NCBI GenBank assembly: GCA_017617445.1
Contig: JAFZWE010000039.1
Location: forward strand, 1 to 35,379
Length of the DNA stretch: 35,379 nt
Direction: 5' to 3'
Source: Bacteroidales bacterium
GTDB taxonomy: Bacteria; Bacteroidota; Bacteroidia; Bacteroidales; WCHB1-69
The stretch's first letter is position 1. The number at the start of each line of letters is the position of its first letter. This document shows, in pieces, positions 1 through 35,379 of this stretch. A program made the position numbers and the translations under genes. The notes below the pieces were generated by a model that saw nothing but the letters and a program-made list of their open reading frames with translations, ran no database searches and was not told where the DNA came from.

Positions 1-962
1 CCGCCGCTGCCGCCACCGCCACCGCCGCCACCGAAGCCGTCGCTGCCGTTATTGCCCCGGTCGGCAGGGATGAAGTACTCTGTCCAGGTGTAGGTGGGAT
101 GCGCCTCCGTCAGTGTGCCGTTGGGTCCCGTGGAACCCATTGAGCCGTTCTGGCCGTTGTGGCCCGCAGATACACTGCTGCCGCCGCTGCCGCCAGCACC
201 GCCGCTGCCGTTGCCTCCTGTCACCCCCCGGCTGCCGGCATCTCCTGAATAGCCGAATCCTTCACCGCCTTCGCCACCATCGCCGCCGGCACCGCCGCCA
301 CGCAAACCACTGCCAGCACCGCTGCCGCCCGTGCCTTCCTCGTCCCCACTGTTGGTGACTGGCGACAAACCACCGTCGCCTCCAGAGGTTCCATTGCTGC
401 CGGAGGAGCCGGCAGTACCAGACTGACCGGCCAGCCCGTCACCTCCATTTCCGGATTCCAAATGACACTCCTCCAGCTTGTTGCCAGAAGAATTGCCCGC
501 AATGTATAGCGCGTAAACTGTCGCACCTTTGCCCGATGACGACCGTTCCGCCTCCGTGGCGGACAGGACAGCCAGCGACAGCCTCCGCAATGTCCAATTG
601 GTGTCATTGTCGGAACGCAAGCCGATCTTCTGACTGTAGTCGCCCACATACTCAATGTGCTGCACGGTGATGTGCGTCCCCACACTGTCTGGCTGCCAGC
701 TGCCGTCAAAGCCACCTTCTATGGTCAGGTTGCTGCGCAATTCCAGCGGTCCCGCTTCATTGTAATTTCCGGATGACATGCGGATAATGGTCCCGTCATC
801 ACCCGAAATTTGCAACGCGTGCGACAGTGTCCGTACCGGTGTCAGCGCACTTCCGTCGGCATTGTCATCCCCTTGGGGACTGACATATATCTCTTGCACT
901 TGCGCGTGAAGCGCAAAAATCATACTCATGAACAACGTTATCAAGGTAAAATTTCTCTTCAT
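1..962 (-). CDS. Secreted glycine-rich beta-helix-like protein, 3' end cut by window edge
   Basis: This minus-strand frame is open from the ATG at 962-960 to the window edge, giving about 320 residues. It begins with a clear signal peptide (MKRNFTLITLFMSMIFALHA) ending near AQ. The segment after it, including EIYVSPQGDDNADGSA and LRSNLTIEGGFDGSW, resembles the start of right-handed parallel beta-helix proteins (DUF1565/pectate-lyase-like fold). From about residue 175 it becomes strongly Gly/Ser-rich, with GG and GSGG runs to the edge. Such proteins are exported surface proteins in Bacteroidota; substrate and role are unknown here. Another antisense-like frame is open across 221-715, but it has no signal peptide and reads through the same GC-rich repeats. 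A TAnnTTTG box lies just upstream. The C-terminus, where a sorting signal would be expected, is outside the window. Confidence 0.75.
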   Translation of the reverse strand, partial: MKRNFTLITLFMSMIFALHAQVQEIYVSPQGDDNADGSALTPVRTLSHALQISGDDGTIIRMSSGNYNEAGPLELRSNLTIEGGFDGSWQPDSVGTHITVQHIEYVGDYSQKIGLRSDNDTNWTLRRLSLAVLSATEAERSSSGKGATVYALYIAGNSSGNKLEECHLESGNGGDGLAGQSGTAGSSGSNGTSGGDGGLSPVTNSGDEEGTGGSGAGSGLRGGGAGGDGGEGGEGFGYSGDAGSRGVTGGNGSGGAGGSGGSSVSAGHNGQNGSMGSTGPNGTLTEAHPTYTWTEYFIPADRGNNGSDGFGGGGGGGGSG

Positions 963-986
963 TTTTTTTGTTTTTAAAATCGGGCG

Positions 987-994
987 CAAAAGTA
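987..994 (-). promoter_or_regulatory. Putative Bacteroidota -7 box of the glycine-rich protein gene
   Basis: On the minus strand this reads TACTTTTG, a full match to the Bacteroidota -7 consensus TAnnTTTG. It lies about 25 nt upstream of the ATG at 962. I see no good TTG at the -33 position, so this rests on one half of the promoter. Confidence 0.5.
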
Positions 995-1286
995 CATCTA
1001 TTGTTTGAAATAATATGTATATGGGTGTAACTTTTTTCATTTTTATAAATTAAATAACTATAAAACAATAAAATAAAATTATTAATAAATGTTAATCTAT
1101 ATTGATTTCAGGTGATTTTGAAAAGAAAAAAAAGAGGGTACATATTTATATAAGAGACGGGGAAGGAAATGCGATGGAAGGGTGGGAAAAAAAGGAGTGG
1201 TGAACGATTTTTTTGAATTTTTATGACAAAATTTTCTGTAAATGAACAATTTTCAAACGTGGTGTGTTTCTTTTGGGAAATTGGTG
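995..1286. other. AT-rich divergent intergenic region
   Basis: The gap between the minus-strand beta-helix gene and tig (963-1329) is AT-rich, with many A and T runs. Apart from the two -7 boxes at its ends I see no gene, hairpin or repeat in it. Confidence 0.6.
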
Positions 1287-1294
1287 TAACTTTG
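1287..1294 (+). promoter_or_regulatory. Putative -7 box of the tig-clpP-clpX operon
   Basis: TAACTTTG matches TAnnTTTG and lies 35 nt before the tig ATG. A T-rich stretch (TGTTTC at 1265-1270) sits about where the -33 TTG should be, but it is not a good match. The site would drive the three-gene tig-clpP-clpX block. Confidence 0.55.
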
Positions 1295-1329
1295 CACCCT
1301 CAAATTTTAAACATATAAATAAGCGATAA

Positions 1330-2790
1330 ATGAACATCCAAAACGAAAAAAGAAGTGAGCAAATCCAGATTGTGAGCATTGAGATTTGCAAGGAAGATTA
1401 TGCGGCAAATGTGGAAGCTGCATTGAAAAAGCAACGTCGTACTGCCCAGGTGCCCGGTTTCCGTCCGGGTAATGCACCCATGCCGATGATTCGCAGAATG
1501 TATGAGAAATCATTCATTGCCGATGAGATCAACCGCATGATGTATGATGAACTGAACAAGTTTGTACATGACAACAAGATAGAATTGTTGGGCGAGCCCA
1601 TGCCTGTGGATGACAAGACAGTGGTTGATTTTGATCATCCTGAAAAGTTTGTCTTCACTTTTGAGGTGGCTTCCCAAAAGCCTTTTGAAATTGATTATGC
1701 CCAGCTTCCGGAGATTACGAAATATGAAATCACTGCTTCCGAGAGTGAGATTGACGCATACGTGATGGATTTGCGGAAACGTCATGGCCAGTACTCTTCA
1801 CCGGAGGTGATTTCCGAGGAAGATTTTGTGACCGTGGAATATGGGGAGAACAACAATGGCAATTTCTATGGCAATGACCTGAACGAGGCGGGCAAGAAAT
1901 TGTTCATCGGCAAGAAACTGAAGGATGTGGTCACGGCGGACGTGAACACCATTTTCGCGGATGAGTCCAAGCTCAACGCGTTCCTGAAGGCCCCCAAGGA
2001 TCTGGACGAGACTGGCGAGCCTCACAATTTTGAGATGACCATCAAATACATCGGACATCTTGAGCCGGCTGCTCTGGATGAAGACTTCTTCAAGAAGGCG
2101 TTCCCGGATGGAAAAATCACCAATGAAAAAGACCTCCGCAAGGAAGCCGCTTCCAAGATTGAAGCCGAATACACCCAACACAGCCAGCGCAAATTCATGA
2201 ATGACGCCATCGGCGTGCTGGTTGACCATGTCAATGTGGAACTTCCGGAAGATTTCCTGAAACGGTATATTCTTTATGCACAAAAGGATATGACTGCAGA
2301 AAAATTGGAGGCGGAGTACGATAATTATGCCAAATCTTTCAAATGGCAGCTTCTGGAAAACAAGATCACCAAGGACAACAACATCCAGGTGACGGAAGAG
2401 GACATCAAGGCATACGTTCATCAGTTCTTCCTGACCAATTATTTCGCCAACTTCAACGCGGATGATGTCAAGGACAGAGTGGAGAGTTTGGTAGCTGACA
2501 CCCTCAAGAACAAGGAGACGGTGAAGAATATCTATGACCAGTTGTTCGATGACCAGATCGGCAAGGCATTGGCCGCCAAGATGAAGGCTTCGCTCAAGAA
2601 GGTGACTTTTGAAGAGTTCGCCAGCGAGCTTTATGGGATCAAGGAAGACGGTGTAAAGGCGGAGAAGAAAAGCCGCGCGAAAAAAGCCGCCAAGAAGGAT
2701 GCCCCCGCCGAGGAAGAACCCGCCGCTGAGGCCAAACCCAAGAAAAAAGCTGCTCCCAAAACCAAAAAAACCACTCCTAAAGCAGAATAA
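1330..2790 (+). CDS. tig: Trigger factor, ribosome-associated chaperone
   Basis: Trigger factor binds the ribosomal exit tunnel and shields nascent chains; many members also have a peptidyl-prolyl isomerase domain. The protein has 486 residues, longer than the usual 430-450. The N-terminal ribosome-binding domain carries the signature loop as VPGFRPGNAPMPMIRRMYEK (family form GFRxGxxP). A middle region at about residues 150-245 sits where the FKBP-like domain lies but is poorly conserved, as is usual in Bacteroidota. A helical C-terminal chaperone domain follows to about residue 435. The last roughly 45 residues form a Lys/Ala/Pro/Glu-rich tail that accounts for the extra length and could bind nucleic acid or acidic partners (inference). 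clpP starts 3 nt after the stop, the classic tig-clpP-clpX order, which supports the call. Confidence 0.95.
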   Translation: MNIQNEKRSEQIQIVSIEICKEDYAANVEAALKKQRRTAQVPGFRPGNAPMPMIRRMYEKSFIADEINRMMYDELNKFVHDNKIELLGEPMPVDDKTVVDFDHPEKFVFTFEVASQKPFEIDYAQLPEITKYEITASESEIDAYVMDLRKRHGQYSSPEVISEEDFVTVEYGENNNGNFYGNDLNEAGKKLFIGKKLKDVVTADVNTIFADESKLNAFLKAPKDLDETGEPHNFEMTIKYIGHLEPAALDEDFFKKAFPDGKITNEKDLRKEAASKIEAEYTQHSQRKFMNDAIGVLVDHVNVELPEDFLKRYILYAQKDMTAEKLEAEYDNYAKSFKWQLLENKITKDNNIQVTEEDIKAYVHQFFLTNYFANFNADDVKDRVESLVADTLKNKETVKNIYDQLFDDQIGKALAAKMKASLKKVTFEEFASELYGIKEDGVKAEKKSRAKKAAKKDAPAEEEPAAEAKPKKKAAPKTKKTTPKAE

Positions 2791-2793
2791 CTT

Positions 2794-3459
2794 ATGAACG
2801 ATTTCAGAAATTATGCTGTCAAACACCGCGGCATCTCCAGTCTGCATGTTGACAAGTACTCTTCATACGTGAATGACTACCTCACTCCCTACATCATTGA
2901 GGAACGTCCGATGAACATCACCCAGCTGGACGTCTTTTCCCGTTTGATGAAGGATCGCATCATTTTCCTCGGCGTGCCGATTGACGACGATGTGGCCAAC
3001 ATCATTGAGGCCCAGTTGCTTTTTTTGGAGTCTCAGGATCAGGAAAGGGATATTCAAATTTACCTCAACACCCCGGGAGGGTATGTGCACGCCGGTTTGG
3101 GCATTTATGACACAATGCAGTACATCAAACCACAGGTGTCCACCATCTGTACGGGCATGGCCGCTTCCATGGGGGCGGTGCTGCTCTGTGCCGGCGCCAA
3201 GGGTAAACGCTATGCGCTTCCTCACTCCCGCGTGATGATCCATCAGCCCCTGGGCGGTGCCCAAGGTCAAGCCTCCGACATTGAAATTGAGGCTAAAGAG
3301 ATCCAGAAACTGAAAAAGGAACTCTATGAAATCATTGCGCACCATACCGGGAAAGACTATGACCAGGTGTGGAAGGATTGCGACCGCAACTACTGGATGA
3401 TCGCTTCCGAGGCGAAAGAGTATGGCATGATTGACGAGGTACTGAAAAAAAGCGAATAG
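2794..3459 (+). CDS. clpP: ATP-dependent Clp protease proteolytic subunit
   Basis: This is the serine peptidase (S14) that forms the tetradecameric barrel of the ClpXP protease and degrades unfolded or tagged proteins handed over by ClpX. It has 221 residues with an N-terminal extension of about 15 residues relative to E. coli. The nucleophile is Ser125 in GMAASMGA and the base is His150 in IHQPLGG; the 25-residue spacing is the same as in E. coli (S111, H136). Oddly, the third triad position, 49 residues after the histidine, is Asn199 (DCDRNYWM), where E. coli ClpP has Asp185 (ERDRFLS). The alignment is ungapped through the following [18 protein letters not shown]. The other core motifs are intact. 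It lies between tig and clpX with gaps of 3 and 5 nt, so it is probably co-transcribed with both. Confidence 0.95.
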
Positions 3460-3464
3460 CAGCC

Positions 3465-4706
3465 ATGGCCAAGCGTCCCAACAAACATGAGGAGTATTGT
3501 GATTTTTGCGGCAGGGAAGCCACTCCCGACAACCCTTTGATTTATGGTCTGTCCGGCGCCATCTGCGAACTGTGTGTCCAAGCTGCCGCCGAGTTGGTCC
3601 ATGATAACCACAGACAGGCGGGGAAAAAGGAGGAGGTTAAGCTCAAACTTCTTAAACCCAGTGAGATAAAGGAGAAACTGGATCAGTATGTCATTGGCCA
3701 GGATATGGCCAAAAGGGTGATTGCTGTCGCCGTTTACAATCACTATAAAAGAATCATGTACGCCGGAACCCAGACGGATGATGTGGAGATTGAAAAGTCC
3801 AATATCATCATGGTAGGGGAGACTGGTACTGGAAAAACATTGATTGCCAAAACGATAGCGAAGATGCTGGATGTTCCGTTCTGCATCGCTGACGCTACGG
3901 TATTTACAGAAGCCGGCTATGTGGGCGAGGATGTGGAAAGCATCCTGACCCGACTGCTACAGGCCGCCGACTACGATGTGGCCAAGGCAGAGCGCGGGAT
4001 TGTGTTCATTGACGAGATTGACAAAATCGCCCGCAAAGGGGCGGACAACCCCTCCATCACGCGGGATGTGTCCGGCGAGGGCGTGCAGCAGTCCCTGCTG
4101 AAACTCCTGGAGGGCTCCAAGGTGAATGTGCCCCCTCAGGGCGGAAGAAAACACCCGGAACAGCAATTCATCCAGGTGAATACGCAAAACATTCTCTTTA
4201 TCGCCTCCGGCGCGTTCAACAGTCTGGACAAGATTATCGCCGAACGCATGAACACCAATATCATCGGTTTCAATGCCAAAAACCGGAATTTTGATAAAAA
4301 CAATGTCCTCCAGTATGTTTCCGCGCAGGATATCAAGACCTTCGGCCTGATTCCCGAGCTCTGCGGCCGTTTCCCCGTCATCACTTACCTCAACAGCTTG
4401 GACGCCGCTGCATTGCGAAAAATCCTGGTTGAACCCAAAAACGCCCTGGTCAAGCAGTATGTCAAGTTGTTTGAACTGGACGGTATCAAGCTGACTTTCA
4501 ACGATGATGCCATTGATTATATCGTGCAAAAGGCGGTGGATTTGAAGCTTGGTGCCCGTGGGTTGCGTGCCATCATTGAGAAAATCATGACCAATGCCAT
4601 GTACTCTTTCCCCGACAGCAAGGAGAAGACCATGAGCATTACTCTTGAATATGCAAAAGAACAATTTGAACAATCCGTCTTCAGTTTCTTGAATGAAAGT
4701 GCATGA
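3465..4706 (+). CDS. clpX: Clp protease ATP-binding subunit ClpX
   Basis: ClpX is the AAA+ unfoldase that recognises substrates and threads them into ClpP. The protein has 413 residues, standard for the family. The N-terminal zinc-binding domain has Cys12, Cys15, Cys34 and Cys37 (CDFC and CELC). The AAA+ core shows Walker A GETGTGKT (118-125), the pore loop GYVG (151-154), Walker B IVFIDEID (179-186), the RKH loop (228-230) and sensor 2 in GARGLRAI. The ClpP-docking loop region after about residue 255 is present. Its ATG lies 5 nt after the clpP stop. It would pair with the upstream ClpP, whose catalytic triad carries an unusual Asn. Confidence 0.96.
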
Positions 4707-4729
4707 TGGAATAACAATAACCCTATAAT

Positions 4730-6412
4730 ATGATGAATCGGAAAAGTATATGGTTGTGGTTTGTCGCCGTGCTGGTGACAAACGTTCTTTGGGCTCAAAA
4801 TGTGAAAATTGATGTAACCTTGCTGAACAACAAGTTCACAGAGGCCAAGTTGCAAAATGCCGCTGACAAAAACCAGCCGCAGTTGGCGGTTGCGACAATT
4901 ACCGACAACCACTTTCTGATGCAGACAACACTCAAGGAGGACGGTATTTTTGCCCTCTCTTTTGACGAAAACAACAGCTTTATTCTCTGTCTCCATCCCA
5001 ATGACAACATCAAGCTGACGTTGGACGCCTCCAATCTGCGGATAGTTCCCTCGGTTTCGGGCTCGGAATCCATTCTTTTCACTAAAAAGATGACAGACAA
5101 GCTGATGTCGCGCCAGCATTATCTGGACAGTCTGAACCTCGCTCTGCAGAAAAATTCCACGCAGATCATGCTTTCGTCAGTGGGGAACACCTTCGGCAAG
5201 TTTACACAGTCGGCCAACAACGCCAATGCCGATGTGCTCTCCGCCTTGCAAAACAATGACTCTCTGGTGGCACTCGGCCGCTGGGTCAATTCGGGCGTTG
5301 TGGACAAAAAACATCTGGATGAGTATATGGTCTCTTCGGTGAAGTTCCTTAAGCTGATGAGAAACTACTATGCCACTTACCAGAATCACATTGAAAATAT
5401 CGCCCCCAATTACCAATTGAACCAGTGGAATAATCTTCCTGGGTATGAGGAGCTTTTTGCAGAAATCGCTATGTACAACCAGACTTTGGATGAACACAAC
5501 GCGATTGTGCAGTCGGTTTTTGAAAATTATATCAAGGATGCGGATGCCATTGTGAACCGGTATGATGAACTTTTTTTTGACGGGGGCTTGGACAAGCCGA
5601 AAGCCAAACAGACTTTCTGCAACAGAATTGCCGCTTTGGTAGCCCAGTATGGCTATAATGCTGCGGAGAAAAGCAAAGATATTTCCGGAACCACGGAAAT
5701 TCTCAAAGGTCTCGGCTCAAAAATTGACAAGTCGGCTATGGAACATGTGCAGAAGCTGGTTTCCACTTACCAACAGCAGTTCAACAATTATAATGCGGAG
5801 CTGTCGTCCGCTTGCCGCCAGTTGATGCTGGACTATAAGAGCGACCTTTCCGCGCTGATGTTTTTGGACAATTTCAGCACTGACAAGGGCCTCCAGCAGG
5901 AGGTGGTGTTGGCCTTGCATGAAAAGTATCCGCAGAATGCCATTGTGGAGGAGCGGTACAACAAGATCAATACCCCGCAGTTCCGCACGGCGGAGGGAAG
6001 CATTGCCCCTGAGTTGGAGTTCGCCGATCCCGATGGCAAGGTGCGCCGCCTTTCGGATTTGCGTGGCAAGGTGGTGCTGGTGGATTTCTGGGCCTCCTGG
6101 TGCGGCCCCTGCCGGAAGGAGAATCCCCATGTGGTTTCCATGTATGCCAAATACCATGACAAGGGCTTTGAAGTATTCAGCGTCTCTTTGGACAATAAGG
6201 CTGAGAGCTGGAAAGCAGCCATCGCCAAAGACCAGCTGGTGTGGCCCAACCACGTCAGCGACCTGAAAGGGTGGGGTTCGGCTGCCGCTAAATTGTATGG
6301 TGTGAGCTCTATTCCCTCCACTTTCCTCCTGGACAGGGAAGGCCATATCATTGCCAAGGGATTGCGCGGTGAAGCCCTGACTGCCGCTTTGAAGCAGATT
6401 TTTGGTGAATAA
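4730..6412 (+). CDS. TlpA-like secreted thioredoxin-fold protein with large N-terminal domain
   Basis: This is a 560-residue exported protein. Residues 1-23 form a signal peptide (WLWFVAVLVTNVLWAQ). About residues 25-110 are beta-rich and resemble the N-terminal domain of Bacteroidota TlpA proteins (DUF4369-like); a helical middle follows. The C-terminal 140 residues are a TlpA/AhpC-like thioredoxin domain with GKVVLVDFWASWCGPCRKEN, the CGPC redox motif at residues 458-461, and the cis-proline loop SIPSTFLLD. Such proteins reduce or shuffle disulfides in the periplasm or at the outer membrane, in cytochrome maturation or in envelope stress. The partner here is unknown. It starts 23 nt after clpX and is followed directly by two further secreted proteins. 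Confidence 0.85.
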   Translation: MMNRKSIWLWFVAVLVTNVLWAQNVKIDVTLLNNKFTEAKLQNAADKNQPQLAVATITDNHFLMQTTLKEDGIFALSFDENNSFILCLHPNDNIKLTLDASNLRIVPSVSGSESILFTKKMTDKLMSRQHYLDSLNLALQKNSTQIMLSSVGNTFGKFTQSANNANADVLSALQNNDSLVALGRWVNSGVVDKKHLDEYMVSSVKFLKLMRNYYATYQNHIENIAPNYQLNQWNNLPGYEELFAEIAMYNQTLDEHNAIVQSVFENYIKDADAIVNRYDELFFDGGLDKPKAKQTFCNRIAALVAQYGYNAAEKSKDISGTTEILKGLGSKIDKSAMEHVQKLVSTYQQQFNNYNAELSSACRQLMLDYKSDLSALMFLDNFSTDKGLQQEVVLALHEKYPQNAIVEERYNKINTPQFRTAEGSIAPELEFADPDGKVRRLSDLRGKVVLVDFWASWCGPCRKENPHVVSMYAKYHDKGFEVFSVSLDNKAESWKAAIAKDQLVWPNHVSDLKGWGSAAAKLYGVSSIPSTFLLDREGHIIAKGLRGEALTAALKQIFGE

Positions 6413-6422
6413 ACCCTGTGCC

Positions 6423-7211
6423 ATGAAAAAAGCGATGCTCCTGTTCCTGCTGTTTTCGCTTTTCGTTTCCGCACTCCCGCCAGTGAACGCGCAGGAAACC
6501 ATCCCTACTGATATCTTTGGAAAAAAAATCACTCTGGATACCCAGGGCAATGTCTATGTCACCAGCGGACCGTCACTGTATAAGCTGGACGGCAACGGAC
6601 AGTTGCTGTATAAGTACGTCGCACCCCTCTCTGGCGAGATTACCTCGTTAGATGTGGATGACCCGATGAAAATCATGCTTTTCTTTAAGGAAAGTGGGAA
6701 AATCATCTTTCTCAACGACAAGCTGGCCCCGCTTACTCAGCAACTGGACCTCTTCTCCTGCCATTATCACAATATCTCCCTCGTTGCCTATTCTACCGAC
6801 AACACCCTCTGGCTCTACGATTTCATCAATCAGGAACTGATCAATGTTGACTTCTTTCTGAAGGAATTGGGAAAGAATCCCCTCACAGAACAACGGCTCA
6901 ATCCTATCCAACTGTTGTCTGTGCAGGAAAAAAGGCTGGTGCTGAATGACCCGGCTACGGGGATCCTCATTTTTGACGCCTTCGGAACACATATCACTAC
7001 CCTGCCTTTCCTCTCCAAACGACCTGTACAAGTGACGGGGACAATTGTTTTTTACCTGAAAGACAATGTTTTGTGCTACTATGACTTTCTTCTCCACCAG
7101 GCTGGAATCGTGGGCGATTTAGGGCAATCGGCGGCAGCCGCGGTGTGCAATGCCTCCAAAATATACTATTTGGATGCCGATTCCCGTTTAAACATCATTT
7201 CACGAAAATGA
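6423..7211 (+). CDS. Secreted protein with beta-propeller-like sequence, function unknown
   Basis: I prefer the ATG at 6423 because it begins a good signal peptide (MKKAMLLFLLFSLFVSALPP, cleavage after NAQ). An in-frame ATG at 6402 would overlap the upstream gene and put seven residues in front. The mature part, about 240 residues, is built of short beta-strand repeats such as ITLDTQGNVYVTSGPSLYKLDGNGQ and later DNTLWLYDFINQ, which suggests an NHL-like or PQQ-like beta-propeller, but I cannot assign blades or a ligand. It sits between the TlpA-like gene and another secreted gene; its stop overlaps the next start (ATGA, 7208-7211), so the three are probably translated together. The function is unknown. 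Confidence 0.7.
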   Translation: MKKAMLLFLLFSLFVSALPPVNAQETIPTDIFGKKITLDTQGNVYVTSGPSLYKLDGNGQLLYKYVAPLSGEITSLDVDDPMKIMLFFKESGKIIFLNDKLAPLTQQLDLFSCHYHNISLVAYSTDNTLWLYDFINQELINVDFFLKELGKNPLTEQRLNPIQLLSVQEKRLVLNDPATGILIFDAFGTHITTLPFLSKRPVQVTGTIVFYLKDNVLCYYDFLLHQAGIVGDLGQSAAAAVCNASKIYYLDADSRLNIISRK

Positions 7212-8152
7212 AAAGAATCATCGTTACGGGTCTCTTGCTTGCGGTTATGTCAGTCTTCGGACAGAAGGGGTTTGATTTTGCCTTCTGGGAGGATTCCTTG
7301 AACCGCCTGAGCGAGGAGATGATGATGGCCCCGACCGAGGTGGAACGATATGGCCTTAACGAGGATTTCATGAACCTTCTTGAACAGGTGCTGAATGAAA
7401 AAAACGCTTTCAAGTTCAACTGGGATTCCACCCGCAACTTCTCCGTGCTGACCTCACCGGACAAACTGTTCAAGATCTTCACATGGTTTGTGCCCAAGGA
7501 CGATTACTCGGTGGAGAATTTCGGTTTTGTCCATGTTTATAATGAGGGAAGAAAAAAATATGTACTGTATCCTTTGTATGACAAACGGTACACGATTGAC
7601 TACCCGCGGACCTGCATCGGCAACCATAACAAATGGTATGGTGCAGTCTATTATAAACTTATTCCATTGAAAACCAAAAACAAGACTTATTACACTTTGT
7701 TGGGTTTCAACGGGAATGATATGTTTACAAACCAAAAAATAATTGAAGTACTCTCTTTCAAATCAGATATGTCTCCAGTTTTCGGGGCCAATGTTTTCAA
7801 GAAATACCCGGAGAAAGCATACCGTATCATTTTTGAATACGCTAAAAATTCTGTTTTTTCCTTGAAATACGAAACCCACTCCTATAATGTGGGTACCGGC
7901 CGCCGTGACCCCAAAACCCACAGTGTGATTTATGAGACGCACACTTCAGATATGATCATTTTTGATTTTCTGGCTCCTTTGGATGATTCGATGGGAAACA
8001 TACCTGCGTTCAATGTGGGAGAGTCCAGTATGAATCAGGGTTTTGTTCCGGATAATGGCAAATGGCTGTTCATCAGTAGTGTAAATGGGAGAAATCCGGA
8101 CAAGCCCGTCCCGCAAAGGACGGTTAAACAACGAAATTATTATCAACCGTAA
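7208..8152 (+). CDS. Conserved secreted protein of unknown function
   Basis: The start at 7208 overlaps the previous stop by 4 nt and gives a signal peptide (MKRIIVTGLLLAVMSVFGQ); an upstream in-frame ATG at 7145 lies inside the preceding gene and is less likely. The 314-residue product has a helical N-terminal part and a beta-rich core with VLTSPDKLFKIFTWFV, YYTLLGFNGNDMFTNQKI and RIIFEYAKNSVFSLKY. I recognise this pattern from conserved hypothetical secreted proteins of Bacteroidales but know of no assigned function. The next gene starts on the last base of its stop codon (TAATG), which implies translational coupling with the deacetylase-like gene. Confidence 0.75.
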   Translation: MKRIIVTGLLLAVMSVFGQKGFDFAFWEDSLNRLSEEMMMAPTEVERYGLNEDFMNLLEQVLNEKNAFKFNWDSTRNFSVLTSPDKLFKIFTWFVPKDDYSVENFGFVHVYNEGRKKYVLYPLYDKRYTIDYPRTCIGNHNKWYGAVYYKLIPLKTKNKTYYTLLGFNGNDMFTNQKIIEVLSFKSDMSPVFGANVFKKYPEKAYRIIFEYAKNSVFSLKYETHSYNVGTGRRDPKTHSVIYETHTSDMIIFDFLAPLDDSMGNIPAFNVGESSMNQGFVPDNGKWLFISSVNGRNPDKPVPQRTVKQRNYYQP

Positions 8153-9477
8153 TGATGTCAGGCATGCTACATTCCGTTTTGAGCTGGAATGCGGTACAAT
8201 ATACGGTGCAGCATTTGGCAAAGGTGGCTTTCCCTGACATGAAGGCTGAGGTGGAAGTGGCACATAAGGAGGCGGTAATCCATGTTGAGTCATTCCATGT
8301 TCATCTGCCAATGCTTTCACAGGAGGAGGTTGGGAAGTTGCAGACCGGCAGGATGGAATATGGTTCGCTTCTTTCAAAATCAGGCCACCATGTGCCTTTT
8401 TTCAGGGTGCGCCCATCAGAAGGCAACGGACTGGAAAAGCAGGGTGAAGATCTGTTTTGTGCGTATGATTTGGTAACCCTTCCTTTCTTGCTGATGTCGC
8501 GGAAGGAGGAAGACCTGCCCGGGGCATCTCGAGATGAACATGGGCGTTTCCTTTTTTCCGGGAGTCTGTCTGACCGCTATGGGCTGGTGGATTTTCCATT
8601 GGCGGATGAATATGCCCTTTGGTTGCGGCACGAGGTGTGTGCGGCTTTCCCGCAATGGGAAGTGTGTCCTCGGCCTCCCCGGTGTGTCAGTACCCATGAT
8701 GTGGATTTGCTTTTCCGTTTTGGCGGATGGTATAAAAGCATGCACACGCTGGCCGCTGATATGTTGAAATACAGGAGTTGCTCGTTGTTCAGACAGTCGT
8801 TCCGCCAGTGGCGGGTTTCCCATCAGGATCCCGCTATGGACCCCTATGTGCTGGCGTGCGGGGAGCTGCTGCGACAGGACATGGCGCGCGGGCGCCAATC
8901 CATCTTCTTTTTCAAATCACTTTGTGCAGGAGAAACCGATGTCACTTACGACATCACTTCGGAACTGTGCGGTGGCATTGTGCGGCATTTGCATTCAGAG
9001 GGAGCTGAAATTGCACTGCATGGCAGTATCCGGTCGGCGGGCGATGGTCAACAGCTATCGGAGGAGCGGAGCAGGTTGGAGGCTGCCGCGGGACGTGAAA
9101 TCACCACGAACCGACAGCATTACTTGTGTTTTACTCCGCGTGAGACACTCGCCGCTTGGCAGGTGGCCGGGCTTTCGGATGACTATACGCTGGGGTTTGC
9201 GGAGCGCGAGGGCTTCCGTTGCGGGACATGCCACCCCTATCCCTTGTACGATTGGGAAAAGGATGCCCCCACAGAAGTGATAGAACATCCGCTGATAGCC
9301 ATGGACACCACATTTTTCCGTTATCGTCATGTCTCAAGAGAGGAGGCACTGCGCCGGCTGCGGGAACTCAAACAGACGTGCGAGACAGTGGAAGGAGACT
9401 TCATCCTGTTGTGGCACAACAGCACCTTCTGGCGCGAGTACGCACCTTGGTACAAGGAAGTGTTCTGCGAATTGTAA
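8152..9477 (+). CDS. Polysaccharide-deacetylase-like protein
   Basis: This 441-residue protein has no signal peptide. The first roughly 170 residues resemble the N-terminal domain (DUF7033-like) of Bacteroidota proteins with a NodB-type deacetylase fold. The catalytic part shows STHDVDLLFRFGG (the HDVD metal/catalytic motif), IALHGS, NRQHYLCF and a late LLWHNSTFW, in the order expected of carbohydrate esterase 4 relatives. The family usually removes N-acetyl groups from polysaccharide or lipid-linked sugars. Here a role in envelope or capsule sugar modification is inferred, also because a polysaccharide operon converges on it from the right. Its ATG overlaps the previous stop by 1 nt; another ATG follows at once at 8155. 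It ends 28 nt before the stop of the opposing glycosyltransferase gene, and I see no clear terminator between them. Confidence 0.7.
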   Translation: MMSGMLHSVLSWNAVQYTVQHLAKVAFPDMKAEVEVAHKEAVIHVESFHVHLPMLSQEEVGKLQTGRMEYGSLLSKSGHHVPFFRVRPSEGNGLEKQGEDLFCAYDLVTLPFLLMSRKEEDLPGASRDEHGRFLFSGSLSDRYGLVDFPLADEYALWLRHEVCAAFPQWEVCPRPPRCVSTHDVDLLFRFGGWYKSMHTLAADMLKYRSCSLFRQSFRQWRVSHQDPAMDPYVLACGELLRQDMARGRQSIFFFKSLCAGETDVTYDITSELCGGIVRHLHSEGAEIALHGSIRSAGDGQQLSEERSRLEAAAGREITTNRQHYLCFTPRETLAAWQVAGLSDDYTLGFAEREGFRCGTCHPYPLYDWEKDAPTEVIEHPLIAMDTTFFRYRHVSREEALRRLRELKQTCETVEGDFILLWHNSTFWREYAPWYKEVFCEL

Positions 9478-9505
9478 GGAGAAGATTCCCCGTGAAGTGA
9501 TGCGT

Positions 9506-10510
9506 TTAACGACTGGATTTGTCGTAATTGGGTTTTTTTCTGCAAATAAGAAAATCCCAAATTCCTGCCCAGTAACCGCTGCCATAACTGACATGTAAGA
9601 TAATGAATGCCAGAATGATGCTGGCCCATCTGCTGGGGGAGAGGCTGGACTGGATAGCATACATCAGGGCAATGATAAGGTATAGGAAAAGTATGGCGGC
9701 GTAGAAAAATCCAAAAACGGGAAGGATGGGCGTGATGCATGCTGTGACAAGAAAAAGCACAAACAAACAAGGAACAAGCTGCCGTATGCTGGTGATGATT
9801 TTGTGTTTTTGGTTTACGAAAACCTTCCAATAACCATACTGGAAATATTGCCGGAAAAGTTTGGAGAAGGAGGCTCGCACTACATAGTTGGACCGGATGG
9901 AAGGGTCTAACAGGATTTGGTAGCCGGCTTTCTTCAGCCGGAAGTTGAACTCATCGTCCTGATTGCGGGTGAGTTGTTCGTCAAAGTAGCCCACTTTGTC
10001 AAATACCTCCCGTTTGTAGCTGCCAAAGGCGACCGTGTCCACAAAACCGGTTTTGGTTCCAGTGCGGAAATGGGCGTTGCCTACGCCAAAAGGTTGCGAC
10101 ATGGCATAGCCGATGATTTGGGAGATTTCATTTTCATAGATGTTGGTGAGGGTGCCACCGGCACACCCGATGGAATCATCGGAGAAGAGAGCTTCACAAT
10201 TCCGTTCAATAAAGTCAGGGGCAACAGTGCTGTGCGCACCCAAGATGATGGCCACATCGCTGTTGTCGGCGCGGATGCCGATATTCAGTGCATAGGGTGT
10301 GGTACGCTGCGGGTTGTTCAGCAAATGGATGAACGGATGTTTTTTCTCATATTCTTTCACAATATTGCGGGTCATGTCCTGGCTCATTCCGTCACAGACA
10401 TATACCGACAGTGCCTCTTTGGGATAGGTGGTGGCAATGAGGGAGTCCAAGCAGGCTCCAATGTAATGGGCTTCGTCCCGACAGGGAATGACGATGGATA
10501 CGGTTTTCAT
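9506..10510 (-). CDS. Glycosyltransferase family 2, ExoA-like
   Basis: This is a membrane-attached GT2 enzyme that transfers a sugar from a nucleotide-sugar donor to a lipid-linked acceptor. It has 334 residues. The GT-A domain opens with KTVSIVIPCRDEAHYIGACL, has DGMSQD near residue 60 (nucleotide-binding Asp) and RNQDDEFNFRLKKAGY near residue 185 (the catalytic DD/ED region). The C-terminal third has hydrophobic membrane segments (LFVLFLVTACITPILPVFGF and following). It resembles succinoglycan-type ExoA. I chose the ATG at 10510; a TTG at 10516 is possible but overlaps the upstream stop. It is the last gene of the minus-strand polysaccharide operon and starts 2 nt after the preceding gene. 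Confidence 0.85.
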   Translation of the reverse strand: MKTVSIVIPCRDEAHYIGACLDSLIATTYPKEALSVYVCDGMSQDMTRNIVKEYEKKHPFIHLLNNPQRTTPYALNIGIRADNSDVAIILGAHSTVAPDFIERNCEALFSDDSIGCAGGTLTNIYENEISQIIGYAMSQPFGVGNAHFRTGTKTGFVDTVAFGSYKREVFDKVGYFDEQLTRNQDDEFNFRLKKAGYQILLDPSIRSNYVVRASFSKLFRQYFQYGYWKVFVNQKHKIITSIRQLVPCLFVLFLVTACITPILPVFGFFYAAILFLYLIIALMYAIQSSLSPSRWASIILAFIILHVSYGSGYWAGIWDFLICRKKPNYDKSSR

Positions 10511-10512
10511 TG

Positions 10513-11616
10513 TCAATGGTTTAGTAAAATTTGGTATAGGTGAATCAGTATTTCAGCCTGTGAATCCCAGCTGTATTTTTCCACTGCGGCTTTGCGTCCG
10601 TTGGCCCCCATTTCCGCGGCCAAGGAAGGCTGGTCGGCGATTTGGCGTATGGCCCGGGCGGTAGCATCGGTGTCAAACGGGTTGACGCATATCCCGCAAT
10701 GGGCTCCCTCCACAATGTCTCGCCATAACGGAAAATCTGAGCAAATGACGGGAATACCCGCAGCCATATACTCAAACAGCTTGATGGGCAGGGAGTCCAC
10801 GTAGCTGGGGAGGGGATGGAGCAGCAGCAGACCTGCCATTGATTCCGCCAGCAACTGGTTGATCTCTTTGCGACCGATGAATCCCCGGTAATCCACTCGC
10901 TCCCAGCCTTTCTCCTTTTGTATTTCGGCTTGTAGTGAATCCGGTGAGAATTTTCCTGCCAATTTCAGTGTCGTTCCGGAAAGATCCACAGCTTGTATCA
11001 TTTCCCGGATGCCCCTCTCCTTGAAAATGCCTCCCACATAACAGACGGCGTCCGTTTTGGAGTTCCAGTCGCCATTGGCGGTGATTTCGTCAAGGATGGG
11101 GTAGTTACAAACGCATGCTACGGTCTTGGAGGTCACTTTTTGAAAACGACTTTGGATGTGTGGCGTTGCTGCAACGACCGCTGTCATTTTTTTTACATGG
11201 TGATTTTCAATCTGTTCTGCCAATGCCGACACGATTTTTCGGAGGGCTTTGGGAATCCAGGGTTTGGTTAGAATCTGGCGGGGAAGGTCCTCATGACTGT
11301 CGTAAATTACGATGTGCCCTTTCCGGGCTAATTTCTTCCCTGTGGGCAAAAGTTCCGAATCATGGAAGTGATATATGGTGGCATCCGTTTCTATGGCTGT
11401 TCGGTATGCTCGTTTTGCAAACCGGAACATCCGCTCTCTCCGTCCGGCAGGTTTCCCGATGTCGTGAATGTGAACGCCCTCCACCGTTTCATCGCCCCGG
11501 CCATCAGCCACAATCAGATGAACTTCGTAAGCCGCGGCCAATGAGCGGCACTCCTTGTGGAAGATGCGCACGTCATAGCGCGGGTGAACGGTGGTGATAT
11601 GGCAGATTCTTTTCAT
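10513..11616 (-). CDS. Glycosyltransferase family 4
   Basis: This 367-residue protein has the GT-B fold. The N-terminal Rossmann domain starts MKRICHITTVHPRYDVRIFH and contains IYDSHEDLPRQI. The C-terminal donor-binding domain has CYVGGIFKERGIREM, GFIGRKEINQLLAE and the family signature SLPIKLFEYMAAGIPVICSD, including the E-x7-E-like donor-site region. It is a retaining glycosyltransferase acting in the cytoplasm on lipid-linked O-antigen or capsule units (inference from the operon). Its start overlaps the upstream gene's stop by 4 nt (ATGA). The sugar specificity cannot be read from the sequence. Confidence 0.88.
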   Translation of the reverse strand: MKRICHITTVHPRYDVRIFHKECRSLAAAYEVHLIVADGRGDETVEGVHIHDIGKPAGRRERMFRFAKRAYRTAIETDATIYHFHDSELLPTGKKLARKGHIVIYDSHEDLPRQILTKPWIPKALRKIVSALAEQIENHHVKKMTAVVAATPHIQSRFQKVTSKTVACVCNYPILDEITANGDWNSKTDAVCYVGGIFKERGIREMIQAVDLSGTTLKLAGKFSPDSLQAEIQKEKGWERVDYRGFIGRKEINQLLAESMAGLLLLHPLPSYVDSLPIKLFEYMAAGIPVICSDFPLWRDIVEGAHCGICVNPFDTDATARAIRQIADQPSLAAEMGANGRKAAVEKYSWDSQAEILIHLYQILLNH

Positions 11617-12659
11617 AACAAACTTTTGTATATTTCTATGAATTTCAAACTATTAGCTTGTTTAGTGGCCTCTCGCTCAATCAAAGTTCGGTTGTGAGAA
11701 GAGAGATGCAGGTAATCCAAGGCCAGGGCATCCGACAGTTGGAAATGTTCCACGTCACGCACCAACAATCCATTGTCCTGGTCTGTGATCCACTCGCGGG
11801 TGGCGGGCAGGTCTGTGACTACAGGAATACAGCCATTGCTCATGGCTTCCAGTAGGCTGATGGCCGTGGCATCGCTCTCCGGCAGCGAAATCCAGATTTT
11901 GGCACGGGAATACCACTGCTGGTTCACGGCTTTGTCCACCCAGCCGACAAATTGCACGCTGTTTTGGAGATGTAACTCCTCCACCAATTTCCTCAAAGCA
12001 TCCGTCTCGCTTCCAGTGGCGCCGATCACCAAGGTCCACCCCTGGCCGGATGCGGTTTGTGCAAAACGCGCAAAAGCCCGTATGACCTCATCAATGCGAT
12101 ACAGCTTGTTGTGCAAACGGTTGGAATAGACGATGTTTTCCTTTGCCTCAGGGAGCGTTTCCGGAAGATCGATCCCGAAATTGGCCACGGTGACCTGTAG
12201 GCTCTTGTGCGTCATTTTCTGCATCTCTTCAGCGATAAAATGGGCATCTGCGGTCAGATGGTCTGAATTTTCAATGCAATAGCGTACCATACGTGCGTAA
12301 ATCCAGCCTTTTTTCGGATTGATGAGAATGTCGCTGCCCCAGGCGGTGCTCACTACTGGGATTCGGGTTTTACGATTGGCCTTGAGCAACAGGTAATCGT
12401 AGGTGACCATCTGCTGTACGTGGATGACGTCGGGACGCTCTTGGCGCAAAATCTGTCGGAACTGGCGCATGGCACCGAAATACCTGAGCGGATGGCGGAG
12501 AGAGGTGTTGACCACATATTTGCGGGCTACCTTCTCATCCGTGAAATCGGTTTCCGTTGGCGTCACCAGAATGATTTCGTCAAAAAAGGATTTTACAAGC
12601 TTTAGGAAATTGTAGGTGTGTACGCTTGCGGAGCCGACTAAAAGCAATTTTCTGCTCAT
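11613..12659 (-). CDS. Glycosyltransferase family 4
   Basis: The start is set at 12659, where MSRKLLLVGSASVHTYNFLK begins a typical GT-B first strand and overlaps the wzx stop by 4 nt. The same frame is open further upstream to 12893, but that 78-residue extension lies inside the flippase gene and is low-complexity. The 348-residue protein has PDVIHVQQMVTYDYLL and VSTAWGSDILINPKKGW in the acceptor half and VGWVDKAVNQQWY, SLPESDATAISLLEAMSNGC and PVVTDLPATREWI in the donor half, as in GT4 enzymes. It is presumably one of the enzymes assembling the repeat unit of the surface polysaccharide. Confidence 0.87.
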   Translation of the reverse strand: MSRKLLLVGSASVHTYNFLKLVKSFFDEIILVTPTETDFTDEKVARKYVVNTSLRHPLRYFGAMRQFRQILRQERPDVIHVQQMVTYDYLLLKANRKTRIPVVSTAWGSDILINPKKGWIYARMVRYCIENSDHLTADAHFIAEEMQKMTHKSLQVTVANFGIDLPETLPEAKENIVYSNRLHNKLYRIDEVIRAFARFAQTASGQGWTLVIGATGSETDALRKLVEELHLQNSVQFVGWVDKAVNQQWYSRAKIWISLPESDATAISLLEAMSNGCIPVVTDLPATREWITDQDNGLLVRDVEHFQLSDALALDYLHLSSHNRTLIEREATKQANSLKFIEIYKSLL

Positions 12660-13927
12660 TTTTTGATTCCAGATATTTTGATTAGCCAAAGAATGAGGAT
12701 GGTGTAATAAATGGTTTGAAGACAGCTTAATACAATAAATCCCAATTGGATGTTTTGATACAAGCCGCCGATGACAATGGCAATAAGGTAGAGGGAGTGT
12801 CCGGCCAGACTGAATGTGAAGGCTGTTCCCTGGCGATGCACGATGAGAGGGATTTGGGAAACCGGACTGGTGATGAAGTTGAGGAAAAGCCAAGGGGTCA
12901 GGAGTTGCCCGTATTCACCCGCCTGCCGCCAGGGCTCGCCGAGAAACCAAGCGAACAGGTCGTCACCCCACAAAGCGATAACGGCAAAAGCAGGAATCGC
13001 AATCAGTGCCAGGGCACCAATCACTTTTTTTACAAGTTTTTGCAAATCCTCCCCTTCCTGGTAGCAAACGGAGGCTTTTTGGTAAAAAACCTGCCCTATG
13101 GCCGAGCCGATGATGGAGGATGGAGCAAACAGCAGGCGCAACGTCCGGGAATGAAGGCCCACTTTCTCTTTTACGTAAAAGTAGGAGAGCAGGAAGACTT
13201 CACCACTCTGCTTCAAAATGTCACAAAAGGCATGTAGAGAGTTGATTTTCGGAAAATCCTGATATTCCACCGCCGCGGATTTCATCTCCTGCCGGTTGAT
13301 CTCTTTTACCAGCTGCCGGTCGTGTTTCAGAAAGCTGAAAAGCATGGGGAACAACCCGAAAAACTGTCCGATGATTTGGGAAAACACCAGTCCAGAGGGA
13401 ACCATGCCGGCATATCCCAGTCCAGTGGCCGACCCGGCATAAAGCACGCTTTGGGAGGTCTTGGCATAGGTCACATTGCGGAATCTCTTTTTTCTTGAAT
13501 TCCAATAATTGAATGTCTGATACCAACCTACGGAAAGCACGGAAAGCGGTACCAGATACAGGTATTTGGATACCTCCGGACATTGGAGGATGGTGCAGAT
13601 ATATCGGTTGAACAAAAGGATGATGATGAGAGACAGCAGGCTGATGGCAAATGAGATGAGGATGGAAATTCCGAGGATATTGGCTGATTTCCGGTCCTCT
13701 TTGGGCAGCATGACCGCCAGCTCATAACGACCGGTGGCAATGATGGAAAACAGGTTGGCCACAGCCAGATAGACAGCCAATATGGCAAAGTCGTCGGGCG
13801 AGTAGATGCGGGCCAGTATCGGCTCCATCAGGAAGGGAATGGCTTGCGCAATGACATTCCCCGTAAAAATGGTAAAGACATTTTTTACGAAATCCGATGA
13901 ACCGAAACGTTTGCTTAATCTGCCCAT
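12656..13927 (-). CDS. Wzx-type oligosaccharide flippase
   Basis: This is a polytopic membrane protein of 423 residues with 12 or more hydrophobic segments, beginning after MGRLSKRFGSSDFVKNVFTI. The pattern, including PFLMEPILARIYSPDDFAIL at the first membrane hairpin and IATGRYELAVMLP, is that of MOP-family flippases (polysaccharide_synt/Wzx). These move undecaprenyl-linked oligosaccharide units across the inner membrane for Wzy-dependent polymerisation. It overlaps the acyltransferase upstream by 13 nt and the GT4 gene downstream by 4 nt, so translation is coupled. Flippase plus polymerase in one operon suggests a Wzx/Wzy system. Confidence 0.88.
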   Translation of the reverse strand: MGRLSKRFGSSDFVKNVFTIFTGNVIAQAIPFLMEPILARIYSPDDFAILAVYLAVANLFSIIATGRYELAVMLPKEDRKSANILGISILISFAISLLSLIIILLFNRYICTILQCPEVSKYLYLVPLSVLSVGWYQTFNYWNSRKKRFRNVTYAKTSQSVLYAGSATGLGYAGMVPSGLVFSQIIGQFFGLFPMLFSFLKHDRQLVKEINRQEMKSAAVEYQDFPKINSLHAFCDILKQSGEVFLLSYFYVKEKVGLHSRTLRLLFAPSSIIGSAIGQVFYQKASVCYQEGEDLQKLVKKVIGALALIAIPAFAVIALWGDDLFAWFLGEPWRQAGEYGQLLTPWLFLNFITSPVSQIPLIVHRQGTAFTFSLAGHSLYLIAIVIGGLYQNIQLGFIVLSCLQTIYYTILILWLIKISGIKK

Positions 13928-14496
13928 TCGTGATAGAATTCGCTGATTTCCTTGTTTTCAGATAGATATTTCTGGTCTGTCTCCAAAGTTGACCCTTTGA
14001 CCACAGCCGGTTGTCCTCCGATGATGGAGAAATCAGGGAATTCTCCCTTGACAAAGCTGTAGGCCTGTACGATGCATCCTTTTCCGATGCGTGTGCCAGG
14101 CATGAGGGTGCTGTGCGGTCCGACAAAGGTGTAAGGGCCGATTTCGATGCTCCCGGTCTGGTACCCCTCATGGGTGGCATATTCAGGGTAGTGTTTCCCG
14201 TACAGCCGGATGGAGATGTGGCTGGAGTGTGTGGTGAGATTGCAAAAATTGGTAATCTGGACGCCCTCGCGGATGGTCATCCCCTGGCTGGCTTCCAGAA
14301 AGTTGTAGTGTCCGATGTAAACATTGTCCTCAATGTGCAAATTTTCGGGATGGTCGATGAAGGTGGTGTTCCCCATGCGTGTGAGTGGCAGGAAAGTGCC
14401 GTCATGGCGCTTGTACCCCCCGATCATCCGGGGGATGGCCTTGTCTCTTTTCAGCATTCGGCGCAATTTTGCGTATGTTTTTTTGAGCCAGTTCAT
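13915..14496 (-). CDS. Left-handed beta-helix (hexapeptide) acyltransferase
   Basis: This 193-residue protein is built of hexapeptide-type repeats: HIEDNVYIGHYNFLEAS, TIREGVQITNFCNLTTHS, SIEIGPYTFVGPHSTLMPG and TRIGKGCIVQAYSFVKG, followed by the usual closing motif SIIGGQPAVVKG. It is related to O-acetyltransferases of the WbbJ/CysE/LacA superfamily, which use acyl-CoA. Acetylation of a sugar or amino-sugar in the polysaccharide unit is the likely role, by context. The N-terminal 20 residues are Lys/Arg-rich. It overlaps the polymerase stop by 4 nt and the flippase start by 13 nt. Confidence 0.83.
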   Translation of the reverse strand: MNWLKKTYAKLRRMLKRDKAIPRMIGGYKRHDGTFLPLTRMGNTTFIDHPENLHIEDNVYIGHYNFLEASQGMTIREGVQITNFCNLTTHSSHISIRLYGKHYPEYATHEGYQTGSIEIGPYTFVGPHSTLMPGTRIGKGCIVQAYSFVKGEFPDFSIIGGQPAVVKGSTLETDQKYLSENKEISEFYHEWAD

Positions 14497-15773
14497 GATT
14501 GTGGGAGGGTTTCGGATGAAACGTTTGTGGATGATGAATATAGGGAATATACGAATATCAGGAGGATGGAGAGCTTGACGGAGGAGAAAGGCGTATTGGT
14601 GAGTGCTGTGACCGCAAAAACGATGGCAATCATGAGAATGCGTCGGGCGTCAATGGAGTTCTTCAGTTGTGAGAAGCTTTTCCATACTGGATAAAGATAA
14701 AGGGCGATGTACATGAGCACGCCGATAATGCCATAACGCCAAAGCATTAGAATGTATTCATTCTCAGCATAAATGTGGTTTTCGTAAAAATAATTCTTGT
14801 TGGGGCCGTACCCGAAAATGGGATGTTCTTTCACCATGGAGAGAAGCTGCTGCCAGATGTTTTTCCGCTCTTCCCATGAATTGCTGCGCAGGGCGCTTCC
14901 GTCCAGTAGGGAAAGGGAGTAGTTCATGGGACGGGTGGGAAGCGGGATGTGCAGGAACAGCAGAATTTCTGAAAAGTTCAGCACCACCCATGAGAATGCG
15001 GCAATGCAGGACGCCTGGATCACCACTTTTTTCCATGAGATTCCGGCGAACAGGTAGTTCGCAATGAGCAGGGCGGCCAGCGCCACAAGGCCTGTGCGCG
15101 ACTGGCAGCACAGAAATACCGTCAGCGCAAGGAAGAAAAAGACCTGGTGCAGCCTTTTCCACTCTTTGTGCGGGGCATACAGGATGATGAAAAACAAAAA
15201 CAGGATGGCATTGTTGTTGGGATTGCCCAATATGCCCAAGGCCCGCTTGGTGGCCGGCATTCCCAGTGAATTATAGCCAAAATACTGCAAGTGCACGGAG
15301 TTGTGCCCGCAATAGAGAGGCATGACCCGTGTGTTGAAGTCAAAGAGATTGTAAAAATGGAAAATGTTGAAACATACCAACCCGATGAAACAGGCATTCA
15401 GTACAGGCATGATGTCTGTCTGCCGCCTCATTTCTGCAAAAAAGATGAACAGCAAAAGTAACTTGAGAAGGTCGTAAATTTCAAAATAGTTGTTGAGCGT
15501 GGATGCTTGCCGGTTGATGAGTATGGTCAGAAAGATATAGGATGTGGCAACCCCAAAGATGGCCATGGGTTTGAGATGAGTGCGCCACCAGCGGTTTTTG
15601 ATGATGGCGGGGACAATCAGCAGCAATAGAAAATCGCTGATGTCAAAATAGAAAGGGAGACATGTGATGTGGATGGCAGGAGTGAAAAATAACAGGGGAA
15701 AGAAAATAGCCAAAACCACTTTCTCGTAGGAAAGTGGTTTTAGTTGTGGGATAATGGATTGGGAAAACGCCAT
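14493..15773 (-). CDS. O-antigen polymerase / ligase family membrane protein
   Basis: I take the ATG at 15773 (MAFSQSIIPQLKPLSYEKVV); a TTG at 15797 in the same frame follows the glyS stop directly and is less likely. The 426-residue product has about 10-12 membrane segments and one large periplasmic loop that contains SNSWEERKNIWQQLLSMVKE and HPIFGYGPNKNYF. That W-x-E...GxGPxxxY region is the hallmark of the Wzy_C/O-antigen ligase (PF04932) family. In context it is probably the Wzy polymerase acting on the units exported by the neighbouring flippase, though ligase activity cannot be excluded from sequence alone. It starts 24 nt after glyS. Confidence 0.85.
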   Translation of the reverse strand: MAFSQSIIPQLKPLSYEKVVLAIFFPLLFFTPAIHITCLPFYFDISDFLLLLIVPAIIKNRWWRTHLKPMAIFGVATSYIFLTILINRQASTLNNYFEIYDLLKLLLLFIFFAEMRRQTDIMPVLNACFIGLVCFNIFHFYNLFDFNTRVMPLYCGHNSVHLQYFGYNSLGMPATKRALGILGNPNNNAILFLFFIILYAPHKEWKRLHQVFFFLALTVFLCCQSRTGLVALAALLIANYLFAGISWKKVVIQASCIAAFSWVVLNFSEILLFLHIPLPTRPMNYSLSLLDGSALRSNSWEERKNIWQQLLSMVKEHPIFGYGPNKNYFYENHIYAENEYILMLWRYGIIGVLMYIALYLYPVWKSFSQLKNSIDARRILMIAIVFAVTALTNTPFSSVKLSILLIFVYSLYSSSTNVSSETLPQS

Positions 15774-15797
15774 CGTGTTTCGGGTTAAACAGGTCAA

Positions 15798-17309
15798 TTA
15801 CATTTTCCCAATCAGGGTGCCGGTCAGCTGGTCCACTGACACGCGGTACTGCTGCATGGTGTCGCGCTCGCGCACCGTAACGGTGTTGTCCTCCAGCGTC
15901 TGGTTGTCCACCGTGATGCAGAAGGGCGTGCCGATGGCATCCTGCCGGCGGTAACGGCGGCCGATGGCGTCTTTTTCGTCGTATTGGCAAAGGAAGTGCG
16001 GTTTCAGGATGTCCATGATCTCGCGGGCTTTCTCGGGCATGCCGTCTTTCTTCACCAACGGCAGCACCGCCGCTTTGATGGGGGCGAGCATGGCGGGCAG
16101 GCGCAACACCACGCGGGTGGAACCGTCTTCCAATTTCTCCTCGCAATAGGCGTTGCTGAACACCGCCAGGAACATACGGTCCACACCGATGGAGGTCTCC
16201 ACCACGTAAGGCACGTAGCTCTCGTTGGTTTCTGGGTCGAAATAGCGCAGCTTCTTGCCTGAGAACTCCTCGTGGCGGCTCAGGTCGTAGTTGGTGCGCG
16301 AGTGAATGCCCTCCAACTCCTTGAAACCGAAGGGAAACTTGAACTCAATGTCGGTGGCCGCGTTGGCATAGTGCGCCAACTTCTCATGGTCGTGGAAGCG
16401 GTAATTTTCCGGAGCGATGCCCAAGGCCTGGTGCCATTTCATGCGCTCGGCTTTCCAATACTCGAACCATTTCAGCTCCTCGCCCGGACGCACGAAGAAC
16501 TGCATCTCCATCTGCTCGAACTCGCGCATACGGAAGATGAACTGGCGCGCCACAATCTCGTTGCGGAACGCTTTGCCGATCTGTGCGATGCCGAACGGCA
16601 CCTTCATGCGGCCGGTCTTCTGCACATTCAGGAAATTGACAAAGATGCCCTGCGCCGTCTCGGGACGCAGATAAATGGTGTCGGCACCTTCCGCCACAGA
16701 GCCCATCTGCGTGGAGAACATCAGGTTGAACTGCCGCACGTCGGTCCAGTTGCGGGTGCCCGAAATGGGACAGGCAATCTCAAGGTCGATGATCAGCTGC
16801 TTCAGGCCGGCGAGGTCGTTGCGCTGCATCAGATCTGCATATTTGGCGGTGATGTCGTCAATCTTTTTCTGGTTCTCCACCACGCGGGGATTGGTCTGGC
16901 GGAACAGCGCTTCGTCGAAATTCTCAAAGCGCTTTTTCGCCTTCTCCACCTCTTTATTAATCTTATCCTCAATCTTTTGGATGTGGTCTTCAATGAGCAC
17001 GTCGGCGCGGTAACGCTTTTTGGAGTCCTTGTTGTCAATCAGCGGGTCGTTGAAGGCGTCCACGTGGCCCGAAGCCTTCCAGATGGTGGGGTGCATGAAG
17101 ATGGCACTGTCGATGCCCACGATGTTTTCGTGGTACTGCACCATCGCTTTCCACCAGTATTGTTTGATGTTGTTTTTCAGCTCCACGCCGTACTGGCCAT
17201 AGTCATACACGGCACTCAGACCGTCGTAAATCTCGCTGGAGGGAAAGATGTAGCCGTACTCTTTCGCGTGGGAAATGATAGATTTGAAAAGTTCTTCGTT
17301 ATTTGCCAT
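15798..17309 (-). CDS. glyS: Glycyl-tRNA synthetase, single-chain dimeric type
   Basis: This enzyme charges tRNA-Gly in the cytoplasm. At 503 residues it is the homodimeric, eukaryote-like class II form used by Bacteroidota rather than the alpha2beta2 bacterial form. The start at 17309 gives MANNEELFKSIISHAKEYGY; an upstream in-frame ATG at 17381 is unsuited. Key segments are SSEIYDGLSAVYDYGQYG near the N-terminus, RPETAQGIFVNFLNV, motif 2 FRNEIVARQFIFRMREFEQM, motif 3 SIGVDRMFLAVF, and the C-terminal anticodon-binding domain from about residue 395. It heads the minus-strand operon: the polysaccharide polymerase starts 24 nt downstream, so a housekeeping gene may be co-transcribed with the polysaccharide locus. 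Confidence 0.96.
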   Translation of the reverse strand: MANNEELFKSIISHAKEYGYIFPSSEIYDGLSAVYDYGQYGVELKNNIKQYWWKAMVQYHENIVGIDSAIFMHPTIWKASGHVDAFNDPLIDNKDSKKRYRADVLIEDHIQKIEDKINKEVEKAKKRFENFDEALFRQTNPRVVENQKKIDDITAKYADLMQRNDLAGLKQLIIDLEIACPISGTRNWTDVRQFNLMFSTQMGSVAEGADTIYLRPETAQGIFVNFLNVQKTGRMKVPFGIAQIGKAFRNEIVARQFIFRMREFEQMEMQFFVRPGEELKWFEYWKAERMKWHQALGIAPENYRFHDHEKLAHYANAATDIEFKFPFGFKELEGIHSRTNYDLSRHEEFSGKKLRYFDPETNESYVPYVVETSIGVDRMFLAVFSNAYCEEKLEDGSTRVVLRLPAMLAPIKAAVLPLVKKDGMPEKAREIMDILKPHFLCQYDEKDAIGRRYRRQDAIGTPFCITVDNQTLEDNTVTVRERDTMQQYRVSVDQLTGTLIGKM

Positions 17310-17350
17310 AATGATGTTTTGTATGAATGATTTTCTCAAAAAAAACGGTG

Positions 17351-17358
17351 GCAAAAAT
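17351..17358 (-). promoter_or_regulatory. Putative -7 box of glyS
   Basis: The minus strand reads TATTTTTG, a match to TAnnTTTG, about 41 nt upstream of the glyS ATG. A TTG lies at 17373-17371, but the spacing is too short for the usual -33 element. Confidence 0.45.
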
Positions 17359-17475
17359 ACGCAAATATTGTCAATTCTCACAGGGGGAGGGCAAATTTGG
17401 GAAGGAGGGAAAGTATCAACGTTGCATTGTTAGTCAAAATGTGGAAAATGAGCATGATATCGGCTTAAAAAAATA

Positions 17476-17483
17476 TACCTTTG
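17476..17483 (+). promoter_or_regulatory. Putative -7 box of the glucosaminidase gene
   Basis: TACCTTTG matches TAnnTTTG and lies 29 nt before the ATG at 17513. Together with the opposite box at 17351-17358 it makes this a divergent promoter region. Confidence 0.5.
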
Positions 17484-17512
17484 CGCGCCATTTGTATCCT
17501 TTTTTGATTGAA

Positions 17513-19033
17513 ATGAAAATAATCCGAAATTTTATTCTTGTCGTCCTGCTGGTCAGCCGCACCGGTGTTGCTTTCGCCCAATATACTGAACAGGACATTT
17601 TGATGTATATTGAAACCTACAAAGAATTGGCTATCAATAAAATGTATGAATATAAAATTCCGGCCAGCATTACCATTGCCCAAGGGATTTTTGAAAGTGC
17701 CTGTGGAAAAAGCCATCTCGCTGTGGATGGCAACAACCATTTCGGCATCAAGTGCCACAAGGGTTGGGAAGGAGACACCATTCTGATTGACGACGACGAG
17801 TTGCAAGAATGTTTCCGCAAATATACAAGTGTGGAGGAATCCTTTAATGACCATTCCAACTTCCTGAAAACCCGCCAGCGCTATGCCTCGCTCTTTTCGC
17901 TGGATGTGATGGACTATCCGGGTTGGGCGCGCGGGCTCAAGGCTGCCGGCTATGCCACCAACCCTGAATATGCCAACCGCCTGATCAGTTTGATTGAAAG
18001 GTTCCACATAGCCCGTCTGGACACGTTCTACCAGCAACGTCTGGAAAGCGGCTATTTTGCGAACTATCCTGATGTTCACCCCGAACTCCTGAGTGAGGAG
18101 CCGTTCGTTAAGGGTACGGCAGTCTCCACGGTACAGCCCTCGGCACCAGCCGCGGTCAGCCAGCAGCCGGCAGCTGTGGAAAAGGGACCGGAGCCGGTCA
18201 ATAAGGCCCCCAAAAACAACAAGAACCGGAAACCCAAGCCAGTGAAATCCCAGGCTGCAAAGCATCACTCCTCAGACGACGGCGGAAAATCACAGCCTGC
18301 CCCGAAACCACAGTCGCAGCCACAAGCCCAACCGCAGCCTGCACCCAAACCGCAACCCGCCGCACAATCCAAAAGCCAGTCACAGGCTCAACCGAAGCCA
18401 CAAACCAAACCTCAACCTCAACCTGCTCCGAAGCCCCAACCCGCCGCACAACCCCAAAGCCAGTCGCAGGCTCAACCGAAGCCACAAACCAAACCTCAAC
18501 CTCAACCTCAACCTGCTCCGAAGCCCCAACCTGTCGCACAACCTCAATCCCAGCCGGCACAACCCCAAGCTCCCCAAAACAATGCTCCCCAGGCCGACCC
18601 TGCATCAGAGGTAGCCATTGTGGATGACCCGCCCACCGCGCAGAGCGTGTTCGCCCTGGACCCCAGGAATTGCAAAGAACTGAAAGACTACCCGTTTACG
18701 GAACGCCAAGTGTACACCCTCAACAAAGTGCTTTTTGTGTTGGCCGAGCCAGGCGACACCTATTCCAAAATTGCTGCCGATGTGCAAGTGTCAGAGAAGA
18801 ATTTGAAGAGTTTCAATGATGTGAGTGGCCCCGCCAAGTTGAAGGTGGGTCAGGTGGTTTACATAGAAAGGAAAAGACCCTGTGGGGAACGTCCTGTTTA
18901 TACGGTGGAGAATACGGAAACTCTTTGGTATATTTCCCAAAAATGCGGGATCCGTCTCAAGAAATTGTGTGACATGAATGGACTTTCCCCGTCTTCGCAG
19001 TTGAAAAAGGGGAGGAATCTTAGATTGAAGTAG
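17513..19033 (+). CDS. Secreted LysM glucosaminidase with Pro/Gln-rich linker
   Basis: The start at 17513 begins a signal peptide (MKIIRNFILVVLLVSRTGVA, cut after FAQ); an in-frame ATG at 17327 lies 186 nt upstream, before the -7 box. The 506-residue protein has a GH73-type glucosaminidase domain at about residues 25-180: ASITIAQGIFESACGKSHLA with the catalytic Glu, NHFGIKCHKGW, and YPGWARGLKAAGYATNPEYA. A long linker (about residues 200-365) is made of Pro-Gln-Lys-Ala repeats. Two C-terminal LysM-like domains follow: the first from about residue 405 (VLFVLAEPGDTYSKIAADVQ), the second ending NTETLWYISQKCGIRLKKLC. It cleaves the glycan strands of peptidoglycan, anchored by LysM. The next gene is an M23 peptidase, so the pair covers both glycan and peptide bonds. 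Confidence 0.88.
   Translation: MKIIRNFILVVLLVSRTGVAFAQYTEQDILMYIETYKELAINKMYEYKIPASITIAQGIFESACGKSHLAVDGNNHFGIKCHKGWEGDTILIDDDELQECFRKYTSVEESFNDHSNFLKTRQRYASLFSLDVMDYPGWARGLKAAGYATNPEYANRLISLIERFHIARLDTFYQQRLESGYFANYPDVHPELLSEEPFVKGTAVSTVQPSAPAAVSQQPAAVEKGPEPVNKAPKNNKNRKPKPVKSQAAKHHSSDDGGKSQPAPKPQSQPQAQPQPAPKPQPAAQSKSQSQAQPKPQTKPQPQPAPKPQPAAQPQSQSQAQPKPQTKPQPQPQPAPKPQPVAQPQSQPAQPQAPQNNAPQADPASEVAIVDDPPTAQSVFALDPRNCKELKDYPFTERQVYTLNKVLFVLAEPGDTYSKIAADVQVSEKNLKSFNDVSGPAKLKVGQVVYIERKRPCGERPVYTVENTETLWYISQKCGIRLKKLCDMNGLSPSSQLKKGRNLRLK
18371..18560 (+). repeat. In-gene tandem repeat encoding the Pro/Gln linker
   Basis: Two nearly identical copies with an 84-bp offset (28 codons) encode the core SQSQAQPKPQTKPQPQ and PAPKPQPAAQ. 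The second copy has an extra 6 bp (one Gln-Pro pair). The units are in frame, so slippage or recombination here changes linker length without breaking the gene. Confidence 0.75.
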
Positions 19034-19034
19034 T

Positions 19035-19997
19035 ATGCCACAAAACATCTATTATTTTAACCCTAAAACGCTCTCTTTTGAGAAAAAACAGTTCTCGTGG
19101 AAGGATGTCCTGAAACGAGTGGCTTGGTTCATGGCCACGGCGCTCTCGTTTTCCGTTATCATCATCTGGATATCTTTTTACCTGATTGACTCCCCCAAGG
19201 AGTTGATGCTCAGGCGGGAGAACAACGAGTTGAAGGAGCAGATTAAAAAGATGGACAAGCGCATTGACCAGCTGACGCTGGTGGCCCGTGACATGCAGGA
19301 GAGGGATGACCACATTTACCGTTCCATTTTTGAAAGCGACCCTGTCCCGATGTCCGAGCGCTATCCCTTTTTGGTTCAGAAAAGCGGCTACGAGAATATC
19401 AACTCGCCGGATGCCGCTGCTCTGTTGAGCGAAATCCAGCACAAGGCAGACAAGTTGTGCGTGGCCCTTTCTGTGCAGTCGCGCTCTTTTGATACGATTT
19501 CGGATCTGGTGAATAAGAAGAAGGAGATGCTTCGCTGCATCCCGGCCATCCGACCGTTGCCCAACATTTACGAGGTCTCTTCCGGTTTTGGCTACCGTTA
19601 CCACCCGATTCTCAAGGTGTTGCGTCCCCATACGGGCATTGACATCTCCGCCGCGAAAGGCACCCCCGTCTATGCAACCGCCGACGGGGTGGTTTCCCGA
19701 AAGAACGCCGGCTCTGGCTACGGCACCGTCGTCATCATTGACCATGGCTATTCCTACCAGACCCTGTACGCTCATCTCTCCAAGAAAAATGTCAAGCCGG
19801 GCGAAAAGGTGGTGCGCGGGCAGGTGATCGGCTTTGTGGGGAATACGGGACTCTCCCTCGGTGCCCATCTCCATTATGAGGTGATCAAAGACGGACAGCG
19901 GGTGAACCCCGTCCACTATTTCTTCCAGGATATCACGCCTGAGGAGTACGATGCCATCCTCAAGAGTTCCCAGAAAGTGAATCAAGCTTTGTCATAA
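19035..19997 (+). CDS. Membrane-anchored M23 family metallopeptidase
   Basis: This is a 320-residue protein with a single N-terminal membrane anchor (WFMATALSFSVIIIWISFYL, about residues 31-52), a coiled-coil segment (ELMLRRENNELKEQIKKMDK) and a C-terminal LytM domain. Zinc ligands are visible: His199 and Asp203 in RPHTGIDIS, and His278/His280 in GAHLHYEVI. The domain also has SSGFGYRYHPI and the typical YQTLYAHLS. Such proteins cut peptidoglycan cross-links or control other hydrolases during division and elongation. It starts 2 nt after the glucosaminidase stop, suggesting one transcript and one envelope function. Confidence 0.92.
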   Translation: MPQNIYYFNPKTLSFEKKQFSWKDVLKRVAWFMATALSFSVIIIWISFYLIDSPKELMLRRENNELKEQIKKMDKRIDQLTLVARDMQERDDHIYRSIFESDPVPMSERYPFLVQKSGYENINSPDAAALLSEIQHKADKLCVALSVQSRSFDTISDLVNKKKEMLRCIPAIRPLPNIYEVSSGFGYRYHPILKVLRPHTGIDISAAKGTPVYATADGVVSRKNAGSGYGTVVIIDHGYSYQTLYAHLSKKNVKPGEKVVRGQVIGFVGNTGLSLGAHLHYEVIKDGQRVNPVHYFFQDITPEEYDAILKSSQKVNQALS

Positions 19998-20009
19998 AAT
20001 TTCCATCCG

Positions 20010-21665
20010 ATGATTACAGTTTTTTGCAAGAACAGCCAGCAAAACAGAGATTATGCGTTCGGTACCTCCTTGAAGGAGATTGCCGTCGCCGAAAATGTGA
20101 AACTTGACTATCCCATCCTCGGTGCTCTGGTCAACAACAAGGTGAGGGATATGTCGTACCGCATTTACAGGCCGTGTGTCATCAATTTTTTCGACATCAC
20201 CTCGGAATACGGGAATGACATGTACATGCGTTCTCTGTTTTTCATGTTGTTCAAGGTGGTGAGCGATGTGCTCCCTCAAGTTCATCTTCGGATTCTGCAC
20301 TCCATTTCGGGTGGCAAGTATTGCGCGTTGGATGGTTGTGACCAGCCGATAGATGATGTGTTGGTCGGTAAACTCCGGCAACGGATGTTCGATCTGGTAA
20401 AGGAAAATCTGCCATTCAGGCGGATGGAGCTCCCCACGGCAGAGGCCTTGTCGGAATATGCTCGGCACGGTATGGAAGAAAAAGAACGTCTTTTCCGCTA
20501 TCGGAAAAGAATTTACACCACAATCTATGCTTTGGGTGACAAAATCAACTATTATTATGGATTTTTGGTGCCATCCACGGGTTATTTGACGCTCTTTGAC
20601 ATTGAGCGATATGAGAGCGGTTTGCTGCTGAAAAGTCCTTCCCGCAAACATCCCACTTCCTTGCAAAACACCCGTCGCTCCCCGAAGCTTTTCACTGCGT
20701 ACAAATATTACAAGGAAGCAGTCCAATGGCTGGGAGTGCCCTATGTTTACAACCTGAACGAAAAGATTGTCGCCGGCGAGATCGGGGAGATCATCAGTGT
20801 GAACGAGGCTTTCCAGGAGAATCGTTTCGCAGACATCGCCAGGGAGATACGCCAGCGACAGAGTGTGAAGATGGTGCTCATCAGTGGCCCATCCAGTTCG
20901 GGAAAGACCACCAGCTGCAAGCGTATTTCCGTGCAATTGGCCATACAAGGCTACCATCCCGTCCAGGTTTCTGTGGATGACTTTTTTGTAGAGCGGGAAG
21001 AAACCCCGTTGGATGAGAAGGGGGAAAAGGATTTTGAGGCTTTGGAAGCCATAGATCTCCAACTGTTCAACAACACACTCCTGCAACTCATGGAGGGAAA
21101 GGAGGTGGAGTTGCCCACTTTTGATTTCCAGCAGGGAAAGAAACTCTGGCTGGGAAAGAAAGTGCAGATGAAAGCCAACTCAATTCTGGTGATAGAGGGG
21201 ATCCATTGCCTGAATCCTAAACTTACCTCTGCCATCCCGGACGATCAAAAATACAAGATTTTTGTGTCTGCCCTCACTTCTGTCTCCATCGATTCTCAGA
21301 ATCCCATTCCGACTACAGACAACCGTTTGATCCGCAGAATCGTAAGGGACCATAAATATCGAGGCTATTCCGCGCTTGAAACCTTGCGGCGCTGGCAGAG
21401 TGTTCGCAACGGGGAGGCCAGGAACATCTTCCCCTATCAGGAAAATGCGGATGTGATGGTTAATTCGGCCCTCATCTTTGAATTGGGCTTCTTGAAGCCG
21501 TATGCCGTTCCCTTGCTGCGCGAGGTTCCCGAAACAGAACCGGAGTATGCTGAGGCTCGCCGCCTGCTGAAATTCCTCTCTTATTTCAAGACGATTCCAG
21601 AGGACAATATCCCGACCAGCTCCATTCTCCGCGAATTCGTCGGAGGCAGCTTGTTCCACTATTGA
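20010..21665 (+). CDS. Nucleoside kinase with N-terminal TGS/ThrRS-like domains (uridine-kinase-like)
   Basis: The protein has 551 residues. The first 60 or so look like a TGS-type domain (TSLKEIAVAENVKLDYPILG). Residues 60-240 resemble the second additional domain of threonyl-tRNA synthetase, and residues 285-480 are a P-loop kinase of the phosphoribulokinase/uridine kinase family. Walker A is GPSSSGKT (293-300); the VSVDDFFVEREETP segment holds the substrate Asp, and VIEGIHCLNP and RRIVRDHKYRGYSALETLR follow. Members are annotated as nucleoside kinase or uridine kinase; the substrate is not proven by sequence. The fusion is common in Bacteroidales and clostridia, so it is not unusual here. 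It starts 12 nt after the M23 gene. Confidence 0.87.
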   Translation: MITVFCKNSQQNRDYAFGTSLKEIAVAENVKLDYPILGALVNNKVRDMSYRIYRPCVINFFDITSEYGNDMYMRSLFFMLFKVVSDVLPQVHLRILHSISGGKYCALDGCDQPIDDVLVGKLRQRMFDLVKENLPFRRMELPTAEALSEYARHGMEEKERLFRYRKRIYTTIYALGDKINYYYGFLVPSTGYLTLFDIERYESGLLLKSPSRKHPTSLQNTRRSPKLFTAYKYYKEAVQWLGVPYVYNLNEKIVAGEIGEIISVNEAFQENRFADIAREIRQRQSVKMVLISGPSSSGKTTSCKRISVQLAIQGYHPVQVSVDDFFVEREETPLDEKGEKDFEALEAIDLQLFNNTLLQLMEGKEVELPTFDFQQGKKLWLGKKVQMKANSILVIEGIHCLNPKLTSAIPDDQKYKIFVSALTSVSIDSQNPIPTTDNRLIRRIVRDHKYRGYSALETLRRWQSVRNGEARNIFPYQENADVMVNSALIFELGFLKPYAVPLLREVPETEPEYAEARRLLKFLSYFKTIPEDNIPTSSILREFVGGSLFHY

Positions 21666-21685
21666 CATGTTTGTGAAGTATAGAA

Positions 21686-22612
21686 ATGAGTGCCATGTTG
21701 ACATCATACCATGAGGTTTGCGAACTGGTCCGCAACAAGCCGGACGGATGGATCGTGACGGTGTTGGGACCTACCGCTACAGGTAAGACAAGGCTGGCTG
21801 TGCGCCTGGCACGGGATTTCAATGCCGAAATCATCAGTGCGGACTCCAGACAGGTGTATCGTGGGATGGATATCGGAACGGGAAAGGATTTGTCAGATTA
21901 TTACATAGACAATCAAAAAATTGAGTGTCATCTTTTGGATGTGGCCCAGCCTGGAGAGGAGTATAATGTGGCCCAGTTCCAACAAGCTGCCTATCGCGCC
22001 ATAGACGAAATTCGCAGAAAGGGGAGGGAAGTGGTGCTTTGCGGTGGCAGCGGCATGTATTTGGAAGCTGTGCTGGGGGGGTACAGACTTTCTCCCATTG
22101 AGCCGGATGCGCAAGTCCGGGCCGAGTTGGAAACCAAAAGCGATGAGGAGCTGACGGAGCTGCTGGCATCTTTTCATCCTCTTCATAATCATACAGATAC
22201 ATGCGAGCGGCATCGGTTGCTCAAAGCGGTGGAGATTGAACTTTATTATCAGCAGCACCCTGAATGGAAAAACTCGGTGCGGGCGGTGCCCTCCCTCATC
22301 ATTGGGCTGACTGGTGATAGGGAAATGATTCGGCAGAAGATTACCCGCCGACTCCGGCAGCGTTTGGATGAGGGAATGGTTGAGGAGGTGCAACGCATCA
22401 TCCAACAGGGAGCCTCTGAAGATCAGCTTATTCGTTATGGTCTTGAGTATAAATATGTTACTTTGTATTTGCAGGGAAAGATGGATCGGGAGACCATGTT
22501 TGCGAAGTTGAATACGGCGATACACCAGTTTTCCAAACGTCAGATGACATGGTTCCGCAAGATGGAGCGCAGTGGTTTTCAAATCCACTGGATGGATGTT
22601 TCCTGTCTGTAG
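21686..22612 (+). CDS. miaA: tRNA dimethylallyltransferase
   Basis: MiaA transfers a dimethylallyl group to A37 of tRNAs that read codons starting with U. The protein has 308 residues, normal for the family. The P-loop is GPTATGKT (28-35), followed by SADSRQVYRGMDIGTGK with the catalytic Asp53, then LCGGSGMYLEAVL and the C-terminal QFSKRQMTWFRK that is diagnostic for MiaA. Starts at 21686 and 21695 are both possible. It follows the nucleoside kinase by 20 nt and converges with hydF, with only 9 nt between the two stops. Many Bacteroidota carry two miaA copies; I cannot tell whether this is the main one. Confidence 0.93.
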   Translation: MSAMLTSYHEVCELVRNKPDGWIVTVLGPTATGKTRLAVRLARDFNAEIISADSRQVYRGMDIGTGKDLSDYYIDNQKIECHLLDVAQPGEEYNVAQFQQAAYRAIDEIRRKGREVVLCGGSGMYLEAVLGGYRLSPIEPDAQVRAELETKSDEELTELLASFHPLHNHTDTCERHRLLKAVEIELYYQQHPEWKNSVRAVPSLIIGLTGDREMIRQKITRRLRQRLDEGMVEEVQRIIQQGASEDQLIRYGLEYKYVTLYLQGKMDRETMFAKLNTAIHQFSKRQMTWFRKMERSGFQIHWMDVSCL

Positions 22613-22621
22613 AAGTTTCCG

Positions 22622-23809
22622 TTAATTTTTAAAAATTGCCGTCACGCGGTCAAAGATGCCGGTCAGGTAGGCGATGGTCATGCCGTAGTTACTGACGGGG
22701 ATGCCTTGTCGGGAAAGTTGGGCCACCCGGTTGTGCAGTTGCTTTTGGGTCACCATGCAGCCGCCGCACTGGATGCCCATGGCGTAGGGGTTCAGGTCGT
22801 CTGGCAGGGGTGACAGGGCGGAGACAAAGTCAAATTGCAGTTTTTTGCCAGTGACTTTTTGGAGCAATGTGGGTATTTTGTGCCGGCCGATGTCTTCGCA
22901 GGAGGTGACGTGTGTACAGGATTCCATCATCAGGATGCGGTCACCGTCTTGGAGTTGGCTGAGGTGGGTGGTGCCTTCCAGAAAGAGGTTGAAATGGCCT
23001 TTGGCACGTGCCAGCACAATGCTGAAACTGGTGAGGGGGATTTCCGGCGGCACGCATCCGGATACGGTGGCGAACACCTGGCTGTCGGTAACGACAAATT
23101 TGGGGTGGTGTTGTTGGAGGAATCCTGGCAGCTGCTCGGGTTGGAGGGAGATGGCCACGGCTTGGTGGTCCAGCAGGTCGCGGATGACCTGCACCTGCGG
23201 CAGGATCAGCCGGCCCTCTGGCGCTTCGCTGTCTTGCGGCATCACCAGCACCACGGTGTCGCCGGGGCTTACCAGGTCGCCCAGCAGGGTGTCTGGTTGG
23301 TAGGCAGATTTCGGGATGATGCGGGTGAGGGTCTGGATAAGTGGTTTCAAACCGGTTTTCTCGTGCGAGCTGCATTCAATGATGGGTGCCCCCACCGTTT
23401 CCATTTTCTCTCTGACAGCGGGGAGCAGGGCTTCCTTGTCGCTTTTGTTGTGGACCAACACGAAGGGGAGCTCGTATTGTTGGAAGAGGTGGATGAGTTT
23501 TTCCTCTTGGTCGCCGAACTGGTTGTGGGATAGCACCAGAATAGCGGCATCTATAGTGGAGAGGGTGTCAAGGGATTTGCGCACGCGTTGTCTTCCAATG
23601 TCGGTCTCGTCGTCGTCAATGCCGGCGGTGTCCACCAGTACGGCAGGCCCGATGCCGAAGATTTCAATGCTTTTTTTCACAGGGTCGGTGGTGGTGCCCG
23701 GGGTATCAGACACGATGGCGAGTTCCTGCCCAGCTAAGGCATTGATAAGCGAGCTTTTGCCTTGGTTCCTTCGCCCGAAAATGCCGATAAAGATGCGTTT
23801 GGTTTTCAT
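22622..23809 (-). CDS. hydF: [FeFe]-hydrogenase H-cluster maturation GTPase HydF
   Basis: HydF is the scaffold on which HydE and HydG assemble the 2Fe subcluster before transfer to the hydrogenase. The start at 23809 (MKTKRIFIGIFGRRNQGKSS) is chosen because the upstream extension to 23881 crosses the promoter box. The 395-residue protein has a GTPase domain with G1 GRRNQGKS (12-19), DTAG and HNKSD, a middle dimerisation domain, and a C-terminal cluster-binding domain with MMESCTHVTSCEDIGRHKIP and IQCGGCM. These carry the CxH and CxxC ligands for the 4Fe-4S cluster. No hydE, hydG or hydrogenase gene is in the window, so they must lie elsewhere. The gene is a reliable sign of anaerobic hydrogen metabolism. 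Confidence 0.93.
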   Translation of the reverse strand: MKTKRIFIGIFGRRNQGKSSLINALAGQELAIVSDTPGTTTDPVKKSIEIFGIGPAVLVDTAGIDDDETDIGRQRVRKSLDTLSTIDAAILVLSHNQFGDQEEKLIHLFQQYELPFVLVHNKSDKEALLPAVREKMETVGAPIIECSSHEKTGLKPLIQTLTRIIPKSAYQPDTLLGDLVSPGDTVVLVMPQDSEAPEGRLILPQVQVIRDLLDHQAVAISLQPEQLPGFLQQHHPKFVVTDSQVFATVSGCVPPEIPLTSFSIVLARAKGHFNLFLEGTTHLSQLQDGDRILMMESCTHVTSCEDIGRHKIPTLLQKVTGKKLQFDFVSALSPLPDDLNPYAMGIQCGGCMVTQKQLHNRVAQLSRQGIPVSNYGMTIAYLTGIFDRVTAIFKN

Positions 23810-23827
23810 GTGGATAAATTGAGAGTG

Positions 23828-23835
23828 CAAAAGTA
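23828..23835 (-). promoter_or_regulatory. Putative -7 box of hydF
   Basis: The minus strand reads TACTTTTG (TAnnTTTG), 19 nt upstream of the hydF ATG; the same 8-mer precedes the beta-helix gene at 987-994. No clear -33 element is seen. Confidence 0.5.
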
Positions 23836-23897
23836 CGCGAAATTTGCGGAAAATACATGACACCCCCATCTTTCCATTCATTTTTCAGTTTTTGTTG

Positions 23898-23905
23898 TAT
23901 ATTTG
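23898..23905 (+). promoter_or_regulatory. Putative -7 box upstream of the hairpin RNA region
   Basis: TATATTTG matches TAnnTTTG on the plus strand. A transcript from here would start about 95 nt before the hairpin RNA candidate, so it either makes a longer precursor or is unrelated. Confidence 0.4.
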
Positions 23906-23960
23906 CATCATGATGAATATGTATGTATTTTGTCTATAAATATTTATTAATAAATTAATT

Positions 23961-23977
23961 AGAACCAAAAAAGAACC
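23961..23977 (+). repeat. 17-bp direct repeat, copy 1
   Basis: AGAACCAAAAAAGAACC; an identical copy lies at 24205-24221. Each copy contains two AGAACC half-sites whose starts are 11 bp apart, one helical turn. This copy lies just upstream of the hairpin RNA. Confidence 0.8.
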
Positions 23978-24004
23978 AGTAAGAAGATAGAGAAATTACA
24001 TTAA

Positions 24005-24170
24005 GAGGCGTTTTAGCTTTTCTTTGTGAGACTGAAATCGGGAAATTTCAATGTATTACCACAAAAGGAAGCAGAAACGCTCACGGATTTTAGCCGTGGG
24101 CTTTCTTGTTTGTGGTAATAGGTTTTCCCGAACCTCAGTCTCGAGCAGAAAGTTCGCGGTTATTTTTTTT
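24005..24170 (+). ncRNA. Candidate structured RNA, long interrupted hairpin (6S-like?)
   Basis: The region folds on paper into one long interrupted rod. From outside in: TTTTCT (24018-24023) with AGAAAG (24147-24152); GAGACTGA (24028-24035) with TCAGTCTC (24135-24142); CGGGAAA (24039-24045) with TTTCCCG (24124-24130); TATTACCACAAA (24054-24065) with TTTGTGGTAATA (24109-24120), 12 perfect pairs; AGGAAGC (24066-24072) with GCTTTCT (24100-24106); and apical CACGG (24082-24086) with CCGTG (24094-24098). A run of eight T (24163-24170) follows, as expected at a 3' end, so I favour the plus strand. No reading frame fits. Length and rod shape recall 6S RNA, but the internal loop is small and asymmetric, so the family is open. 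Confidence 0.65.
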
Positions 24171-24204
24171 CTTTCATAGAGACAATACAGAATAAATGCT
24201 GAAA

Positions 24205-24221
24205 AGAACCAAAAAAGAACC
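24205..24221 (+). repeat. 17-bp direct repeat, copy 2
   Basis: Identical to 23961-23977, 244 bp away. It lies 23 bp upstream of the -7 box at 24245-24252, a position suited to an activator site for the lipoprotein gene. Confidence 0.8.
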
Positions 24222-24244
24222 TAACAACTTGAGAATGAAGGTTG

Positions 24245-24252
24245 TAATTTTG
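24245..24252 (+). promoter_or_regulatory. Putative -7 box of the lipoprotein gene
   Basis: TAATTTTG matches TAnnTTTG and lies 53 nt before the ATG at 24306. A TTG at 24229-24231 is only 13 nt away, too near for a normal -33; the 17-bp repeat upstream may compensate (inference). Confidence 0.5.
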
Positions 24253-24305
24253 CAGAAAAAGAAAATTATCCAAAATCAATTATCAATAACCAAAACCGAA
24301 ACATT

Positions 24306-24812
24306 ATGAAAAAATCCATGCTTTTCCTTGCTGCCGCAGTGGTAGCCATACTGTTCGCAGGCTGCAACACAACAGCACAGTTTGCCAAATTCACCTCCAG
24401 CGACCGCCTGTACCAGGTACAAACCGGCAACTCGTACGAGACGGTGGTCTCCACCCTCGGATGCGAGCCTTACAATTTGCTGAGCAAGCAGGCCGACGGT
24501 TACGACATTTATGTCTATAAGTACAAGATTGTGGAACGCAAGTTCTCCGCCAAGCTCATCAACGAACGTGGTAGCGAAAGTGCCGGTCAGGAAGTCTATA
24601 AGGGAAAAGAAGAGACGGCCTTCCTGATTTTCAAAGAAAACAAGCTGGAGAGCATCGTGACGGGCGAAGGCCGCAAGGACGCTCCGAACCTCGTGATGCT
24701 GAACAACACGCTGTATGAGATTTCCAAGAACGCCAAGGGCGAGTACATCATCCTGCCCACCACCACGCAGGCACCGAAGGAAGATGCCCCAATTTTGTTC
24801 AAGAAGAAATAA
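24306..24812 (+). CDS. Small lipoprotein with BamE/SmpA-like pattern
   Basis: This is a 168-residue protein with a type II signal peptide: MKKSMLFLAAAVVAILFAGC, lipobox LFAGC with lipidation at Cys20. The segment YQVQTGNSYETVVSTLGCEP has the form of the BamE/SmpA/OmlA fold (helix entry 'TG.SY..V...LG.P'), followed by beta-rich sequence DIYVYKYKIVERKF and ETAFLIFKENKLESI. It is probably anchored in the outer or inner membrane facing the periplasm. A BamE-type role in outer-membrane assembly is only a guess. It has its own promoter-like box and lies 26 nt upstream of the large SUMF1-barrel gene, so the two could be co-transcribed. Confidence 0.78.
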   Translation: MKKSMLFLAAAVVAILFAGCNTTAQFAKFTSSDRLYQVQTGNSYETVVSTLGCEPYNLLSKQADGYDIYVYKYKIVERKFSAKLINERGSESAGQEVYKGKEETAFLIFKENKLESIVTGEGRKDAPNLVMLNNTLYEISKNAKGEYIILPTTTQAPKEDAPILFKKK

Positions 24813-24838
24813 GTTGAACCGAGAAGATTTCAGAAACT

Positions 24839-25402
24839 ATGATTCAGCGGAAACATACCAAGGCGGCAAGGCGCACTCCCCGGTGCCTTGCCGCTGCCAT
24901 TTTGAGCCTGTTCCTGTGGATGGGAACGGCTGCGGCGCAGGGGATTCAGGAACCGGAGATGGTGTTCGTGGCGGGCGGCAGCTTCACCATGGGCTGCACC
25001 TTCGAGCAGGGAAGCGACTGCGCCAGCGACGAGAAACCGTCGCAGGAGGTGCAGCTTACGGGCTTCGCCATCGCCAAATATGAAGTGACACAAGCCCTCT
25101 GGAAACAGGTGATGGGCAACAACCCCTCCCGCTTCAAGGGCGACAGTCTGCCTGTGGAGAACGTGACATGGGACGACGTGCAGATTTTCTTGCAGCGGCT
25201 GAATGCCAAAACCGGCAAGAACTACCGTCTGCCCACCGAGGCGGAGTGGGAGTATGCCGCAAGGGGCGGCCAGCAGAGCCGTCAGACCATGTTCGCCGGC
25301 GGCTCCGAGCTGGAGACGGTGGCCTGGTGTTCCTCCAATGCGGAGAACTCCACCCACAATGGGGCACAAGGCAGCCCAACGAACTCGGGCTGTACGACAT
25401 GA
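24839..25402 (+). pseudogene. SUMF1/FGE-domain secreted protein, 5' part before a frameshift
   Basis: This frame gives a signal peptide with a basic N-terminus (cleavage after TAAAQ) and then a formylglycine-generating-enzyme-like (SUMF1, PF03781) domain: EMVFVAGGSFTMGCTFEQGS, YEVTQALWKQVMGNNPSRF, NVTWDDVQIFLQRLN, YRLPTEAEWEYAARGG. After NAENSTHNG it runs into nonsense and stops at 25402. The true continuation (GTRQPNELGLYDMSGNVWEW) is in the next frame from 25363. One missing base near 25360-25364 (a GGGG run) would restore the gene. Together the halves would make about 585 residues. It may be a real pseudogene or an indel error. Confidence 0.8.
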
Positions 25403-26595
25403 GCGGCAACGTGTGGGAGTGGTGCAGCGACTACTACGGGCAGTACCCCTCCGACAAGCAGACCAATCCGACGGGTGCCAAGAAGGGAACCGCCCGCATT
25501 GTACGCGGCGGCTGCTATGCCGCCATCGGACGGCAGTGCCGTGTGGCATCCCGCAAGAGTTTGTATCAAGGAGGCAAGGACTACATGACCGGCTTCCGCC
25601 TTGCCATGGACGATGACCGTGAGGCACGTGCCGCAGCCGCAGCACAGCAGGCCGAGCAGGAGCGTATTGCGGCTGAAAAGGCCGCTGCTGATGCTGCCAA
25701 ACAAGCAGAACAGGATCGCATTGCCGCAGAGAAAAAAGCAGAACAGGATCGGATAGTTGAGGAGAAAAAGGCGGAACAGGATCGTATTGCCGCCGAAAAG
25801 GCTGCCGAGGCCGCTGCCAAACAGGCGGAGCAGGAGCGCATCGCCGCCGAGAAAAAGGCGGAACAGGATCGTATTGCCGCCGAAAAGGCTGCCGAGACCG
25901 CTGCCAAACAAGCAGAACAGGATCGCATTGCCGCAGAGAAAAAAGCAGAACAGGATCGGATAGTTGAGGAGAAAAAGGCGAGGCAGAATCGGATAAACGC
26001 TGAGAAATCTGCCGAACAGCAACAATTGACGGAGGATAGGCGAAATCGTCAGGAGGAGCAGCAACGCAGGGCACAGCACCGCCGCGACTCCATCAACGCC
26101 CTGCCGTGGAACACCTTCTTTACGGTGAACACTGCCATATCGCCTATCCCGCAGTTCTCCTATGGGTTCAAGGTAGGACAGGTGAAGGTGCTCGGCTGGT
26201 ACTTCAGTGCGATGACCAACTTTCACTTCAAGGGTGCATTCAACCCTCTGGAAGAGAATAAATACTACGTACTGACAGGCAAGCAGAGAGCCACCAAGTT
26301 CTCAGCATTGGCCGGATTGGTAGTTCGGCCATGTCAGCCGCTCTCTATCCATATTGGTGCGGGCTTCGGCTACCGTGCCCTCACCCTCGAAACGGAGACG
26401 GGCTGGTACAATCTGCCCAAGCGCACCTACTATGGTGTGGACGCCTCCCTCGGCATCATGCTCCATTTCAAAGGGGTGGCCATCTCCGCCGAAGCGGTCT
26501 ATACCACTTGCGACTTCAACCACAGCGAAATAAAACCCCTGAGCCGATTGGAAGGCAAACTTGGCATAGGCTTCTTCCTTCCAAATAAACGGTGA
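25363..26595 (+). CDS. SUMF1 remainder, coiled-coil repeats and C-terminal barrel-like domain (3' part)
   Basis: This part continues the gene from 24839 in another frame. It holds the end of the SUMF1 domain (MSGNVWEWCSDYYGQYPSD, ARIVRGGCYAAIGRQCRVAS, TGFRLAMDDD). About 150 residues of charged coiled coil follow, built from 11-residue units such as AEQDRIAAEKK, TolA-like in look. The end is a beta-rich domain of about 165 residues (WNTFFTVNTAISPIPQFSYG, LSIHIGAGFGYRALTLETET, closing GKLGIGFFLPNKR) that reads like a small outer-membrane barrel with an aromatic strand end. The two Cys in the SUMF1 end do not align with the catalytic pair of true FGE (GGSYxCxxxYC), so formylglycine formation is unlikely. 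A barrel carrying a periplasm-spanning helix and a globular SUMF1 domain is an inference. Confidence 0.75.
   Translation, partial: GTRQPNELGLYDMSGNVWEWCSDYYGQYPSDKQTNPTGAKKGTARIVRGGCYAAIGRQCRVASRKSLYQGGKDYMTGFRLAMDDDREARAAAAAQQAEQERIAAEKAAADAAKQAEQDRIAAEKKAEQDRIVEEKKAEQDRIAAEKAAEAAAKQAEQERIAAEKKAEQDRIAAEKAAETAAKQAEQDRIAAEKKAEQDRIVEEKKARQNRINAEKSAEQQQLTEDRRNRQEEQQRRAQHRRDSINALPWNTFFTVNTAISPIPQFSYGFKVGQVKVLGWYFSAMTNFHFKGAFNPLEENKYYVLTGKQRATKFSALAGLVVRPCQPLSIHIGAGFGYRALTLETETGWYNLPKRTYYGVDASLGIMLHFKGVAISAEAVYTTCDFNHSEIKPLSRLEGKLGIGFFLPNKR
25693..25980 (+). repeat. In-gene coiled-coil repeats with an exact 81-bp duplication
   Basis: The coiled-coil stretch is built from near-identical 33-bp units. 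An 81-bp block at 25693-25773 recurs without a single change at 25900-25980, 207 bp (69 codons) away and in frame. This indicates recent duplication or gene conversion inside the gene. Confidence 0.85.
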
Positions 26596-26649
26596 TGCGA
26601 TTATGCGAGATGCGATTATTATTGGATGTTGGACTTGAGTCTTAAAAAT

Positions 26650-27525
26650 ATGAAAACAAAAAAGATAACAATGTTATTGGCGGCCCTACTGCTGGTGGCA
26701 GCAGGCTGCGACAAAGACCCTCTGTACACGGAGGGAGACTATCGGTACGAGAATAAGGATTTGACCTATTTGGAGAATATTGACGGTATATTGATCCATT
26801 GGGATGAGCAGGTGACGGAGGAACAGCAGGAGGCCATCCGAGAGGTTGCCGCTTCCTTGGTACGTGTGGAGGGCGGTACATTCCAAATGGGTTCGGACAG
26901 CGAATTCGCCAACGACGACGAGCAGCCCGTGCATGCCGTGACCCTCTCCAGCTACCGTATTGCCAAGTTCACCATTACGCAGAAGCAATGGCGGGCAATT
27001 ATGGGACAGAACGTTACATGGAACGAGAACTACGGGGTTGGCGATAACTATCCCGCCACGAACCTCAACGCGAACGATGTGAAACAGTTCCTTGACAAGG
27101 TGAACCGACTCGGCGAACTCAACCTCCGTCTACCCACCGAAGCGGAGTGGGAGTATGCGGCACGCGGCGGCAAAAGTTCGCACGGCACCCTCTACAGCGG
27201 AAGCGATGACGCCGATGCGGTGGTGTGGCACCAAGGAAATGCCGGCAACCGTCTGCACCCTGTAGGAAGCCTGCAACCCAACGAGTTGGGAGTGTACGAC
27301 ATGAGCGGCAACGTGTGGGAGTGGTGCAGCGACTGGTACGGTGCCTATTCCGCCGAAGCACAGACCAACCCACAGGGTCCCAACAGCGGACAGCGGCGTG
27401 TGGTGCGCGGCGGCAGCTTCTCCTACGAGGCCGCCTTCTCGCGCGTGACACAGCGCAACAGCATACAGCCCAACACACAGTCCTTCGCAGTGGGCTTCCG
27501 TTTGGCGATGGACGAACAAAAATAA
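26650..27525 (+). CDS. SUMF1/FGE-domain lipoprotein
   Basis: The ATG at 26650 begins a lipoprotein signal (MKTKKITMLLAALLLVAAGC, lipidation at Cys20); an in-frame ATG at 26626 would put eight residues before it. The 291-residue product has a short linker and one complete SUMF1 domain: VRVEGGTFQMGSDSEFANDD, YRIAKFTITQKQWRAIMGQN, LRLPTEAEWEYAARGGKSS, NELGVYDMSGNVWEWCSDWY, RRVVRGGSFSYEAAFSRVTQ and ending FAVGFRLAMDEQK. It lacks the catalytic cysteines of true FGE, so it is probably a structural or ligand-binding member. It serves as an intact paralogue with which to place the frameshift in the gene upstream: here the segment reads HPVGSLQPNELGVYDMSG. It lies 54 nt after that gene and 24 nt before the next. 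Confidence 0.85.
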   Translation: MKTKKITMLLAALLLVAAGCDKDPLYTEGDYRYENKDLTYLENIDGILIHWDEQVTEEQQEAIREVAASLVRVEGGTFQMGSDSEFANDDEQPVHAVTLSSYRIAKFTITQKQWRAIMGQNVTWNENYGVGDNYPATNLNANDVKQFLDKVNRLGELNLRLPTEAEWEYAARGGKSSHGTLYSGSDDADAVVWHQGNAGNRLHPVGSLQPNELGVYDMSGNVWEWCSDWYGAYSAEAQTNPQGPNSGQRRVVRGGSFSYEAAFSRVTQRNSIQPNTQSFAVGFRLAMDEQK

Positions 27526-27761
27526 TTCATGGATTTAACAAGAGGAATTATGAAAAAAATATTGAGCATATTGACCTTTATGGTGATGACCGTGACGCTG
27601 TTGGCCCAGACCACCCTCACCTTTGTGGGCAGAGACCGCACGGGCAACGACTACGTGCGGCTGAGCAGCGTGTCGGTGTACGACCTCGACCAATTGTGGC
27701 ACCAGATCATCGAATATCCCGACACCACGCTGGTGCTGTATGTGAATGGCACCGTTGGTGT

Positions 27762-27791
27762 TGCAGAGATGCAAAATTTTGCATCTCTGCA
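27762..27791. repeat. Perfect 30-bp palindrome inside coding sequence
   Basis: The left arm TGCAGAGATGCAAAA is followed directly by its exact reverse complement. It is read in frame as EMQNFASLQ in the FISUMP protein. It shares the AGAGAYG...CRTCTCT layout with the palindrome at 28091-28118. Confidence 0.9.
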
Positions 27792-27900
27792 GATGCAGAA
27801 CAACCCCAACCCGTTCGACGGCGCCACCGATGTGATATTGTGCACCCCGTATGCGGGTGATGTGACGATGGAAATTGCGGATATGAACGGCCATATTGTA

Positions 27901-27961
27901 GACGCACTGCGTGCGTCCGCAATCAGGCACGCACAGCGTCCGTCCGCAATCAGGCACGCAC
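27901..27961. repeat. Hairpin plus 27-bp tandem repeat at the frame break
   Basis: GACGCAC (27901-27907) and GTGCGTC (27911-27917) form a perfect 7-bp hairpin. A longer 14-bp stem with two mismatches pairs 27901-27914 with 27927-27940. The 20-bp core GTCCGCAATCAGGCACGCAC occurs twice with a 27-bp offset (27915 and 27942), read as two QSGTH motifs in the downstream frame. The frameshift of the FISUMP gene must lie between about 27902 and 27955. Confidence 0.8.
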
Positions 27962-30739
27962 CAATTCCGCCTTACCCTGTCCGCCCCCGGCACCTACGTA
28001 TTGACCGCCCGCCAAAACGGCCGGACGGTTTCCGTGAAAATGGTGAATGCGGGTAATGGCGGTGGGGACGGTATTGAATATGTTGGATCCGTAGAGACGA
28101 TGTGCACATCGTCTCTACAATTGAAATCCAACACCCGCGGCGACGGCCATTACCCGTTCCACAATGGCGACAGGATGCGTTACACCGGTTATGCCGTGGT
28201 GGATGATGTGGAAATAGAAAGCGAGACGGTGGAGAAGGCGCAGAACGGCAGCGAGACCATCCCGTTGAAATTCGACGTGGCCCGCCCGGAGGTGGTGACC
28301 AATGGTGCCACCAATGTTGCCGCCACTGCCGCCATGCTGCACGGTGAGGTGACTGCCGACAACAATGCCAATGTGACGGAGAGAGGGTTCTGCTACGGCA
28401 CCGCCCCAAATCCCACGTACAGCAGCAGCCCACGGGTGGAGGCCGGCGACGGCTTGGGGACTTTCGATGCCACCTTAAACGGGTTGGCGGCTGCCACCAC
28501 CTACTACACCCGCGCATACGCCAAGAATGCGGTGGGGGTGAGCTATGGTGCCAACAAGTCCTTCCACACCAACGACACTTTGCCGGTGGTCACCACTGCC
28601 GAACCTTCTAATATTTCCGCCACCACATTCACTTCTGGCGGCGATGTGCTTGTGCTGAACAGCAACAGTCTGACCGCTCGCGGCATTTGCTGGAACACCA
28701 CCGGCGCTCCCACCATTGCCGACAGCCACACCACCCAAAGTGGCGGCTTGGGCAGTTTTACATCCAATGTTACGGGCTTGGAGTGCGGCACCACCTACTA
28801 TGTGCGGGCGTACGCCACCAACAGCGTGGGCACGGCGTATGGCGAGGAGTATAGCGTGACCACCACACAAGAACTGGCACAGGTTGTTACAAGCAATGTG
28901 TCAAGCATTACTGACAACACAGCCGTATGCAGCGGCGAGGTTCCTTACGATGGCTGCAGCGAGGTAACCGCCCGTGGCATATGCTGGAGCACAGAACAAA
29001 ATCCGACCATTGCCGACAGCCACACCACAGACGGCAGCGGTTTGGGAGATTTTACCAGCCAATTGTCTGGATTAAATTATGCCACCACCTACTATGTACG
29101 GGCATACGCCACCAACGGTGTGGGCACGGTATACGGTGTGGAGTTGAGTTTCACAACCCAACCGATTCTGCCGACCGTAACCACAGCTACAGCCACTGAT
29201 ATTACAGCCACCACCTTCACTTGCGGTGGCGATGTAACTAATGATGGTGGTGCAGAAGTTACCGCCCGTGGCATCTGCTGGAGTATCGAGTCAAATCCTA
29301 CCATTGCTGATAGTTACACCACCGATGGTGATGGAACGGGAGATTTCATCAGCAATGTGAATGGACTTTCCTGCGGCACCATCTACTACGTGCGGGCGTA
29401 TGCCACCAATAGCGTGGGTACAGCGTATGGGGAGGTGTATAGTGTGACTACATTGCCACCAACTGTTCCTGATGTAGTACTTTCTTCTGCCAACATATAC
29501 AATGGATTGAATATAGCGACACAGGCAGAAGTGTTAACCGAAAATTGTTCAGCAGTAACCGAACGCGGTGTGTGCTGGAGCACATCCCACAATCCCACTT
29601 TAGAAGACAGCCACACAGTGAATGGAGAGGGTATAGGAGCGTTTAATGACACATTGACCAACTTGGAGATAGCCACCAACTACTATATTCGAGCCTATGC
29701 TACCAACGAGTTAGGGACAGCGTATAGCGAAGAAGCGCAAGTCGTCACACCTGATTATCCTACAGTTACCACTAGCTCTGTTACAAACATCACTGCTGCA
29801 ACCGCTACCTCCGGCGGCAACGTAATCTCTGACGGTGGGGCAACCGTTACGGCAAGAGGTGTTTGTTGGAGCACTGCTCCGAATCCTACAATCGCCGACA
29901 GCCACACCACCGACGGCAACGGTACGGGTAGTTTCACAAGCAGCCTCACGGGACTGACAGCCAATACCACCTACTATGTGCGGGCATACGCCACCAATAG
30001 CGTGGGTACGGCATACGGAAATGAGGTTAGTTTCACCACAGAAGAATCTGCCACGGGCCAGGACGGACAACCCTGTCCGGACGCTGCTACCCTCACCGAC
30101 CGCGACGGCAACACCTACAACACGGTGCTGATAGGCAGCCAGTGTTGGATGAAGGAGAACCTGCGCACAACGAAGTATGCCGACGGCACCTCCATTTCGC
30201 AGGGGAGCAGCACTTCCACCACCACGGCCTACTGGTACTATCCCAACAACGATGCTACCAACAAACCCACTTATGGTTTGCTGTACAACTGGAAGGCGGT
30301 GATGCGCAACTCATCCTCCTCTTCCGCCAACCCCAGCGGAGTGCAGGGTATCTGCCCCACAGGGTGGCATGTACCGAGCGATGCAGAATTTACTCAGCTA
30401 ACTGACTATGTAAGTAGCCAGAGCCAGTACGTGTGCGGAAGCGACAACACCTACATTGCCAAGGCATTGGCGGGCACCACGGGTTGGAGCAGCAGCACCG
30501 GTACCTGTTGCGTAGGCAACACGCCCAGCCAGAACAACTCCACCGGCTTCAGTGCGCTGCCTGCCGGCGCCTACGACGGCAGCTACTACAGATTCGGCAT
30601 CAACGCCTACTTTTGGAGCGCTGCCGAGTACGACAGCTCCAACGCGTGGCTATGCCGCTTGAGCTACAGTACCGCCTACGTCTACCGCGGCAACGGCAGT
30701 AAGACCTACGGTTATTCGGTCCGGTGTTTGCGCGATTAA
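27911..30739 (+). CDS. FISUMP/Fn3-like repeat surface protein, main part (3' of frameshift)
   Basis: This 942-codon frame opens at a GTG (27911) and carries most of the protein begun at 27550. After a beta-rich N-terminal remainder (THQFRLTLSAPGTYVLTARQ, HYPFHNGDRMRYTGYAVVDD) there are six Fn3/Ig-like repeats of about 97 residues, each with TARGICWST-like, PTIADSHTTDG-like and TTYYVRAYATNSVGTAYG-like motifs. The last 230 residues are a FISUMP domain (Fibrobacter succinogenes major paralogous domain, TIGR02145): YNTVLIGSQCWMKENLRTTK, YGLLYNWKAVM, GICPTGWHVPSDAEF, YFWSAAEYDSSNAW, closing GYSVRCLRD. It is a secreted or surface protein of unknown ligand; the repeats probably hold the end domain away from the cell. 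Without the N-terminal signal it would not be exported, so the frameshift should inactivate it unless bypassed. Confidence 0.82.
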   Translation: MRPQSGTHSVRPQSGTHQFRLTLSAPGTYVLTARQNGRTVSVKMVNAGNGGGDGIEYVGSVETMCTSSLQLKSNTRGDGHYPFHNGDRMRYTGYAVVDDVEIESETVEKAQNGSETIPLKFDVARPEVVTNGATNVAATAAMLHGEVTADNNANVTERGFCYGTAPNPTYSSSPRVEAGDGLGTFDATLNGLAAATTYYTRAYAKNAVGVSYGANKSFHTNDTLPVVTTAEPSNISATTFTSGGDVLVLNSNSLTARGICWNTTGAPTIADSHTTQSGGLGSFTSNVTGLECGTTYYVRAYATNSVGTAYGEEYSVTTTQELAQVVTSNVSSITDNTAVCSGEVPYDGCSEVTARGICWSTEQNPTIADSHTTDGSGLGDFTSQLSGLNYATTYYVRAYATNGVGTVYGVELSFTTQPILPTVTTATATDITATTFTCGGDVTNDGGAEVTARGICWSIESNPTIADSYTTDGDGTGDFISNVNGLSCGTIYYVRAYATNSVGTAYGEVYSVTTLPPTVPDVVLSSANIYNGLNIATQAEVLTENCSAVTERGVCWSTSHNPTLEDSHTVNGEGIGAFNDTLTNLEIATNYYIRAYATNELGTAYSEEAQVVTPDYPTVTTSSVTNITAATATSGGNVISDGGATVTARGVCWSTAPNPTIADSHTTDGNGTGSFTSSLTGLTANTTYYVRAYATNSVGTAYGNEVSFTTEESATGQDGQPCPDAATLTDRDGNTYNTVLIGSQCWMKENLRTTKYADGTSISQGSSTSTTTAYWYYPNNDATNKPTYGLLYNWKAVMRNSSSSSANPSGVQGICPTGWHVPSDAEFTQLTDYVSSQSQYVCGSDNTYIAKALAGTTGWSSSTGTCCVGNTPSQNNSTGFSALPAGAYDGSYYRFGINAYFWSAAEYDSSNAWLCRLSYSTAYVYRGNGSKTYGYSVRCLRD
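28091..28118. repeat. Perfect 28-bp palindrome inside coding sequence
   Basis: The left arm GTAGAGACGATGTG is followed directly by its exact reverse complement. It reads in frame as VETMCTSSL between EYVGS and QLKSNTRG. I recall GTAGAGACG-type palindromes as frequent interspersed repeats in Bacteroidota genomes. Confidence 0.9.
28280..30050 (+). repeat. Six tandem Fn3-like coding repeats of about 290 bp
   Basis: Six repeats start near 28286, 28582, 28876, 29170, 29464 and 29758. Each encodes a domain with ARGxCWST and YYVRAYATNxxGT. Repeats 2, 3, 4 and 6 are closest; repeat 5 has diverged most. All are in one frame. Confidence 0.85.
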
Positions 30740-31129
30740 CCGACGCACGAGGCGAGCACAAAGCCAAACTTGTTTGAGCTTTGCCGAGCAAGAAGGAGGA
30801 AAAGACACGAAGTGTCTAAAAAAAAACAGTCTAACTTTTTCCCCTTGCAACGTAAGGAGCGGGGGGAGAAAGTTACCTTAAAAATCCCGCCCAGCGCGCA
30901 AGCGCAGGCGGACTCACTTACCGCGAAGCGGTCGAAATTTTTTAGAAAAACGATTTTTGAAAACCAACAAGCCATTTTCCTCCGTATGCCAGAGTCCTGC
31001 AATCCCACGGGATGCGGGAGCGTGCCTTATCACATGAAATCATATCGGGCAGCCCACTTCCTTTTGAAACTGAAAATGGAGAATTGAAAACTGAAAATTG
31101 TTTATTAAACTGTCAAAATAGAGAAATTT
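30740..31129. other. Intergenic region with several short hairpins
   Basis: No convincing gene lies here. I see GACAC-GAA-GTGTC (30804-30816) followed by an A run, ACCGC-GAA-GCGGT near 30920, GCGC-GCAA-GCGC near 30895, and CAAAGC...GCTTTG near 30759-30782. The last 70 bp carry two near-copies of TTGAAAACTGAAAATTG, a simple AT-rich repeat. The small hairpins with GAA/GCAA loops look like extragenic palindromes rather than a terminator, since no T run follows. Confidence 0.55.
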
Positions 31130-31726
31130 ATGGCAAAGAAGAAAACAAATCCGTGCAGTCAAAGTTCAGGTACAGTACATCCTATGCCACAGAACAACAT
31201 TATTTCTAGCACCCAACTAAGACAACAGATAGAACAAAATTCCCTCACATGTATTGATTCAAAGCCTGGTGTATATCGGTGGTGGTTTCCAGAGGATTTA
31301 GTGAAACAAATATTTGAAGTATTAAGCAATCTAAAACTTCCCCAACATTTTAAGCTGCAAGAAATGAAAATTGATAGAATAGTATACGTGGCATTGTATT
31401 TTGGCATGAGCGGAGATTTAGGGAAACGTATCAGGCAACACGTCAAAGGGCCGTTTAGTAGCTCCACACTGCGCAGAACATTGCGTGCTATTTTGGCACA
31501 TGATGTCAGAAATGGGAAACGTGCTTCAGAAATTGTGAATGATTGCATAAATAAATGTTATTGGCAATGGGATACTACGGTAAATGAAGAGGCTGCTAAG
31601 AAGATAGAAAAGGGAGAACTATGTCAGCAGAACTTCGCCTATCCGCTGAATATCCAAGGTAACCATACTGTACTACCCACTGATTGGCTTACAAATCTTA
31701 AACGATTAAGAAAAACGATGAAATAA
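31130..31726 (+). CDS. GIY-YIG domain protein
   Basis: The protein has 198 residues. The core runs from about residue 44: KPGVYRWWFPEDLV holds the 'GIY' part as GVY, and VYVALYFGMSGDLGKRIRQH holds the 'YIG' part as YFG, followed by the helix with the conserved Arg. SSSTLRRTLRAILAHD is the pattern seen in the small GIY-YIG proteins widespread in Bacteroidota. The superfamily includes homing and restriction-type nucleases and repair enzymes; the usual catalytic Glu is not obvious to me here. An alternative start is the ATG at 31184. The first 20 residues are Lys/Ser-rich and probably disordered. It is followed by a gene of unknown function, possibly a partner. Its AT content is higher than that of the upstream genes, consistent with transfer. 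Confidence 0.68.
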   Translation: MAKKKTNPCSQSSGTVHPMPQNNIISSTQLRQQIEQNSLTCIDSKPGVYRWWFPEDLVKQIFEVLSNLKLPQHFKLQEMKIDRIVYVALYFGMSGDLGKRIRQHVKGPFSSSTLRRTLRAILAHDVRNGKRASEIVNDCINKCYWQWDTTVNEEAAKKIEKGELCQQNFAYPLNIQGNHTVLPTDWLTNLKRLRKTMK

Positions 31727-31870
31727 ATTTTGGCAAACCATTGTCACAGACGAAAATGTGAACACAAAAAGTTCCTTTGTCATATTTTCAGTCATTTGTT
31801 TAATGGCCTTCGCAAACGGCTGAAGGTATGGCAGAAAATTAGTAACATAGAAGGTCTCAATAAATTTGTT

Positions 31871-32344
31871 ATGGCACTATTTTCAAAAAAAAATTTAGCA
31901 AAAGCCCCCAAATGTCTTAAGGATTTGGATATTTGTTTAAGATCAGGCATTGATTTCCTGATAATGGGCGATCCCGGAGATGAACTCATAGTATCTGCCG
32001 AGCTTTTGGGTTACCAAGTGATTCCTGTACAATTATGCAACATCAATCCCGATTTGATAGGTACTCGTGTGATTGTAAATGTATCAGGTGCGCCCTGCGC
32101 AAGTTATCATGTTGCATGGGCTGACCCTATTTTCGACCACCCAAATCAAAAGTTCTTAGTGGTTTTCTATATTGAAGATGCAGATCCACGGGCTATCGAT
32201 GCATTGAAACCCATCATTGAAGATCACGAAATTCAGGGAAAGACCCCAAACAATTTCTTTGTCGGGCTGGTCTGCCGTGAACCCAACAAGATAATACAAT
32301 CCACAATCCTCCCGCTGATAAAGCTGCAGATTGATTGGTGCTAA
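31871..32344 (+). CDS. Unknown protein downstream of the GIY-YIG gene
   Basis: The same frame is open from a TTG at 31730 directly after the GIY-YIG stop. The ATG at 31871 gives a cleaner N-terminus (MALFSKKNLAKAPKCLKDLD) and 157 residues. The sequence is a mixed alpha/beta domain with FLIMGDPGDELIVSAELLGY, RVIVNVSGAPCASYHVAWAD, FLVVFYIEDADPRAIDALKP and a Cys at its end. I do not recognise the family. It could be a partner or immunity-type protein of the upstream gene, but nothing proves that. A hairpin followed by a T run lies 80 bp downstream. Confidence 0.55.
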   Translation: MALFSKKNLAKAPKCLKDLDICLRSGIDFLIMGDPGDELIVSAELLGYQVIPVQLCNINPDLIGTRVIVNVSGAPCASYHVAWADPIFDHPNQKFLVVFYIEDADPRAIDALKPIIEDHEIQGKTPNNFFVGLVCREPNKIIQSTILPLIKLQIDWC

Positions 32345-32424
32345 TTATTCACGGCCTCCTCGGGAATCTCTTCCAGGGCACGAAAAGGCATGTTATCCCA
32401 CCTTGTGCGAAAGACATTTGTGAT

Positions 32425-32453
32425 GGGCCGTTGCATAGTGGCGGCCCTTTTTT
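32425..32453 (+). terminator. GC-rich hairpin with T run, copy 1 of a repeated element
   Basis: GGGCCG (32425-32430) pairs with CGGCCC (32442-32447), followed by six T. This fits an intrinsic terminator for the gene ending at 32344. A near-identical element (27 of 29 bases) lies at 33364-33392. Confidence 0.65.
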
Positions 32454-32559
32454 GTTGGTAGGGGGATGGACGATGTCGTGACAGGGATAAAGGCGCACGG
32501 CCGTGAGTCCCTGCAAACCGCTGAAATACCGCCAGCCTTATGGCCAGTAAAAGTATCAC

Positions 32560-33219
32560 CTAACAGTATGCGTTCCCTTCCTCTTTGTTGATAAAAGCAA
32601 GGATACTGTATAGAGGAACGTTTTCCATCCATCCTTGGTCAACATAGGGTTTCATCGAACCACGCAGTCCCTTGAGATGCTTGTCGGCATGGTCGGTTTT
32701 CACGAACTGCGAGAAGGACTTGCCCTTTACATTTTCCTCTGCCTTCACCTCTATCGGTATAATTCTCCTATCCGTCTGCACCAAGAAATCTATCTCAACC
32801 TTGGAATTGTCTTTGCTGAAATAATATATGTCCAAGTCCCCCATTGTAACTAACTGCTGGAGAACGTAGTTCTCAGTAAATGCACCTTTGAACTCCTCAA
32901 ACACGTTGTTACTGACCAGCATTTGATTGGGCGAGGCTTTCGATAAAGCCCCCAGCAGTCCTACATCAAGCAGATAGAGTTTGAAGGCATTAAAATCCTC
33001 ATAGAAGTTCAAGGGTTGTTGAGGTTCTTTGCAGCGGTGAATTATATATACCAGCCCTGCGTCAACAAGCCATTGGATGGCGTTTTCCAACTCACGGGCG
33101 CGCCCTCCGCTTTTCACCGCCCCATAGATGAACTTCTTGTTTTCCTTCGACAGTTGTGCGGGGATGCTTTTCCAGACCATCCGTATGCGTTCCGTCTCCT
33201 TGCCTGCGTGCTTGGCCAT
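32560..33219 (-). pseudogene. C-terminal part of an AAA-type ATPase with DUF4143, N-terminus missing
   Basis: The 219 residues from the ATG at 33219 (MAKHAGKETERIRMVWKSIP) match the C-terminal DUF4143 part of the two-domain ATPases common in Bacteroidota: RARELENAIQWLVDAGLVY, FKLYLLDVGLLGAL, FKGAFTENYVLQQLV, YYFSKDNSKVEIDFLV and PIEVKAEENVKGKSFSQF (a PD-(D/E)XK-like core). The N-terminal P-loop domain of about 200 residues is absent; the homology starts abruptly at about 33240. The frame is open up to 33375, but that part reads through two direct repeats. A TATTTTTG box lies 18 nt upstream of the ATG, so the remnant could be expressed. It is probably a decayed copy left by recombination. Confidence 0.72.
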
Positions 33220-33236
33220 GCTATTTGTGTATGCTG

Positions 33237-33244
33237 CAAAAATA
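33237..33244 (-). promoter_or_regulatory. Putative -7 box before the truncated ATPase
   Basis: The minus strand reads TATTTTTG, matching TAnnTTTG, 18 nt upstream of the ATG at 33219. Confidence 0.4.
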
Positions 33245-33271
33245 CTGTTTTTTAATGAATTGAGATAGCAT

Positions 33272-33327
33272 ATCTCCAATTTTATTGACGAATATTTCAT
33301 ATATTCTGCCAATTTTATTGACGAATA
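33272..33327 (-). repeat. Two direct repeats upstream of the truncated ATPase
   Basis: On the minus strand TATTCGTCAATAAAATTGG occurs twice, about 36 bp apart, at roughly 33309-33327 and 33273-33291. The copies are identical over 19 bp. They may be regulatory sites or remains of an insertion. Confidence 0.7.
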
Positions 33328-33363
33328 AACCGATTGATGTGCCAAAAATCCTGACGTATGTAC

Positions 33364-33392
33364 GGGCCGTCGCATCGTGGCGGCCCTTTTTT
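33364..33392 (+). repeat. GC-rich hairpin with T run, copy 2 of a repeated element
   Basis: GGGCCG (33364-33369) pairs with CGGCCC (33381-33386), followed by six T. It differs from the copy at 32425-32453 by two bases in the loop. No plus-strand gene ends just before it, so it is better seen as a repeated element than as a working terminator. Confidence 0.7.
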
Positions 33393-33442
33393 CGGTTTAT
33401 TCATTCTACTGCCCGCAAGCCTACAGCCTGAGATCCTTCATC

Positions 33443-33486
33443 GCGCAAAATCCTGCGCTAACAAGGCTGGCAGTCCTAACGGACTG
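33443..33486. repeat. Two small hairpins downstream of the RhuM-like gene
   Basis: GCGCA (33443-33447) pairs with TGCGC (33454-33458), and CAGTCC (33471-33476) pairs with GGACTG (33481-33486). They lie between the convergent-side repeat and the stop of the minus-strand gene; no T run is present on either strand. Confidence 0.5.
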
Positions 33487-33493
33487 TCGCCGC

Positions 33494-34339
33494 TTATTCC
33501 ACCAATTGCCGCACCGCTGCCACCACCGCAGGATTCTCCATCAAGCTGAAGCAAAACAGTTTCTTACCCAAGTCTTTGAATGAGGCTCCGAAGGTGTACA
33601 GCCGGGTGCCGTCAATCAGCAGAAAGCGGTCGTGTACTGCTGGGGTTTCCCGTACCTCCACCGGCGGGTATTGTTTGTTGTGGCGCTCCACATCCAGCCG
33701 GAAGGCATCGGTTAGACGACTCACTCCAATGATTGCAGAAACGCCCTGCCCACGCTTTGTCAGCTGTGTCAATACACTGTCATCTGCGTAGTTGTCAATC
33801 AGCACAATGGATGTTTTTGCAGATTTGATGAGGTTGGAAGCAAATACGTAGGCATCAAATATCTGTCCGTCGTAGAATACACCTTCTACGGGTGGCAGCG
33901 AGGCATGCACGAAGAAGCCGATCTGTTGGTCGTGTTCCTCCACCTTTTGCTCCAGCCGTTCAATGCGCTGTGTCACAGCATATCCGTGTAGCAGATAGCT
34001 CTTCAGCGTTTGGGTGGCCCATTGTCGGAATTTGGTGGCATTACGGGAACTGACCCTATAGCCCACTGATAAAATGGCATCCAAATTATAGTGACGGACT
34101 TTCCTGTGAACCATCCTGTTCCCCTCTAAACGAACTACCGAGAAATCCTCGGCAGTTGCCACCATTTCAATTTCGCCCTCATCATAGATGTTCTTTAGAT
34201 GAAGTCCAATATTGTCAGTTGAGCAGCCAAACAGTTGCGCCATCTGCACCTGCGAAAGCCACACGGTTTCCTGCTCCAAACGCACCTCCAGCTGCACAGT
34301 GCTATCGGGCTGATACAAAATAATTTCTCCTGTATTCAT
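33494..34339 (-). CDS. RhuM-family DNA-binding-like protein with PLD-like C-terminal domain
   Basis: The protein has 281 residues. The N-terminal half matches the RhuM / virulence-associated family: EIILYQPDSTVQLEVRLEQE, TVWLSQVQMAQLFGCSTDNI, HLKNIYDEGE, HYNLDAILSVGYRVSSRNAT and FRQWATQTLKSYLLHGYAV. These carry a winged-helix-like segment and are often found on islands and near toxin or restriction genes. After a coiled coil (RIERLEQKVEEHDQQI) the C-terminal half has SIVLIDNYADDSVLTQLTKR and AVHDRFLLIDGTRLYTFGAS, close to the HxKxxxxD half-motif of phospholipase-D-like nucleases but with Arg in place of Lys. Function is not known. A promoter with both elements is visible upstream. Confidence 0.8.
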   Translation of the reverse strand: MNTGEIILYQPDSTVQLEVRLEQETVWLSQVQMAQLFGCSTDNIGLHLKNIYDEGEIEMVATAEDFSVVRLEGNRMVHRKVRHYNLDAILSVGYRVSSRNATKFRQWATQTLKSYLLHGYAVTQRIERLEQKVEEHDQQIGFFVHASLPPVEGVFYDGQIFDAYVFASNLIKSAKTSIVLIDNYADDSVLTQLTKRGQGVSAIIGVSRLTDAFRLDVERHNKQYPPVEVRETPAVHDRFLLIDGTRLYTFGASFKDLGKKLFCFSLMENPAVVAAVRQLVE

Positions 34340-34359
34340 CTTTGCAAATATATTGTCTG

Positions 34360-34391
34360 CAAAGATACAACATCCCGCACGTCATTTTCAA
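34360..34391 (-). promoter_or_regulatory. Promoter of the RhuM-like gene with -33 and -7 elements
   Basis: On the minus strand TTG (34391-34389) is separated by 21 nt from TATCTTTG (34367-34360), the normal Bacteroidota spacing. Transcription would start about 14 nt before the ATG at 34339. A second TAnnTTTG (TATATTTG, 34352-34345) lies too close to the ATG to be likely. Confidence 0.65.
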
Positions 34392-34534
34392 GTAGTGACA
34401 GCGCGCGTCCTGTCGCTGCGATTTTATCGGCAAAAATCGCGTTTTTCCTTCCATTTGTGGCCGTTTTTCACGCAAAAACAGCACCCAAACGGCTATTTCC
34501 AGCTGTTGGTATTTTGTTGATAATTTTTTTCGCT

Positions 34535-34566
34535 ATTCCGCCGATCGCGCAGCGAAGCGGCGGAAT
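34535..34566. repeat. Inverted repeat with 9-bp perfect arms
   Basis: ATTCCGCCG (34535-34543) and CGGCGGAAT (34558-34566) flank a 14-nt loop that can itself pair in part. No T run follows on either strand, so it is REP-like rather than a terminator. Confidence 0.65.
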
Positions 34567-34616
34567 CTCCTACTATCTTTCATGTTAATATTTCTTCCCC
34601 GAACAAATCATGCGTT

Positions 34617-34647
34617 TGTAGGGCTGCCATATTATGACAGCCCTACA
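34617..34647. repeat. 31-bp near-perfect palindrome
   Basis: TGTAGGGCTG (34617-34626) and CAGCCCTACA (34638-34647) form a 10-bp perfect stem; one mismatched pair follows and then CAT...ATG pairs again. It has the same GTAG...CTAC ends as the palindrome at 28091-28118. Confidence 0.75.
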
Positions 34648-34811
34648 TCTATGTTGGACGTTTCCCTTAATGCCGCACCCCGTTAGGGGGGGGCAGTGAA
34701 CGGTAGCGTAGCGGCAACCACGCAGAGAATTCGCACGCTGTAGGTGTACGGACAAATTATGGTGCTTCGTTGAGAGGTCGTGTCTTTGTCAGTAGGTGGA
34801 ATGCGCGATGT

Positions 34812-35379
34812 TCAGTTTTCAGCTTTCAATTCCCGCACCTCTTCCTCGTTGAGGCCTGTCGCCTTTACCACATCGGCAATGGAAATTCCCATTTTCAATA
34901 GATTGGCGGCAGCTTGCAGCAACCCATTCCGAACCCCTTGGGCCATTCCCTTCTTCATTCCTTTCTCCACCCCCTCGGCGAAGGAGAGTTCCTTGGCATA
35001 TTCGACGGCCTCACGCACGTCCTCGTACTCCAAAATGCTCTTTTCGTAGTTCTCTTTTTCCATGGTATCTAATTTTTCAATTCTGCATTCGTCCATCAGC
35101 TCCCGGAAGATGCCCTCCTGCTTGCGGTAGTCCTCCTCGTTCATCGCCTGCATGTTCTTGAGAAGGCTCATCCAGCTGCGCATCTCCTCCGTCACCTCCG
35201 GCTGCTGCGCTGCAAAATTACATAAATTAATGTAGAAAAGGCCCACTTTGTTGGTCAGGGTGCGATTTTTTCGTCCTTGATGAAAAACGAGTGGAAACAT
35301 TCGCTGTTTTCCGCCATCTGCGGCAACTCAAAGTCAAGCAGGTTGACGGAGTAAGTCGGAATGATTCTGTAGTCCGACA
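34812..35379 (-). pseudogene. Rpn / PD-(D/E)XK transposase-like protein, frameshifted and cut by window edge
   Basis: The C-terminal part (34812 to about 35265) reads NRTLTNKVGLFYINLCNFAA, then a helical region and a tail FAEGVEKGMKKGMAQGVRNG, ISIADVVKATGLNEEEVREL. This is the typical end of Rpn-family recombination-promoting nucleases / PDDEXK_2 transposase-like proteins. The preceding part, in another frame from the window edge, reads YRIIPTYSVNLLDFELPQMA, HSFFIKDEK and fits the same family just before it. The shift falls at a run of six T on the plus strand (35266-35271); seven would restore the frame. The N-terminus with the first catalytic residues is outside the window. It may be a decayed gene, a phase-variable run or a sequencing error. 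Confidence 0.75.

Follow-up and report, generated by a model that had tools for sequence, protein, structure and literature searches.

Palindromes in a FISUMP gene of a Bacteroidales genome are best read as double-foot REPs that are probably exchanged in place

The window analysed here, a stretch of 35,379 nucleotides from a Bacteroidales genome, contains a FISUMP gene that carries two palindromes and a repeat block, and the locus raises the question of what kind of element these sequences are and how they came to lie in a coding sequence. The features under discussion are the following.

27550..30739, plus strand: the FISUMP gene, with a loss of frame at the middle block (an ORF to 28056, then an ORF 27911-30739)
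27762..27791, no strand assigned: site A, a double-foot-like REP, its feet variant (GCAG/CTGC) and its core CAAAATTTTG, read in frame within the linker preceding a T9SS-CTD-like domain
27792..28050, plus strand: a domain like the T9SS type A sorting domain (Por_Secre_tail), placed by homology to paralogue L082
27898..27955, plus strand: site B, a block similar to canonical single-foot GTAG REPs; it contains a 27-bp tandem duplication and is not of a length to keep the frame
28091..28118, no strand assigned: site C, a double-foot REP GTAG-N20-CTAC with core ATGTGCACAT, read in frame within the linker following the domain
30125..30733, plus strand: the FISUMP (Fib_succ_major) domain, residues 739-941 of the second ORF

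The earlier note had described two perfect palindromes and a middle repeat within this gene, and the sequence bore this out: the palindromes at 27762-27791 (30 bp) and 28091-28118 (28 bp) are both perfect, and the block between them consists of two tandem copies of 27 bp (27902-27928 and 27929-27955, 93% identical). No other 28-mers of the 35-kb window had at least 12 of 14 pairs, and the longest gap-free perfect arms, 15 and 14, compare with a maximum of 11 (mean 7.75) in 60 dinucleotide shuffles. The core that the two palindromes were said to share, AGAGAYG..CRTCTCT, was present twice in the window and in none of 100 shuffles. The ORFs likewise agreed with the described translation, EMQNFASLQ being encoded by the first palindrome and VETMCTSSL by the third, in the frames of their respective ORFs, and with the coincidence of the middle block and the frame loss: the first ORF (27550-28056) stops at 28056, and the remainder of the gene is read in another frame starting inside the block (ORF 27911-30739). 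The middle block resembles a canonical single-foot GTAG REP and is a REP-like remnant at site B. The second ORF matched Fib_succ_major (PF09603, E 3.8e-38) and TIGR02145 (E 2.1e-35); the first 117 residues alone matched no family in either of the two libraries. The sorting-like domain, the limits of which are approximate, is N-terminal/internal in the window gene and broken by the frame loss. FISUMP paralogues with an open frame are present in the genus.

The palindromes proved to be multi-copy, as the search of the whole genome proposed in the earlier note was meant to establish. The AGAGAYG..CRTCTCT pattern had ten matches in the window genome (nine of 24 nt and one of 21 nt, possibly not a member) against one for the reversed control, 7-141 in each of 12 congeners (reversed-pattern controls 0-9) and at least one in 32 of the 41 genomes examined. 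The 28-mer with GTAG..CTAC ends reached 107, 49, 46, and 50 copies in four rich congeners, with none in the controls. In the hairpin, feet (GTAG..CTAC) and arms (AGAGACG/CGTCTCT) enclose 10 nt that vary; because the arms were set by the search pattern, it is in these inner 10 nt that pairing can be tested fairly. From 146 palindrome contexts, taken from the examined loci (mainly, not solely, of the genus), 131 were left after removal of shared flanks, and all five inner positions paired in 70 of them and four in 55. These 131 contexts showed no excess of target duplications, and the flank rule was weak, T standing at position -1 of the element in 72% of contexts.

A scan of named genomes returned at least 118 stretches; among the matches listed, 64 were from Bacteroidota, 31 from Cyanobacteriota and three unplaced, the rest being scattered. 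In 40 stretches around the listed copies of genomes G003 and G001 we read 64 palindromes and judged eight to lie in convincing genes (one each in L166, L168, L169, L178, and L186, two in L185 and, within a RAYT gene, one in L183); most of the others are intergenic. The elements are thus dispersed and multi-copy, as expected of double-foot REPs, and the feet GT[AG]G / C[TC]AC were found on one hairpin at site C and in the copies of four congeners, not at site A (GCAG/CTGC). The most fitting reading of the palindromes is that of double-foot REPs (GTAG-N20-CTAC) belonging to a RAYT probably close to group 4 / TnpAREP subclass 2.4. The suggestion that they might be a new family thus falls, since they fit the double-foot REPs of that subclass as characterized in the portion of PMC6006769 used here.

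A RAYT-like transposase had been proposed as a further check. The first search, with PF01797, returned 18 Y1 genes in ten of the 13 genus genomes, the window genome included. Among ten of these 18 genes, nine had a YI/YV..Q..HH motif, by which we would place them near subclass 1.2 according to the motif table in the consulted part of PMC6006769. The 18 loci held no GTAG..CTAC palindrome (arms of at least 10, one mismatch), and the number of PF01797 Y1 genes was uncorrelated with that of palindromes over 41 genomes (rho 0.07, p 0.67; in the 13 genus genomes rho 0.53, p 0.06). In the window genome, one PF01797 Y1 gene lies beside classical GTAG hairpins. The absence of a RAYT link to which this search pointed was overturned when palindrome-bearing RAYT genes were found later. 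The PF01797 negative carries little weight because the gene C10:9374-10072 of congener G001 is missing from its matches; two of four palindrome-bearing RAYTs scanned had PF01797 E-values above 1e-3 (E-values for another search size).

In named loci, palindrome copies were found inside genes with the RAYT motif PNHxH. A profile built from nine YI..NP-type genes carrying the palindrome retrieved the G001 gene and its counterpart in G012 (C28:96077-96775), both with the CGGTGCACCA palindrome inside and on both sides. RAYT genes with the palindrome inside and beside them occur in these congeners and in relatives, among them named Bacteroidales. In 10 of 12 RAYT loci an inner copy is situated between HxH and Y; in L437 it lies ahead of HxH, and in L332 the 'inner' copy precedes the likely start and was excluded from the inner-copy set. 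Seven loci, the two G001/G012 counterparts among them, have both true inner copies and flanking ones, and in each of the seven a flanking copy shared the inner core; L412 and L413 each had one further flanking copy with a core different from the inner one. As the loci were mostly chosen for containing the palindrome, proximity is biased, core agreement unbiased. In the RAYT tree, genes with inner cores of CACGGCCGTG type (three), GTGCATGCAC (two), and CGGTGCACCA (two) grouped by core, some supports being below 95; the CACGGCCGTG group includes L345, whose sole copy is a flanking TACAATCGTA.

All 11 RAYTs scanned matched NF047646 (REP_Tyr_transpos) at E 1.3e-11 or better, and its cut-off of 80 was passed by L414 alone (80.4; G001 44.6, G012 45.1). 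All 12 loci matched the nine-gene profile at 3.5e-39 or better, the seeds being among them by construction. The motif was YI..NP in six of the 12 and YI..NV in G001, G012, and four others; G001 and G012 have YIDNNV where published subclass 2.4 has YIxNNP. Because the NF047646 scores mostly lie below the cut-off and because of the YIDNNV motif, membership in subclass 2.4 is likely but short of certain. Neither the window nor, in the examined loci, the 1.5 kb on either side of the ten window-genome matches contained such a RAYT.

Relatives of the N-terminal part of the window gene were found by protein search in all 13 genus genomes. Of 61 paralogue rows extracted, 55 were used (six were dropped for an early stop and the window's own row was kept), and these genes contained 60 palindromes with at least 11 of 14 pairs, as compared with a mean of 1.95 and no more than 6 when all 61 rows were shuffled 20 times. 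Fifty-nine lay at three places: 14 at A (the linker preceding NNPNPF), 24 at B (after NGRIV), and 13 + 8 at C, one being elsewhere; the extra eight had been labelled 'other' by the script and were reassigned by us from their printed offsets, which are those of C. The in-frame translation described for the window gene therefore extends to its paralogues, with reading phase 0 in 13 of 14 palindromes at A, 23 of 24 at B, and 13 of 13 at C. One A and one B palindrome, both with unusual cores, are out of phase and may be due to chance. By the script labels 24 of the 55 paralogues had no palindrome at A-C, fewer after the reassignment. At site B, 24 of the 55 have a palindrome and six paralogues carried GTAG/GTGG-GGACGCA..TGCGTCC; canonical single-foot REP-type contexts numbered nine in the examined loci, these six and three elsewhere.

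The three places correspond to the linker before a sorting-type domain, a hairpin within it, and the linker after it. The A-to-C domain of L082 scored 34 bits with TIGR04183, passing its cut-off of 23, and 24.7 bits with PF18962, below its cut-off of 27. Through TIGR04183 the cut-off for a T9SS type A sorting domain is reached even though the domain is not C-terminal here. Our own profile, for which 30 sorting domains from three genomes were used, did not match the window itself and gave 93 distinct matches in the examined loci, among which six genuine C-terminal domains have a palindrome (at B in L050, L168, L186, and L190, at A in L178 and L207). More palindromes lie in true T9SS C-terminal domains of named genomes, with positions shifted by codons. 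In the AlphaFold model of L082 (mean pLDDT 87) the site B peptide (115-124) is predicted in a hairpin strand, and the A (69-78) and C (172-181) peptides overlap the low-confidence segments 66-73 and 177-186. A PDB fold search gave a single match with an E-value of at most 0.001; it was multi-domain and not diagnostic.

Unlike elements stand between similar flanks at each of the three places. Compared over 80 nt on each side, in close homologues that are not necessarily orthologues, the closest unlike pair at site A was G001 L110 and G012 L116 (flanks 0.93 identical, 7 of 28 positions different), the next pair having flanks of 0.82. At site B the closest was G010 L086 and G006 L097 (0.89, 8 of 28); the same L086 differed from G001 L093 at 12 positions (0.88), and L036 (G001) and L122 (G012), with flanks of 0.92, had entirely different sequences. 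At site C it was G003 L090 and G005 L082 (0.88, 10 of 28). Synteny between G001 and G012 resolved no empty sites, these being hidden by breaks.

The loop of a GH2 beta-galactosidase offers a cleaner case of exchange than the FISUMP paralogues. G003 carries TTTCATGAAA there, the window genome CAAAATTTTG with the variant feet GCAG/CTGC also seen at window site A, and G006 AATCATGATT; G003 and the window genome form a supported sister pair (100/98) with different palindrome types. At E 1e-60, 49 of the family's 104 genomes contain LacZ; 45 of the 49 have a single match. Among 30 LacZ loci, 11 have a palindrome of at least 11 of 14 pairs at an identical offset, in five types, five have one at other offsets of the same loop, and 14 lie below the threshold. 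Of these 14 we read five as remnants and nine as showing none. The LacZ region may have recombined, because site and tree disagree for L275/L281. At the end of the M28 peptidase signal peptide, G003 has a palindrome, G012 a decayed form, and G000 another, possibly degenerate, sequence, while G010 and G005 are six residues shorter than G003. Since palindrome-free LacZ loops are of similar length, a strict 'insertion' there is unproven. The proposal that the palindromes are insertions holds in part, in that relatives without them exist, and loses ground where loops with and without them are alike in length; exchange at one place emerges more clearly, and the comparisons support the replacement of one REP by another in place.

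The most serious rival, a real possibility that we do not favour, is change in place without any transposase, by hairpin-templated (quasi-palindrome) correction or by ectopic gene conversion via the shared arms. It would explain why the inner 10 nt, unfixed by the pattern, stay paired while the cores vary, why the G006 LacZ core AATCATGATT is one compensated pair away from AATAATTATT, and why intergenic copies in L157, with flanks 0.89 identical, differ only in the core; it fits poorly with entire elements, arms too, being different (GTAGAGACG.. vs GTAGGGGCG..) and with the differing elements being recurring dispersed types. Independent insertions, by which loops would be targets or tolerated spots struck repeatedly while older copies were lost, seem to us rather unlikely. 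The codon-shifted A and B palindromes of true T9SS C-terminal domains (six of the 93 distinct profile matches), the several offsets within the single LacZ loop, and the shorter M28 signal peptides of G010 and G005 are what such insertions would leave, yet the starts coincide and the flanks are conserved in the FISUMP family, and site B has a palindrome in 24 of 55 paralogues and the canonical REP form in six. That the elements are kept since their variable peptides benefit surface proteins we hold to be improbable: the hosts are secreted or surface-type proteins, with A and C in low-confidence linkers and B in a hairpin of the predicted model, whereas most copies are intergenic, one of the eight genic copies is in a RAYT gene, and decayed forms are common. 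Homology to the Rickettsia palindromic elements, to which the palindromes had been likened, is practically out of the question, for in-frame, translated palindromes are common to both but those elements measure about 150 bp, as given in the section of PMC10969869 used here, whereas the palindromes here measure 28-30 bp, have GTAG feet and, in relatives, are linked to a RAYT gene, and the host differs too.

Altogether, double-foot REPs exchanged in place, and seated where frame and protein allow, constitute the best explanation as a whole, and we consider it probable. Their inner 10 nt tend to be those of the copies that a RAYT gene close to group 4 (TnpAREP 2.4) carries within it and at its sides. 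The REPs are mainly intergenic, genic copies persisting where the frame stays open (GTA GAG ACG.. = VETxxxxSL), and tolerated spots, namely the linkers and the hairpin of T9SS-sorting-type domains, the beta-galactosidase loop, and the signal-peptide end, would take 8-10 extra or substitute residues. Another REP would then take over the position of a seated one. The likeliest cause is that the feet and arms, being common to both, are a substrate of a RAYT or of repair provoked by the hairpin, and that a hairpin with a different core is introduced in the process. Observation covers the kind of element, its copy number, the fixed places, the reading phase, the RAYT genes that have copies inside and around them, and the unlike elements within similar flanks. 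We infer that the RAYT is the agent of exchange; the encoded peptides presumably have no function of their own. Against this explanation stand the lack of a RAYT by the window-genome copies, the site A feet off the published rule, the possible LacZ recombination, the lack of target duplication, the weak flank rule, and the possibility that compensated changes arise by hairpin-templated correction. A bolder version, which we advance tentatively and rather doubt, is that resident REPs are exchangeable cassettes: the RAYT would recognise the seated feet and swap in its cognate hairpin with the frame kept, protein loops would be rewritten in place, and the inner 10 nt would be the RAYT specificity code.

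To our knowledge, movement of REPs has not yet been observed directly. Where homologous genes have different REPs at one in-frame spot, nature has kept a record of one REP replacing another, and the way in which the inner core agrees with the linked RAYT may amount to a testable binding code. The locus also shows a route by which REP DNA joins secreted proteins in one group of Bacteroidota.

As for novelty, a literature search with GTAGAGACG gave, among the matches listed, only ones unrelated by title; no literature on T9SS with intragenic palindromes was found, and in-place REP exchange was not mentioned in the titles or abstract openings of the literature searched. Within that literature, the recurrent occupation of three sites in a sorting-type domain, the REP exchange documented across many relatives, and, in these Bacteroidota, the correspondence between inner core and linked RAYT appear to be new. 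The element class and intragenic in-frame REPs are already described in the parts of PMC6006769 and PMC3733652 on which we relied. Quentin et al. (2018, PMC6006769) there report double-foot REPs of TnpAREP subclass 2.4 (RAYT group 4) in Bacteroidetes and Cyanobacteria, with in-frame insertions inside tnpAREP genes, mainly between the HuH and Y motifs, and copies beside the gene, the feet rule GT[AG]G / C[TC]AC, and the subclass motifs NH[IFV]H and YIxNNP. The elements studied here are similar in their GTAG..CTAC feet, in-frame copies within the RAYT gene, copies beside it, and host phyla. Unlike the REPs of that account, they also occupy fixed places in T9SS-CTD-like domains and LacZ, where one appears to replace another; the feet of one window copy are GCAG/CTGC, and the RAYT of the congeners has YIDNNV, not YIxNNP. 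The GTAG-tagged REPs of Di Nocera et al. (2013), as presented in the excerpt of PMC3733652 at hand, include intragenic in-frame copies in several species and different REPs at about the same recB site in two Xanthomonas species. The GTAG tag is common to them and to the window palindromes; in those REPs it is unpaired, whereas in the window palindromes it pairs with CTAC, which sets these apart from that type, and the block at site B comes nearer to it.

REP-derived peptides had grown into short tandem repeats at two places: at site C, the linker following the T9SS-sorting-type domain of FISUMP-family genes (ETSSLQP.. at locus L095), and in the beta-galactosidase (LacZ) loop of locus L272 (NNHSPYGMS..). 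Upstream of the LacZ gene in genome G097, a gene for a REP-associated transposase (RAYT) of the kind linked to these palindromes was found (L289:597-1235), with an inner palindrome. When the gene order of the congeners G001 and G012 was compared, a break was observed at the palindrome adjoining the RAYT gene (L187:10101-10128 and L206), where G012 carries approximately 3 kb extra relative to G001.

The 28-mer pattern was also present in 109 stretches of viral contigs (loci L441-L520), and the RAYT scan of these stretches gave no match among the matches listed. In the window, an ORF at 25168-26595 carries an extended AEQDRIAAEKK-type repeat, preceded by a part which, by its motif, we take to resemble the formylglycine-generating-enzyme fold.

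The window's own genome encodes a Y1 transposase with the YI.xQKEHH motif (L071:1289-2605, contig C35 of G000), and next to it classical GTAG hairpins (GTAGCGTGCATTCTGCACGC) form an array. We place it by its motif near subclass 1.2, although the table of PMC6006769 lists no REP for that subclass.
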